From Candidatus Omnitrophota bacterium (lineage in GTDB: Bacteria > Omnitrophota > Gorgyraeia > JAHJTE01), in the NCBI GenBank assembly GCA_020058285.1, contig JAGVEL010000039.1, positions 1 to 52,808 on the forward strand: a DNA stretch of 52,808 nucleotides. Direction: 5' to 3'. A model generated the notes under the pieces. The model was not told where the DNA came from and searched no databases. It saw only the letters and a program-made list of their open reading frames with translations. Positions 1 to 52,808 of the stretch are shown here, piece after piece. A program made the position numbers and the translations under genes. Positions within the stretch are counted from its first letter, which is position 1. The number at the start of each line of letters is the position of its first letter.

Positions 1-356
1 ATGAGCTTTACCAGAATATTAAAAATAAATCGTCTGTTTTAAGAATCTATCCGGATTTTACTTTGAGTCAATTTAGTGCGCTTTTAGCCAGATGTAAATT
101 ACTATTAACTAACGACGGTGGGCCGTTACATATGGCAGTAGCCTTAGGGATTAAAACTGTTTCAATATTTGGTCCGGTAAGTGAAATTGTTTACGGTCCA
201 TACCCCGCCTCTAGAAACCATATTGTAATTAAGGCGGATGTTGATTGTCGGCCGTGTTATCAGAATTTTAAGATGACGAATTGCGAGCAAGATAAACAGT
301 GCTTAAAATCCATTACTAGCGAAGAAGTGTTTGAGGTCGTGAGGAGGTTGTTGTGA
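1..356 (+). CDS. Glycosyltransferase family 9 (heptosyltransferase-like), C-terminal part
   Basis: The reading frame is open from the left edge (codons start at base 3), so the gene begins outside the window and only about 117 C-terminal residues are visible. The segment TNDGGPLHMAVALGIKTVSIFGP is the typical sugar-nucleotide-binding end of GT9 enzymes such as WaaF/WaaC/RfaF, which add ADP-heptose to the LPS core. The following Cys-rich stretch (DCRPCYQ, NCEQDKQC) is common in this family. The stop overlaps the GTG start of the next gene (GTGA), so the two are probably co-transcribed with the sugar genes that follow. The exact acceptor cannot be told from this part. A TTG at 63 is not a credible start because the frame continues upstream. 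Confidence 0.85.
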   Translation, partial: ELYQNIKNKSSVLRIYPDFTLSQFSALLARCKLLLTNDGGPLHMAVALGIKTVSIFGPVSEIVYGPYPASRNHIVIKADVDCRPCYQNFKMTNCEQDKQCLKSITSEEVFEVVRRLL

Positions 357-1477
357 AAGTCCCATTTGCAGATTTGAATATCCAGCACCAGCAAATAACA
401 AAAGAAATCAATCAGGCAACGAATAATGTAATTCAAAAAGGCGATTTCATTTTAGGTGAGGATGTAGATTTATTTGAAAAAGAGTTTGCACAATTTTGCA
501 ATAGTCGTTACGCGCTCGGAGTCAGCTCTGGGACGGCGGCATTATTTTTGGCAGTTCTTAGCCTGGGAATAGGTGAAGGTGACGAAGTAATTGTCCCCGC
601 CTTTACCTATATTGCAACTGCCCTGGCAGTATCTTACTCTAAAGCAAAACCAGTATTCGTAGATATTGAAGAAGATACTTATAATATTAACGTTAAGCAA
701 CTTGAAAAAGCTATCACTAAATCTACCAGGGCGATTATTCCTGTTCATTTATATGGTCAGCCGGCAAATATGCCGGAAATTTTAAAGTTAGCTAAAAAAT
801 ATAATTTGAAAGTTATTGAAGATGCTGCGCAGGCTCACGGTGCAGAAATTCAAATTCCAGAAAAAAACCAAAATGTTTGGCACCGAGTAGGTTGTTTGGG
901 AGATATTGGATGTTTTAGTTTTTATCCATCTAAAAATTTAGGAGCACTTGGTGACGGGGGGTTGATTTCAACTAGCAACGAGGATGTCTATAAAAAACTG
1001 CTGATGCTTAGAGATTATGGCCGAGTATCCAAATATGAACATGCAATAATCGGTTACAATTCTCGCTTGGATACAATGCAGGCAGCGATATTGAGGATTA
1101 AACTAAAGACATTGGATGCTTATAATCAAATGCGTCAAGAGGCTGCCAAGGTTTATAATAATCTTTTAAATAATTTGGATGGTGTGGTTATCCCTTATAG
1201 TTTGTCTTCGGTTAGGCACGTTTACCATGTGTATGCTGTTCAGGTTGTTAACAGAGATAAAGTGCTCCAGCGCCTTAGAGAAAACGACATCGGGGCGATT
1301 ATACATTATCCGACCCCGCTACATTTACAGAAAGCATATGAAAATTTAAATTATAAGAATGGAGATTTTCCTGTTGCTGAAAAAGTAGCGAAGCGCATTC
1401 TATCTTTGCCCATGTTTCCTTTTATAAGCAAGGAGCAAATAGAATATGTCGTATCAGTAATTAAAAAAGCTATTTAA
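353..1477 (+). CDS. DegT/DnrJ/EryC1/StrS family sugar aminotransferase
   Basis: This is a 374-residue PLP-dependent enzyme of the family that transfers an amino group to keto-sugar nucleotides for surface polysaccharides. The family start PFADLNIQ, the SSGTAAL phosphate-binding segment (about residues 58-64), PVHLYGQ (130-136), EDAAQAHGA (157-165) and the PLP lysine K194 in SFYPSKNLGALGDGG are all present, and the length is normal. Translation starts at GTG 353, with GAGGAGG at 341-347 as ribosome-binding site and a 4-base overlap with the preceding GT9 gene. The substrate cannot be read from the sequence. The context with GT2, a sugar epimerase and a GmhB-like phosphatase supports a lipopolysaccharide or O-chain role. 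Confidence 0.92.
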   Translation: MKVPFADLNIQHQQITKEINQATNNVIQKGDFILGEDVDLFEKEFAQFCNSRYALGVSSGTAALFLAVLSLGIGEGDEVIVPAFTYIATALAVSYSKAKPVFVDIEEDTYNINVKQLEKAITKSTRAIIPVHLYGQPANMPEILKLAKKYNLKVIEDAAQAHGAEIQIPEKNQNVWHRVGCLGDIGCFSFYPSKNLGALGDGGLISTSNEDVYKKLLMLRDYGRVSKYEHAIIGYNSRLDTMQAAILRIKLKTLDAYNQMRQEAAKVYNNLLNNLDGVVIPYSLSSVRHVYHVYAVQVVNRDKVLQRLRENDIGAIIHYPTPLHLQKAYENLNYKNGDFPVAEKVAKRILSLPMFPFISKEQIEYVVSVIKKAI

Positions 1478-1494
1478 AATCTAAGATTTTTAAA

Positions 1495-2265
1495 ATGCAG
1501 ACACTAAAATTATCCGTAGTCGTCTTGACCAAGAACGAACAAGACAATATCAGCCAGTGCCTTTCTTCTGTTGCTGGCTGGGCTGATGAAATAATTGTTG
1601 TTGATGACGAAAGTTGCGATAAAACAGTTGAGATTGCTAAACAATTTACCAGTAAAGTCTTTTTAAAAAAAATGGATGTAGAGGGAACTCATCGGAATTG
1701 GTCTTACAAGTTAGCTGTTAATGATTGGGTACTAAGCCTGGATGCGGATGAGACGGTTAGTGATCAGCTAAAAAAAGAGATTATAGATAGGTTAAGCACA
1801 AATACAGAATTTGTTGCTTTCTCAATTCCCTTAAGAAATTATATTGGGAATTACTGGGTCAGATATAGTGGCTGGTATCCAGCTGCAAAGGTCCGGCTGT
1901 TTAAGAAGGAAAATTTCTCTTACGAAGAAGTAAAAGTGCACCCGCGTGTATTTATTAAAGGCAAATGCGGGCATTTAACCAAGGATATTATTCATAAAGG
2001 TTATCCGGACATTGCTCATTTTTTATCCAGCCTTAACCGCCAAACAACATTAGAAGCAGAAAAATGGTTTAATCAAAATAAGCCTATGAGACTAGGTAGA
2101 TTTATTTGGCGCAGCCTAGACAGATTTTTCCGTTCATATATAGGTAAGAAAGGGTATAAAGACGGATTTTTTGGGTTTGTCGTAGCCTTTTTTGCCTCGC
2201 TTTACCAGATTTTAAGCTATTTAAAATACAGAGAGATTATACATAAGAGAGGGCCAGAAAGATGA
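1495..2265 (+). CDS. Glycosyltransferase family 2 (WaaE/KdtX-like)
   Basis: This 256-residue GT-A enzyme has LSVVVLTKNEQDNI at the N-terminus, VVDDES at about residues 36-41 and the metal-binding LDADE at about 81-85. The sequence after it (RNYIGNYWVRYSGWYPAAKVRLFKK, in pieces) is characteristic of the WaaE/KdtX branch, which decorates the LPS inner core with glucose. That specificity is inferred from family resemblance. The C-terminal third is basic and hydrophobic, consistent with membrane association. It overlaps the next gene by 4 bases (ATGA), so the two are translationally coupled. No good Shine-Dalgarno is visible ahead of ATG 1495. Confidence 0.88.
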   Translation: MQTLKLSVVVLTKNEQDNISQCLSSVAGWADEIIVVDDESCDKTVEIAKQFTSKVFLKKMDVEGTHRNWSYKLAVNDWVLSLDADETVSDQLKKEIIDRLSTNTEFVAFSIPLRNYIGNYWVRYSGWYPAAKVRLFKKENFSYEEVKVHPRVFIKGKCGHLTKDIIHKGYPDIAHFLSSLNRQTTLEAEKWFNQNKPMRLGRFIWRSLDRFFRSYIGKKGYKDGFFGFVVAFFASLYQILSYLKYREIIHKRGPER

Positions 2266-3299
2266 AAATGTTGATTACTGGCGGTGCAGGTTTAGTCGGT
2301 TCGCATGCAGCAGAGTATTTTGCCAACAAAGGCAATAAAGTAATTGTCCTGGATAATCTTATGCGCTCCAAGATTTTCGGGTATGATAAGGATTCTGTTG
2401 AATATAATTGGAAATATTTAGGTAAACTAAAGAACATTGAGTGCATTAAAGGCGATGTGCGCAATGAGTCTGATGTAAAAAAAGCTTTAGGCGGGGGGGT
2501 TGATGTTGTAATCCATACAGCCGGCCAGCCCGGGGTATTAGCTTCTGTTAATAATCCAACTGAAGATTTTAGTATAAATGCCTTTGGTACTTTTAACGTC
2601 CTAGAGTGTGTGCGCAAAATATGTAAAAGTGCGGTATTTATTTACTGTTCAACTAATAAAGTCTACGGAGAGAATGTTGATAAATTAGCTTTAGATGAAA
2701 TAGGCACGCGCTATTGTTTTAAGGATGTGAAAGGCGTCAATGAGCAGATGCTTACTGATTTGACTGCGCATACTCCTTATGGTGTATCAAAGCTTGCCGG
2801 TGATATATATACTCAAGAATATGCTCAAATCTACGGCATGCGCACAGCGGTTTTTCGCATGAGTTGTATTTACGGAACAAGGCAGTTTGGTTTTGAGGAC
2901 CAGGGTTGGCTTGCCTGGTTTGTCATTGCTTCTATCTTTGATAAGCCAATAACCATTTACGGCAACGGTAAGCAGGTGCGCGACGTGTTATATGTGGATG
3001 ATTTAATCTGCGCTTATGAAGCATTTATAAACAGTAAGCTAAACAGCGGCCTTTATAACATAGGCGGAGGCCCGGATAAGACTATTTCTCTTTTAGAATT
3101 TGTTGAGCAGTTAAGATTAATTATAGGTAGTCACCCGAAAATTAATTATGGCGAATGGCGGCCGAGCGATCAAAAAGTTTATATATCTGATATTACAAAA
3201 ATTAAAAAGGAATTAAGTTGGCAGCCCAAGGTCGGCGTAAAGGAAGGTATAACTAGATTAGTAGACTGGGTAAGGGCCAATAGGCAATTCTTTTCCTAA
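2262..3299 (+). CDS. NAD-dependent sugar epimerase, CDP-paratose/tyvelose 2-epimerase-like
   Basis: This is a 345-residue extended short-chain dehydrogenase with the Rossmann motif GGAGLVGSH at residues 6-14, an HTAGQPGVLAS segment, a catalytic STNKVYG serine/threonine site and the YGVSK Tyr-Lys pair. The pattern STNKVYG, then H-TPYGVSK, then FRMSCIYGTRQFG and DQGWLAWFV matches CDP-paratose 2-epimerase (RfbE/TyvE) better than GalE. It acts on a nucleotide sugar in the cytosol. The neighbours are surface polysaccharide genes. Assigning CDP-tyvelose specifically is inference: the rest of the dideoxyhexose pathway is not in the window. Confidence 0.82.
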   Translation: MKMLITGGAGLVGSHAAEYFANKGNKVIVLDNLMRSKIFGYDKDSVEYNWKYLGKLKNIECIKGDVRNESDVKKALGGGVDVVIHTAGQPGVLASVNNPTEDFSINAFGTFNVLECVRKICKSAVFIYCSTNKVYGENVDKLALDEIGTRYCFKDVKGVNEQMLTDLTAHTPYGVSKLAGDIYTQEYAQIYGMRTAVFRMSCIYGTRQFGFEDQGWLAWFVIASIFDKPITIYGNGKQVRDVLYVDDLICAYEAFINSKLNSGLYNIGGGPDKTISLLEFVEQLRLIIGSHPKINYGEWRPSDQKVYISDITKIKKELSWQPKVGVKEGITRLVDWVRANRQFFS

Positions 3300-3310
3300 A
3301 GAGTCAACTC

Positions 3311-3880
3311 ATGGTTAAGCCATCCAAAAAAAAAGTAATATTCCTGGATCGAGATGGAGTAATAAATAAATTTCCCGGCAGGTATAAATATGTTACAAGC
3401 CTAAAAGCGTTTAAGTTAATACCCAGCTCGTTAGTTGCTATAAAGAAGTTAACCGAAGCCGGGTTTGTTATTTTTATTATTTCAAACCAAGCAGGAGTTG
3501 CGAAGAAATTATATTCAAAGGCTACCCTTGATAACATAACGCGTAAGATGCTTATTAATATTAATAAAACCGGGGGAAGGATAAAAAAAGTTTTATACTG
3601 CACACATCTAAAAGAGGAGAATTGCTCGTGCCGTAAACCAAAAACAGGGCTTATTGAAAAAGCTTTTAATAGTTTTCAGGCTCGGATTGACCGTAGAAAT
3701 TCTTATTTAATCGGTGATGATGTTGACCATGATATAAAGTTGGGCAAAATTGTAAAACTTAGAACCGTTTTGGTCCTAAGTGGCCGAGAAAAGTTAAACG
3801 AACGAGAAAGTTGGAACCAACAGCCTGATTATATATTTAAAAATTTACTTCAAGCAGCGGATTTTATAATCAGCTCTTAA
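3311..3880 (+). CDS. gmhB: HAD phosphatase, D,D-heptose 1,7-bisphosphate phosphatase-like (GmhB)
   Basis: This is a 189-residue HAD protein with motif I DRDGVIN (nucleophile and acid Asp), motif II SNQAG, a lysine in CRKPKTG and motif IV GDDVDHD. A C-x-H-x5-C-x-C arrangement (YCTHLKEENCSC) matches the zinc site that marks GmhB-type enzymes, which remove the 7-phosphate during ADP-heptose synthesis. The window also starts with a heptosyltransferase-like gene, which fits. A histidinol-phosphate phosphatase role (HisB N-terminal type) is a real alternative, because the his operon downstream has no phosphatase. There is an 11-base gap after the epimerase and a 1-base gap before the next gene. Confidence 0.78.
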   Translation: MVKPSKKKVIFLDRDGVINKFPGRYKYVTSLKAFKLIPSSLVAIKKLTEAGFVIFIISNQAGVAKKLYSKATLDNITRKMLININKTGGRIKKVLYCTHLKEENCSCRKPKTGLIEKAFNSFQARIDRRNSYLIGDDVDHDIKLGKIVKLRTVLVLSGREKLNERESWNQQPDYIFKNLLQAADFIISS

Positions 3881-3881
3881 C

Positions 3882-4982
3882 ATGAAAGTTTTAATTGTTT
3901 ACGCTTCTGCTGGAGCAGGCCATCGCCGGGCAGCAGAGGCAATATATGAAAATTTGGATGATTCCTTAAGACAACATACCCGCCTCGTAGATATCCTAGA
4001 TTTTACGCCTCCTCTTTTTAAATTTATCTACGCCCGAGGTTACCGATTTTTATTTTCTCACCTTGCTTTTATCTGGTCTTTTTTTTATTGGCTTACCTCA
4101 TTAAAATTCCTTTTTCCTCTGTTTAACTCCTTGGAGGGGTTGATAAATTTATGCTGTGCTCATCGCTTTTCCAGGTTTATTGCAAATGAGAGTCCTGCAG
4201 TAATTCTGTCTACACATTTTATGCCTAATGAAATTTTGTCCCGCCTAAAAAGAAACGGGCTAATTTCTTCATATATAATTTCAGTGATTACTGACTATGC
4301 AATTCACCCCTTTTGGATATCAACGGGAGTGGATAGGTATATTGTTGCGCTTGATTTTCTAAAACCGGTTTTAGTTAAAAAAGGCGTAAATGAAAACAAG
4401 ATTGATGCATTTGGCATTCCTGTAGCCAAATATTTTTATGATTTAAAGCCGCGCGAGCAGGCAGCTAAGGAAATCGGCGTAAACGCGAATAAATTTAGCG
4501 TTCTGTTAGTTACTGGAGAAATAGGGTTTAATATCTTGGGCCAGATTACCGAAGACTTGAAACGAGATGTCCAAACATTTGTTATCTGCGGCAGAAATAA
4601 AAGAATGTTTGAAAAACTTAAGCGCCTTAATAGCGAGAATATTTTTGCCTTTTCCTTGGTGCAAAACATGTATGATTTTTTGGCCTGTAGCGATATTATT
4701 ATTACCAAGGCTGGCGGTTTGACTATTTCAGAATCTTTAGTTGCAAATGTGCCGATGTGTTTTATCTGTAAGATAAGCGGCCAGGAAGAAGAAAATATAA
4801 AGGTATTCACTAAACTCGGCTGTGCAATATACGATAAACAAGTCCAAAAAATTGTTGACTGGGTATTAGAAACTAAGAATAATCCGGATAAAATTTTATT
4901 AATTAAAAAGAATATCGAGATGATAGCAAAGCCCAATGCAGCCAAGGATATAATCGCACTTATTAAAACTTATGTCAGATAA
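3882..4982 (+). CDS. MGDG synthase/UgtP-like glycosyltransferase (GT28 family)
   Basis: This 366-residue protein begins VLIVYASAGAGHRRAAEAI, the MGDG-synthase N-terminal motif that binds the lipid acceptor side in plant MGDG synthases and Bacillus UgtP. A long hydrophobic stretch (about residues 47-85) suggests peripheral membrane binding. The C-terminal half has ITKAGGLTISESLV, the donor-binding loop of GT-B enzymes in the MurG/GT28 group. It would transfer a hexose to diacylglycerol or another lipid. The acceptor and donor are not determinable here. It overlaps priA by 11 bases, so the polysaccharide genes and priA-fmt are probably read through together. Confidence 0.83.
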   Translation: MKVLIVYASAGAGHRRAAEAIYENLDDSLRQHTRLVDILDFTPPLFKFIYARGYRFLFSHLAFIWSFFYWLTSLKFLFPLFNSLEGLINLCCAHRFSRFIANESPAVILSTHFMPNEILSRLKRNGLISSYIISVITDYAIHPFWISTGVDRYIVALDFLKPVLVKKGVNENKIDAFGIPVAKYFYDLKPREQAAKEIGVNANKFSVLLVTGEIGFNILGQITEDLKRDVQTFVICGRNKRMFEKLKRLNSENIFAFSLVQNMYDFLACSDIIITKAGGLTISESLVANVPMCFICKISGQEEENIKVFTKLGCAIYDKQVQKIVDWVLETKNNPDKILLIKKNIEMIAKPNAAKDIIALIKTYVR

Positions 4983-6867
4983 AATAGCTCAGATTGCCTT
5001 AGGGTTACCAATACCCAACTTTTTTGATTATTCTGTTCCAGGGATAATGCGCGCAAACATCGATATAGGCTGTCGTGTAAGGATAAGTTTTAATAGGCGC
5101 AGTATGGTTGGCTATGTTGTTAATTTTTCAGCAAAATCAAAATTTTCTCCCAAAGGCACCAATAAACTTAAACCCATACTTAAGCTTATTGATTCAAAGC
5201 CAATAATTTCTAAGGATACAATTGTTTTTCTTTCTAGTTTAGCAAATTATTATTGTGCTTCGCTTGGCGAGATGATTGAGGCAGCTTTGCCTGCGTTGTT
5301 ACGCGAAGGAAACCTTCCTTGCGCTTTAGAGCAAAGGGATGGTAGTTCTAAAGTAGAGCATCAGAGCGACGATGAGATATTTTTGCCCTATGTTTTTCGC
5401 GTTACAGATGAGTCAAAAAAGATTGAATTTTTTAAACAAAAAATCCGCCAAACACTGGAGAAAAAAAGACAGGTTATTTTACTTGTACCCGACACTAGTC
5501 TTGTAGAGTTTTGGCATGAGCGCCTGAAAGAAGAATTTAAAGATTCTCTAATTGTAACTATGCACAGCCGGCTTACTAAAAACCAAGCTTGCTTTAGTTG
5601 GTGCACTATAAAGTTTAAACATCCGGACATTGTTATTGGTTCAAGGTCAGCTATTTTTTCACCAATAGATAATATTGGCTTAATTATCCTGGACAGCGAA
5701 GATAATTTTGTTTATAAGCAGGAAACCCGCCCCTTTTACAATGCCCGCGATGTGGCAATAATGCTTGCCAAGTTGAAAAAATCCACTCTAATTCTATCCA
5801 GCGTTTCGCCAAGCCTTGAGGTTTTTTCTGAAACATTAAAAAACAATTTTAAAATTGTTTCTGAAGATTTACAATCAGTTGATTCACCAATAGTTAAAAT
5901 TATTGATTTAAAACGCCAGCTTAAGTTTAAAAAGGCTAATATTATTTCCCTGGCGCTTTTAGAGCGCCTGCGCCTGCATTTAGAACAAAAGAAAAAAGTC
6001 CTATTATTTTTGAACCGTAAAGGCTTTGCCACTTATGCGCGTTGCCGTCATTGCGCGTATCAGTTAAAGTGCGAACGTTGCAGTTCCAACCTAATTTATT
6101 ATTATCAGCAAAAAATTTTCAGCTGCCCGCATTGCAATTTTAAGCTTACTAATATTGACAAATGCCCGAAATGCGCCCTTGACCTGATTAATTTTGGGGG
6201 CGTTGGCGTTGAACGCTTGGAGAGCGAGGCACATAGGTTATTTCCTGGTTCAAAGATTACCCGGCTTGATTCACTCAATAATCCAAATGATATTGCTTCT
6301 TCAGATATCATTATCAGTACGCAATTAGGTTTAAAAGGCTTGATCAATCAGAGAATAGACTTATGCGCTATTGTTTCAATAGATAGCATCCTTAATTTAG
6401 CCCAGCTGCGGTCTTGCGAAGAGTCATTTCGCATTCTTATGTCCCTGCACAGGTTAGTCAAAGAGGAGCTGATTATCCAAACATACCATCCTGAGCACAG
6501 GGTATTCCAAAATATAATAAATGCAGATTATGTTTCTTTTGCAAAACAAGAGCTCAAAGACAGGCGTATTTTAAAATTACCTCCCTATAAACACTTAATC
6601 TCGATAAATTTAAGAAGCCCTATTCAGGAGAAATTGGCGACTTGTGCCCAGGCGCTATTTTTAATTTTGGCCAAAGAAGTTAAAAAAATAGGAGATGAAA
6701 TTTTTCAGCCGGTTCAGGATGTACCCTATAAATTGCGCTCAAAATTTCGCTTGTTTATTTTGATAAAGACAGTTAAAGTAGAAGAGACAAATAAGTTAAT
6801 AATCAAGACTTTATCTAAATTGAGATCTAAACAGTCTGTAATCCTAAGTGTAAACGTTGACCCGTAA
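4972..6867 (+). CDS. priA: Primosomal protein N' (PriA), ATPase motifs lost
   Basis: This 631-residue protein is recognisable as PriA by its N-terminal DNA 3'-end-binding domain (FDYSVP... GCRVRISF... VGYVV), eight zinc-ligand cysteines as four CxxC pairs (CRHC, CERC, CPHC, CPKC), FLNRKGFA and the C-terminal domain. The helicase motifs are broken. Where PriA has GVTGSGKT, residues 143-150 read RVTDESKK. DEEH is DSED (241-244). SATPS is SVSPS (277-281). The GRAGR arginine-finger region is replaced by a short stretch reading LHRLVKEE. The segment before Walker A is also shortened. Mycobacterial PriA is likewise annotated as lacking helicase motifs. I infer a structural, non-ATPase replication-restart loader. 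The start ATG overlaps the upstream gene. Confidence 0.88.
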   Translation: MSDKIAQIALGLPIPNFFDYSVPGIMRANIDIGCRVRISFNRRSMVGYVVNFSAKSKFSPKGTNKLKPILKLIDSKPIISKDTIVFLSSLANYYCASLGEMIEAALPALLREGNLPCALEQRDGSSKVEHQSDDEIFLPYVFRVTDESKKIEFFKQKIRQTLEKKRQVILLVPDTSLVEFWHERLKEEFKDSLIVTMHSRLTKNQACFSWCTIKFKHPDIVIGSRSAIFSPIDNIGLIILDSEDNFVYKQETRPFYNARDVAIMLAKLKKSTLILSSVSPSLEVFSETLKNNFKIVSEDLQSVDSPIVKIIDLKRQLKFKKANIISLALLERLRLHLEQKKKVLLFLNRKGFATYARCRHCAYQLKCERCSSNLIYYYQQKIFSCPHCNFKLTNIDKCPKCALDLINFGGVGVERLESEAHRLFPGSKITRLDSLNNPNDIASSDIIISTQLGLKGLINQRIDLCAIVSIDSILNLAQLRSCEESFRILMSLHRLVKEELIIQTYHPEHRVFQNIINADYVSFAKQELKDRRILKLPPYKHLISINLRSPIQEKLATCAQALFLILAKEVKKIGDEIFQPVQDVPYKLRSKFRLFILIKTVKVEETNKLIIKTLSKLRSKQSVILSVNVDP

Positions 6868-7814
6868 TGGATAGAGATTTGCGAATTATATTTTTTGGAA
6901 GCCCAGGTTTTGCTGCAAGAGTCTTAAGAACTCTGATCGAAGCAAAATACCCCATACTTTGCGTTGTTACTCAAGCAGATAGACCATCCGGTCGGCACTT
7001 AAAGCTTCACGAAACTGAAGTTAAGACGTTAGCTAAACAGAATGCTTTGGAAGTGCTCTGTCCCCAAAATTTATCTAACGATAATTTTTTAGATAAGATT
7101 TCGAAATTAAGTCCAGATTTATTTGTTGTTGTTTCTTACGGCTTGATGCTGCCAAAGACTATTCTCAAAATCCCGAAACTTTTTGCCTTAAATATTCATG
7201 CTTCACTTTTACCTGAATATCGCGGCGCAGCGCCAATTCATTGGCAGATCATAAACGGAGAAACTACATCCGGAATAAGTTTAATCCGGATGAATGAATC
7301 AATGGATCAAGGCGATATTATTAGCCAGGCGAGCATACCAATAGAACCGAGCGAAACAGCGTTATCTTTAGAAAATAAGCTTTCAAAACTTGCTTGCAGT
7401 CAAATCCTAAAGACGCTTAAAATTATTGAATCCGAAAAGGTTAGTTTTACTAAGCAAGAAAATTCTAAAGCAAGTTTTGCCCCTAAGTTACGAAAAGTAG
7501 ATGGCCTGATTGATTGGAGTTGTGAGGCGAGCGTAATTAATAATCAGATAAGGGGATGTATTTCCTGGCCAGTTGCCTTTACATTTTTCCGGCAAAAAAG
7601 AGTTAAAATCTTTTCTGCTCAGGTTGTAAGTGAATTCCAAGAATTTGATAAGCCGGGAGAGATTATAAGTTTGGTAGATAAATATATTATTGTCGCCACA
7701 GGAAAACTTGGCCTTAAGATTACCGAGCTACAGATGGAAAATTCTAAGCGAGTTTCCAGTGCGGAATTTATTTCCGGCACAAGGATAAAAGTCGGCGAAA
7801 TTTTTGGCAGATAA
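6867..7814 (+). CDS. fmt: Methionyl-tRNA formyltransferase
   Basis: This 315-residue enzyme formylates initiator Met-tRNA using 10-formyl-tetrahydrofolate. It has IIFFGSPGFAARVL at the N-terminus, the catalytic NIHASLLPEYRGAAPIHW (Asn and His of the formyl-transfer site), the MDQGDI aspartate and the C-terminal OB-like domain (KVDGLIDW... IRGCISWPVAF). Length is normal. The ATG shares one base with the priA stop. priA-fmt linkage is common in bacteria, often with def between them; def is absent here. It is the last gene before a strong promoter. Confidence 0.96.
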   Translation: MDRDLRIIFFGSPGFAARVLRTLIEAKYPILCVVTQADRPSGRHLKLHETEVKTLAKQNALEVLCPQNLSNDNFLDKISKLSPDLFVVVSYGLMLPKTILKIPKLFALNIHASLLPEYRGAAPIHWQIINGETTSGISLIRMNESMDQGDIISQASIPIEPSETALSLENKLSKLACSQILKTLKIIESEKVSFTKQENSKASFAPKLRKVDGLIDWSCEASVINNQIRGCISWPVAFTFFRQKRVKIFSAQVVSEFQEFDKPGEIISLVDKYIIVATGKLGLKITELQMENSKRVSSAEFISGTRIKVGEIFGR

Positions 7815-7819
7815 TTAAC

Positions 7820-7848
7820 TTGAAAAACTTTGTTTAATAATATATAAT
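7820..7848 (+). promoter_or_regulatory. Sigma70-type promoter ahead of the galT pair
   Basis: TTGAAA at 7820-7825 and TATAAT at 7843-7848 are separated by exactly 17 bases, in a 117-base gap between fmt and the first galT. The remaining 83 bases to the start codon contain short inverted repeats (CTCAC/GTGAG and CCTAAC/GTTAGG) but no strong terminator. No clear Shine-Dalgarno precedes ATG 7932. Confidence 0.75.
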
Positions 7849-7931
7849 AATAAGATATAAACCTCACCTAATTTAATTCCTCCCTAACATATAAAGTGAG
7901 AGCAAGTTAGGATAATATTAAGAGTTAATTT

Positions 7932-8960
7932 ATGCCTCAATTAAGAAAAGATCCGATTATCGGAAGATGGGTAATAATTGCAACAGAGCGGGCTAAGCGG
8001 CCTGATGATTTCAAAAAGATTGCCGAACCGCCGCCGCCTGAGGGCAAGGAATGTCCGTTTTGCGAAGGCAAGGAGCATCTTACCCCGCCTGAAATATTCA
8101 GTTTCCGGTCTCCGAAAAGCGCAGCAAATACTCCGGGTTGGCAATTACGAGTTGTTTCGAGCATTGCTCCGGTATTACATATTGAAGGAGATTTGGATAG
8201 GCACGGCCAGGGTGTTTACGATGTAATGAATGGTATAGGTGCACATGAAATTGTGATTGAAAGCCCCAAGCATATTGCTAACATGTCTGACCTTAGTGTT
8301 GAAGATATAAGCCGTACGATTTCTTGTTACATTCAGAGGATTAATGACCTAGGCCAGGACCCGCGATTTAAATATGTATTGATATTCAAAAATTATGGAT
8401 GGGTTGCTGGCGGCGGACACGTCCGACATACCCGTTCGCAGTTAATCGCGACTCCGGTAACGCCGAAGCGGGTTAAGGAAAAGTTAGTCGGAGCACATAA
8501 ATATTTTGAATACCATGAGCGTTGTGTTTTTTGCGATTTAATAAAACAGGAATTGAACGATAAACAAAGAATAATCGCCGAGATTGATGGCTTTATTGCT
8601 ATGACTCCTTTTGCTTCACGCTTTCCTTTTGAAGTTGTAATATACCCTAAAAAACACGCTTGTGATTTTACAACTTTAGAAATGCCCCTGAGAAATGATT
8701 TAGCTAATATTATGAAAATTGTATTAACTAAGTTAAAAGTTTGTTTGAATGACCCGCCATATAACTATTTAGTTCATACCGCGCCATTTCGTCGGCCCAA
8801 ACCAGGGTATTGGCGGACAATTGATCAGGATTTTCATTGGCATATTGAAATAACTCCGCGTTTAACCAGAGTAGCCGGTTTTGAGTGGGGAACAGGATTT
8901 TATATCTGTCCTGTGCAACCAGAAGAGGCAGCAAAATTTTTGAGAGAAACTAACGTTTAG
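7932..8960 (+). CDS. GalT-family nucleotidyltransferase paralogue lacking the nucleophilic His
   Basis: This 342-residue protein is a full-length member of the galactose-1-phosphate uridylyltransferase branch of the HIT superfamily and a clear paralogue of the next gene. The zinc-site elements CPFC, the ESPKH histidine and HERCVFC are kept, and the C-terminus has FHWHIEI and RVAGFEWGTGFYICP. The active-site HxHxQ motif reads HTRSQ at residues 166-170: the first His (zinc ligand in E. coli GalT) stays, but the second, which forms the uridylyl-His intermediate, is Arg168 (CGT at 8433-8435, one transition from CAT). The usual Glu before it is also Arg. It is probably unable to do the ping-pong reaction. 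A regulatory, heteromeric or changed-chemistry role is inference. Confidence 0.85.
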   Translation: MPQLRKDPIIGRWVIIATERAKRPDDFKKIAEPPPPEGKECPFCEGKEHLTPPEIFSFRSPKSAANTPGWQLRVVSSIAPVLHIEGDLDRHGQGVYDVMNGIGAHEIVIESPKHIANMSDLSVEDISRTISCYIQRINDLGQDPRFKYVLIFKNYGWVAGGGHVRHTRSQLIATPVTPKRVKEKLVGAHKYFEYHERCVFCDLIKQELNDKQRIIAEIDGFIAMTPFASRFPFEVVIYPKKHACDFTTLEMPLRNDLANIMKIVLTKLKVCLNDPPYNYLVHTAPFRRPKPGYWRTIDQDFHWHIEITPRLTRVAGFEWGTGFYICPVQPEEAAKFLRETNV

Positions 8961-8986
8961 TTTAGCCGAATAAGAAAAGGTTAGAT

Positions 8987-9987
8987 ATGGGACAATTGCG
9001 TAGAGATCCGATAGTTGGCCGCTGGGTAATTGTAAATGTTGAAAAACCAAAATTGCCAGAACAATTTGAGGTTACTAAGCATGAGTTTACTCAAAAGGCA
9101 AATTGCGCATTTTGCTATGGCCATGAAAACATGACTCCTCCGGAGATAGATGCGGTTAGGCCGCCAGATACCTTACCCAATACTCCGGGATGGGCTGTTC
9201 GCGTTGTTCCGAATAAATTTCCGGCATTGAGGATTGAAGGTGAGCTTAATCCCGAAGGGATTGGTATCTATGACATGCTAAACGGCATAGGTGCTCATGA
9301 GGTTCTCATTGAAAGCCCGGAGCATGAAAAAAACTTAGCTGATCTAGAGGTAGGCCAGATTAGGGATTTTATTGATATGGCTTGCCGCAGGGCGATTTCA
9401 TTAACCGGAGATAAACGTTTTAAATATATCTTGCTTTTTAAGAACTACGGAGTGGATGCAGGCGCATCCTTAGAGCACGGCCATGGACAGATGATTGCCT
9501 TGCCGATGATCCCTAAAAATGCCTACGAGGAATTAGAAGGAGCGTACCGTTATTTTGAATACCATGAGCGCTGCATTTTTTGTGATATCATTCGGCAAGA
9601 AAAACAAGAGAAACTGCGTATTGTTTGTGAAAATGAATTATTTGTGGCATTTTGCCCTTTTGCTTCGCGTTTTCCGTTTCAAGTTTGGCTTATCTCAAAG
9701 CAGCATTCTCCATATTTTTGCCATATGAGCGCTCAGGAGAAAAATAAGCTTTCTGAGATTTTAAAATGTTCTTTGCTAAAAATAAAAAAAGTTTTACGTG
9801 ATCCGAGTTATAATTTTATTCTTCATACTTCGCCTTTGGATATTAAACAGGCTGAAGGTTTTCATTGGTATGTAGAGATAATGCCCAAGCTTACGCGCGT
9901 AGCTGGTTTTGAATGGGGAAGTGGATTCTATATTGTCCCGACTCCACCAGAGGTGGCGGCTAAATTTTTAAGAGAAGCTGAAATTTA

Positions 9988-9988
<1 letters not shown>
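8987..9988 (+). CDS. galT: Galactose-1-phosphate uridylyltransferase-family protein (intact HxHxQ)
   Basis: This is a 333-residue GalT-family enzyme. It carries CAFC, the ESPEH histidine, the full active site EHGHGQ with nucleophile His166 (codon 9482-9484) and Gln168, and HERCIFC. It would move UMP between UDP-glucose and hexose-1-phosphate (Leloir pathway). The related plant/archaeal ADP-glucose phosphorylase branch is an alternative, since no galE or galK is nearby. It lies 26 bases after the paralogue with matching ends (EVAAKFLREAEI against EEAAKFLRETNV), so this is a tandem duplication. It is followed immediately by a structured repeat that overlaps its stop codon. Confidence 0.88.
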
Positions 9989-11244
<1,256 letters not shown>

Positions 11245-11250
11245 TATAAA

Positions 11251-12435
11251 ATGGCAAAACTATCCATTAAGGATTTACCTTTAAAAAATAAGCGCTTGCT
11301 GATGCGCGTTGATTTTAATGTGCCGCAGGATGAATCAGGCCAGATTACTGATGATATCCGCATCCGCGCAAGCCTACCGACTATAAAATATGCCTTGGAT
11401 AACGGCGTATCAAAGTTAATCTTAATGTCACATTTAGGCAGGCCTGACGGAGAAGTCAAGGAAAAGCTTAGGCTTAATCCCGTGGGGCAACGCCTAAGCA
11501 AGCTTCTTGGCGAAAAAGTGTGCAAACTCGATGATTGCATTGGTCCGGAAATAGCTGAGAGTATTAAAAAAGCAAAAGAAAGAGTCGTGCTTTTAGAGAA
11601 TCTGCGTTTTCATAAAGAAGAAGAGAAGAATGACCCTAATTTTGCCAAGCAATTAGCCAGCCTTGGAGATTTTTTTGTTAACGATGCTTTTGGCACAGCG
11701 CATCGCGCTCACGCATCAACTGAAGGAGTAACGCATTATCTAAAATCAGCTGCCGGATTTTTACTGGATAAGGAAATTCAATATTTGGGCGAAGCCTTAG
11801 AAAAACCAGTTCAGCCGTTTATGGTTATTTTAGGCGGAGTAAAGGTTTCAGATAAGATTGCGGTTATTGAAAATCTATTGCCAAAAGCGCAAAGTATTCT
11901 TATTGGCGGAGGTATGGCTTATACATTTTTAAAGGCACAAGGCGTAAAGATAGGAAAGTCAAAGTTGGAAGCAGAGAAAGTCGATTTTGCCGGAGAAATC
12001 TTAAAAAAAGCCCAACAGCTTGGGAAAAAAATTGTTTTGCCCTTAGACCATGTAGTAGCAACAGGCTTGGATAGCCCGCAAACAGCTAAGATTATAAATG
12101 ACGTCAATATTCCGGATGACCTCGTAGGATTAGACATCGGCCCTAAGACTATAAAACTCTTTAAAGATGAGTTAAAGAATGCCTTAATCATCTGTTGGAA
12201 CGGGCCGTTAGGTGTAAGTGAGATTAAAGAATTTAGCCGCGGAACAAAAGAGATAATGGAATTTATCACTAACTTGAAAGCGGTAACGATTTTAGGTGGA
12301 GGAGACACTGCAGCAGCAGCCAGTCAATTCAAATTGGATAGCTTGGTAACCCATATTTCTACTGGCGGTGGGGCATCGTTAGAATATATGGAAGGAAAAG
12401 TGCTGCCCGGAATTGCTGCTTTGACGGACCGATGA
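11251..12435 (+). CDS. pgk: Phosphoglycerate kinase
   Basis: This 394-residue monomeric kinase makes ATP from 1,3-bisphosphoglycerate. Visible family motifs are RVDFNVPQDE near residue 19, SHLGRP, LLENLRFHKEEE, NDAFGTAHRAHAST, the VILGGVKVSDKI hinge region and the C-terminal nucleotide loop TILGGGDTAAA with STGGGASLE. Length is typical. It starts 6 bases after gap without an obvious Shine-Dalgarno, and its stop overlaps the tpiA start by 4 bases (ATGA), so translation is coupled. Confidence 0.98.
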   Translation: MAKLSIKDLPLKNKRLLMRVDFNVPQDESGQITDDIRIRASLPTIKYALDNGVSKLILMSHLGRPDGEVKEKLRLNPVGQRLSKLLGEKVCKLDDCIGPEIAESIKKAKERVVLLENLRFHKEEEKNDPNFAKQLASLGDFFVNDAFGTAHRAHASTEGVTHYLKSAAGFLLDKEIQYLGEALEKPVQPFMVILGGVKVSDKIAVIENLLPKAQSILIGGGMAYTFLKAQGVKIGKSKLEAEKVDFAGEILKKAQQLGKKIVLPLDHVVATGLDSPQTAKIINDVNIPDDLVGLDIGPKTIKLFKDELKNALIICWNGPLGVSEIKEFSRGTKEIMEFITNLKAVTILGGGDTAAAASQFKLDSLVTHISTGGGASLEYMEGKVLPGIAALTDR

Positions 12436-13193
12436 GAACACCAATTATTGCTGGAAACTGGAAGATGAACAAAACTATCCCTGAGGCTATTGAATTAGCT
12501 AATAGCCTTAAGAGAGAGTTCTTGGATATCCAAGGAGTTGAGGTTGTAATCTGTCCGCCATTTACAGCCCTTTCTGAGGTTTTTGAAATATTAAACAGTT
12601 CCAATATAAAACTCGGTGCACAAAATATGTCTTGCCAGGAAGAAGGCGCGTTTACCGGAGAGGTATCAGCCAAGATGCTAAGGGACGCAGGATGCCAGTT
12701 CGTTATCTTAGGCCATTCTGAAAGAAGGCAGTATTTTTTTGAGACAGATAATCTAATAAATAACAAGATCAAGGCAGCCCTAAAGAATAATTTGACACCG
12801 ATAGTCTGTGTTGGTGAAACACTGGACGAGCGCGAGAATGAGAAAACTTTTGATGTAATTCAAACTCAAATTTCCGGAGTATTAAAAGATATAAAAGCGG
12901 TTGATTTAGAGAAAATTATATTTGCTTACGAGCCGGTTTGGGCAATCGGCACAGGTAAAAATGCGACAAGTGCTCAGGCCGAGGAAGTTCATAAGTTTAT
13001 TCGCTCGTTTTTAAAAAAGTGCTATAATGAAGAAACGGCCAATGCAGTTAGAATACAATATGGTGGCAGCGTAAAGCCGGAAAATTTCTCAGAGCTTATT
13101 AGCCAAGAGGATATTGACGGAGCATTGGTTGGCGGCGCTAGTTTACAAATGGAGGCTTTTGTAAAAATCGTAAAACAATGTTTGGCATCTTAA
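12432..13193 (+). CDS. tpiA: Triosephosphate isomerase
   Basis: This 253-residue TIM-barrel enzyme interconverts dihydroxyacetone phosphate and glyceraldehyde-3-phosphate. It has AGNWKMNKT (Asn and catalytic Lys), LGHSERRQ (catalytic His) and AYEPVWAIGTG (catalytic Glu with the flexible loop), then IQYGGSVKPEN and DGALVGGASL for the phosphate site. It is a stand-alone TPI, not a Pgk fusion. It overlaps pgk by 4 bases at the start and secG by 16 bases at the end. Confidence 0.98.
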   Translation: MRTPIIAGNWKMNKTIPEAIELANSLKREFLDIQGVEVVICPPFTALSEVFEILNSSNIKLGAQNMSCQEEGAFTGEVSAKMLRDAGCQFVILGHSERRQYFFETDNLINNKIKAALKNNLTPIVCVGETLDERENEKTFDVIQTQISGVLKDIKAVDLEKIIFAYEPVWAIGTGKNATSAQAEEVHKFIRSFLKKCYNEETANAVRIQYGGSVKPENFSELISQEDIDGALVGGASLQMEAFVKIVKQCLAS

Positions 13194-13573
13194 TTTTTAT
13201 ACATTCAATTATTGGAATTCTGTTGATTGTTGCTGTGTTGGTTCAGTCAGGTAGAAGCGGAGGCTTGACTGAGACATTCGGCGGCGCAGCTGAGTCAATA
13301 TTCGGTACAAAGACTAATGTATTTATGGTTCGCCTGACAACTACATTAGCCGCTCTATTTATCATAAGCTGCCTTACCTTGGCTTACCTGTCAAAACAAC
13401 AATCACTTTCTTTAATGGAGAAAGCAAAAGTATCTAAGCCTAAAGAACCAACCAAACCAAAAGCGCCAGAGGAGGTAAATACCGCAGAGCAAAAAGAACC
13501 TGTTCGGGTTGGCGAGAGTAAGTCAATAATCACTACTAATAAGGTTAATGAAACTGGGACAACTGCAAAATAA
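13178..13573 (+). CDS. secG: Protein translocase subunit SecG
   Basis: This 131-residue membrane protein is an auxiliary part of the SecYEG channel. Two transmembrane segments (about residues 2-22 and 50-70) flank the family signature VQSGRSGGLTETFGGAAESIFGTKT. The tail from about residue 80 is charged and rich in Lys, Pro and Glu (KEPTKPKAPEE), longer than in minimal SecG proteins. It starts inside tpiA (16-base overlap), which is common for gap-pgk-tpi-secG operons, and is followed by a terminator. Confidence 0.92.
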   Translation: MFGILIFIHSIIGILLIVAVLVQSGRSGGLTETFGGAAESIFGTKTNVFMVRLTTTLAALFIISCLTLAYLSKQQSLSLMEKAKVSKPKEPTKPKAPEEVNTAEQKEPVRVGESKSIITTNKVNETGTTAK

Positions 13574-13601
13574 TTTTTTTCTAATTTAGCGGCTTAATTT
13601 T

Positions 13602-13636
13602 AACTACCAATTGTTTGGTAGTTTTTTTATTTTTTC
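13602..13636 (+). terminator. Rho-independent terminator after secG
   Basis: AACTACCAA (13602-13610) pairs perfectly with TTGGTAGTT (13615-13623) around a 4-base loop, followed by a T-rich tract. It closes the gap-pgk-tpiA-secG operon, 18 bases before the peptide transporter gene. Confidence 0.85.
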
Positions 13637-13654
13637 ACGACTTTCACTGATTTT

Positions 13655-15283
13655 ATGTCTAAAAAAGATTTTTGTAAAAGTTTATTTTTGGTTTTCTTAT
13701 TTTTTATTCTAATATCATTGCCGAGTGAGGCCCGGCCAGAAATTAAGCCGGATTACGGAGATAGTATTGTGGTTGGTTCTATTGGTGATGCGCGTACATT
13801 AATCCCAATAATCGCCTCTGACAGCGCTTCTGCGGAAATTTGCTCCTTGGTATTTAATGGTTTGGTGAAATATGATAAGGATATTAACCTTGTTCCGGAT
13901 TTAGCAGAAAGTTGGCAGATTTTAGATAACGGTCTGACTATTTTATTTAAATTAAAGAAAAATGTTCGCTGGCATGATGGGGTAAAATTTAGCGCAAAAG
14001 ATGTTGAGTTTACGTTTAAAAAACTCATTGACCCAAATACAAAAACGCCTTACAGCGGTGATTTTGAAAAGGTAAAAAACCTGGAAGTAATCGATGATTA
14101 TACTCTTAAGGTTAGCTATATTGAGCCGTTTGCTCCCGGTTTAGCCAGTTGGGGTATGCCGATAATGCCTGAACACCTCTTAAAAAATGAGGATTTTAAT
14201 AAGACGCAATTCAGCCGCAAACCCGTAGGCACTGGTCCATATAAATTTAAATTGTGGAATACCCAAGAAAAGATTATCTTAGAGGCTAACGATGACTATT
14301 TTGAAGGCCGGCCTTATATTGACCGTTATATCTATCGCGTTATTCCGGATCAGGCAACGTTATTCTTAGAGATTCAGGTAGAGGGCGTTGATTTCACCGG
14401 CCTGTCACCGTTTCAGGATCAATATCAGACAAATACAAAGTTTTTTAAAAAGTCATTTAACAAATACCGCATCCCGAGTTTTGGCTTTACTTATTTAGGG
14501 TTTAATCTAAAAAACCCTTTTTTTATTGATAGTCGTGTTCGTAAGGCTTTAGATTATGCAATTGATAAACAGGAGATAATCCGCGGCGTACTTTTAGGTT
14601 TAGGCAAAGAGTGCACTGGGCCGTTTATTCCTGATTCCTGGGCGTATAACCCAAAAGTTCTGCCTCATTCTTATAACCCCGGGAAAGCCAGGGAGCTTTT
14701 AAAAGAATCGGGCTGGCAAGATACCAATAATGACGGTTGGTTGGATAAAGATAGCAAGATTTTTGAATTCACGATTATTACTAATCAAGGTAATGATGAG
14801 CGCAAGACTGCCGCCGAGATTATCCAGAAGAGGTTAAAAGAAATCGGGATAAGGGTAAAAATAAAAGTTATTGAATGGTCGGCATTTATCAGTGAATTCA
14901 TAGATAAAAGAAGGTTCGATGCCTGCTTACTCGGCTGGTCCTTGTCGCGCGACCCGGATAATTTCGATATCTGGCACTCATCTAAGACAAGAGAAGGAGA
15001 ATTCAACTTTATCAGCTATAAAAATCCGGTTGTAGACGCGCTCCTCGAAACTGCGCGCAAAACATTCAACCAGGAAGAACGCGCAAAGGATTACAAAAAA
15101 ATACATGAGCTTATTTATGAGGATTGTCCTTATGTTTTTCTTTATGTTCCGGATAGCCTGCCAATAATAAACAAGCGTTTTCTCGGCATAAAGCCAGCAC
15201 CATTAGGTTTGACTTATGATTTTATTAAATGGTGGGTGCCACGCGAAATGCAAAAGTATAACCGAATAAGGCTTCAAAAATGA
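13655..15283 (+). CDS. Peptide ABC transporter substrate-binding protein (SBP family 5)
   Basis: This 542-residue secreted binding protein starts with a signal peptide (basic MSKKDFCK, hydrophobic [12 protein letters not shown], likely cleavage near SEA). Family 5 features are LNPDLAESW-type [42 protein letters not shown] and [15 protein letters not shown]. It would capture di- or oligopeptides in the periplasm and deliver them to the permeases downstream. The 4-base overlap with the next gene shows an operon. Nickel or other ligands of this family cannot be excluded. Confidence 0.92.
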
Positions 15284-16254
15284 TTCAATATATTGTCCGC
15301 AGATTATTTTCTTTAATTCCTTTATTTGTAGGTATAACTCTAATTTCATTTTTTGTTATTCATCTTGCACCCGGAAAACCCTCCAGCCTGCAGACTGATT
15401 TAAACCCAAAAGTCAGCCTTGAGGTTAGAGAGAGGCTGGCTAAGGTTTATGGCTTGGATAAGCCGCTGATTGTCCAGTACAAAAATTGGTTCTTAAGGCT
15501 TGTCCGGTTTGATTTTGGCCGTTCATTTTTAGATGACCGGCTGGTTTGGGATAAGATAAAAGAGCGCATTCCCATAACTTTAGGCATAAATTTATTATCA
15601 CTTTTGTTGATTTTGATTGTTGGTATTCCTTTGGGCGTAAATGCAGCTTTGAAATCCGGCTCTTTTTTTGATAAGGCAACTACGGTGTTTGTCTTTTTTG
15701 GATTTGCTATGCCGACTTTCTGGTTAGCATTATTGTTAATGAACCTATTCGGGATAAATCTGCAAATATTGCCTATCTCTGGCATAAAATCTATTGATTT
15801 TGAATTCATGAATTTAGCGCAGAAAATCGCTGACTTAGGCCGGCATTTGATTTTACCGGTGTTTGTTTCGGCAGTTGGAGGCTTGGCCGGCATATCTCGT
15901 TATATGCGCCAGGGAATGCTCGAGGTAAAGCTCAGCGAGTTTGTTTTGGCTGCCCGGGCCAGGGGATTGCCCGAAAGAGTTATAATTTATAATCATGCCT
16001 TGCGTAATGCCCTGATTCCGATTATCACTATTCTTGGGCTATCTTTGCCTGGGCTATTTGGCGGTAGTGTAATATTCGAAACAATATTTGCAATACCCGG
16101 CTTAGGCAGGTTGTTTTTTGAGGCAGTAATGAGCCGGGATTACCCGTTGATAATGGGTGAATTGGTCTTGGGCAGTATTTTAACATTACTCGGCAATTTA
16201 ATTGCGGATATTGCTAATGCTTACGTTGATCCGCGCATAAGGTATTCACGATGA
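15280..16254 (+). CDS. Peptide ABC transporter permease, DppB/OppB type
   Basis: This 324-residue inner-membrane permease starts [27 protein letters not shown] (written here as the family's N-terminal helix), has the family-typical extracytoplasmic segment [12 protein letters not shown], six predicted helices and the EAA coupling loop [25 protein letters not shown] that contacts the ATPase. It overlaps its neighbours by 4 bases on both sides. Confidence 0.95.
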
Positions 16255-17072
16255 AGATATTCAGAAATATTTATAATAATAAATTGGTATTTTTTGGTTC
16301 AATAATTATTTTACTGCTGGTGTTTATTGCAATCTTTGCGCCCTGGCTATCTCGTTATGATCCCAGCGATATTGATTTAAATAATATTTTAGCTGGACCT
16401 TCTTTTAAGAATATTTTAGGAACGGATTCTTTAGGCCGGGATTTGTTAAGTCGGATTATGTTTGGCGCAAAGGTTTCTTTAAAGGTTGGGTTTATTGCTG
16501 TAGGTATCTCTACAATAATAGGTATATTTATTGGCTCTATTGCCGGGTTTTTTGGTCGGTGGCTTGATTCACTGCTAATGCGTTTTGTTGATTTGATGCT
16601 TTGTTTTCCGACGTTCTTTTTAATACTTTCAGTGATAGCGATTCTAGAGCCATCTATAACCAATATCATGATTATTATTGGCTTAACCAGTTGGATGGGC
16701 ATTGCGCGCATTGTCCGTTCACAGGTTCTTAGCTTAAAAGAACGAGAATTTATTCAGGCAGCTAAGGTTATTGGAGCAAGCAATGCGCGTATAATCATCC
16801 GTCATCTACTGCCTAACGCTTTGGGGCCAATAATAGTTTCTGCTGTCTTAGGGATGGCCTACGCTATACTCGTGGAGTCAAGTTTAAGTTTTCTTGGGTT
16901 GGGTGTTCAACCGCCAACTCCTTCCTGGGGAAATATTCTTATCGAAGCTAAGGCAACACTCGGCATAGCCTGGTGGTTGACGTTATTTCCGGGTCTGGCA
17001 ATATTTATTACCATACTAGGGTTTGATATATTAGGCGAAGGCTTAAGAAACTGGTTTAAAAATTATGAATGA
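16251..17072 (+). CDS. Peptide ABC transporter permease, DppC/OppC type
   Basis: This 273-residue partner permease has the N-terminal helix followed by the family's RYDPSDID and the [22 protein letters not shown] segment, then helices and the coupling loop ([28 protein letters not shown]). The C-terminus has [18 protein letters not shown] and [20 protein letters not shown]. It pairs with the preceding permease to form the channel. It overlaps the next gene by 8 bases. Confidence 0.95.
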
Positions 17073-17859
17073 GTTGCTAAAAATAGAGAATTTAACTGTT
17101 TGTTATTTTCAAGGGTCGCAAGCTATTCCGGCGCTAACCGGGGTTAATCTGGAAATAGACAAAGGAAGTATTGTTGGGTTAGTCGGCGAGAGTGGCTGCG
17201 GTAAGACAACCTTAGCTAAAAGTATAGTTTCGCTTTTGCCTGGCAATGCACAAATCCTAAGCGGCAAGATTATTTATCAGGGAAAAAATTTGCTCGATTT
17301 CAACGATAGGCAAATTAGCCAAATACGCGGCAGAGAAATTGGTTATATTTTTCAAGATCCTAGCGCAGCGCTAAACCCAGTGATAACAATCGGAAATCAG
17401 CTGATAGAAACGATCAGGCATTTAAGAAAAGTACCAGAAAACCTTGCAAGGAATGAGGCAAAAGAATTATTAGACCTAGTAAAGGTGCCTGAGCCAGGGG
17501 AGATTTTAAGATTTTTCCCTCATCAGCTTTCCGGAGGGATGAACCAAAGGATTATGATTGCTTTGACTTTGGCTTGCCAGCCGAGGTTGTTAATTTGCGA
17601 CGAGCCGACATCAAATCTCGATGTTACAATAGCTGCCTCGATATTGCAACTACTGTTAGAGTTAAAGAAGAAATTAAACTTATCAATAATTTTTATAACC
17701 CACGATTTATCATTAATTCGGTTTTTTGCAGAGAGTGTTGCAGTCCTTTATCAAGGTAGGTTAGTTGAGTTTCAGGAGACATCTGGAATTTTTAATCATC
17801 CGAAAGATAATTATACCCGGGATTTGATTGCCGCAAGTTTCCAGGCTAGTTCACTTTAG
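17065..17859 (+). CDS. Peptide ABC transporter ATPase, DppD/OppD type (short)
   Basis: This 264-residue ATPase has Walker A GESGCGKTT (about 41-49), the Q-loop IFQDPSAALNPV, signature LSGGMNQR, Walker B LLICDEPTSNLD and H-loop THD. It ends right after the HPKDNYTRDLIAA segment, so it lacks the C-terminal oligopeptide/HPY extension of about 60 residues that DppD proteins normally have; the partner ATPase downstream retains one. The shortening is seen directly, with no frameshift evident. It powers the importer together with the next gene. Confidence 0.93.
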   Translation: MNELLKIENLTVCYFQGSQAIPALTGVNLEIDKGSIVGLVGESGCGKTTLAKSIVSLLPGNAQILSGKIIYQGKNLLDFNDRQISQIRGREIGYIFQDPSAALNPVITIGNQLIETIRHLRKVPENLARNEAKELLDLVKVPEPGEILRFFPHQLSGGMNQRIMIALTLACQPRLLICDEPTSNLDVTIAASILQLLLELKKKLNLSIIFITHDLSLIRFFAESVAVLYQGRLVEFQETSGIFNHPKDNYTRDLIAASFQASSL

Positions 17860-17862
17860 ATT

Positions 17863-18804
17863 ATGATCGAACCCTTAGTTAAATTAAATAATATCAGTAA
17901 ATACTACTACGTCCAAAAAAACTTCTTTTCAACAAAAAAAATCGAAGTCAGGGCAGTTGATGGAATAAGTTTTTCTATAAATCCCGGAGAGACTTTGGGT
18001 TTAGTCGGCGAAAGTAGCTGTGGCAAGACAACGCTGGCTAAACTTATTTTAAGATTAGTTACACCGACAAAAGGTGAGATTGTTTTTGGCTCTCAGATTT
18101 CCGATTTACGCAAGGATGTGCAAATGGTCTTTCAGAACCCGTATAATTCTCTAGACCCGATGATGCGCATAGAGGATATTATCCTAGAGCCACTTTTAAT
18201 CCATCGAATTGTTAATAAGAAACAAAAGAGTGATAAGGCTTTGGAATTATTGCGCTTAGTTTGTCTTGATTCTGATGTTCTCTATAGATTGCCTCAAGCA
18301 TTTAGCGGAGGGCAGCGCCAGCGTATAAGTTTAGCCCGGGCCATGGCAACAAACCCGAAGATTATTATATTAGATGAACCGGTTTCATCTTTGGATGTAA
18401 TGATCCAGGGGCAGGTTTTAAAGTTGCTAAAGGACTTGCAACTAAAATTTAATTTGAGTTTTTTGTTCATAACTCATAATCTTTCTGTAGCTAGGAATTT
18501 TTGTGACCAAATTTTAGTCATGTACCTGGGTAAGATTATGGAGAGAGCTTTGGTGGGCGAATTATTCAATAAGCCAATGCATCCTTATACTGAATCACTT
18601 ATTCTTGCATCTATTCAGAAAAAGAGTAAATTAAAAGGAGATATCTCGCGCATTAGGCTAACCAGAGGATGTATTTTTAACCCGCGCTGCCCTTATACGC
18701 AAGAAAAATGTTTTAATATAGAGCCTATTTTAGAGGAAAAAGAGAATAACCATTTTGCATATTGTCATTTCCCGCTTAAAAATTTTTCTCGAGGTGAAAA
18801 ATGA
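17863..18804 (+). CDS. Peptide ABC transporter ATPase, DppF/OppF type
   Basis: This 313-residue ATPase has Walker A GESSCGKTT, the Q-loop VFQNPYNSLDP, signature FSGGQRQRI, Walker B IIILDEPVSSLDV and H-loop THN. The C-terminal oligo/HPY extension is present: HPYTESLI, then the cysteine cluster GCIFNPRCPYTQEKC (four cysteines with the later AYCHF), which in some homologues holds an iron-sulphur cluster. It lies 3 bases after its partner and overlaps the next membrane gene by 4 bases. Confidence 0.94.
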   Translation: MIEPLVKLNNISKYYYVQKNFFSTKKIEVRAVDGISFSINPGETLGLVGESSCGKTTLAKLILRLVTPTKGEIVFGSQISDLRKDVQMVFQNPYNSLDPMMRIEDIILEPLLIHRIVNKKQKSDKALELLRLVCLDSDVLYRLPQAFSGGQRQRISLARAMATNPKIIILDEPVSSLDVMIQGQVLKLLKDLQLKFNLSFLFITHNLSVARNFCDQILVMYLGKIMERALVGELFNKPMHPYTESLILASIQKKSKLKGDISRIRLTRGCIFNPRCPYTQEKCFNIEPILEEKENNHFAYCHFPLKNFSRGEK

Positions 18805-20804
18805 ATAAACGGTTAAGTTTACAAGTGAATAATTTCCTACCTTTGTTTTTGAATATAGTTTTGATATTATTTGTAATTACCATGGCGAGCAGCGGGATTT
18901 TCGATACAGATATCTGGTTGCATTTAAAAACCGGAAAATTAATCTTAAGGGATTTACGCGTTCCGACATTTGATCCTTATTCTTTCACTACAGGTGTCAA
19001 GCCTTGGATTAATCATGAGTGGTTATTTCAGGTTATTGTTTACTCAGCCTATAAATTTTTTGATATAAATGGCTTGATCTGCCTGCAAACTCTGTTTATA
19101 ACTTTTGCCTTTTTTGTTTTATTTTTAATCGGATTTAAAGACAAACGTTTTCAGATTAGCGCATTTATACTTTCAATATTGATAGTATATGCAAGCCGGT
19201 CTAGATTTAATTTACGCCCTGATGTTTTAAGCTTGGTATTTTTTGCAATTTTTTTACATGAACTAAAATTTGCCAAAGTTAGCAAAAGGATTTATTTCTT
19301 ATTGTTTTGGCAGGTACTTTGGGTTAATTGCCACGGATATTTCTTTCTTGGACCGTTATTAATTTTAATTTTTATAATTTCAGAATTATTAAAAAGACAT
19401 TGTCCATATTTACCTGTTCAGTGGTCGCAGTTACCCAGGATGGAAGAGAATGATTTTAAAAGATTAGTTAGATTGTTTTTTCTTATCTTTCCTGTTTTGT
19501 TAATTAATCCCCAGTTTTTAAACGGCGCATTATATCCGTTTCATATTTTAAAGGGTTTAATATTGGGGCATGCTCAGTTTGCATTTCAACATGTTGAAGA
19601 ACTGGCAAAAGCATTTTACCCCAAGGGAAATGCTTTTTTAGGGAATAGCCAATTTAACATACTGATTTTAATTACTGTTATATCCTTGTTGATTAATTGG
19701 CGAAAATTAGACTTTACTTATATTTTGTTATTTGTCTTCTTCACTCCTTTCGGATTTTTGGCACTGCGCAACGTATGTTTTTTAAGTTTTGTTTGCTATT
19801 TTGTTATTATCTCTCAGTTGGAATTAATTGAACGTATAGCAAAGAAGAGAGTTAATGCTGAAGTAGTTTTAAGCAAAGTTCATTTCCCGGCCAAATTAAT
19901 AGTTATTGTTATTATAATTTTGTTTATCGGTAACCAGAGCTACGAATTTCTTCTCAGAAGTTATTATGATTTTGACGAGTACCAGCTGAAGAGCATGCTT
20001 ACTGATTTTATAAAATATCGTTATCCGCAAAGATGCACCGACTTTATTTTAAAGAATAATCTGCCTAAGAATTTATTTAATGATTTCAATTCCGGTTCAT
20101 ACCTAATCTTTCACGCCTGGCCGAAATATAAGGTTTTTGTCGATGGCAGAACCGAGCTTTACTCTAATAAATTTTTTGATGAATACTTTAAAATAATGCA
20201 CGATGGTGATAAGGAAGTTTTTGATTCAATCACTGAAAGATTTAATATAAACACCGTATTATTAAATAATGCTACTGCGCATATCTCAAAGAATGCTTTG
20301 AAGATGATTTATCAGCATCCAGGATGGCAATTGGTATTTTTTGATGAGCAAGGCGTTGTTTTCTTAAAAAAGACTCCGGAGAATTTCCATTTACTCAAGT
20401 CTTTAAGCGTAGATTTAAAAAAATGGAAGGCTCCGACCGTGGATATTTTGCGTTTAGGCTTAGTTAAGGTTGCTCCAGACCCTTACTTAAGTAGAGCACG
20501 TTTATTAGATATCTTAGGCTTAGATGCACCATTGGTTTCTGAAGTCAATGAAGCTTTAAAGGTTTCGCCAGCGAATTCTTTGGCTAATTTTTATTTAGGT
20601 GAAATATTATTTAAGCAGAAGAATTATAAAGAAGCCTTAAGATATTTAAGAATTGCTTATGTTGCGGGTTTAGATAAAAGTGAACTCAGAGCACTTTTAG
20701 CCAAGACCTATATTAAACTGGGAGACAAACTTAGAGGCATGAAATTTTTTAAAGCGGTACTCAAGGAAGATCCTAAGAATACATTGGCCAATGAATTTTT
20801 TTAA
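18801..20804 (+). CDS. Polytopic GT-C-like membrane protein with C-terminal TPR repeats
   Basis: This 667-residue protein has about ten hydrophobic segments in residues 10-390, then a soluble part. The early motif DTDIWLHLKTGKLI followed by PTFDPYSF and WINHEWLFQ is the acidic-loop signature of GT-C-fold membrane glycosyltransferases of the PMT/ArnT-like superfamily, so transfer of a sugar from a lipid-linked donor on the periplasmic side is a fair inference. The last 120 residues contain two or three TPR-like repeats (NFYLGEILFKQKNYKEALRY; LAKTYIKLGDKLRGMKF) for protein contacts. The overlap with dppF is probably operon packing. The exact substrate is unknown. Confidence 0.75.
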   Translation: MNKRLSLQVNNFLPLFLNIVLILFVITMASSGIFDTDIWLHLKTGKLILRDLRVPTFDPYSFTTGVKPWINHEWLFQVIVYSAYKFFDINGLICLQTLFITFAFFVLFLIGFKDKRFQISAFILSILIVYASRSRFNLRPDVLSLVFFAIFLHELKFAKVSKRIYFLLFWQVLWVNCHGYFFLGPLLILIFIISELLKRHCPYLPVQWSQLPRMEENDFKRLVRLFFLIFPVLLINPQFLNGALYPFHILKGLILGHAQFAFQHVEELAKAFYPKGNAFLGNSQFNILILITVISLLINWRKLDFTYILLFVFFTPFGFLALRNVCFLSFVCYFVIISQLELIERIAKKRVNAEVVLSKVHFPAKLIVIVIIILFIGNQSYEFLLRSYYDFDEYQLKSMLTDFIKYRYPQRCTDFILKNNLPKNLFNDFNSGSYLIFHAWPKYKVFVDGRTELYSNKFFDEYFKIMHDGDKEVFDSITERFNINTVLLNNATAHISKNALKMIYQHPGWQLVFFDEQGVVFLKKTPENFHLLKSLSVDLKKWKAPTVDILRLGLVKVAPDPYLSRARLLDILGLDAPLVSEVNEALKVSPANSLANFYLGEILFKQKNYKEALRYLRIAYVAGLDKSELRALLAKTYIKLGDKLRGMKFFKAVLKEDPKNTLANEFF

Positions 20805-20823
20805 AGATAATTCTTATAACTTA

Positions 20824-20852
20824 TTGCAAGCACTTTAGTTTTGTTATATAAT
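20824..20852 (+). promoter_or_regulatory. Sigma70-type promoter placed for a leaderless transcript
   Basis: TTGCAA (20824-20829) and TATAAT (20847-20852) are 17 bases apart. A start 6-8 bases past the -10 box falls on or next to ATG 20859. No Shine-Dalgarno precedes that ATG. Confidence 0.6.
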
Positions 20853-20858
20853 TTTAAG

Positions 20859-21314
20859 ATGATTAGAAAAGCCAAAGTAAGAGATGTTTTAACCGTACAG
20901 AGCTTAATAAATCAATATGCCCAGCAGAATCTTATGCTCGGCAGGTCGTTGAGTGAACTTTATGAAAATATCCGGGATTTTTGGGTATTTGTTGATCCGG
21001 AGAATCATAAAGTTGTGGGTTGTTGCGCGTTGCATGTTTGTTGGAAAAAATTAGCTGAGATTAAATCTTTGGCTGTTGCGCCAAAATTTAGCTCAAAAGG
21101 TATAGGTAGCGCACTTGTGCTAAAATCAATGGATGAGGCAAAGAGTCTGGGGATAAAAGACATATTTGTTTTAACCTTTGTCCCAAAATTCTTTAGACGC
21201 TTTGGCTTTAGGCAGATAAACAAGAATAGATTACCGCATAAGATCTGGGTAGAATGCTGCAATTGTCCAAAATTCCCGGATTGTAATGAGATTGCTTTGA
21301 TTAAAAAAATTTAA
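20859..21314 (+). CDS. GNAT acetyltransferase, short N-acetylglutamate synthase-like
   Basis: This 151-residue GNAT begins IRKAKVRDVLTVQSLINQYA and carries MLGRSLSELYENIRDFWVF, VVGCCALHVCWKKLAEIKSLAV, the acetyl-CoA loop SSKGIGSALV, and the C-terminal LPHKIWVECCNCPKFPDCNE. These match the stand-alone short ArgA-type enzymes that make N-acetylglutamate from glutamate and acetyl-CoA. I chose ATG 20859; a TTG 18 bases upstream lies in the -10 box. No other arg genes are in the window. Its stop codon overlaps the next structured repeat. Confidence 0.82.
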   Translation: MIRKAKVRDVLTVQSLINQYAQQNLMLGRSLSELYENIRDFWVFVDPENHKVVGCCALHVCWKKLAEIKSLAVAPKFSSKGIGSALVLKSMDEAKSLGIKDIFVLTFVPKFFRRFGFRQINKNRLPHKIWVECCNCPKFPDCNEIALIKKI

Positions 21315-21477
21315 ATGAGGGCATAACTTAGCGAACGATAAGTGAAGCTAAATTGTTTGCCCGAATTTACCCCACACCCAGTTCCTACTTTTGCGTTTCC
21401 TTGTAGCAGCTGGGTGTGGGGTTCAACTCCGACATACAAGTTATGTCACCTGCGGTTCCGTAACTTGTGTCGTCATT
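21314..21477 (+). repeat. Structured intergenic element, copy 2 (before acyl-CoA dehydrogenase)
   Basis: This is the shortest copy. It starts in the GNAT stop codon with AATGAGGGC, as in copy 1. The left hairpin pairs GGGC (21319-21322) with GCCC (21359-21362) and ATAACTTAGC with GCTAAATTGT-like sequence (one C-A mismatch); its loop is GAACGATAAGTGAA. The central hairpin is a perfect 12-bp stem, CCCCACACCCAG (21370-21381) with CTGGGTGTGGGG (21410-21421), without the AT-rich core of the other copies. The right hairpin pairs ACAAGTTA (21436-21443) with TAACTTGT (21461-21468). It ends GTCATT directly before GAAGGAGG. Junctions GAATTTA and GGTTCAACTC match the other copies. Confidence 0.8.
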
Positions 21478-21485
21478 GAAGGAGG
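21478..21485 (+). promoter_or_regulatory. Ribosome-binding site deciding the acyl-CoA dehydrogenase start
   Basis: GAAGGAGG lies 5 bases before GTG 21491. An in-frame GTG at 21467 is inside the right hairpin of the repeat and has no such site. Confidence 0.82.
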
Positions 21486-21490
21486 ATAAG

Positions 21491-22645
21491 GTGGATTATT
21501 TGTTGACTGAAGAACAAGTTATGATTAGGCAGCTTTGTAACCAGATTGCTCAGGAAAAGATTAAGCCAATAGCTGCTGAGCTTGACGAGACTGAAGAATT
21601 TCCGCATGCGACTATGAAGATTTTGTCCCAATCTGATCTATTTGGGCTCTACATTCCTCAAGAGTACGGCGGCATGGGTGCAGGTGTTTTAGAATTATGT
21701 ATTGCTACCGAAGAGCTTTCTGCTGCCTGTGGTGGGATTGCAGTCTGTTTCGCAGCTAGTGCCTTGGGTACATTTCCGATATTACTCTTTGGGACTGATG
21801 AACAAAAAAAGAAATATCTGCCGGCTTTGGCAAAAGGGGAATACCTGGCAGCATTTGGAATAACTGAACCTAACGCTGGCTCAGATGCTTCAGCGATTGA
21901 AACAACTGCAAAAAAGTCCGGAGATCATTATATTTTAAACGGCCTAAAACATTTTATTACTAACGGCGGTGATGCTCAGGTTTATGTTGTTATAGCAATG
22001 ACTGATAAGACAAAAGGCGCGCGCGGCGCCTCAGCGTTTATTGTTGAAAAAGGAACGCCGGGATTTACCTTTGGGAAAAAAGAAAAGAAAATGGGAATCC
22101 GTGCCTCGTCAACTTGTGAGCTTATATTTACTGATTGTAAAATTCCTAAAGAAAACTTATTAGCTAAAGAAGGAATGGGATTTATAGTTACAATGAGGAC
22201 TTTTGATATGAGCCGTCCGGGTGTTGCAGCTCAAGCCTTAGGCATTGCCCAGGGTGCGCTAAATGAGGCAGTAAGTTATGCAGTAACTCGCCAGCAATTC
22301 GGCAAACCGATTTCCAGTTTTCAAGGCATACAATTTATGCTAGCAGATATGGCAACCCAGGTTGAAGCAGCCAGGGCTCTTGTTTATGCAACAGCAAGAA
22401 TGATTGATAAAGGCGACACTAATTGTGCTAAGGAATCAGCTATGGCAAAATTATTTGCTTCTGATGTGGCAATGTCTGTTAGCACAGATGCAGTGCAGAT
22501 CTTAGGCGGATACGGCTATATGCGCGATTATCCGGTTGAGAAATATATGCGCGATGCCAAGATTACCCAGATTTACGAAGGCACAAATCAGATTCAGCGC
22601 GGAATTATCGCCTTGCAACTGATAAAGCAGGCGAAGAAGAAATAA
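21491..22645 (+). CDS. Acyl-CoA dehydrogenase
   Basis: This 384-residue flavoprotein oxidises acyl-CoA or, in reverse, reduces enoyl-CoA. It has the family segments YIPQEYGGMGAG, AFGITEPNAGSDA, MGIRASSTCELIF, RQQFGKPISSFQ and QILGGYGYMRDYPVEKYMRDAKI. The catalytic glutamate sits in QIYEGTNQIQR, as in short-chain and butyryl-CoA dehydrogenases. It starts at GTG 21491 with a strong ribosome site. The later etfB and ferredoxin-etfA are its likely electron partners. The order (dehydrogenase, EtfB, EtfA with a ferredoxin domain) resembles Acetobacterium CarC-CarD-CarE, an electron-bifurcating enoyl-CoA reductase. Bifurcation here is inference. Confidence 0.94.
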   Translation: MDYLLTEEQVMIRQLCNQIAQEKIKPIAAELDETEEFPHATMKILSQSDLFGLYIPQEYGGMGAGVLELCIATEELSAACGGIAVCFAASALGTFPILLFGTDEQKKKYLPALAKGEYLAAFGITEPNAGSDASAIETTAKKSGDHYILNGLKHFITNGGDAQVYVVIAMTDKTKGARGASAFIVEKGTPGFTFGKKEKKMGIRASSTCELIFTDCKIPKENLLAKEGMGFIVTMRTFDMSRPGVAAQALGIAQGALNEAVSYAVTRQQFGKPISSFQGIQFMLADMATQVEAARALVYATARMIDKGDTNCAKESAMAKLFASDVAMSVSTDAVQILGGYGYMRDYPVEKYMRDAKITQIYEGTNQIQRGIIALQLIKQAKKK

Positions 22646-22653
22646 ATATATTT

Positions 22654-23169
22654 ATGAATAATAGGTCTTTTACCCTTATAGAGCTAGTAATAGTTCTTTC
22701 AATATTGGCGATTTTAGCTTCAGCTGCAGTTTCTACTTTTATAGATATATCGAATAAGGCACTCAATATTCAAGAAAATTCTACTATAAATGGTATTCGC
22801 GCCGGTATACTTTTATATAAAGCAAAATATGATGCTTGGCCTGATGGGAATGCTTTTGGAACTGATTGGAATCCATTTATGGTTTTAGATAATCCGCCAG
22901 CCAATGAACGCAGTAATTGTTGTAACGGAACGAAATGGTGTTGGAATAGGGATCAAAGCGGGCCTAATCCGCCTAATCCCTATTTTTGGCATATTATGTG
23001 TCCACATTCTGGTGTGCCTGGATGTTTTAATCCGGGCGAACCTCTTATAGGCTGGCAGTGGGTTTATTTTCCAACAAGCGGGAGAGATTTTTGCAATGCA
23101 TGGCGCTCAGTTGGCTCAGTAGGTAAATTTCATAATTGTGGAGCAGCAGGTGATTATGTAGGCCACTAA
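22654..23169 (+). CDS. Type IV pilin-like pseudopilin, copy 1
   Basis: This 171-residue protein has a class III signal: MNNRS before FTLIELVIVLSILAILASAAV, with Glu at +5 of the mature protein, followed by a long N-terminal helix. The residue before the cleavage site is Ser, not the usual Gly. After the helix comes LLYKAKYDAWPDG, shared with the next gene, then a Trp-, Cys- and Pro-rich globular part (CCNGTKWCWN; CPHSGVPGC) that I do not recognise. The cysteines suggest a disulphide-stabilised extracytoplasmic fold. It is placed 8 bases after the acyl-CoA dehydrogenase. It may belong to a type II secretion or type IV pilus-like assembly encoded elsewhere. Confidence 0.85.
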   Translation: MNNRSFTLIELVIVLSILAILASAAVSTFIDISNKALNIQENSTINGIRAGILLYKAKYDAWPDGNAFGTDWNPFMVLDNPPANERSNCCNGTKWCWNRDQSGPNPPNPYFWHIMCPHSGVPGCFNPGEPLIGWQWVYFPTSGRDFCNAWRSVGSVGKFHNCGAAGDYVGH

Positions 23170-23180
23170 CTGGTTAAACA

Positions 23181-23690
23181 ATGAATAAGCAAGCATTTAC
23201 GCTCCTGGAATTGATTATTGTTTTGGCTCTTTTAGCTATATTAGCTTCTGTTGCTGTGGCAAGATTTGTAGATTTAACCAAGAAGGCACTCGATATCCAG
23301 GAGCGTGCGACTATGCATGCTGTTGGTACTGCGGTGCTTTTATATAAAGCTCAATATGATGCTTGGCCTGATGGAGATCCGTCAGTTTGGAATCCGTTTA
23401 TGCTCTTAGAAAATCCGCCACCCTATGAAATAAACTGGCCGTTTAATGATCCTGATCCAAATAATAGGAATTGGTTTCTTTTAAGGGATGGTAATGGGCT
23501 GCCTTATAATAATTCTTATTGGCGAATCTGGTGTCCACATGCTTCAAATTCATCGCCTTGGGAGGCTGGTTGGGAATGGGCGTATATGGTACAAACTGGA
23601 TACGATGCTTGGACTGCTTGTGGTGCAGGGAATTGTGTTCATCAGGCTGGCCAGGTCTTAGAGGTGATAGGTTGGCGCAAGGGTCATTGA
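23181..23690 (+). CDS. Type IV pilin-like pseudopilin, copy 2
   Basis: This 169-residue paralogue of the preceding gene has MNKQA, FTLLELIIVLALLAILASVAV and Glu at +5; the -1 residue is Ala. It shares LLYKAQYDAWPDG, WNPFMLLENPP and W-RIWCPHA with copy 1, but the distal half differs and has fewer cysteines. This is a tandem duplication with divergence of the exposed face. It sits 10 bases after copy 1 and 13 bases before etfB, so it is probably in one transcription unit with the flavoprotein genes. Confidence 0.85.
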   Translation: MNKQAFTLLELIIVLALLAILASVAVARFVDLTKKALDIQERATMHAVGTAVLLYKAQYDAWPDGDPSVWNPFMLLENPPPYEINWPFNDPDPNNRNWFLLRDGNGLPYNNSYWRIWCPHASNSSPWEAGWEWAYMVQTGYDAWTACGAGNCVHQAGQVLEVIGWRKGH

Positions 23691-23703
23691 TTTAAGAAAA
23701 ATT

Positions 23704-24504
23704 ATGAACATTATCGTTTGTATAAAACAAGTTCCGGAAACCGGGGATGTGAAAATAAATCCCCAGACAAATACCTTGATTCGCGAAGGGGTTAAATCAA
23801 TTATTAATCCTTTTGATATGTATGCAATCGAAGAAAGTATCCGGTTAAAGGAAAAATTTGGCGGCAAGGTTACTGTGATTACCATGGGCCCGCCGCAAGC
23901 AGATATTGCTTTGCGCGAAGCGCTGTCATTAGGAGTTGACGAAGCTGTTTTAGTTACAGATAGGGCATTTGCCGGGTCAGACACCTGGGCAACAAGTTAT
24001 ATTTTATCTTGCGTGATTAAAAAATTAGGCATCTTTGATTTGATTATCTGCGGGAAACAAGCGTCTGACGGAGATACTGCTCAGGTCGGGCCAGGCATTT
24101 CTGTTCATTTAGATATTCCTCAGGTTACGTTTGTTAAAAAGATAGAAAAGATTGAGGATGGCATTTGCCAGGTAGAAAGATTAACTGAAGATGGTTTTGA
24201 AATCATTAAATCATCTTTACCTGTTGTTTTAACAGTTGTAAAGGAAATCAATGAGCCCAGACTTCCGTCTTTGCGTAATATGATGCGTTCAAAAAGCGCT
24301 GTGATAAAAAAAATTACAGCTCACGATTTGGATATTGATAAAGCCAAGATTGGCCTTGATGGTTCGCCGACTCAGGTGGTGCATATTTTTAGCCCACCGC
24401 CTCGACAAAAAGGCCTTGTTTTTGAAGGCGATGCTGGAGATGTGACGGAAAAATTAGTAAATTTGTTAAAAGACGCGGTCTTACAGGCGAAAACAGGAAA
24501 GTAA
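23704..24504 (+). CDS. etfB: Electron transfer flavoprotein beta subunit
   Basis: This 266-residue subunit has IIVCIKQVPETGDVKINP at the N-terminus, NPFDMYAIEE, VITMGPPQA and the nucleotide-binding LIICGKQASDGDTAQVGPG. With EtfA it forms a soluble FAD dimer that exchanges electrons with the acyl-CoA dehydrogenase; in bifurcating ETFs this subunit also contacts NADH. The sequence alone does not separate bifurcating from classical forms, but the ferredoxin-carrying EtfA next door favours a bifurcating or ferredoxin-linked system. A gap of 12 bases separates it from etfA. Confidence 0.95.
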   Translation: MNIIVCIKQVPETGDVKINPQTNTLIREGVKSIINPFDMYAIEESIRLKEKFGGKVTVITMGPPQADIALREALSLGVDEAVLVTDRAFAGSDTWATSYILSCVIKKLGIFDLIICGKQASDGDTAQVGPGISVHLDIPQVTFVKKIEKIEDGICQVERLTEDGFEIIKSSLPVVLTVVKEINEPRLPSLRNMMRSKSAVIKKITAHDLDIDKAKIGLDGSPTQVVHIFSPPPRQKGLVFEGDAGDVTEKLVNLLKDAVLQAKTGK

Positions 24505-24516
24505 AAAAATAAAAAT

Positions 24517-25710
24517 ATGTCTATCAAAGTCATAAAAGATAAGTGCACTGGTTGTAAATTATGCGTAAATTCCTGTCCGAAATCAGCAATTACGGTTGTT
24601 GAAAAGAGAGCGGTTATTGACTTAGAAAAATGTAATCTTTGCGGTGCTTGTCTTGATGCTTGCAAATTCCAGGCGATTATTATTGAGAAAACGCAAGCAG
24701 ATGCTAAGAATTTAAAAGATTATCGCGGAGTCTGGGTATTTGCTGAAAACAAAAATGGCAAAATTGCGCCTGTGGTTTTCGAATTACTTAACGAAGGTCG
24801 CAGGCTAGCAGATACATTAGGCGTAGAATTATCAGCTGTTCTCTTGGGCCATCACCTGACTCATCAGCATCAGGAGTTAATTGAAAGAGGCGCAGATTTT
24901 GTTTATCTCGTTGATGAACCAATATTTTCTGGATTTATTGATGAGGCGTATTCTAACGCCTTGACCCATTTAATAGATAAATATAAACCAGAGATTGTCC
25001 TGGCTGGCGCTACAACTATCGGCCGGTCTTTAATCTCTCGGGTTGCAGTAAAATTATATACAGGCCTGACTGCTGATTGTACTAGTTTTGAGATAGATAA
25101 AGATTCGCGTTGCCTGCTTCAAACAAGGCCGGCTTTCGGCGGAAATATTATGGCAACGATTATTACCAAAAATCACAGGCCGCAAATGGCTACTGCTAGG
25201 CATAAGGTAATGAAAGAAGCGCCTATCCAAAAAGATAGGAAGGGCAAAGTTATAAAAGAACATTTAAATGGTTCTTTACTTACATCGCGCACTACACTTT
25301 TGGACTTTATTTCTGATCTTAGTCAAAAGGTAAATTTAACTGAGGCGGATATTATTGTTTCCGGGGGCCGCGGATTAGGTGCTCCAGAAAATTTTAACTT
25401 GATTGAAAATCTCGCCAAAAGTTTAGGCGCAGCAGTTGGGGCATCTCGGGCTGCAGTGGATGCCGGCTGGATCAGTTACTCCCATCAGGTCGGCCAGACC
25501 GGCAGAACAGTTTGCCCTAAGATTTATATTGCCTGCGGCATATCTGGCCAGATTCAACATTTAGTCGGCATGCAGTCATCAGACATTATAATTGCCATAA
25601 ACAAAGATGCTAATGCGCCGATAATCCAGTTGGCAACATATTCAATAATTGGCGATTTGTTTGAAGTAATTCCAATGCTCACAAAAAAATTTGAGCAAGT
25701 TTTAAAATAA
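24517..25710 (+). CDS. etfA: Electron transfer flavoprotein alpha subunit with N-terminal ferredoxin domain
   Basis: This 397-residue protein is EtfA with an extra ferredoxin-like domain at the N-terminus. Cysteines 10, 13, 16, 20 (CTGCKLCVNSCP) and 39, 42, 45, 49 (CNLCGACLDAC) form two predicted [4Fe-4S] sites. After about residue 65 comes normal EtfA, with VLAGATTIGRSLISRVA, TRPAFGGNIMATI, VSGGRGLG and the FAD loop VGASRAAVDAGW with HQVGQTG and CGISGQIQH. Such fusions are known in Acetobacterium CarE and LctC, where they accompany ferredoxin-dependent bifurcation. It ends 6 bases before a PilZ gene. Confidence 0.95.
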   Translation: MSIKVIKDKCTGCKLCVNSCPKSAITVVEKRAVIDLEKCNLCGACLDACKFQAIIIEKTQADAKNLKDYRGVWVFAENKNGKIAPVVFELLNEGRRLADTLGVELSAVLLGHHLTHQHQELIERGADFVYLVDEPIFSGFIDEAYSNALTHLIDKYKPEIVLAGATTIGRSLISRVAVKLYTGLTADCTSFEIDKDSRCLLQTRPAFGGNIMATIITKNHRPQMATARHKVMKEAPIQKDRKGKVIKEHLNGSLLTSRTTLLDFISDLSQKVNLTEADIIVSGGRGLGAPENFNLIENLAKSLGAAVGASRAAVDAGWISYSHQVGQTGRTVCPKIYIACGISGQIQHLVGMQSSDIIIAINKDANAPIIQLATYSIIGDLFEVIPMLTKKFEQVLK

Positions 25711-25716
25711 AAAACT

Positions 25717-26070
25717 ATGCAGGAAAAACGTAAATTTGTCCGGCTTGATGTGCGGGTTAAAGTGGAATACCAAATTGTTCCATCAACACAGGATAAGATC
25801 CGGTCTTTTACAAAAAATTTAAGCCAGGGCGGTATATGTTTATTTCTAGACTCTGATCTTGAAAAAGACACACTGCTTGATTTAAAGTTATCAATCCCTG
25901 AGCAATCTCAGCCGATTCTCGCTACAGGCAAGGTTGTCTGGGTTGATAGTTTTAGGGTCGGCGATAGCGAAGGAGATCATCTTGAGGCAGGCATTGAATT
26001 TGTCGATATTTTCGACGAGGATCGAGCAAAGATAGCCAAATACGTTTTTGGAGTTTTGCAAAATAAATAG
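25717..26070 (+). CDS. PilZ-domain protein, probable c-di-GMP receptor
   Basis: This 117-residue protein is a single PilZ domain. Both c-di-GMP contacts are present: RxxxR at residues 5-9 (RKFVR) and NxSxxG at 34-39 (NLSQGG). The rest is the expected beta barrel (ATGKVVWVDSFR; LEAGIEFVDI) and C-terminal helix. It has no partner domain, so it is an adaptor that would bind another protein when loaded with c-di-GMP. It lies 6 bases from both etfA and smc. A diguanylate cyclase is encoded 3.2 kb away on the other strand, and two pseudopilins lie upstream. A surface-appendage link is inference. Confidence 0.9.
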   Translation: MQEKRKFVRLDVRVKVEYQIVPSTQDKIRSFTKNLSQGGICLFLDSDLEKDTLLDLKLSIPEQSQPILATGKVVWVDSFRVGDSEGDHLEAGIEFVDIFDEDRAKIAKYVFGVLQNK

Positions 26071-26076
26071 GTTAAT

Positions 26077-29000
26077 ATGTATTTTAAAAAATTAGAGCTT
26101 ATCGGTTTTAAATCTTTTGCCGAAAAAACTGTGCTCAATTTTGAGCCAGGCGTAACCGCTGTTGTCGGCCCGAATGGCTGCGGGAAATCTAATATCTTTG
26201 ATGCTATCCGTTGGGTATTAGGCGAACAATCAGTCAAGGCTATGCGCGGCTCATCAATGGAGGACGTTATATTTAATGGTACTGCTAGTAAACCCCCTCT
26301 GGGCTTTGCTGAAGTGAGCTTAATATTTTCTAACGAAAATAAATTTTTCCATTTAGATTTTGCAGAGATAATGATTACCCGTCGGCTTTTTCGTTCCGGA
26401 GAAAGTGAATATCTTATAAATAAAAATAATGTCCGGCTTAAAGATATCAACGAACTTTTAATGGGCACAGGCATTGCCAGCGAATCTTACTCTTTGGTTG
26501 AACAAGGCAAGATTGACCTAGTTTTAAGCTCAAGGCCGGAAGACAGGCGGGCAATCTTTGACGAGGCAGCCGGTATTACAAAATATAAGTCAAGAAAAAA
26601 AGAGGCGTTAAATAAACTTAAAGATACAGAAGATAATCTTTTGCGCCTCTCTGATATTATTGAAGAGGTGAAACGCCAGATTAATTCTGTTGAGCGCCAG
26701 GCAGCAAAAGCCAGACGCTATCAGGAGAATTTTCAGAATTTAAAGGATTTAGAACTTAAGCTGGCCTTACACGAATTAAGAGAGTTAAATGAACAGATTG
26801 AAAAATTAAAGTCGCAAAAAGAAAATTCTAAAACTAATCTTCATAATTTGGAAAACGAGATTCTCCAATTTAATCAGCAAAAAGAAGACTTAAGCTTTAA
26901 GCTTCAGGAGATTACGTTTAATATTGAAAACTGCGACAAGGAAGCTCTAAAGGCTGATAATATCGTTGACAGATTCTCCGACCAGATAAATGTAAATAAG
27001 GAACGCATAAACGAATTTCGAAAGCGCATTGAGGATTTAAATAGGGAAAAACAGCTTATAATTACCCGCCTGGATGAAGAAAAAGCGCGGCTTGCAACAG
27101 TTAGGCAAGAGCTTGCCTCATTTGATACAACGGTTTCTGAAAGTACAAGAGACATTAAGATTAGAAAGGAATCCTTAGAGACGATTTCTCAAGAATCCGC
27201 CTTAGCGCATAGAACTATTCTTGACTCTAAAAAAGGAATTCTGGAGTTTACCAGCCAACTAACCCGGGTAAGAAACGATTGTCTAAAACTTAATAGCGAA
27301 TTAACTGTTCTTTCTACGAGAATTCGGCGTTTAAGCTTGGAAAAGGCAAAGGTCAGCGAGGAGAAACTTCAAGTTGATAAAAATTTTGAACAATTTAATT
27401 CGCAATTATCCCTTACTAAAAATCAGGTTGATTCTTTAAGCACTGGTTTAAATTCGATTCAACAGACAACAAAAACGCAGCAATTAAGTTTAGACGAAGT
27501 CGAGAATTCTATAAATAAATTAGAAAAAGAGATTTCTAACCTTGCGTCCCAAAAAGAATTCTTGCTGAATCTAAAGACAAAATATGCTGATTTACCTGAC
27601 GCTGGGGATGCTACTGTGATTATTGACAGCCGGGATTTATTGCCAGGAATGAATATCCTGGGCAAGGTAGAAAGAATTAATGATAATGGACATATTTCTT
27701 GCAAGGTAAAGATTATTGATTTGGATTTAGATAAGGTAATTAAGCGCGAGGGATTTGCGATAGCGCAGTTAGCAGATTTAATTGCAAGTAAAGAAAAAAT
27801 TTCAAGCGAGATTGCGGCAAATCAGAGGATTATTTTAAGTAAAGAGTCAGAATTGAAAGATGCCCAAATGAAATTCTCCAATATAAATACCCAGGCAGGC
27901 ATTGTTAAAGAAAATAGCCTAAAATTTGATGAGGAATTAAGTATTATAAATGAGGAATTAGTTGAGGTAAGTAAAGAGTCAGGGGCTATAGAAGCGAGCC
28001 TAGAAAAATCAAAAACTCAGAGTAGTGCGTTGGAAAAAGAAATAATTAATTTGGAAACTTTGATTTCCCATAACCAGGAATTGGTTGTTAACTTAAGCCT
28101 CAAACGCGAGACAACCTTAGTTGATATTACACAGTTAGAAACTCAATTTTCCTCCCTAGCTGACAAACGTCAATCCTTAGAGAATTCGTTACGTTTAATG
28201 GAGTCATCTTTTAACCAGGATACGCATAGACAGCAGGATAATGACCGGCAAAGCCAAGAGGCTGATGATCGGATCAGCCAACTAGGGGAGCACATCTTGC
28301 AATTGGATAAGGAAATTAATCAAGCCAAGGTGAGTAAAGATGGTGTGCTACGCCAGTTAGAAGAATACAAAGTTCAAAGAGATGAGTTGAATAACTCAGT
28401 TAAGAGTAAGCAGTTAGAGATGAATAATAAAACTGCGCAAGTGGACGATATTCGCCAGGCTGATTTTGACTTAAGCTCAAAAGAGCAGGAAGCTAACTTT
28501 AAGATACTGGGTATTAAAAATAGGCTTGATTCCATTTATCATATTAATCTTGATAGCCTGGAGCCGCCTAAACAGTTATTAACCGAGGAAGAGTTAGGCA
28601 ATATTCAGGCAGAAATTCAAAAATTAAAGGAAAAACTAGATTCTTACGGAACAGTTAATTTAGTGGCAATTGAAGAACATGAGGAGTTAAAGACCAGGTA
28701 TGAGTTTTTAATAAACCAACAAAATGATTTACTCTCAGCCAAAGATTCGATACATAAGGCCATAGCTAAGATTAACCAGACAACGCGCAAGATGTTTTTA
28801 GAAACGTTTGCCAAGATTCAGGAGAACTTTAAGTCTTATTATAGATTACTGTTCAATGGCGGAGAAGCCCAGATTTTTCTTATTGATGAGAATGATGTAT
28901 TGGAATCAGGTATCGAGATTGTTTGCCGGCCGCCAGGTAAAAAGCTTCAGAATATTTCTTTGTTATCCGGCGGGGAAAAATCGCTTTCGGCAATAGCCTT

Positions 29001-29286
29001 AATCTTTGCTGTATTTAAGGTCAGGCCATCGCCATTTTGTATTTTAGATGAGATTGATGCAGCCTTAGATGAGTCTAATATTGACCGTTATAACCGGGTA
29101 TTACATGAATTTTTAAAGACAACCCAGTTCATTATTATTACCCACAATAAGAAAACGATTACTAATGCTGATGTAATGTATGGGATTACGATGCAGGAGT
29201 CAGGTGTGTCTAAAGTTGTCTCAGTGAAGTTTGCTAAAGATAAAGCAGCCAAAGAAATCAGCCCTAAAGAGCCTACCGCAGTATAA
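26077..29286 (+). CDS. smc: Chromosome partition protein SMC with a reduced hinge
   Basis: This 1069-residue ATPase compacts and organises DNA. It has the SMC head motifs LELIGFKSFAEKT, Walker A GPNGCGKSN (about 32-40), AGITKYKSRK, signature LLSGGEKSLSAIA (about 963) and Walker B CILDEIDAALD, with two long coiled-coil arms. Bacterial SMC is usually near 1180 residues with a hinge of 130 or more residues. Here the arms are joined by only about 65 residues (roughly 500-568), with a single short beta-rich stretch (LGKVERINDNGHISCKVKIID) and none of the conserved hinge glycines I would expect. How it dimerises is unclear. It sits tail to tail with the next gene. Confidence 0.92.
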   Translation: MYFKKLELIGFKSFAEKTVLNFEPGVTAVVGPNGCGKSNIFDAIRWVLGEQSVKAMRGSSMEDVIFNGTASKPPLGFAEVSLIFSNENKFFHLDFAEIMITRRLFRSGESEYLINKNNVRLKDINELLMGTGIASESYSLVEQGKIDLVLSSRPEDRRAIFDEAAGITKYKSRKKEALNKLKDTEDNLLRLSDIIEEVKRQINSVERQAAKARRYQENFQNLKDLELKLALHELRELNEQIEKLKSQKENSKTNLHNLENEILQFNQQKEDLSFKLQEITFNIENCDKEALKADNIVDRFSDQINVNKERINEFRKRIEDLNREKQLIITRLDEEKARLATVRQELASFDTTVSESTRDIKIRKESLETISQESALAHRTILDSKKGILEFTSQLTRVRNDCLKLNSELTVLSTRIRRLSLEKAKVSEEKLQVDKNFEQFNSQLSLTKNQVDSLSTGLNSIQQTTKTQQLSLDEVENSINKLEKEISNLASQKEFLLNLKTKYADLPDAGDATVIIDSRDLLPGMNILGKVERINDNGHISCKVKIIDLDLDKVIKREGFAIAQLADLIASKEKISSEIAANQRIILSKESELKDAQMKFSNINTQAGIVKENSLKFDEELSIINEELVEVSKESGAIEASLEKSKTQSSALEKEIINLETLISHNQELVVNLSLKRETTLVDITQLETQFSSLADKRQSLENSLRLMESSFNQDTHRQQDNDRQSQEADDRISQLGEHILQLDKEINQAKVSKDGVLRQLEEYKVQRDELNNSVKSKQLEMNNKTAQVDDIRQADFDLSSKEQEANFKILGIKNRLDSIYHINLDSLEPPKQLLTEEELGNIQAEIQKLKEKLDSYGTVNLVAIEEHEELKTRYEFLINQQNDLLSAKDSIHKAIAKINQTTRKMFLETFAKIQENFKSYYRLLFNGGEAQIFLIDENDVLESGIEIVCRPPGKKLQNISLLSGGEKSLSAIALIFAVFKVRPSPFCILDEIDAALDESNIDRYNRVLHEFLKTTQFIIITHNKKTITNADVMYGITMQESGVSKVVSVKFAKDKAAKEISPKEPTAV

Positions 29287-29292
29287 TTAATT

Positions 29293-30474
29293 CTAACTTT
29301 CAAAAACCACAGTCTTATTCTTTCCAGACTTTTTAGCAAGATACAATGATGTATCTGTCCGGGTTAACAGCTGTTGTTTATCCTCGGCATCAAGCGGAAA
29401 ATTTGCCAGGCCAATACTTACCGTAAGTTTTCGCTCCGGCTGAATCTCTTCTTTCCAAAATAAATAATTAAAGATCTGATTGCGCAGCCGCTCAGCAATA
29501 TCAAATGCTTCTAGCTTGCCTGTGCGCGTCAAGATTATAGCGAATTCCTCGCCGCCATAACGGCAAACGTAGTCTAATTTACGGCTGGAATTTTTTAATA
29601 TTGCGCCGATTTGGCTAAGGATTTTATCTCCGGCCTGGTGGCCCAATGTATCGTTATAATTTTTAAAATTATCAATATCAATTAATAGCAGGCTTAAGGG
29701 AGAGCTGGCGTGCTTTGCATAATTTATTTCTCTTTCTAATGTATCTTGGAAATAGCCATGGTTCCACAATTTAGTAAGAGAATCAGTTTGAGCCTGGAGC
29801 ACTGTCTGTTCATAAAGAAATGAGTTTTCTATGGCCAAGCCTGCTTGGTTGGCAAACATCATCAAGATTCGGATATCATCGTTGTCAATGGGTTTATGGG
29901 TAAAGATATTGTCCGCAAACAATACGCCTAATACTTTATTTTTTGATTTTAATGGAACACTGACAAACTCTACGGGTTTGAGTAATTTTATGATTGGGTC
30001 ATCAGGCCGATTTTGGATTGTATCTTTTTGTATTTGCAGTACCATCCCGTTTAGCGCAGTTACGGCAATTATTCCACCTTCTTCAGTCAAGGGGATTTTT
30101 AATCCGGTAATCAATTTATTTAATTTGGAATCAATCATTTTCCCGGACAATTTATAAGCCATAATTAGGTCTTCAAGGTCCATTTTGCTTTCTTCAATCT
30201 TATTCCATATTTGGCTGGCTTCATCACCGCTTTCTGCGCCCAGGCCCATTTTTGCTTCAATTACGCCTTCTTTTTCATGAGTTAGAAAAAGAATTGCCCG
30301 GTTAAAACCCAAGCCGACATGGGCTGTAACTCCGGTAAGTATAGCAAAGAGTATCTCGTCTAGCCTGAGCGTGGTTCGCATGGCATTAGAAATCTCATAA
30401 AGGATTCCTAATTCTGCCCTTTGCTTAGCCAATTCTTCCTTCAGGCGAACAATAATCTGCTTGTCTTCGTCCAT
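29293..30474 (-). CDS. GAF-GGDEF diguanylate cyclase
   Basis: This is the only - strand gene. It is a 393-residue protein with an N-terminal coiled segment, a GAF sensor domain (about 20-215) and a GGDEF domain (about 225-390) with DSLTKLWNHGYFQ, LLIDIDNFKNYNDTLGHQ and the active motif RYGGEEF. An RxxD inhibitory site (RKLD) lies five residues before GGEEF, so feedback control by c-di-GMP is expected. It makes c-di-GMP from two GTP in the cytosol. No membrane segment is seen. AAGGAAG precedes the start. The PilZ gene nearby is a possible receptor. Confidence 0.93.
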   Translation of the reverse strand: MDEDKQIIVRLKEELAKQRAELGILYEISNAMRTTLRLDEILFAILTGVTAHVGLGFNRAILFLTHEKEGVIEAKMGLGAESGDEASQIWNKIEESKMDLEDLIMAYKLSGKMIDSKLNKLITGLKIPLTEEGGIIAVTALNGMVLQIQKDTIQNRPDDPIIKLLKPVEFVSVPLKSKNKVLGVLFADNIFTHKPIDNDDIRILMMFANQAGLAIENSFLYEQTVLQAQTDSLTKLWNHGYFQDTLEREINYAKHASSPLSLLLIDIDNFKNYNDTLGHQAGDKILSQIGAILKNSSRKLDYVCRYGGEEFAIILTRTGKLEAFDIAERLRNQIFNYLFWKEEIQPERKLTVSIGLANFPLDAEDKQQLLTRTDTSLYLAKKSGKNKTVVFES

Positions 30475-30521
30475 ATCTTCCTTATTTAGAATAGGTTTGC
30501 TATATTAATTTAATAAGGCAA

Positions 30522-30550
30522 AATTTAACATATAAACAGCCCATTGTCAA
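30522..30550 (-). promoter_or_regulatory. Promoter of the diguanylate cyclase gene
   Basis: On the - strand TTGACA (30550-30545) and TAAATT (30527-30522) are 17 bases apart, about 48 bases before the start codon. The -35 box is perfect and the -10 box matches four of six positions. Confidence 0.6.
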
Positions 30551-30554
30551 TAGC

Positions 30555-30696
30555 TAACCGCAAAACCGCAAAATAGCCAGTAAATAGCCTCCATAGCGCA
30601 AACATGGTTGCCGGTAGCTAGGGGAGCGCAGAAACAATCTTTGCGTTCTTAGCGGTTTAGTGATTATATTAACTGATTTTGCGGCCTTTGCGGTTA
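30555..30696. repeat. Inverted repeat in the cyclase-recA intergenic region
   Basis: TAACCGCAAA (30555-30564) and CCGCAAAA (30566-30573) are complementary to TTTTGCGG (30677-30684) and TTTGCGGTTA (30687-30696), so the ends can form an 18-bp imperfect stem around about 100 bases. The inside contains more GCGCAAA/TTTGCGT-type words. I see no gene here. It separates two divergent promoters. Confidence 0.6.
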
Positions 30697-30701
30697 ACTG
30701 A

Positions 30702-30730
30702 TTGACAGCTAATGATATAAGTTGTATAAT
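30702..30730 (+). promoter_or_regulatory. Consensus sigma70 promoter ahead of recA
   Basis: A perfect TTGACA (30702-30707), 17-base spacer and perfect TATAAT (30725-30730) lie 163 bases before the recA start. The long leader holds no recognised gene. Confidence 0.82.
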
Positions 30731-30857
30731 TAAACTTCTAAAATTAAAGATTAGGCGCGCAAATGGGTACCTGCCAAAACCTGCTAAAGCTGACAATCCA
30801 GATTTTATGTTTCTATTTCTAAAGCTAAAAAAACTGTTAATTTTGACTGACGTTTTG

Positions 30858-30872
30858 GCCTAAAATTTAGGC
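30858..30872. promoter_or_regulatory. Perfect 7-1-7 palindrome before recA, possible operator
   Basis: GCCTAAAATTTAGGC is a perfect palindrome with a single central A, 20 bases before the recA start and just ahead of its GGAGG. It does not match the known E. coli or Bacillus LexA boxes. A repressor site or small mRNA hairpin is possible. Confidence 0.4.
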
Positions 30873-30892
30873 GCAAGCAATGGAGGATTAAG

Positions 30893-31942
30893 ATGAGTAT
30901 CGTGAAAAAAGGGCCAGACACAGCTCTTGTTCAAAATGAGCGCAAAAAAGCATTAGAGTTAGCCTTAAGCCAGATTGAAAAACAATTCGGCAAGGGTTCA
31001 ATCATGAAATTGGGCTCAAATTTTGTTCTTAATGTGGAGGCGATTTCTACGGGGGCATTTTCTTTAGATTTGGCTCTGGGCGTAGGCGGATTACCTCGGG
31101 GCAGGGTTACTGAAATTTTTGGTCCGGAATCTTCAGGCAAAACTACACTTACTTTAAGTGCTATTCGCCAGACACAAATCAAGGGCGGAGTAGCAGCATT
31201 CATTGATGCTGAGCATGCTTTTGATTCTACCTATGCCAAAAAACTGGGGATTAACCTTGATGAGATGTTGATTTCACAGCCAGATAACGGAGAGCAGGCG
31301 TTGGAGATTGCCGAAACATTGGTGCGTTCAAATGCCGTAGACTTAATAGTCATTGATTCTGTAGCGGCTTTAACTCCCCGTGCAGAGATTGAAGGCGAGA
31401 TGGGGGATTCATTTATTGGCTTACAGGCCAGGTTAATGAGCCAGGCTTTAAGAAAACTGACTGCAGCAATCAGCAAATCAAAAACCTGTGTAGTGTTCAT
31501 CAACCAGCTTAGAGAAAAGATCGGCGTTATGTTTGGAAATCCGGAAACAACTCCTGGCGGCCGGGCATTAAAATTCTATTCTTCGGTACGTATTGATTTA
31601 AGGCGCACGGAAAAGATAAAAGTCGGTGAAGATATTATTGGCAATCGGGTAAGGGTGCGAGTCGTGAAGAACAAGGTCGCGCCACCGTTTAAAGAAACAG
31701 AATTTGATATTCTTTATCAAGAAGGTATAGACTCTCTGGGGAATTTATTGGAGAGCGCAGCTAATCTCGGTGTTATTGAAAAATCCGGTGCCTGGTTTAT
31801 TTATGGAGAGCAAAAACTCGGGCAGGGTAAAGAGAATGCCAAACAATATTTAAAAGAAAACCCCAAGCTAATAAAAGAAATTGAAAGTAAAGCAAAAGAA
31901 ACAGTGCTAAAACGCGAAACAAAGGAAGAAAATAAACAATAA
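30893..31942 (+). CDS. recA: Recombinase RecA
   Basis: This 349-residue strand-exchange ATPase has the Walker A motif GPESSGKTT (about 80-88), [29 protein letters not shown] in pieces, the L1/L2 DNA-binding loops ([22 protein letters not shown], read in parts) and a basic-acidic C-terminal tail. It promotes homologous recombination and LexA cleavage. ATG 30893 has GGAGG at 30882-30886. It is followed at 11 bases by a protease gene and then recX. Confidence 0.98.
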
Positions 31943-31953
31943 GAGGAGTCAGT

Positions 31954-33480
31954 ATGGTAAATTTAATGAACAAAAAAAGACTTATATTTTTTTCAGTTGC
32001 TTTATTTTGCGGTGTGATTATTGGCCTTATTATTGCTGCCAAATTTAATTTTGAACCTGGGCTTAAAAGTGCGACAACAAGTGAAGTGCTCAACTCTTCA
32101 TTATTAAGCACAAGCAATGTTCCTTTTGAGCATGCTGTAATCAATGTGGCAGATAAGGTCGGCAAGGCAGTGGTTTCAATCAGCTCAGAATCAGTAGAGC
32201 ATGTCCAATATGGCAGAAAGAACATTAGTCCATTTGGCAGCCAGAATGAAGATGATCCTTTAAAGAAATTTTTTGATGAGTTTTTCGGAGAAATGCCAGA
32301 TAGGGAGTATAAACATATGGGTTTAGGTTCAGGGGTAATTATTGATTCCAACGGTTATATCCTGACCAATGAGCATGTAGTCCGGGATGCAGATAAATTG
32401 ACTGTTAAGTTATCCGATGGCCGGCAATTTAAAGCTAAGGTTAGAGGCGCTGATCCGCTTTCTGATTTAGCGGTAATTGAAATCCAAGCGAAAAATTTAC
32501 CCATAGCCATCCTGGGTGATTCAGATAACCTAAAGATCGGCCAGTGGGTTGTAGCAATCGGTAACCCATTTGGTTTTGCTTTGCAGAATCCTGAGCCGAC
32601 AGTAACCGCCGGGGTAGTGAGTGCCTTACATCGCTCATTAAGCCGGTCTCTGGGCAGGCAAAAAGATTATTCCGACTTGATTCAGACTGATGCAGCGATT
32701 AATCCCGGAAATTCCGGAGGACCATTGGTTAATTTAGATGGTGAGATTATTGGAATTAATGTGGCAATATTTTCTACAAGCGGCGGTTATGAGGGAATCG
32801 GGTTTGCCATTCCGATAAACAATGCAAAGCGCATAGTTTCAAAATTAATTAAAGGCGAAGAAGTTGTATATGGCTGGTTAGGGATCACAATCCAAAATAT
32901 AGACCAGAAATTAGCTGATTATTTAGAGTTAGCTTCTAATCAGGGTGTGTTAGTGGCAAATGTGTTAAAGGGGAGCCCTGCAGAAAAAGCCGGAATGCAG
33001 AGTTCTGATGTAATAGTAGAATTTGATTCTCAAGCAATCAAAGATACACGTGATTTATTGAAGATCGTTGGCCAGGCTCCGGTAGGCAAAAAAGTAACCG
33101 TAGTAGTCATACGCGAGAAAAAGAAGCAGAGCTTGCAAGTTGAAATAGGTCAAAGGCCCCCTGAAGATAAATTAGTACAAAACATTGCTGGCTCAGAAGA
33201 GCAAAAACAGGCACAAAAGTGGCGCGGCTTAGCTGTTGGTGATATAACCGAAGATTTAGCCAGACGTTTTAAACTAGAGCAAAATAGCGGCGTAATCGTG
33301 TCTGACGTAGAAAGTGGCTCGGCTGCTGATGAGGCAGGCATAGTTCCCGGAGATATAATATTAGAGCTGAATAAACAAGAAGTAAACAATGTTGATGATT
33401 TTAATAAAATAAAAGATAAGGTCAGCGCAGATTGCCTAGTTAGGATGAACCGGGGTTATTTCGTAATTTCGTCTAAATGA
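31954..33480 (+). CDS. Do/DegP (HtrA) family periplasmic serine protease
   Basis: This 508-residue envelope protease starts with an N-terminal membrane anchor or signal (RLIFFSVALFCGVIIGLII). The trypsin-like domain carries the triad His in TNEHVV, Asp in DPLSDLAV and Ser in NPGNSGGPL. Two PDZ domains follow (about 300-390 and 415-500; KGSPAEKAGMQ and SGSAADEAGI). It degrades or refolds misfolded envelope proteins. GAGGAG (31943-31948) precedes the ATG. It lies between recA and recX, which are usually adjacent, and overlaps recX by 4 bases. Confidence 0.95.
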   Translation: MVNLMNKKRLIFFSVALFCGVIIGLIIAAKFNFEPGLKSATTSEVLNSSLLSTSNVPFEHAVINVADKVGKAVVSISSESVEHVQYGRKNISPFGSQNEDDPLKKFFDEFFGEMPDREYKHMGLGSGVIIDSNGYILTNEHVVRDADKLTVKLSDGRQFKAKVRGADPLSDLAVIEIQAKNLPIAILGDSDNLKIGQWVVAIGNPFGFALQNPEPTVTAGVVSALHRSLSRSLGRQKDYSDLIQTDAAINPGNSGGPLVNLDGEIIGINVAIFSTSGGYEGIGFAIPINNAKRIVSKLIKGEEVVYGWLGITIQNIDQKLADYLELASNQGVLVANVLKGSPAEKAGMQSSDVIVEFDSQAIKDTRDLLKIVGQAPVGKKVTVVVIREKKKQSLQVEIGQRPPEDKLVQNIAGSEEQKQAQKWRGLAVGDITEDLARRFKLEQNSGVIVSDVESGSAADEAGIVPGDIILELNKQEVNNVDDFNKIKDKVSADCLVRMNRGYFVISSK

Positions 33481-33956
33481 GCCGAGAGCGCACAATAGAA
33501 AGTAAACTTAGGAACTATGTTTTTTTACTTTTAAAATACCGTAGCCGCAGCGAAAAAGAAATAAGGGAAAAATTAACAACCAAAAAAAATCCTCCAGAAA
33601 TTATAGATAAGGTAATCGCAGATTTAAAAAAAATCGGGCTGATTGATGATAGAAAGTTTGCCTTAGATTGGCTAAATTTCAGATTAAAAGCCGCATTTGG
33701 AATAAAGAAAGTAATTTTTGAGCTAAAACAAAAAGGCATAGATAAAGATATTATCAATGAGCTTATTAAGCGAGCCGAAAAAGAAAACTTGAGTTCGGGT
33801 ATATTACAGTCTTTGGCCGAAAAGAAATTCAGGATGTTAGGCAAGCGCCATATGGATAAATTTAAGATAAAACAAAAGTTATTTAATTACCTAATGCGGC
33901 GCGGATTTTCTCCGGCGGACACTTTGGGTTGTTTGGATAAGTTGGTTAGAAGATAA
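33477..33956 (+). CDS. recX: Regulatory protein RecX
   Basis: This 159-residue helical protein matches the RecX three-helix-repeat pattern: LRNYVFLLLKYRSRSEKEIREKL, then IIDKVIADLKKIGLIDDRKFALDWL, then AAFGIKKVIFELKQKGIDKDII. RecX binds RecA filaments and limits their activity. The start overlaps the protease stop (ATGA). alaS follows after 5 bases, so recA, the protease, recX and alaS appear to be one operon. Confidence 0.9.
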   Translation: MSRERTIESKLRNYVFLLLKYRSRSEKEIREKLTTKKNPPEIIDKVIADLKKIGLIDDRKFALDWLNFRLKAAFGIKKVIFELKQKGIDKDIINELIKRAEKENLSSGILQSLAEKKFRMLGKRHMDKFKIKQKLFNYLMRRGFSPADTLGCLDKLVRR

Positions 33957-33961
33957 AAATT

Positions 33962-36607
33962 ATGGATTCAAACACATTAAGGGAAAAATTTTTAACATAT
34001 TTCAAAAGTAAAAATCATAAGATTCTGAATAGCGATTCTCTTGTGCCGGTAGGAGACCTAAGTGTGCTTTTTACTTCAGCTGGGATGAATCAGTTTAAGA
34101 GTCAATTCTTAGGGGTGGGTGTTATATATCCCAGAGTAGCGACCTGTCAGAAGTGTTTGCGCACTGATGATTTGGATAAGGTGGGCCAAACTTGCGGCCA
34201 TCATACCTTTTTTGAAATGTTAGGTAATTTTTCATTCGGCGATTATTTTAAAAAGGAGGCCATCAGCTTTGCCTGGGAATTTTTAACCAATGAATTAGGC
34301 ATAGCCAAAAATAAATTATGGGTTTCAGTTTACGAATCAGATGATGAGAGTTTTGATATCTGGCAAAAAGAAATTGGCGTAGAAATTCAAAAAATTGTAA
34401 AGCTTGGTGATAAGCAGAATTTTTGGCCGTCAGAGGCAAAGACAAAAGGCCCTAACGGACCTTGCGGTCCTTGTTCGGAAATATTCTTTGATTTGGGTAA
34501 AGAAGTTGGTTGCGCGAAAGTTGATTGTACTCCGGCTTGTAATTGCGGTCGCTTTCTGGAAGTCTGGAATTTAGTTTTTACCAGCTTTGAGAGAAAACCT
34601 GATGCTAGCCTCTTGGCCCTGTCTCAGAAAAATATCGATACTGGCATGGGCTTAGAAAGGTTAGCTGCCGTAATGCAAGAGGCTAATACTAACTTTGAAA
34701 CCGATTTATTTATACCGATTATTAATGAGGTGTTAAAGCTTGCACCCCAGAAAATAAATTTAGATAGTAGCGCAAAGAAATTTAGATTATCGGCCATTGC
34801 TGATCATATTCGCGCAATATGTTTTGCGATTACTGACGGAGTATATCCATCTAACGAAGACCGGGGTTATGTTATAAGAAATCTAATCCGTAGAGCTTTT
34901 ATTTTTGGCAAAGAATTAGGGATTAATGGCCCGTTTTTATTCCAATTAGTTGATACATTAGGCCGGGTGATGCATAAGCCCTACCCGGAAATTTTGGATT
35001 ACAGAGACAATATCTCTCAGATTATCCGCAGTGAAGAAGAGAGGTTTATCAGCACTTTAGAGTTGCGCATGCCGGAGTTTTGTGCTGCTATTAAAGAGTT
35101 GGCAGAAAAAAATGTCTCCGAAGTGCCGGTGGATATATTGTTTAAGTTTTATGATACATTCGGCCTCCCCTGGGATTTAATGGAGGCTGAGGCAAAAAAA
35201 TTTCATATAACCTGTAACAAGGAAAAGTTTTCTAAGCTTTTAGATAAACAGCGCAAACAATCCCGGGATAAGTCAAAACTATCCAGTTCAATTTTCGGTA
35301 AATTGTACGATTTTAAAAGAGAGACAATTGAATTTATTGATTGCCAGAGCGTAAATTCCAAGGTAATCGCAATATTTAGGGATGAAGCCGGTGGCAAGAA
35401 GTCTCTGATTACCAAGGCTGCGGCGCCGATGTTAGTTGAGATTGTTTTGGATAAGACCTGCTTTTACGCAGAGAGTGGCGGCCAAATCGGCGATACTGGT
35501 GTTTTAGAAAATGAACGCACTAAAATTGAGATTATGGACACCAAGACAATTGATGGCACGATAGTGCATTTTGGCAAGATGTTAAAAGGCGAGGTTAATG
35601 TTAATGATAACCTTTGCGTAACAATCGATGCAAAACGTAGACTGGCAATTATGCGTAATCATACCGCCACTCATTTATTGCAAGCCGCGTTAAGAAATAT
35701 CTTAGGTAATCATGTTCGACAGCAGGGTTCATTAGTTACTGACAAATATTTGCGTTTTGATTTTACGCATCCCAAGGCAATAAAAAAAGAAGAACTGGAA
35801 AGAATCGAAGAATTGGTTAACGAATTTATTATGGCTGATGATCCGCTAAAAAAAGAAATTAAATCTTTAGCTGAAGCTAAAAAGTCCGGAGCATTGGCTT
35901 TCTTTGACCAGCGTTATGCTGATACGGTCAAGGTTGTGTCAATTAATGATTATTCCAAAGAATTATGCGGCGGTTCACATTTAGACTCAACCGGACAGGT
36001 TGGTTATTTTAGGATAATTTCTGAGTCATCTATCGCCAGCGGAATTAGGCGCCTTGAAGCTTGCACTGGTGCTTTTGCCGTTAGTCTGGGCAAAATTGAC
36101 AGAGCGATTCTTAATAGCCTGTCAAAAGAACTAAATGCCTCAAGCGAAAATTTGACTTCTGAAGTCCAAAATTTAAAGGAATCTCTCAAAAATTTTGAGA
36201 AAGAATTGTCGGTTATGAAATTAGATACATTTAGAAAAACTTGCGCTAAGTTTTTAGAAGCCGTAATAAACATAGATGGGGTAAATGTTGTTTCAGGTTT
36301 AGTAGATAATTGTGATTATGAGTTAATGCGCAAAATTGCTGATGAATTAAAAACAAAGGTAAGTCAGGCAATTATAATTTTAGGCTCTATTTATCAGAAT
36401 CGCGCGTTGATTATTGTTAGCCTGACCCCGGATTTGGTAAAACAAGGATTTTTAGCATCGGAAATCGTGAAACCTTTGGCAAATTCGATTGGCGGCAGTG
36501 GTGGCGGCACCAAGCAATTAGCTCAAGCTGGCTCAAGCAACGTAGCTGGCTTAGCTGAGTTTTTTAAAAATTTAAAACAGATTATTGAGCCGGAGTTAAA
36601 AAAGTGA
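33962..36607 (+). CDS. alaS: Alanine--tRNA ligase
   Basis: This 881-residue class II synthetase has the N-terminal catalytic domain (DSLVPVGDLSVLFTSAGMNQFK; CQKCLRTDDLDKVG; HHTFFEMLGNFSFGDYFK), the editing domain with HTATHLL and CGGSH as zinc ligands, and the C-terminal DHHA1 region with GGSGGGTKQLAQAG. Length is normal. It charges tRNA-Ala and clears Ser/Gly mischarging. Its stop overlaps the GTG of hisD. The recA-recX-alaS linkage is widespread. Confidence 0.98.
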   Translation: MDSNTLREKFLTYFKSKNHKILNSDSLVPVGDLSVLFTSAGMNQFKSQFLGVGVIYPRVATCQKCLRTDDLDKVGQTCGHHTFFEMLGNFSFGDYFKKEAISFAWEFLTNELGIAKNKLWVSVYESDDESFDIWQKEIGVEIQKIVKLGDKQNFWPSEAKTKGPNGPCGPCSEIFFDLGKEVGCAKVDCTPACNCGRFLEVWNLVFTSFERKPDASLLALSQKNIDTGMGLERLAAVMQEANTNFETDLFIPIINEVLKLAPQKINLDSSAKKFRLSAIADHIRAICFAITDGVYPSNEDRGYVIRNLIRRAFIFGKELGINGPFLFQLVDTLGRVMHKPYPEILDYRDNISQIIRSEEERFISTLELRMPEFCAAIKELAEKNVSEVPVDILFKFYDTFGLPWDLMEAEAKKFHITCNKEKFSKLLDKQRKQSRDKSKLSSSIFGKLYDFKRETIEFIDCQSVNSKVIAIFRDEAGGKKSLITKAAAPMLVEIVLDKTCFYAESGGQIGDTGVLENERTKIEIMDTKTIDGTIVHFGKMLKGEVNVNDNLCVTIDAKRRLAIMRNHTATHLLQAALRNILGNHVRQQGSLVTDKYLRFDFTHPKAIKKEELERIEELVNEFIMADDPLKKEIKSLAEAKKSGALAFFDQRYADTVKVVSINDYSKELCGGSHLDSTGQVGYFRIISESSIASGIRRLEACTGAFAVSLGKIDRAILNSLSKELNASSENLTSEVQNLKESLKNFEKELSVMKLDTFRKTCAKFLEAVINIDGVNVVSGLVDNCDYELMRKIADELKTKVSQAIIILGSIYQNRALIIVSLTPDLVKQGFLASEIVKPLANSIGGSGGGTKQLAQAGSSNVAGLAEFFKNLKQIIEPELKK

Positions 36608-37839
36608 AGATTATCCGATTAAATAGCAAAGAGATTGAAAAAATATATAACCGCACGCTTATTGATAGAAAACGAATTCGTGAACGTGTCCGCAGAATCT
36701 TAGAAGATGTGCGCTTGTTTGGTGATGAGGCATTAATTAAATATACTCGTAAGTTTGACAAGGTAAAACAAAGCAGTAAGCAATTGCGCGTAAGTGAGAG
36801 CGAAATAAGTGCTGCCTATCAAAATATAAGTTCGGATTTTATCTCGACTTTAAAATTGGTTATTGAAAATATTAACCGATTTTATAAAAAACAAATCAAG
36901 AAATCCTGGAAGACAGGCAACAGCGACGGCGTAATCTTAGGCGAACTGATTAACCCCATAGAAAATATCGGAGTTTATGTGCCGGCCGGTACTGCGCCGT
37001 TATTTTCCAGCGTGTATATGTCAGTTCTTCCGGCAAAACTTGCCGGAGTAAAACGTATTGTTCTGGTTACTCCGCCGAGAAGCAATGGATTTGTTGACCC
37101 GCATATCTTGGTGGTTGCGGACCTTTTAAAGGTTAATGAGATTTATAAAGTTGGCGGAGCACAGGCAATTGCTGCTTTAGCTTTTGGTACAAAAACTATT
37201 TCACGCGTGGATAAGATTGTCGGGCCAGGCAATATGTATGTAACTGAGGCTAAAAAGCAGGTTTTTGGCTTCTGTGACATTGATATGCTTGCTGGGCCTA
37301 CAGAATTAGCAATTATTGCAAATAGATTTTCTAATCCGGATTTTGTCAAGGCAGATATCCTGGCTCAAACTGAACACGCCGGAGGCCTGGCAATATTGAT
37401 TACTAATTCCAAACAGCTGGCGCGGCAATTAAAGAATGAAATTAAGCCTGGGTTTATCATAATTACTGAAAACTTAGAGGCTGCTGTTGATGTTGCGAAT
37501 AAAATCGCTCCAGAGCATTTAGAAATTCTGATTAATAATCCGCGGCGTTTGCTTAAAAAAATAAAGAACGCCGGTGCAGTATTTTTAGGCCCATATAGCC
37601 CGGTTGCGGTCGGAGATTATGTTGCCGGCCCGAGTCATGTACTGCCTACCGGAGGCAGTGCCAGGTTTTTCTCAGGTTTAGGTTTAAATGACTTTTTAAA
37701 ATCAACGCATGTAATCTGGTATTCTAAAAAAGCCCTGGAATCAGTAAAGGGTGCTTTAGAAAAAATCGGCACAGCTGAAGGCTTGATAAAGCACATTGAT
37801 TCAGTCAAGGCAAGATTTATTGAAAAACCAAACAAATAA
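36604..37839 (+). CDS. hisD: Histidinol dehydrogenase
   Basis: This 411-residue zinc enzyme carries out the last two oxidation steps to histidine. GIYVPAG-type GVYVPAGTAPL, KVGGAQAIAALAFGT, VGPGNMYVTEAK and AGPTE are present, as are the zinc ligands in QTEHAGG and the catalytic PEHLEI and AGPSHVLPTGG. It starts with GTG 36604 inside the alaS stop (GTGA). It heads a compact his cluster in the order hisD-B-H-A-F-I. hisG, hisC and a histidinol-phosphatase are not in the window. Confidence 0.98.
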   Translation: MKIIRLNSKEIEKIYNRTLIDRKRIRERVRRILEDVRLFGDEALIKYTRKFDKVKQSSKQLRVSESEISAAYQNISSDFISTLKLVIENINRFYKKQIKKSWKTGNSDGVILGELINPIENIGVYVPAGTAPLFSSVYMSVLPAKLAGVKRIVLVTPPRSNGFVDPHILVVADLLKVNEIYKVGGAQAIAALAFGTKTISRVDKIVGPGNMYVTEAKKQVFGFCDIDMLAGPTELAIIANRFSNPDFVKADILAQTEHAGGLAILITNSKQLARQLKNEIKPGFIIITENLEAAVDVANKIAPEHLEILINNPRRLLKKIKNAGAVFLGPYSPVAVGDYVAGPSHVLPTGGSARFFSGLGLNDFLKSTHVIWYSKKALESVKGALEKIGTAEGLIKHIDSVKARFIEKPNK

Positions 37840-37850
37840 GCGAGGTTACG

Positions 37851-38465
37851 ATGGCGAATAAGCGGCAAGCAAATATTGAACGTAAGACCAATGAGGTTAA
37901 AATCATTGGTAACTTTGTCTTGGATGGCGAAGGTAAGCAAGATATAAAAACGCCGTTTGATTCTTTGAATCATATGCTCGGCTTACTTGCTTTTCATGGT
38001 TTTTTTGATTTAGAGTTAAAAGCAGAAGGCGACTTAAGTCACCATATTGTTGAGGATATCGGTATTGCTTTAGGTGACGCATTTCGAAAGTCGCTGGGTG
38101 ATACTTTATCAATTCAGCGCTTTGGGTTTGGTTCAGCGCCAATGGATGAGGTGTTGGTTAATATTACAGTTGATATCAGCGGAAGGTCAAAGTTAGTCGA
38201 GGAATCTGTTGGGTTTAACGAAGACAATCTTGATTTAAAACAAGGCGACTTTAAGAATTTTTTAGACGCGTTTGTAAATCATGCTAAAATTACCCTGCAT
38301 ATACGTATTTCTATACCCGGAAGCCCTGCGGTTCGGCAAGTTCCTGATTCTCATCACTATTTTGAAGCTTTATTTAAAGCCCTGGCTATTGCCTTGGATA
38401 AAGCCTGCCAGATAGACCATAGGCGCAAAGGAGTTCCCTCAACAAAAGGCGTGATTGATTTATGA
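37851..38465 (+). CDS. hisB: Imidazoleglycerol-phosphate dehydratase
   Basis: This 204-residue manganese enzyme has the metal-ligand motifs LNHML, SHHIVEDIGIALG and DSHHYFEALFKALAIAL. FGSAPMDEVLVNITVDISGR is also typical. It is the single-domain form without the phosphatase half. Some usual positions differ: the segment FDSLNHM replaces the common FLDHM, and GSPAVRQV is unusual, so this is a divergent member. It overlaps hisH by 4 bases. Confidence 0.93.
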   Translation: MANKRQANIERKTNEVKIIGNFVLDGEGKQDIKTPFDSLNHMLGLLAFHGFFDLELKAEGDLSHHIVEDIGIALGDAFRKSLGDTLSIQRFGFGSAPMDEVLVNITVDISGRSKLVEESVGFNEDNLDLKQGDFKNFLDAFVNHAKITLHIRISIPGSPAVRQVPDSHHYFEALFKALAIALDKACQIDHRRKGVPSTKGVIDL

Positions 38466-39064
38466 TTCTGATTGTTGATTATATGATGGGAAATTTGCGC
38501 TCAGTCCAAAAGGCCTGCCTTTTAACTAGAAAAGATTGTAAGGTTAGCGCAAGCTGGAGAGAAATAGAGAAGGCAAAAAAGATAATTCTGCCTGGCGTAG
38601 GCGCATTCGCAGACGCAGTCAAAGAATTAAAACGCTTAAAAATTTTTGATGTTTTAAAAGATAAGCTAAATTCCGGCACACCAATTTTGGGCGTTTGTTT
38701 AGGCATGCAGCTTCTTTTTTCATCTAGCGAAGAGGCGCCGGCAGCTAAGGGTTTAGATATTATTAAAGGAAAAGTTAAACTTTTTACCGGTAAGGTTAAG
38801 GTGCCTCAAATTGGCTGGAATCAGCTTGGAATAAAGGATAAGAACTGCCCAATATTAAAAGGCGTAAAAAATAATTCATTTGTTTATTTCTGCCATTCTT
38901 ATTATTGTGCGCCAATGGATAAGAGTATCATAGCTGGCCAAACAGACTATGGTGCTAAATATGCAAGCGTAATCTGGCAAGATAATATTTTTGGAGTTCA
39001 ATTTCACCCGGAAAAAAGCCAGGCTAACGGCTTAAAAATATTAAAAAACTTTTTGCTTCTTTAA
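38462..39064 (+). CDS. hisH: Imidazole glycerol phosphate synthase glutaminase subunit
   Basis: This 200-residue class I glutamine amidotransferase supplies ammonia to HisF. It has DYMMGNLRSVQKA, LPGVGAFADA, the nucleophile Cys in GVCLGMQLLF and the His-Glu pair in VQFHPEKS. Length is typical. It is separated from its partner hisF by hisA, the usual order. Confidence 0.97.
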   Translation: MILIVDYMMGNLRSVQKACLLTRKDCKVSASWREIEKAKKIILPGVGAFADAVKELKRLKIFDVLKDKLNSGTPILGVCLGMQLLFSSSEEAPAAKGLDIIKGKVKLFTGKVKVPQIGWNQLGIKDKNCPILKGVKNNSFVYFCHSYYCAPMDKSIIAGQTDYGAKYASVIWQDNIFGVQFHPEKSQANGLKILKNFLLL

Positions 39065-39072
39065 ATTGACTA

Positions 39073-39849
39073 ATGCTCATAATTCCTGCCGTAGATATAA
39101 AGGATGGCTTGGTAGTAAGATTGTATCAAGGCGATTTTAGCAAACAATCTGAATACAAGACTGATCCCTTGTCTGCGGCTTTGCATTGGCAGACGCTCGG
39201 GGCTAAGCTAATCCATGTCGTTGATTTAAATGGCGCCTTGGAAGGAATACCGAAGAATAAAGATTGGTTGATTAAAATAATAAAAGAACTGGATATTGAT
39301 GTAGAGGTTGGTGGTGGTTTAAGGGATGCCAAGATTATCAATGAATTACTGGATGTTGGGGCAGCGCGGGTAACCTTGGGGTCAAAAGTTTTTTCTGACT
39401 TTTCGTTTCTGGATAATTTTTCTTCGATTCTTAGTGAAAAAATTAGCGTGAGTATTGATGCTAAATTTATGAAGCTTAATACTCAAGAGGGTATTGTCAG
39501 CGACATAATTATGGAAGTCGCAAATTCCGGTTGGAAAAAATCAAGTGAAGTAAGCCTTAATGACTGTTTCAAGAAAATTTATGATAAAGGCGTAAGATTT
39601 GTTAATTTCACCAATATAAAGCTTGATGGGACAATGTCCGGAGTAGATGTCCAAGTAATAAGCGCAGTTATTTCCCGTGCAAATGTTTTCCCCGGGCTTA
39701 AATTAATTGCCTCTGGCGGCGTTGGTTCAATAGCTGACATAGAAAAACTTAAAAAGATTCCGGGCCTTTTCGGAGTTATTGTCGGAAAAGCCTTGTATGA
39801 AGGAAGGCTTGATTTTAAGCAAGCTGTTAAGGTAGCAGAAGGTAGTTAG
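39073..39849 (+). CDS. hisA: Phosphoribosylformimino-5-aminoimidazole carboxamide ribotide isomerase
   Basis: This 258-residue half-barrel duplication opens ProFAR to PRFAR. The N-terminal LIIPAVDIKDGLVVRLYQGDF (Asp catalytic), VEVGGGLRD phosphate loop, VSIDAKF and C-terminal ASGGVGSIADIEKL with GVIVGKALYEG are clear. Length is slightly above the usual 240-250. It is 8 bases after hisH and 3 bases before hisF. Confidence 0.96.
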   Translation: MLIIPAVDIKDGLVVRLYQGDFSKQSEYKTDPLSAALHWQTLGAKLIHVVDLNGALEGIPKNKDWLIKIIKELDIDVEVGGGLRDAKIINELLDVGAARVTLGSKVFSDFSFLDNFSSILSEKISVSIDAKFMKLNTQEGIVSDIIMEVANSGWKKSSEVSLNDCFKKIYDKGVRFVNFTNIKLDGTMSGVDVQVISAVISRANVFPGLKLIASGGVGSIADIEKLKKIPGLFGVIVGKALYEGRLDFKQAVKVAEGS

Positions 39850-39852
39850 CCT

Positions 39853-40608
39853 ATGCTTACAAAACGCATAATTCCGTGTCTGGACGTTTTAGATGGCCGG
39901 GTAGTTAAAGGTGTTAAATTCTTGAATCTTTTGGATGCCGGAGACCCGGTAGCAGTGGCTAAAATCTATGAAGCAGAGTGTGCTGATGAGCTTGTATTTT
40001 TGGATATTACAGCGAGTTTTCAAAAGAGAAAAATTCTACTTGAGGTAGTACGAAAAACTGCCCAGGCTATATTTATGCCGTTTACGGTTGGCGGCGGAAT
40101 AAGAAATATTGACGATATCCGCGATATCTTAAATGCCGGAGCAGATAAGGTGAGTATTAATACTGCAGCAATAGAAAATCCGCAGTTAATTCAATCTGCT
40201 TCAAAGCGGTTCGGCGCACAATGCATTGTTGTAGCTATTGATGCCAGGCGAGAAGGAAAGCTGTTTCGGGTTTTTAGCCATGGCGGCAGAAAGCGTTGCA
40301 AATTAGACGCAATTAGTTGGGCGAAAAAGGCTCAAAAATTAGGTGCGGGTGAAATCTTACTTACGAGTATGGATGCTGATGGTACACAAGAAGGTTTTGA
40401 TATCCAGTTAACCAAGGCAGTTAGTTCTAATGTAAATATTCCGGTTATTGCTTCAGGCGGAGCAGGAAAATTAAAGGATTTTGCCGAAGTTTTGACTAAG
40501 GGTGGGGCGGATGCTGCTTTAGCAGCATCGTTATTTCATTTTCGTACATTGTCCATAAGCCAGGTTAAAAAATATTTAAAATCAAAAAGAATTGCAGTGA
40601 GGGTTTAG
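39853..40608 (+). CDS. hisF: Imidazole glycerol phosphate synthase cyclase subunit
   Basis: This 251-residue barrel cyclises PRFAR using ammonia from His[20 protein letters not shown] (catalytic Asp11-type), [47 protein letters not shown] (second catalytic Asp) and [11 protein letters not shown] are all present. Length is normal. It ends 3 bases before hisI. Confidence 0.98.
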
Positions 40609-40611
40609 AAA

Positions 40612-40932
40612 ATGAACAAGAATGTTAAGATTTCCTATGACAAAAAAGGGCTTATTCCAGCGGTTATCCAGGATTATAAGACCAGCGAAGTGTTGATGGT
40701 GGCTTTCATGAATAAGGCGTCATTATCTAAAACTATTAAAGATGGTCTGACTTGTTTTTGGTCGCGTTCAAGGCAGAAGTTTTGGACCAAAGGAGAAACC
40801 TCAGGTCATTTTCAGAAGGTTAAAAATATTTTTTATGATTGTGATAAGGATTGCTTGTTAATAAAGGTAAAACAATTAGGACCAGCTTGTCATACGGGCA
40901 ATAGGAGTTGTTTTTATAGGAAGTTAAAATAA
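40612..40932 (+). CDS. hisI: Phosphoribosyl-AMP cyclohydrolase
   Basis: This 106-residue zinc enzyme opens the adenine ring of [48 protein letters not shown] and [10 protein letters not shown] provide the metal cysteines and substrate motifs. It is the stand-alone cyclohydrolase with no HisE pyrophosphohydrolase domain, so hisE must be elsewhere. It ends the his cluster; its stop abuts the third structured repeat. Confidence 0.97.
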
Positions 40933-41146
40933 GCGAGACCACAACTTACGGAAACGCAAGTGACGTAAGTTGTATGGTCGAACTTACCCAGCACTAATTT
41001 TCGATAACGCATTGTGGTATAATTAGTAAGGTTAATTTTTTAGAAAAATTTAATCTATAAATCCAGACTAATTACAAAAATTAGTGCTGGGTTAAATTCG
41101 CGCAAATAATTTACGTCGTTAACACTCCGTAAATTATGCGCTCATT
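40932..41146 (+). repeat. Structured intergenic element, copy 3 (before trpE)
   Basis: It fills the whole gap between hisI and trpE. The left hairpin pairs GACC (40937-40940) with GGTC (40976-40979) and has a perfect 10-bp stem ACAACTTACG (40941-40950) with CGTAAGTTGT (40964-40973), loop GAAACGCAAGTGA. The central hairpin is bounded by CCAGCACTAATTTT (40988-41001) and its complement (41077-41090). The right hairpin pairs GCGCA (41100-41104) with TGCGC (41137-41141) and TAATTTACG (41107-41115) with CGTAAATTA (41128-41136). It ends CTCATT two bases before the trpE ATG. Junctions are GAACTTA and GGTTAAATTC. Compared with copy 1 the arm stems change on both strands together. Confidence 0.8.
40988..41090. 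repeat. Inverted-repeat-bounded core of element copy 3 (reversed)
   Basis: The same 14-bp inverted repeats as in copy 1 flank a core of about 75 bases. Read on the - strand from 41075 it begins GTAATTAGTCTGGATTTATA and follows the core of copy 1 with about four of five bases equal by eye, plus small indels. Thus this core lies in the opposite orientation. Confidence 0.78.
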
Positions 41147-41148
41147 TA

Positions 41149-42636
41149 ATGTATTATCCAAACGAAAAAGAATTTTTAAAATTAGCTAAAAAAGGAAACC
41201 TGATTCCGGTGTATAAAGAGATTTTAGCTGATTTGGAGACACCGGTAAGCGCATATTTAAAAGTTTCAAAAAATGATGATTATTCATTTCTGCTTGAATC
41301 AGTAGAGGGGCAGGAGCGGGTGGGGAGGTTTTCATTTTTAGCCACAAATCCGAAATTAATCTTTAAATCAAAAGGCGCTGATATTTCAATAATCGATTAT
41401 ATTAAAAAGAAAGCCTTAAAATTTAAAACTAAAACTAATCCGCTTGACGAGATAAGAAAGATAATGAACCGCTATCGCTTTGTTAAGTTGGCCCAGCTAC
41501 CCAGGTTTTGCGGAGGCTTTGTTGGTTATATCGGCTATGATTGCGTGCGGTTTTTTGAAAAGTTGGAAAATAAGACAAGTGATGATCTAAATTTTCCGGA
41601 TAGCCTGCTAATGCTGGCTGAAGACTTATTGATTTTTGATCATGTGCAAAAGACCATAAAAATTATTTGTTGTGCCTATGTTCAGGATAAGTCAGATTCA
41701 GAATTGAGAAAAGCGTATAAGGATACTTTAGGCAGGATTGATCATTTGCACATTAAGCTTAGCGCTAAATTAAAACCCAGTCTAAAAGAAGCAAGGGCTC
41801 AAGAAATTAAGGATATTAAATTTTCTTCCAATATCGTCAAGAAAACTTTTACCAGTAGCGTAGAGAGAGCAAAGCAGTATATCAGAGCTGGAGATATTAT
41901 CCAGGTGGTATTATCACAGAGATTTTCAATGCCGGTGAAGTGTGAGCCGTTAACAGTTTACCGAAACTTGCGTTCGATAAATCCATCTCCGTATATGTTT
42001 TTCTTAAAATTAAAAGATCTTATTTTAGTCGGCTCTTCTCCGGAGATGTTAGTGCGTTGCGAAGATAGTTTTGTCCAGACCAGGCCTATTGCCGGAACCA
42101 GGCCGCGTGGTCAAAACGAGGCGCAAGACGAAAGGTTAAAACAGGAATTGCTCAATGATCCTAAAGAAAAATGCGAGCACACGATGCTTGTAGATTTAGG
42201 GAGAAATGATCTAGGCCGGGTTTGTGAGTTTAAAAGCGTCCATCTAAGTGAGTTTATGAAGGTCGAGATGTATTCGCATGTTATGCACATTGTATCGAAT
42301 GTTTGTGGTAAGCTGAAAAAGAACAAAGATATTTTTGATGCACTTATTGCGGCTTTCCCAGCAGGTACGGTAAGCGGCGCGCCAAAAGTCAGGGCCATGG
42401 AAATCATTGAGGAATTAGAGAAGAACCGCAGAGGTCCATATGCCGGCTGCGTGGGTTATTTTAGTTTTTCAGGCAATTTGGATTCCTGTATCACGATTCG
42501 AACTATTGTAATTAATCAGGGTAGAGCTTATGTTCAGGCTGGAGCAGGTATTGTAGCTGATTCAAAACCAGAAAAAGAGTTTCAAGAAACTATAAACAAA
42601 GCTAAGGCAATGCTTGAGGCAATAGCCAGAAATTAA
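41149..42636 (+). CDS. trpE: Anthranilate synthase component I
   Basis: This 495-residue chorismate-utilising enzyme starts tryptophan synthesis. The N-terminal MYYPNEKEFLKLAKKGNLIPVYKEIL is family-typical (quoted here only as a start marker), LLESVEG is the tryptophan feedback motif, and the chorismate domain has GDIIQVVLSQRF, RPIAGTRPRG, LVDLGRNDLGRV and GTVSGAPKVRAMEII. No trpG or other trp gene follows; rpsP does. There is no Shine-Dalgarno: the start codon sits 2 bases after the structured repeat. No Trp-codon leader peptide was seen. Confidence 0.96.
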   Translation: MYYPNEKEFLKLAKKGNLIPVYKEILADLETPVSAYLKVSKNDDYSFLLESVEGQERVGRFSFLATNPKLIFKSKGADISIIDYIKKKALKFKTKTNPLDEIRKIMNRYRFVKLAQLPRFCGGFVGYIGYDCVRFFEKLENKTSDDLNFPDSLLMLAEDLLIFDHVQKTIKIICCAYVQDKSDSELRKAYKDTLGRIDHLHIKLSAKLKPSLKEARAQEIKDIKFSSNIVKKTFTSSVERAKQYIRAGDIIQVVLSQRFSMPVKCEPLTVYRNLRSINPSPYMFFLKLKDLILVGSSPEMLVRCEDSFVQTRPIAGTRPRGQNEAQDERLKQELLNDPKEKCEHTMLVDLGRNDLGRVCEFKSVHLSEFMKVEMYSHVMHIVSNVCGKLKKNKDIFDALIAAFPAGTVSGAPKVRAMEIIEELEKNRRGPYAGCVGYFSFSGNLDSCITIRTIVINQGRAYVQAGAGIVADSKPEKEFQETINKAKAMLEAIARN

Positions 42637-42666
42637 ACTAAAAATACTTAACTTACGGGAGGCAAG

Positions 42667-42921
42667 ATGGCAGTTGTAATGAGGATGACAAAGATTGGCA
42701 AGTCTGCAAACAAGGATTTTCATTTCCGGATTATAGTTATTGATTCTCATAAAGCCCGGGATGCAAGATTCATCGAGGAATTAGGCTATTACAATCCAGC
42801 AAAAAAACCACCGCTCTTAAAAATTAACATGGAGAGATTTGAACATTGGCGCAAACTTGGAGCAAGGCCTTCAGATACCTTAGCTTCATTGGTCAAGAAA
42901 GTAAAAAAAGAAAATAAATAA
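42667..42921 (+). CDS. rpsP: 30S ribosomal protein S16
   Basis: This 84-residue protein begins MAVVMRMTKIGKSANKDFH and contains RIIVIDSHKARDARFIEELGYYNP and the later RFEHWRKLGARPSDTL, all typical of S16. GGGAGG lies just before the ATG. S16 is usually encoded with ffh, rimM, trmD and rplS; here it stands between trpE and yajC instead. Confidence 0.95.
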   Translation: MAVVMRMTKIGKSANKDFHFRIIVIDSHKARDARFIEELGYYNPAKKPPLLKINMERFEHWRKLGARPSDTLASLVKKVKKENK

Positions 42922-42935
42922 TTTATGGAGGAAAC

Positions 42936-43220
42936 ATGGGTTCAACACAAGCACCTTTACTTGTAAGTCTTTTTCCGTTTATTTTGGTTTTTTTGGTGAT
43001 GTACGTATTGATAATTTTACCTCAACAGAAACAGCAGAAAAAACATCGTCAGATGCTCACTAACCTTAAAAAGAATGACGAGGTGGTTACTATCGGCGGC
43101 GTTCATGGTACAATTGTCAATGTTAAGGAAAAAACTTTTATTTTGCGTATTGATGATAATGTAAAAGTTGAGATCGATAAAAGCGCAATTGCTTCTGTTA
43201 CAAGAGTAGCTTCGGTTTAA
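42936..43220 (+). CDS. yajC: Preprotein translocase subunit YajC
   Basis: This 94-residue membrane protein has one N-terminal helix (SLFPFILVFLVMYVLII), then LPQQKQQKKHRQMLTNLKKNDEVVTIGGVHGTI, the classic YajC pattern. It accompanies SecDF in the holotranslocon. A GGAGG precedes ATG 42936. secDF follows after a 202-base hairpin-rich gap. Confidence 0.96.
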   Translation: MGSTQAPLLVSLFPFILVFLVMYVLIILPQQKQQKKHRQMLTNLKKNDEVVTIGGVHGTIVNVKEKTFILRIDDNVKVEIDKSAIASVTRVASV

Positions 43221-43422
43221 ATAGGAATATATCCCTTGCTTAAACAGGCTAAAATTCTCTTTGATAATTTTAGCCTAAGCTTCGCCCTGCAGAATTTTTA
43301 CCCGCGAAGCGCGGGAAAAATTCTACAGGATTAGTCCTAAGACAATCTTGGCTATGCCAAGATTGTGTAGGAGGATCAATTCCTCTTCGCCATTTAGGCT
43401 CGGGGGTCATTGAGAGGATCAT
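43221..43422 (+). promoter_or_regulatory. Hairpin-rich leader between yajC and secDF
   Basis: The gap holds three strong hairpins. AGGCTAAAATT (43246-43256) pairs with AATTTTAGCCT (43266-43276). CCTGCAGAATTTTT (43286-43299) pairs with AAAAATTCTACAGG (43316-43329), with one mismatch, and is topped by CCCGCG/CGCGGG. ACAATCTTGGC (43342-43352) pairs perfectly with GCCAAGATTGT (43356-43366) around a 3-base loop. It ends GGTCATTGAGAGG before ATG 43423, like copy 2 of the repeat family. The sequence is otherwise different. No ORF or promoter was recognised. Confidence 0.6.
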
Positions 43423-45600
43423 ATGTACAAAAATCTAAACTTAAAATTAGGTTTCATTGTAGCTGTAGTTATAATTGCTTGTTTGTTAGCCTTCCCGCTT
43501 AATAAGAAGATTAATCTGGGTTTAGACCTTCAAGGCGGGATGCATCTGGTTATGCGCGTTGATGATTCTAAATTATCAGAGGAATCTAAAAAAGATGCAG
43601 TTGACCGGGCAGTTGAAGTTATACGTAACCGCATTGATGAATTTGGGGTAAAAGAGCCATCGATACAGCGCCAGGGGGAAAATGAGATTGTTATTCAGCT
43701 TCCGGGAATTACTGAACGCGGCCGGGCAATAGAGCTTATTGGCCGGACTGCACTTTTAGAGTTTAGATTAGTTAATAGCGATAAGGAAAATTTAAGGTTG
43801 GCTCTAAGCGGCCAGGTGCCAGAAGGATTTGAGTTAAAATATATAAATGAAGAGCCGATATTGCTTGAGAAGAATGCTGTATTAACCGGCGATGCATTAG
43901 TTAATGCTGCTGTGAGTTTTGATCAGTCAAGATTTAATGAGCCGCTTGTTACTCTTAAATTTAATTCTAAGGGAGCTGCTGAATTTGCTCAAATTACAAC
44001 GAGCAATGTTGGAAAGCGCCTGGCAATTGTCCTTGATGGTAAGGTGCAGTCTGCTCCGAGGATAAATGAGCCTATACCGTCAGGAGAAGCAGTGATTACT
44101 GGAAGGTTTACTCCCCAAGAGGCTCAGGATTTAGCCATAGTTTTACGCGTCGGCGCATTGCCTGCACCAATTTATATAGAAGAAGAAAGAACAATCGGCC
44201 CATTGTTAGGTCAGGATTCAATTAAGGCCGGAGTACACGCCGCAATTATGGGCTCAGTGTTTGTTTTTGTGTTTATGATCGGTTACTATTTGCTTGCCGG
44301 AGTGATTTCTAACATTGCGCTTATGCTTAACCTTTTAATTATGCTTGCCGGTTTAAGTCTGTTTCATTCAACGCTTACTCTTCCGGGTATTGCGGGTATT
44401 GCTCTGAGTTTAGGCATGGCTGTGGATGCTAATGTCTTGATTAATGAGCGCATCAGAGAGGAGTTGCGCTTAGGCAGGTCTTTAGCTGCGGCAATTGCCA
44501 ATGGTTATCATCGCGCACTTAGTGCAATCATTGATTCTAACGTTACAACATTGATTGCGGCATTTTTGCTTTTCCAATTTGGAACAGGGCCTATCCGCGG
44601 CTTTGCTGTAACTTTAACTATTGGTATCTTAGCCAGCTTATTTACTGCGGTTATGGTTACAAGGACGATATTTGAGTCATTATTAAGGCATCGTTTATTA
44701 AGTTCCTTACCCATGGTTAGCCTTTTAAAGCAACCAAAACTTGATTATATCCGCTATCGATTTGTATTTTATACACTTTCCATAGTTGTTATTGTAGCGG
44801 GTTTAAGTCTTTTTGCTATGCGGGGGAGTAGTTCTCTGGGGGTTGATTTTTCCGGAGGCCAGCTGCAGGAGTATAGATTTAAAACTCCGCCTGCGCCTGA
44901 GGAGGTTCGTAGTGCCTTAAAAGAGATAAATTTCGGCGATGCAATCATCCAGCAATTTAGCTCTAATCCCAATCAGATTATAATTCGCACCCAGGAAGAT
45001 TCTTTAGAAAAGATATCAAATAAATTAAAAGAAAAATTTGCGAATAATCCCTTTGAGGTTATCAAGGTGGAAAAAGTCGGGCCGATTGCCGGTAAAATCT
45101 TAAAGCAAAAAGCGATTTACGCGATTATTCTTTCTCTTTTAGGCATACTTGGTTATGTCTGGATTAGATTTAAGCGTTTTGATTTTGCTATTGCCGGAGT
45201 TATAGCTTTAATCCACGATATCTTAATTGCCACAATAGCAATGGTTGTTACTAGGCGGCCGATTGATTTGTTGACAGTTACCGGACTATTAGCTATTGCC
45301 GGCTATTCAATTAACGATACAATTGTTATCTATGACCGCATTCGGGAAGTAAGCCGGAGTTTGCGCAAAATGACCCTTGCTGAGATTATTAACTTAAGCG
45401 TTAACCAGACTATGGCCCGGACTATTCTTACGTCTTTGTTGACGCTTTTTGTCGTGCTTTCTTTATTATTATTCGGCGGAGAAGTTTTAAATAGCCTTGG
45501 TTTTTGCCTTTTTGTCGGGCTTATTTCCGGAACGTACTCTACAGTATTTATTGCCTCTCCTTTAGTGCTTTTGTTCAGTAAGCGCCGTCCCGTTAGATAA
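43423..45600 (+). CDS. secDF: Protein translocase SecDF fusion
   Basis: This 725-residue protein joins SecD and SecF. SecD part: N-terminal helix, GLDLQGGMHLVMRVD, the large periplasmic P1 domain, GEAVITGRFTPQEAQDLA, then VLRVGALPAPI and six helices with GIALSLGMAVDANVLINERI. SecF part begins near residue 450 with GSSSLGVDFSGGQLQEYRF and contains ALIHDILIA and GYSINDTIVIYDRIRE. It uses proton motive force to help pull exported proteins through SecYEG. Fused SecDF occurs in several phyla. No RBS is obvious apart from GAGAGG. Confidence 0.97.
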   Translation: MYKNLNLKLGFIVAVVIIACLLAFPLNKKINLGLDLQGGMHLVMRVDDSKLSEESKKDAVDRAVEVIRNRIDEFGVKEPSIQRQGENEIVIQLPGITERGRAIELIGRTALLEFRLVNSDKENLRLALSGQVPEGFELKYINEEPILLEKNAVLTGDALVNAAVSFDQSRFNEPLVTLKFNSKGAAEFAQITTSNVGKRLAIVLDGKVQSAPRINEPIPSGEAVITGRFTPQEAQDLAIVLRVGALPAPIYIEEERTIGPLLGQDSIKAGVHAAIMGSVFVFVFMIGYYLLAGVISNIALMLNLLIMLAGLSLFHSTLTLPGIAGIALSLGMAVDANVLINERIREELRLGRSLAAAIANGYHRALSAIIDSNVTTLIAAFLLFQFGTGPIRGFAVTLTIGILASLFTAVMVTRTIFESLLRHRLLSSLPMVSLLKQPKLDYIRYRFVFYTLSIVVIVAGLSLFAMRGSSSLGVDFSGGQLQEYRFKTPPAPEEVRSALKEINFGDAIIQQFSSNPNQIIIRTQEDSLEKISNKLKEKFANNPFEVIKVEKVGPIAGKILKQKAIYAIILSLLGILGYVWIRFKRFDFAIAGVIALIHDILIATIAMVVTRRPIDLLTVTGLLAIAGYSINDTIVIYDRIREVSRSLRKMTLAEIINLSVNQTMARTILTSLLTLFVVLSLLLFGGEVLNSLGFCLFVGLISGTYSTVFIASPLVLLFSKRRPVR

Positions 45601-45647
45601 TTTCCCTGGAGTTTTTTAATCATCTTTTGGAGGAGCAGTATAAGATT

Positions 45648-47603
45648 ATGTTTAAGCATTTTTTACTGCGCATTAACGAGAGAACACTTAAGCAGACTGT
45701 TTTGGATAAATTAGTCGAACTTAATTATTCTTATCAGCCTAAGGTTAGCGAGCAAGGCGATTTTACCCACCGCGGTTCCATAATTGATATATTCCCCGTT
45801 GCATTTAACTGGCCGATACGCCTGGAGTTCAATATCAACCAGGTTGAATCAATTAAAAGTTTTGACCCGCATTCGCAAAAAACACTCTGGGGCAATAATA
45901 AAGCAATAATTCTTCCTTTTAAGCGTAAGGTAAGCATTCACCCTGATAAGCTAAAGCTTGATGAGGCAAGAAAAGCACATATCAAGCTAACTGACAATAA
46001 AGATATCCGGCTGGATGATTTTCTTAATTTAGAGTTTGGCGACTATGTTGTGCATGAAGAACATGGAATTGGCAAATTTGTTGGAATAAAAAAAATTAAA
46101 TTAAAAGATAAGCTAACTGATCACTTGATAATTCGTTATCTAGGCGGCGATTCTTTATATGTTCCGCTTAATGAAATCAATCTTGTATCGCGCTATATGG
46201 CTTTTGAGGGATTGCGGCCAAAGATGTCGCGCCTGGGAAGTTCAGAGTGGCAGAGGATTAAAGATAGAGTAAGAAGAGCAGTAAGAGTGGTAGCTTTGGA
46301 TTTATTACAAACCCAGGCTGCGCGTAGCTCTCTAAGCGGTTTTAAATTTTCAGCTGATACTGATTGGCAGCGGGATTTTGAGGCAACATTTCCCTATGAA
46401 GAAACGCCGGATCAGAAGAAGTCCTGGATCGAAGTAAAAAAAGATATGGAATCTGACCAGCCTATGGATAGGCTTCTTTGCGGGGATGTTGGTTACGGCA
46501 AAACTGAAGTGGCAATGCGCGCTGCGTTTAAGGCAGTGATGGATAACAAACAGGTTGCGATATTAGTACCTACGACCATTTTAGCTGTCCAGCACTACTT
46601 TAATTTTAGCCAGAGAGTTTCAAGCTTTCCGGTAAACGTGGCAATGCTTTCGCGTTTTAATTCTAAAGGCGAAAATAAAAATATCGTAGAGGCTACAAAA
46701 AAAGGCGCGATTGATATATTAATTGGAACGCACCGGCTCTTAGGAAATGACGTGCAATTTAAGGATTTAGGCCTGATTATTATTGATGAGGAGCAGCGTT
46801 TCGGCGTTAGGGCAAAGGAAAAATTGAAAAAGCTTCGCTTGCTAGCTGATATATTAACTCTAACAGCAACGCCTATTCCGCGTACATTGTATATGTCCCT
46901 CACCGGGATTAAGGATATTTCGGTTATTGATACGCCGCCTAAAAATAGGTTAGCTGTAGAGACTATAGTTAGCGAATATGATGAGCACCTTGCAGTTCAG
47001 GCAGTAGAACAAGAGGTTAAGCGGGGAGGCCAGGTATATTTTGTCCATAATCGCATTGAGGATATAGACAAAGTTGCCTTGCGATTAAAGAAGGATTTGG
47101 ATGAAAGAATTAATATTGCAATTGCGCATGGCAGAATGCACTCCAATGATTTAGAGAAAGTAACTCTATCTTTTCTCAAGCGCAAGATTGACTGTTTGGT
47201 AACGACAACGATTATTGAATCAGGCATTGATATTCCTAATGCCAATACGTTAATTGTTGACCGGGCAGAACATTTTGGCCTCTCGGATTTGCACCAGTTG
47301 CGCGGAAGAGTTGGAAGATTCAACCGCCAGGCTTACGCATATCTGTTTATTTCAAAAGAGGCTGTTTTGAACCCGGATGCAAAAAAGCGGCTGAAGGCAA
47401 TAGAGGAATTTTCGCAATTAGGTTCAGGCTTTCAGATTGCTATGCAGGATTTAGAAATCAGGGGAGCGGGAAATCTACTCGGAACAGAACAGCATGGGTA
47501 TATTATGGTGGTTGGTTTTGATTTATATAGCCGGCTTTTGCGACAGGCTGTAGATGGGTTGCATTCTTTAAGAAAGGAGAAAGTACATCATGCATCAAAT
47601 TAA
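45648..47603 (+). CDS. mfd: Short Mfd-like transcription-repair translocase
   Basis: This 651-residue protein is about 500 residues shorter than normal Mfd. It starts with a remnant of the UvrB-like region (QGDFTHRGSIIDIFP; then FDPHSQKTL), goes straight to the RNA-polymerase-interacting CarD-like domain (GDYVVHEEHGIGKFVGI, about 130-190), and then has complete translocase domains: GDVGYGKTEVAMRAA, DEEQRFGVRAKEK, TATPIPRTLYMS, TTIIESGIDIPNANT and QLRGRVGR. It stops after DLYSRLLRQAV, so the C-terminal autoinhibitory domain is absent. secDF precedes it directly, so the N-terminus is not on a separate gene nearby. I prefer ATG 45648 (GGAGGAG 12 bases upstream) over TTG 45627. Confidence 0.88.
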   Translation: MFKHFLLRINERTLKQTVLDKLVELNYSYQPKVSEQGDFTHRGSIIDIFPVAFNWPIRLEFNINQVESIKSFDPHSQKTLWGNNKAIILPFKRKVSIHPDKLKLDEARKAHIKLTDNKDIRLDDFLNLEFGDYVVHEEHGIGKFVGIKKIKLKDKLTDHLIIRYLGGDSLYVPLNEINLVSRYMAFEGLRPKMSRLGSSEWQRIKDRVRRAVRVVALDLLQTQAARSSLSGFKFSADTDWQRDFEATFPYEETPDQKKSWIEVKKDMESDQPMDRLLCGDVGYGKTEVAMRAAFKAVMDNKQVAILVPTTILAVQHYFNFSQRVSSFPVNVAMLSRFNSKGENKNIVEATKKGAIDILIGTHRLLGNDVQFKDLGLIIIDEEQRFGVRAKEKLKKLRLLADILTLTATPIPRTLYMSLTGIKDISVIDTPPKNRLAVETIVSEYDEHLAVQAVEQEVKRGGQVYFVHNRIEDIDKVALRLKKDLDERINIAIAHGRMHSNDLEKVTLSFLKRKIDCLVTTTIIESGIDIPNANTLIVDRAEHFGLSDLHQLRGRVGRFNRQAYAYLFISKEAVLNPDAKKRLKAIEEFSQLGSGFQIAMQDLEIRGAGNLLGTEQHGYIMVVGFDLYSRLLRQAVDGLHSLRKEKVHHASN

Positions 47604-48525
47604 GGCTAATAAGATTATATCTGGGCTTATATATTTAATTGTTTTTTTGTTCATAATTGTGAAATCTGCTCAGGCTGTTGATGTGGTTAATGGGGATAAG
47701 ATTGTAGCAGTGGTGAATGATATGGTGATTACACAAAGCGAGGTTCAGGATTATGTGAATTTCGCCTATGTTCAACTTGCCGCGCGCTTAGAAGAGAAAA
47801 AATTAAACGAAGAGATCTCTCGCGTTGCTAAGGACGCCTTGGTCAGGCTTGTTGAGGATAAGCTTATTCTGCAGGAGGCACTCAAACAAGGAATAAAGAT
47901 CGAAGAAAAATTTATTGATGATCGGCTTTCCGATATGAAGGAAGGCTTTAAATCTGAAGAAGATTTTCAAAAAACATTGCAAACTCAGCACATTTCAATT
48001 GGCGATTTGAAGAAAAGTATCCGCGATCAAGAATTAATGCGTGCAATTGTAGATAAAGAAATTAAATCCAAGATTTATGTTTCACCCCAAGAGATTACGA
48101 CCTTCTATAATGAGCATCCTGAAGAATTTAATTTAAACGAAGGCAGATTAGTTAGTTTTTTGTTCTGCGATAACCAAAAAGAAGCTGAAAGCATATTAGC
48201 TCAAATTAAGCAAGGCAAAGATTTTGCTATATTTTTTCAATCAGATAATAGCCGGGAACGCAATAAAGAGATTAGAAAAGGCAAGTTAGAGCCTGATGCA
48301 GAAAAACAATTGTTTGCTGTACCGGTTGGCGCAATTTCTCCAGCGGTTAAAATTAATAATAAATATTATATTTTTAAAGTTTTAAAAATTCTGCCACAGG
48401 AAAAACTTTCTTTAACCCAGGCGCAAGATTCGGCATATGTGAGTATTTTTGATGAAAAAATGACTCAAGAGTTAACGGATTGGCTGGATAAGCTCAAAGA
48501 TAAAGCATATATCGTTATCAAATAA
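47590..48525 (+). CDS. SurA-like periplasmic chaperone/peptidyl-prolyl isomerase
   Basis: This 311-residue protein has an N-terminal signal peptide (hydrophobic IISGLIYLIVFLFIIV, cleavage near AQA), the SurA N-terminal helical region (VVNDMVITQSEV; LVRLVEDKLILQEALKQGI; LKKSIRDQELM) and one parvulin-like domain (about 180-285). The parvulin core is shortened and lacks the usual GGDLG loop, so isomerase activity is doubtful while chaperoning remains likely. It overlaps the mfd end by 14 bases. In diderm bacteria such proteins escort outer-membrane proteins. Confidence 0.85.
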   Translation: MHQIKANKIISGLIYLIVFLFIIVKSAQAVDVVNGDKIVAVVNDMVITQSEVQDYVNFAYVQLAARLEEKKLNEEISRVAKDALVRLVEDKLILQEALKQGIKIEEKFIDDRLSDMKEGFKSEEDFQKTLQTQHISIGDLKKSIRDQELMRAIVDKEIKSKIYVSPQEITTFYNEHPEEFNLNEGRLVSFLFCDNQKEAESILAQIKQGKDFAIFFQSDNSRERNKEIRKGKLEPDAEKQLFAVPVGAISPAVKINNKYYIFKVLKILPQEKLSLTQAQDSAYVSIFDEKMTQELTDWLDKLKDKAYIVIK

Positions 48526-48530
48526 AAAAA

Positions 48531-49481
48531 ATGACAAAAAAAATTGCAATTACAATGGGCGATCCATCTGGCATTGGCCCGGAGATAATTATAAAGGCCT
48601 TAGATTATTTTAATTCCAATGAAAGAAAACAGTTTATTCTCATTGGGAACAGTTTTGTGTTTAATAAATTTAAAGGTTTTAAAAAAATAACGGATTGTTT
48701 AGAGTTCATTGATATTAATAATGTTTCAAGGAATAAATTTAATTTTGGCGAGATTAGTGCTTCCAACGGACAAGCGTCTTTGGATTATTTAAATAAAGCA
48801 TTGGATTTAGTCAAAACTAAGCAGATTTCCGGTATAGTGACTTGCCCGGTATGCAAGATATCGATAGACCGGGTAGCAAATGGCTTTCGCGGCCAGACTG
48901 AATATCTAGCCAGACAGATAAACGTTAAATTAGTGCGCATGATGCTTTTATCCGGCAGGTTACGCTTTGTCTTGGTTACGACTCACCTTGCTTTAGCCCA
49001 GGTTCACAAAAGATTAAATATACCGGATTTAGTAAGCACTATCGTTTTGACTGATTTAGAATTAAACCGGCTGTTTAATATCAAGATTAGATTGATAGGA
49101 GTTTGCGGCTTAAATCCTCATTTAGGCGAAAGCGGCTTGTTAGGTCAGGAAGAAATTAAATTAATCACACCAGCAATAAAATTAGCTCAAGATAAAATAA
49201 CCGGGAGCAAAATTTTAGGGCCATTATCATTGGAAAGGATAGTTTTCTCGTTATTTAATAGAAAGCTGTCAGCTGGCATATGTATGTATCACGACCAGGC
49301 AATGATGCCGTTAAAGCTAATATGTCCAGCAAGAGGTGTGAATTTAACGCTTGGCCTTCCTTTTGTGCGGACTTCGCCTTTACATGGCACAGCCTTTGAT
49401 ATCGCCGGAAAAAATAAGGCAAGCCCGAGGTCATTAATCGAGGCTATAAAATTAACCTTAAAGTTAAGCAAGCGATGCTAA
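48531..49481 (+). CDS. pdxA: 4-hydroxythreonine-4-phosphate dehydrogenase
   Basis: This 316-residue NAD enzyme makes the pyridoxal phosphate precursor. ITMGDPSGIGPEI, the metal histidines in TTHLAL, GLNPHLGESG and MYHDQAMMPLK, and the C-terminal TSPLHGTAFDIAGK are all present. It sits between a surA-like gene and rsmA; surA-pdxA-ksgA is also the E. coli order (lptD-surA-pdxA-rsmA), supporting both neighbour calls. It overlaps rsmA by 7 bases. Confidence 0.97.
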   Translation: MTKKIAITMGDPSGIGPEIIIKALDYFNSNERKQFILIGNSFVFNKFKGFKKITDCLEFIDINNVSRNKFNFGEISASNGQASLDYLNKALDLVKTKQISGIVTCPVCKISIDRVANGFRGQTEYLARQINVKLVRMMLLSGRLRFVLVTTHLALAQVHKRLNIPDLVSTIVLTDLELNRLFNIKIRLIGVCGLNPHLGESGLLGQEEIKLITPAIKLAQDKITGSKILGPLSLERIVFSLFNRKLSAGICMYHDQAMMPLKLICPARGVNLTLGLPFVRTSPLHGTAFDIAGKNKASPRSLIEAIKLTLKLSKRC

Positions 49482-50332
49482 GTAGACACGAAAGATTTAC
49501 GCGAAGACCAGTCAGGCTTAAAATTTGCGGTTGCCCGATTGAAGTAATGCCCAAAAAATCATTAGGCCAAAATTTTCTAATTGATAAAAATATAACTTCT
49601 AAGATTATTTCTTGCGTATGTTTAGGCCCGGGCAGCATTGTTGTTGAAGTAGGCCCAGGAACAGGAGCATTAACTGAAAAGTTGCTCCAAACAGGCGCAG
49701 TTGTTTATGCGATTGAAATAGATAAGCGATTGTGCAATATCTTAGAGGATAAATTTAAGGGTAATAACAATTTTTTCCTTAAACACGCAGATATCTTAGA
49801 TTTTAAACTTTCAGAATTAAACCTAAATAAAAAAGCTACTTTGATTGGTAATTTGCCGTTCAATGTCTCGAGCCAGATAATTGCAAAATTTTTGCCGCAA
49901 AGCGAATATCTAAATGAGATCTTTGTTACAGTGCAAAAAGAATTAGCCATTCGCTTAGTTAGCAGTGTGGGAACAAGGGATACAGGAAGTATCAGTCTTT
50001 TTGTACATTTTTATTCAAAACCGAAGATTCTATTCACGATTAAGAGAACTTGTTTTCGGCCGGTTCCAAAAGTCGATGCTTGTTTTGTCAGCTTAAAGCT
50101 TAAAAGTAGCTCTAAAATTAGCCAGGTTGACACACAAATGCTGTTTTCAATAATTAGAGCTGCTTTTAACCAAAGGCGCAAAACCTTATATAATTCGCTC
50201 AAAACTTCTTTTGATGCGCAAAAATTGAAATTTGCTTTCAGTCACTCAGGTATAGACCAAATTCGTAGGCCGGAGACGATTTCCCTAGATGAATACATAG
50301 ATTTGATGAATTGCCTTAAACAAAGTGATTAG
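49475..50332 (+). CDS. rsmA: 16S rRNA dimethyladenosine methyltransferase
   Basis: This 285-residue SAM-dependent enzyme dimethylates two adjacent adenines near the 3' end of 16S rRNA. KKSLGQNFLID, VVEVGPGTGALTEKLL, the AIEIDKRLC acidic loop, NLPFNVSSQII (catalytic NLPF) and FRPVPKVDACFV are present. The start is uncertain: ATG 49475 gives a 24-residue leader before MPKKSLGQ, and ATG 49547 would remove it. Many RsmA proteins have a similar leader, so I keep 49475, but neither has a good ribosome site. Confidence 0.93.
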   Translation: MLSRHERFTRRPVRLKICGCPIEVMPKKSLGQNFLIDKNITSKIISCVCLGPGSIVVEVGPGTGALTEKLLQTGAVVYAIEIDKRLCNILEDKFKGNNNFFLKHADILDFKLSELNLNKKATLIGNLPFNVSSQIIAKFLPQSEYLNEIFVTVQKELAIRLVSSVGTRDTGSISLFVHFYSKPKILFTIKRTCFRPVPKVDACFVSLKLKSSSKISQVDTQMLFSIIRAAFNQRRKTLYNSLKTSFDAQKLKFAFSHSGIDQIRRPETISLDEYIDLMNCLKQSD

Positions 50333-50340
50333 GAATAGAG

Positions 50341-50369
50341 TTTACATTGTCGTATCTTTCTGTTATTAT
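50341..50369 (+). promoter_or_regulatory. Likely promoter of gatCAB
   Basis: TTTACA (50341-50346) and TATTAT (50364-50369) are 17 bases apart, with an overlapping TATAAT at 50367-50372 (spacing 20). It lies in the 142-base gap between rsmA and gatC. Confidence 0.6.
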
Positions 50370-50375
50370 AATATT

Positions 50376-50449
50376 TTGTATCGGAAATCGGATATCTGTT
50401 ATTCCGATACAACTGTAGGGGGTTTGGGGGATTGTAGCCAATCCCCCAA
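50376..50449 (+). promoter_or_regulatory. Two-hairpin leader of gatCAB
   Basis: TTGTATCGGA (50376-50385) pairs perfectly with TCCGATACAA (50403-50412). A second ATCGGA inside the loop (50387-50392) can compete for the same partner, giving two exclusive pairings. TTGGGGGATT (50424-50433) pairs perfectly with AATCCCCCAA (50440-50449) around GTAGCC. Neither is followed by a T-run, so they are not ordinary terminators. Confidence 0.55.
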
Positions 50450-50474
50450 GGGGTGACAGGGAGTAACTGCGGAT

Positions 50475-50759
50475 ATGTTTAGCAAAAAAGAACTAAAACA
50501 CTTAGCTACCTTAGCCCGCATAGAGCTCAGTGACGCAGAATTAGAAAAATTCAGCCGTCAACTTGTGTCTATTTTAGAATATATTGAACAATTAAAAGAG
50601 CTTGATGTAACTAAGGTTACGCCAACAACACATGTTATGAGTATTGAAGATGTTTTTCGCGATGACGTAGTTAAGCCATCCATAGATATTGAGCAGGTTT
50701 TAAAATTCGCGCCGGATAGATATGGCAATTTTTTCCGTGTGCCTAAAATTATTGAATAA
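50475..50759 (+). CDS. gatC: Asp/Glu-tRNA(Asn/Gln) amidotransferase subunit C
   Basis: This 94-residue GatC begins [26 protein letters not shown], has [25 protein letters not shown], and ends with the LRDD-like VFRDDVV and [15 protein letters not shown]. It stabilises GatA and wraps GatB in the complex that converts Glu-tRNA-Gln to Gln-tRNA-Gln. It is 8 bases from gatA. Its start is preceded by GGGAG at 50459-50463. Confidence 0.96.
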
Positions 50760-50767
50760 ATAATCTG

Positions 50768-52252
50768 ATGATAGATATCGCAAATAAAAATGATTTGTAT
50801 AAAGCTAATGCTCATGAATTACTGGATAGCTTTGCCGCCAAAAAAGTAAATCCGCAGGATCTATTACTATCTATAATTAAGCGTATAAAAAAAGTCGATT
50901 CTAAGATTAAGGCTTTTGTTAAGGTCATTGAGAAGCCCAAAATTCATTTGCCAAAAAAGAAACTTTCCGGTATTCCTGTGGCAATAAAAGATAATATCTG
51001 TATTCAAGGGTTAGAAACTACATGTTGCTCCAAAATTTTAAAAGGCTTTGTTCCTCCGTATAATGCGACAATAATTGAAAAACTTGAGGAGGAAGGCGCG
51101 GTAATAATCGGTAAAACAAATATGGATGAATTTGCTTTTGGTTCTTCAACGGAAAATTCTTGCTTGGGCCCAACGTTAAATCCCTGGGATACCAGCCGGG
51201 TAAGCGGAGGCTCTAGCGGTGGTTCAGCCGCAGCTGTAGCAAGCGAGCAAGCAATCCTTTCTTTGGGTTCTGATACTGGCGGTTCTATCCGTCAGCCAGC
51301 TGCGTTTTGTGGAGTAGTCGGCATGAAGCCAACATATGGTCGGGTATCGCGTTACGGTTTGATTGCTTTTGCTTCAAGTTTAGACCAGATAGGCCCATTC
51401 GCAAAAGATACGCAGGATTTAGCATTATTATTGTCAGTTATTTCCGGTTATGACGAGAGAGATTCGACAAGCGTCAACAATCCAGTTCCGGATTATACAA
51501 AATCTTTGATAAATAATGTTAAAGGTTTAAAAATCGGAATTCCTAAGGAATATTTTTTTACGGACTCTGGCAGTGGCAAAGATGGGATTGAGCCTGATGT
51601 AAAACAGGCAATCCTGGAAGCGAAAAAGGTATTTAGCGACCTAGGTGCAGAACTTATCGAAGTTTCTCTGCCTCATACCAAGTATGCCGTAAGCGTTTAT
51701 TATATTTTGGCTACAGCTGAAGCGAGTTCAAACCTGGCGCGGTTTGACGCAGTGCAATACGGCCATAGGACCAAGAATTTAGATAATAATGCAGATGAGT
51801 CTATTATTGTTCAGATGTATAAGCGCAGCCGCCAGGAAGGCTTTGGCGATGAAGCGAAGAGAAGGATAATGCTTGGGACATTTGTCTTATCCAGCGGCTA
51901 TTATGATGCTTATTATTTACAAGCATCAAAAGTGCGCACATTAATCCGGCAGGATTTTTTAAAAGCATTTGAAGACTGCGACCTGCTTATTGCTCCGACA
52001 ACTCCGACCACTGCTTTTAAAGTCGGAGAAAAAATTGACGATCCGCTCAAAATGTATCTATCAGATATTTTTACTATCTCCGTAAACCTTGCCGGTATAC
52101 CTGCGCTTTCCCTGCCCTGTGGGTTTGATTCACAAAATCTGCCGATAGGTTTACAGATTATTGGGAAACCGTTTGACGAAGAAACTATTCTCAGAACAGC
52201 TTTTACATTTGAACGAAATACACCCTGGCATCTTAAGAAACCAACGCTATGA
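50768..52252 (+). CDS. gatA: Asp/Glu-tRNA(Asn/Gln) amidotransferase subunit A
   Basis: This 494-residue amidase releases ammonia from glutamine. The Lys of IPVAIKDNI, the two serines of [15 protein letters not shown] and the nucleophile in [13 protein letters not shown] give the Ser-Ser-Lys triad. [14 protein letters not shown] and [14 protein letters not shown] are also typical. Length is normal. Its stop overlaps the gatB start by 4 bases. Confidence 0.98.
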
Positions 52253-52808
52253 TTTACGACACAGTTATCGGGCTAGAAGTGCATTTACAGCTTTATACGC
52301 AGACAAAGCTATTCTGTTCTTGCAAGATACAATTTGCTTCTCCGGAAAATTCATTAACCTGCCCAGTATGCTTAGGTTTACCGGGTAGTTTACCAGTGAT
52401 TAATCGCAAGGCAATAGAATATGCCTTAAAGGTTGCTTTGGCTTTGGATTGTAGTGTTGGCAGCACTGTCAAGTTTGACAGAAAAAATTATTATTATCCG
52501 GATTTGCCTAAGAATTATCAAATTTCACAATTTGATATGCCTCTGGCGCTTAAGGGAAAACTGGCTATAAAAACCAATAATCAAGAAAAGGTTATTAATA
52601 TCCGGCGCGTGCACTTAGAAGAAGACGCGGGTAAGTTAATTCACGAATCAATTGCAAGCCTTGTTGATTATAACCGCTGCGGAGTGCCGCTTCTTGAGAT
52701 AGTAACCGAGCCAGACATTAATTCTCCGGATGAAGCTTACAATTATTTGGTTGGTTTAAAAACATTATTGAAATATTTAGATGTCTCTGACTGCGATATG
52801 GAGAAGGG
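52249..52808 (+). CDS. gatB: Asp/Glu-tRNA(Asn/Gln) amidotransferase subunit B, 5' part
   Basis: The ATG at 52249 overlaps the gatA stop (ATGA), and the frame stays open to the right edge, about 186 residues. [10 protein letters not shown], the zinc-type CSC and [37 protein letters not shown] and the activation-site [14 protein letters not shown] are clear GatB motifs. It phosphorylates and amidates the mischarged tRNA. The C-terminal tRNA-binding part lies outside the window. Confidence 0.97.

Follow-up and report, generated by a model that had tools for sequence, protein, structure and literature searches.

Predicted loss of the helicase motor from PriA of a Candidatus Omnitrophota bacterium and the distribution of the motorless state in its class

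The stretch of DNA analysed here (the window; 52,808 nt) belongs to a metagenome-assembled genome (MAG) of Candidatus Omnitrophota with a size of 1.24 Mb and a completeness of 92.8% (G000). It carries a priA gene at positions 4972–6867, whose reading frame is open for 631 codons, as the initial annotation had reported. This gene and all other features described below lie on the forward strand. Upstream of priA are genes for a HAD phosphatase of the GmhB/histidinol-phosphatase type (3311–3880) and a MurG/diglucosyl-diacylglycerol-synthase-like glycosyltransferase (3882–4982), both recognised as conserved neighbours by synteny. The conserved downstream neighbour is fmt, encoding methionyl-tRNA formyltransferase (6867–7814; TIGR00460). 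The locus order HAD phosphatase, glycosyltransferase, (uracil-DNA glycosylase), priA, (def), fmt is common to families in which PriA retains its motor motifs (intact) and families in which it does not (motorless). The uracil-DNA glycosylase gene was found directly upstream of priA in most intact families and in the motorless families f4, f10, f13, f20, f22, f24, and f33 (loci L035–L094); it is not at that place in the window's family (f1) or in f3, f11, f12, f26, f28, f32, f35, f38, and f39.

The window protein was identified as a PriA by a full-length match to TIGR00595 (about 366 bits, cut-off 230), and PriA structures were its best fold matches. The 3'-DNA-binding domain (3'BD) is retained at 4990–5292 (residues 7–107; PF17764, 82.5 bits, and conserved columns), and so is the C-terminal domain (CTD) at 6583–6864 (residues 538–631; PF18074, 40.2 bits), both scoring above their cut-offs. 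The cysteine-rich zinc region in lobe 2 (6043–6174) has the pattern CxxC x5 CxxC x14 CxxC x9 CxxC, so that all eight of the cysteines noted earlier are indeed present. Together with the position beside fmt, these domains and cysteines are those of a PriA orthologue. The initial annotation had also described the N-terminal DNA-binding domain as intact, which holds for the 3'BD but not for the winged helix of a PriA helicase: the segment between the 3'BD and lobe 1 measures 31 aa, compared to about 51 aa in intact relatives, where it is thus already short, and 117 aa in Escherichia coli.

The motor itself was assessed in an alignment with E. coli PriA and 57 intact sequences. At the Walker A position (5401–5427), VTDESKKIE replaces GVTGSGKTE; at the Walker B position (5692–5703), DSED replaces DEEH, with the second glutamate retained (E243, codon 5698–5700, aligned with E. 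coli E322); at the motif III position (5800–5814), SVSPS replaces SATPS; and at the motif VI position (6442–6465), SLHRLVKE replaces QxxGRAGR. The motif V region (6316–6345) is degenerate. Compared with intact PriA, lobe 2 is shortened by 16 aa. The window PriA therefore has none of the motifs expected of a working superfamily 2 motor (Walker A, DEEH/Q, SAT, QxxGRxGR), and only six of its 19 catalytic residues match E. coli PriA, versus at least 17 in intact relatives. These substitutions bear out the earlier observation that all ATPase motifs are lost and the earlier view of a non-motor PriA. A TIGR00595 search of the window genome (92.8% complete) found no second PriA, its weaker matches including Mfd and RecG. 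The Mfd in the window (45627–47603) is short (658 aa); its UvrB-interaction, RID, and translocase domains were found, but the part before model position 277 and the TRCF domain at the C-terminus were not, and Mfd-type open reading frames of about 620–690 aa recur in the class. Judged by its alignment and domain content, the window gene encodes a single-copy PriA orthologue, the sole PriA of its genome, that has lost its ATPase/helicase motor. This loss is not an assembly artefact, since the same state was found in independent MAGs of many families.

The distribution of that state was examined in 99 genomes of the same class, drawn from families and orders other than the window's. A scan of genome contigs with the window PriA returned no match, whereas the nearest matches to a sister-family PriA carry the name Candidatus Omnitrophota; the class most likely corresponds to Koll11 of GTDB, whose description and subsequent division are given in PMC10066038. 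PriA scores across the 99 genomes were bimodal, and an alignment shows that the two groups correspond to presence and absence of the motor. In the alignment, 57 intact sequences kept GxTxSGKTE and DEEH or DEEQ, as well as GRxGR wherever that region was covered, while 34 sequences from 17 families had lost the motor motifs. The state was never mixed within a family. Columns conserved at 90% or more in intact PriA were retained in the motorless set in 70 of 155 cases; the eight cysteines were all at 100%, and the Walker A, motif V, and motif VI columns were scrambled. The glutamate aligned with E322 is invariant among motorless PriAs, although the remainder of its motif varies freely. The PriA of one f24 genome (G023, L065) reads GPEGSGKME and YEEGD and has already lost motif VI, with an otherwise high PriA score of 544 bits; it possibly represents an early stage of motor loss.

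A wider scan of 270 genomes that were at least 90% complete yielded the same two score groups. Families f42, f45, f50, and f51 and further members of f3 were motorless by alignment, and f43, f44, f46, f47, f49, f52, and f53 are known from low PriA scores only, outside the alignment. Outside the class, the five PriAs that were aligned from elsewhere in the phylum were intact, and the motorless state is therefore considered derived. None of the approximately 270 genomes listed carried both an intact and a motorless PriA. A profile built from motorless PriAs recovered a highly diverged PriA of 586–588 aa with eight cysteines in three f5 genomes (G004, G039, and G064), so the apparent absence of PriA from f5 was wrong for at least these three.

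Some related lineages have gone further. The complete cysteine region is gone as a unit from ten f38 genomes (L291–L300), from G228 (f38; L216), and from G132 (f42; L215), leaving motorless PriAs of 554–599 aa. Cysteines in complete motorless genes are all-or-none, i.e., eight or zero. With the motorless-PriA profile, PriA was undetected in G015 (f16), G051 (f21), G161, G174, G184 (f3), G264, and G272 (f58), all of them fairly complete genomes; PriA may have disappeared altogether from these lineages, or the MAGs may be missing the stretch that carries it. As these lineages are without the zinc region or without a detectable PriA, the scaffold role proposed below may be becoming dispensable in them.

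We estimated selection as omega by the simple Nei–Gojobori method, from independent unsaturated pairs of motorless genes related to the window's (17 pairs) and of intact genes (only five pairs); the window gene, having no close relative, stands outside the estimate. Whole-gene omega was 0.215 (95% CI 0.166–0.271) for motorless and 0.075 (0.070–0.079) for intact PriA, which indicates weaker constraint on the motorless genes. By region, the motorless and intact values were 0.234 and 0.054 for lobe 1, 0.199 and 0.040 for lobe 2, 0.137 and 0.043 for the zinc region, 0.202 and 0.125 for the 3'BD (with overlapping confidence limits), and 0.206 and 0.123 for the CTD. Relaxation relative to intact PriA was thus 4–5 fold in the helicase lobes and about 1.6 fold in the 3'BD and CTD. 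The zinc region was under the tightest constraint of all parts in f3/g72, the genus with the best sampling (omega 0.068). A second omega estimate was in agreement, and values for motorless genes spanned about 0.15–0.3. Identity across families, expressed relative to the intact value, was 52–57% in the lobes, 90% in the 3'BD, and about 80% in the zinc region and CTD. The related motorless PriAs are maintained by purifying selection, as had been proposed initially for the window gene, and the extra relaxation is mostly in the motor lobes. Degenerate ATPase motifs combined with selective maintenance characterise a PriA pseudohelicase of the Deinococcus type; both were found here, the latter in related genes.

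These measurements bear on the scenario, raised at the outset, of a decaying copy, a gene on its way to becoming a pseudogene while another locus supplies an intact PriA. In its favour, no motor motif survives, and at 93% completeness a second copy could escape detection. However, a single PriA was found in the window genome, no listed genome combines both kinds, nearly every motorless relative has an uninterrupted frame, omega is about 0.2, the eight cysteines are invariant, and the locus is that of an intact gene. We consider decay extremely unlikely.

The number of origins was estimated from species and gene trees. On the ribosomal-protein tree (3,234 columns), the motorless families are scattered and seven state changes are required. 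Forcing these families into one clade was rejected on the ribosomal-protein data by the AU test (p = 0.0345 under LG+G4 and p = 0.024 under a mixture model with 30 taxa), so a single origin on this tree is weakly rejected. In the mixture-model tree, the strongly supported branches alone require two changes. In the full-length PriA gene tree, the motorless genes come together with few exceptions, and a single clade was not rejected (p = 0.71); in the gene tree without lobes, f10, f22, and f24 fall among the intact genes, and one clade was again not rejected (p = 0.146). The gene trees would fit a history in which one ancient conversion was followed by spread through replacement at the priA locus, or in which an ancestral pair was sorted by loss. 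However, these trees are biased by features common to the motorless genes, namely lobes under relaxed constraint and long branches, and the full-length tree was for this reason set aside for counting origins. The placement of the three families once the lobes are removed argues against one conversion as well, as do the ribosomal-protein rejections, the conserved locus order, and the lack of a listed genome with both PriA kinds. We regard this history as doubtful, although it has a real share of the probability. Two or more origins of motorless PriA are likely, and about seven is our best estimate. As to the fuller course of events, namely that the motor was discarded independently about seven times in one class, that a fork-binding scaffold was selected each time, and that the zinc region and perhaps PriA itself were then lost in sublineages, we judge the chances to be evenly balanced.

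Precedents from other bacteria help to interpret what a motorless PriA could do. Primosomes are still assembled by E. coli PriA when its ATP site is inactivated, and in vitro DnaB loading is done with this form of the protein (PMC4504706, PMC10175261). When E. coli PriA sits on a fork, its zinc region swings to form a single-stranded DNA pore and a docking platform (PMC10175261). The PriA of Deinococcus radiodurans has no ATPase activity but binds fork DNA and DnaB (PMC4504706). We propose, with a probability of roughly three in four, that the window PriA is a non-motor scaffold for fork recognition and DnaB loading, the loading role being inferred. The 3'-end pocket would recognise an abandoned fork together with the lobes, which would be reduced to a structural, DNA-contacting frame. 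The fork-bound protein would present its zinc and C-terminal surfaces, and DnaB would be recruited, probably with the DciA loader that is common in the class, with PriA itself not unwinding the lagging strand. Remodelling, where a fork needs it, might fall to a different enzyme, e.g., RecG, or such forks might arrive at PriA already single-stranded.

An AlphaFold model of the window PriA (pLDDT 77.7) matches E. coli PriA along its length. Its TM-scores were 0.82 to the fork-bound form (8fak), 0.72 to the ADP form (4nl4), and 0.70 to a winged-helix deletion (6dcr), and the conformation was given no weight as there was no control model of an intact relative. Persistence of the predicted overall fold, together with the invariance of the E322-aligned glutamate, would suit a cryptic ATPase that binds nucleotide through non-canonical residues and still switches conformation. 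We find this very unlikely, given that neither the P-loop glycine and threonine nor motif III nor the motif VI arginines survive and that K230R alone abolishes the ATPase of E. coli PriA (PMC4504706).

Somewhat less improbable, but still unlikely, is a repurposed protein that binds forked DNA or 3' ends and no longer loads DnaB, e.g., a fork-protection or regulatory factor. The strong remodelling of the lobes agrees with repurposing, and the zinc platform, where PriB docks in E. coli (PMC10175261), is entirely lost in part of f38 and in one f42 genome. Against it, nearly all motorless PriAs, the window's included, have kept the zinc region whole, and it is still constrained (omega 0.137); the pseudohelicase PriA of Deinococcus binds DnaB, and no other restart protein was identified.

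The partners that the scaffold would need were sought in the genomes. DnaB and RecG are present in the window genome, and DciA was found in 84 of the 99 class genomes. In relatives, dciA follows dnaN, and the contigs of the window genome and of G010 end just after dnaA. The apparent lack of DciA in the window genome and in f11 was therefore discarded as evidence, these contigs stopping before the usual dciA place. An unscored open reading frame of 89 aa lies at the usual dciA position in f5 (G004). RecG is found in nearly all genomes and so does not separate intact from motorless PriA, and a PF01695 search for DnaC/DnaI-type loaders was uninformative, returning mostly DnaA-like and transposition-type matches.

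PriA helicase motifs are conserved in most bacteria, though the activity is dispensable for E. coli in the laboratory. The scaffold reading suggests that what makes PriA essential is not the unwinding of DNA but its marking of forks and its bringing in of the replication machinery. The presence of intact and motorless PriA at one locus in different families offers many natural comparisons, which could address the dispensability of the motor, the surfaces needed for loading, and takeover by another helicase. If repeated loss is true, it amounts to a natural, replicated dissection of the parts required for replication restart. For genome annotation, a PriA match does not imply a helicase.

The kind of protein described here is already known. 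A study from 2015 proved biochemically that Deinococcus–Thermus PriA is a pseudohelicase (PMC4504706). Given this precedent, and given a state that is widespread within Omnitrophota and probably arose several times there, the initial proposal of a "second lineage" of non-motor PriA does not stand. In the literature searched, we found no paper on the helicase motifs of mycobacterial PriA, which that proposal had taken as its reference, and none treating Omnitrophota and PriA together. Within that literature, what is new is the occurrence in Omnitrophota, its breadth, its probable recurrence, and the series leading to a zinc-less PriA.

The motorless PriA shares degenerate helicase motifs with the PriA of D. 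radiodurans, a protein without ATPase or unwinding activity that binds single-stranded DNA, fork DNA, and DnaB; that D. radiodurans belongs to a lineage without clear PriB or DnaT is counted as a further likeness. This likeness is drawn from the description of the D. radiodurans protein, with Deinococcus sequences outside our alignment and Omnitrophota PriA known from sequence alone. The two differ in extent: in D. radiodurans, the Walker A lysine is changed to arginine in a poor motif, whereas in the window PriA nothing is left of the P-loop, motif III, or motif VI. Moreover, the Omnitrophota state recurs among families with otherwise intact PriA, and some relatives are without the zinc region. 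Like E. coli PriA K230R/K230A, the window PriA would, as proposed here, serve as a scaffold that binds forks and supports loading without hydrolysing ATP. The E. coli protein, however, is a laboratory point mutant working with PriB, DnaT, and DnaC, whereas the Omnitrophota loss is natural and extensive, with DciA as the usual loader. A further comparison is with PriA from those Omnitrophota sister families that have kept it intact (e.g., G042 and G018); this PriA has the same locus, 3'BD, zinc region, and C-terminal domain but, unlike the window PriA, possesses all helicase motifs, in lobes that are about 4–5 times more constrained.

Follow-up and report, generated by a model that had tools for sequence, protein, structure and literature searches.

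A candidate REPIN-like DNA repeat with inverted hairpin arms at stop-to-Shine-Dalgarno junctions of Omnitrophota genomes

The stretch of Candidatus Omnitrophota DNA analysed here (52,808 nucleotides, hereafter the window) carries copies 1, 2 and 3 of an intergenic structured element which is dispersed in this genome in 35 pairs of inverted arms, has defined boundaries and a fixed polarity, and is placed in the gap from a stop codon to the Shine-Dalgarno sequence of the following gene. Probably it is a phylum-wide, non-autonomous, REPIN-like DNA repeat, in which inverted arms of about 60 nt surround a palindromic core. This reading is drawn from the inverted pairs, the sharp ends, the inverted arm motif, the low G-U content, the flips of the core loop, a tandem duplication, the polarity and the stop codon of an rpsB-tsf junction, while the lack of a clean empty site in a same-genus trio, of a mobiliser and of recent movement speaks against it.

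Organization of the Element in the Window

Copy 2 is 163 bp long (21314–21476), is laid out as arm, core hairpin and arm, and folds far better than its shuffles (z −6.6, 0 of 200); the structured element that the first-pass annotation had reported from position 21314 is indeed present. Its left (L-type) arm (21314–21369; AATGAGGGCATAACTTAGCGAACGATAAGTGAAGCTAAATTGTTTGCCCGAATTTA) is a hairpin module on the minus strand with the foot GGGC/GCCC, and its first A is the last base of the TAA stop codon (21312–21314) of the upstream gene, an N-acetyltransferase (NF005840; 20841–21314, plus strand). The core (21370–21421, without strand), of the type designated ACACCC, is a perfect 12-bp inverted repeat formed by CCCCACACCCAG (21370–21381) and CTGGGTGTGGGG (21410–21421); the annotated 12-bp central hairpin is correct as to the stem, but the additional 28-nt loop pairs further. 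The right (R-type) arm (21422–21476; TTCAACTCCGACATACAAGTTATGTCACCTGCGGTTCCGTAACTTGTGTCGTCATT) carries the module on the plus strand, and its TCATT end abuts the Shine-Dalgarno sequence GAAGGAGG. The mechanical open reading frame of the downstream gene, of the acyl-CoA dehydrogenase family (21467–22645, plus strand), begins within the element, while the likely start of this gene is the GTG at 21491.

Copy 1 (9988–10207, plus strand) separates the second galT paralogue from gap and has a core of the type AGCACTAATTTT with an AT-rich loop, and copy 3 (40932–41146, plus strand), located between hisI and trpE, has the core type of copy 1, but its core loop is turned round with respect to the arms. 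The core sequence of both copies (CCAGCACTAATTTT...) differs from that of copy 2. The galT-like paralogues upstream of copy 1 are arranged in tandem (7932–8960 and 8987–9988); the first ends with TAG and the second at the same residue with a TAA made together with the element, which indicates that the gene upstream of copy 1 is not truncated.

The Arm Module

Each arm is an imperfect hairpin module of about 60 nt, and the two modules are paired in inverted orientation. When both arms of copy 2 were read as modules they were identical at 42 of 60 positions (z 6.9, 0 of 500 shuffles); the corresponding identity in copy 3 was 42 of 56 (z 6.9), copy 1 showed a lower likeness (z 3.6), and in most copies the left and right arms of one element are alike well beyond dinucleotide shuffles. 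Together with about 80 arms in the genome and with matches throughout the phylum, this arm-to-arm identity bears out the earlier proposal that both arms represent one hairpin module in inverted orientation. That proposal had started from the loop of the right arm of copy 2, read on the minus strand (CGGAACCGCAGGTGAC, 21445–21460), which does resemble the left-arm loop of copy 3 (CGGAAACGCAAGTGAC, 40949–40964) at 14 of 16 positions (2 mismatches); the latter is the sole other near match (3 mismatches or fewer) in the window, where 0.11 matches are expected by chance.

Read 5' to 3' in the outward direction, the module is roughly GGGTWARTTCG-NNC-bulge-AACTTAYGTCRC-loop-GTTCCRTAAGTTRT-GNNC-TCATT, with stems of 4 and 10 bp, with (A)ATTC preceding the foot in the arm alignment and with a CGTC-like motif situated internally beside the loop. 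Both arms conserve the asymmetric motif TTAYGTCRC...GTTCCRTAA, the two occurrences being inverted relative to each other, which would be expected of a signal in DNA and not of one RNA strand.

Alignment of 23 arms of this genome gave 98.4% of paired cells and 74 double-change cells against 20.9 in shuffles, so the arms can be aligned beyond chance, the failure of which the first-pass annotation had named as the result that would speak against it. In 135 arms from named contigs 98.2% of the cells were paired with 361 double-change cells, although this alignment was fitted to the covariance model and leans towards it; in slid controls of the arm alignments pairing fell to about 25–46%. The G-U pairs made up only 1.0% of paired cells in the 135 arms (18 of 1817), versus 4.6% in 58 tRNAs of the examined loci (Fisher p 5e-10). 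A G-T pair on one DNA strand corresponds to A-C on the complementary strand. The scarcity of G-U pairs combined with covariation fits palindromes that are held at the DNA level or repaired by template switching, a process that makes the arms of inverted repeats alike and turns round the intervening spacer (PMC8604942); template switching itself may account for part of the G-U scarcity.

Some arms contain or adjoin further repeats: the palindrome CCTGCCTGCCGGCAGGCAGG or its relative is found within the arm loops of several copies of this genome (L249:1819, L247:1629, and L254:3276), as if one repeat had been inserted into another, and the repeat CTTCGACTCCGCTCAGG adjoins the inner side of an arm at L265:1709.

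Census and Distribution

The copies were counted with an arm covariance model at E ≤ 0.1, in which only the best candidates were scored, so that all counts are lower bounds. The 1.24-Mb genome contains at least 80 arms, and a finer rescan of its stretches resolved at least 35 inverted pairs and 13 unpaired arms. In all 35 pairs the 3' end of the module points outward and the arm-to-arm gap is 25–105 bp, with one of 257; tail-to-tail pairs were not seen in this genome. As to single arm modules, raised by the first-pass annotation as a check, a minority of 13 of 83 arms lack a scored partner. Among those read by eye, several come with a lone core hairpin or with a partner that is truncated, damaged or unusual, and L256 looks like a genuine solitary arm.

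The arm model matches at least 41 of 59 class relatives and at least 90 of 145 Omnitrophota genomes from more than one class, with 1 to about 90 arms per genome. When 84,980 species genomes were scanned for an exact pattern, at least 80 contigs matched; among the 80 listed, 73 are named Omnitrophota or Omnitrophica and 7 are named "bacterium," "uncultured bacterium," or Planctomycetales (one bin, two contigs), and the arm pattern had no match in viral contigs. No description of the repeat was found in the open-access literature searched.

Cores

The core stems of this genome are of at least six types (AGCACTWATTTT, ACACCCAG, TCACCTTTT, CGCCCTTTT, CACCACTTTT, and TTGACATTT), several of which recur in other families; 25 of the 26 occurrences of the AGCACTWATTTT half-site are located where the core adjoins an arm. 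The core type of copy 2 (CCCCACACCCAG, ACACCC) is common to the copies C40, C20, C66, C51, and C60, while the AGCACT core that copies 1 and 3 carry has its short forms in L252 (31-nt core) and L238 (48-nt core). Copy 2 had been described as a minimal scaffold without the AT-rich core, which is correct only in part. Its core belongs to a different type and is not a stripped AT-rich core; since its type recurs in other copies and the true short forms of AGCACT are found elsewhere, copy 2 represents another core type and not a core-less ancestor. The idea that the AT-rich loop was an addition gains no support from these cores, which speak neither for its gain nor for its loss.

The core loop is flipped relative to the arms in copy 3 compared with copies 1 and C51b and in L245 compared with L266, which is what template switching between inverted repeats also does (PMC8604942).

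Ends and Dynamics

The element is bounded by AATGA and TCATT, and conservation among copies ends at TCATT-NRA. In the most similar pair of copies the identity of 88% extends over the whole element and stops at AATGA and TCATT, with unrelated flanks; since full-length copies are at most about 88% identical here, recent movement is not shown in this genome. No consistent target-site duplication was found at the ends of copies; duplications of TTAA, TA, or TAA agree with copy 3, C60, and L235 but not with the majority of copies, and were rejected.

Comparison of the same-genus trio revealed no clean empty site, the element-less site being either a partial deletion or occupied by another repeat: site 1 has a partial deletion, site 2 and the rho-rpmE junction hold other repeats in some species, and site 3 has a tandem duplication. 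Four states of the element occur in the genus of genome G054: shared, reduced by a partial deletion, supplanted by another repeat family, and duplicated in tandem with its flanks. The tandem duplication of flank, core and arm in G054 resembles the REPIN clusters described as tandem repeats "including the flanking sequences" (PMC3116915).

Three near-identical arm and core units stand in tandem, 80 bp apart, at about L204:1501–1760 (G054:C1:544289–544510). Other palindromic repeats are abundant in the G054 genus, for example, CCCCTCGCC...GGCTCGGGG-TTGATTTTGC...GCAAAATCAA-GGAG (L271:4856–4980 and L270:12245–12384, G054), and they also occupy stop-to-Shine-Dalgarno sites, one of them being rho-rpmE, which in other genomes is taken up by the element.

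Polarity and Placement between Genes

The feet of stop-side arms mostly end in CC or CT and those of start-side arms in GC. When polarity was classed by the foot alone and copies between codirectional genes were taken as scorable, the element was oriented with transcription in 18 of 19 copies here and 13 of 15 elsewhere (pooled 31:3, p 8e-7). It fills the gap from the stop codon to the Shine-Dalgarno sequence or start codon of the next gene: among the 26 copies that lie no more than 60 nt from a gene end, 19 have the stop codon formed with or inside their first bases, and a Shine-Dalgarno-like sequence follows TCATT after 0–4 nt in 20 of 35 copies, where in a few copies the placement script was off by some bases and the positions were read by eye. 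At the rpsB-tsf junction the stop codon is a TAA made with the element in G054 and a TAG in the relatives G025 and G059. The neighbouring proteins belong to varied housekeeping families. Distant genomes carry elements at several of the same junctions (most clearly at rho-rpmE, in three genomes, and at four others in two each), with differing cores or arms; by a rough estimate this number is near the one that chance reuse of tolerated sites might produce, and it is not taken as proof of function.

The strict polarity and the reused junctions could nevertheless reflect a selected RNA function. In its full form, which we regard as unlikely, this alternative holds that the element acts mainly as RNA in the operon mRNA, where its three hairpins set processing, stability or translational coupling and selection keeps the orientation. 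The 31 of 34 scorable copies lying with transcription, the 20 of 35 copies whose R-arm ends 0–4 nt from a Shine-Dalgarno-like sequence and the same junctions in distant genomes are what it would explain. However, the left arm carries the conserved motif the other way round, which makes the two arms different as RNA; G-U pairs are very few; the L and R end pentamers vary independently, and a closing RNA helix AATGAG/CTCATT was thereby ruled out, since the end variants do not covary; the sequence of the core and the orientation of its loop vary freely; and no T-run follows the hairpins. Nor does the element match an Rfam family: in the window no covariance model of Rfam 15 reached its gathering score, and 11 copies gave only weak hits (E ≤ 1) far below the gathering scores.

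A related arm lies next to the 6S RNA both in a second genome and, at the orthologous position, in this one: arms ending in TCAATAAAA adjoin this gene at L254:3236–3308 (this genome) and L115:1837–1909, where the RF00013 match is in L115 and the sequence of L254 is homologous. Another arm (L247:1589–1669) lies just beside a TPP riboswitch (RF00059, 1699–1808, minus strand).

Search for the Mobilising Enzyme and Comparison with Known Repeats

REPIN-type repeats are usually described together with a RAYT gene. The first-pass annotation asked whether a RAYT-type TnpA gene is present, and none was found: Y1_Tnp (PF01797) gave 0 matches in this genome (assembly 92.8% complete), while the positive controls were detected, and it is also absent from four other arm-bearing genomes (G008, G035, G049, and G056). 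A Y1 (RAYT) protein encoded in the roughly 93% of the genome that is assembled is not the mobilising enzyme. It is doubtful, although somewhat less so than an RNA role, that the element represents a true REPIN whose RAYT mobiliser (Y1 HUH transposase) has been lost or is encoded in the missing part of the assembly. The bulged inverted hairpin pair, the extragenic position, the tandem clusters and the lack of a visible target duplication agree with such an origin, as does the weak association of Y1_Tnp, present in 48 of 59 relatives, with arms (36 of 41 genomes with arms versus 12 of 18 without; Fisher p 0.07). On the other hand, besides the five genomes without Y1_Tnp, no arms were found in six Y1 loci examined, which were rejected as arm carriers, and G025 and G054 together have five Y1 genes, each at least 18 kb from any arm or on an armless contig; no Y1 gene of known position is flanked by arms. 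The GTAG tag or its variant is likewise absent from the 5' foot of the hairpin, which is preceded by (A)ATTC.

The analogy with REP and REPIN sequences drawn earlier holds in that a minority of arms is unpaired, several of those read having damaged or unusual partners, like REP singlets, and breaks down at the Y1/RAYT gene. As in REPINs of Pseudomonas and E. coli (PMC3116915, PMC8266576), two inverted imperfect palindromes form one unit that can fold into a larger hairpin (here 35 outward pairs with homologous arms), and both are extragenic and present in high copy number, with singles that are mostly remnants, with tandem clusters including flanks and with conserved unpaired bases in the stem. 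Unlike them, the element has no GTAG tag, and it has arms of about 60 nt with a 4-bp foot, a separate palindromic core, a fixed polarity relative to transcription, an arm sequence shared by the phylum and no RAYT in the genome; repeats flanking a RAYT gene were not seen where positions are known. Membership of the REPIN/RAYT system fails on the tag and the enzyme, and the working analogy stands.

The CGTC-tagged REPs, which have a terminal CGTC tag, a stem of 8-9 bp and a loop of 4-5 nt (PMC3733652), share with the element the palindromic dimers without a dedicated transposase and a CGTC/TGTC motif in the arm, but in the element this motif is internal, next to the loop of a longer arm, the stems are of 4 and 10 bp and the loop is longer. 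The TIR repeats of TIRtrons/TIRYT are also self-complementary long inverted repeats that form dimers and are not of the GTAG type; they flank a Y1 transposase gene (PMC3733652), and no such gene flanked by arms of the element was found. Integron attC sites, considered as well, were dropped, as the copies do not bracket cassettes.

Less probable still is the descent of the element, as a DDE-type MITE, from a larger transposon with terminal inverted repeats of about 75 bp. The element is short, non-coding and dispersed and has inverted terminal arms, and bacterial intergenic MITEs (PMC10969869, PMC2229807) are similarly short, non-coding, gene-adjacent and bounded by inverted repeats; unlike for these, no target duplication or parent transposon was found for the element. 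No consistent target-site duplication was seen at the copy ends, a Pfam scan of 123 neighbouring proteins showed no transposase among the commonest families, and two widely spaced outward arm pairs, L119 (3.1 kb) and L106 (2.5 kb), were rejected as autonomous elements, since ordinary genes lie inside them, among these a GTP cyclohydrolase-like one. No autonomous element with the same ends was present among the examined loci.

Proposed Mechanism and Significance

For the REPIN-like DNA repeat preferred here, a protein would recognise the asymmetric arm module on DNA, either as a single-stranded hairpin or as a double strand, and the same protein may cut at the TCATT ends. New copies would be placed without an obvious target duplication at sites of the Y-A|R-R type; such sites are probably frequent at the meeting point of stop codon and Shine-Dalgarno sequence, where insertion would be tolerated. 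The pairing of the stems and the flips of the core loop may be upheld by polymerase template switching within palindromes and not mainly by selection at the RNA level. More tentatively, the repeat may be a miniature element that is steered by its own ends, in fixed polarity, to operon stop/Shine-Dalgarno junctions throughout the phylum, is moved by a non-Y1 enzyme and is retained for a long time at some of them (rho-rpmE, 6S RNA) as a working intercistronic spacer.

The Omnitrophota are a largely uncultured phylum with small genomes. In this phylum the element constitutes a REPIN-comparable repeat whose arm sequence is recognisable over more than one class, with up to about 90 arms per genome, and which combines a strict orientation to transcription with no matching enzyme in the examined host. 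It makes testable the question of which agent mobilises such repeats when no RAYT is present, and the question of whether the covariation of intergenic palindromes reflects RNA function or template switching in DNA.
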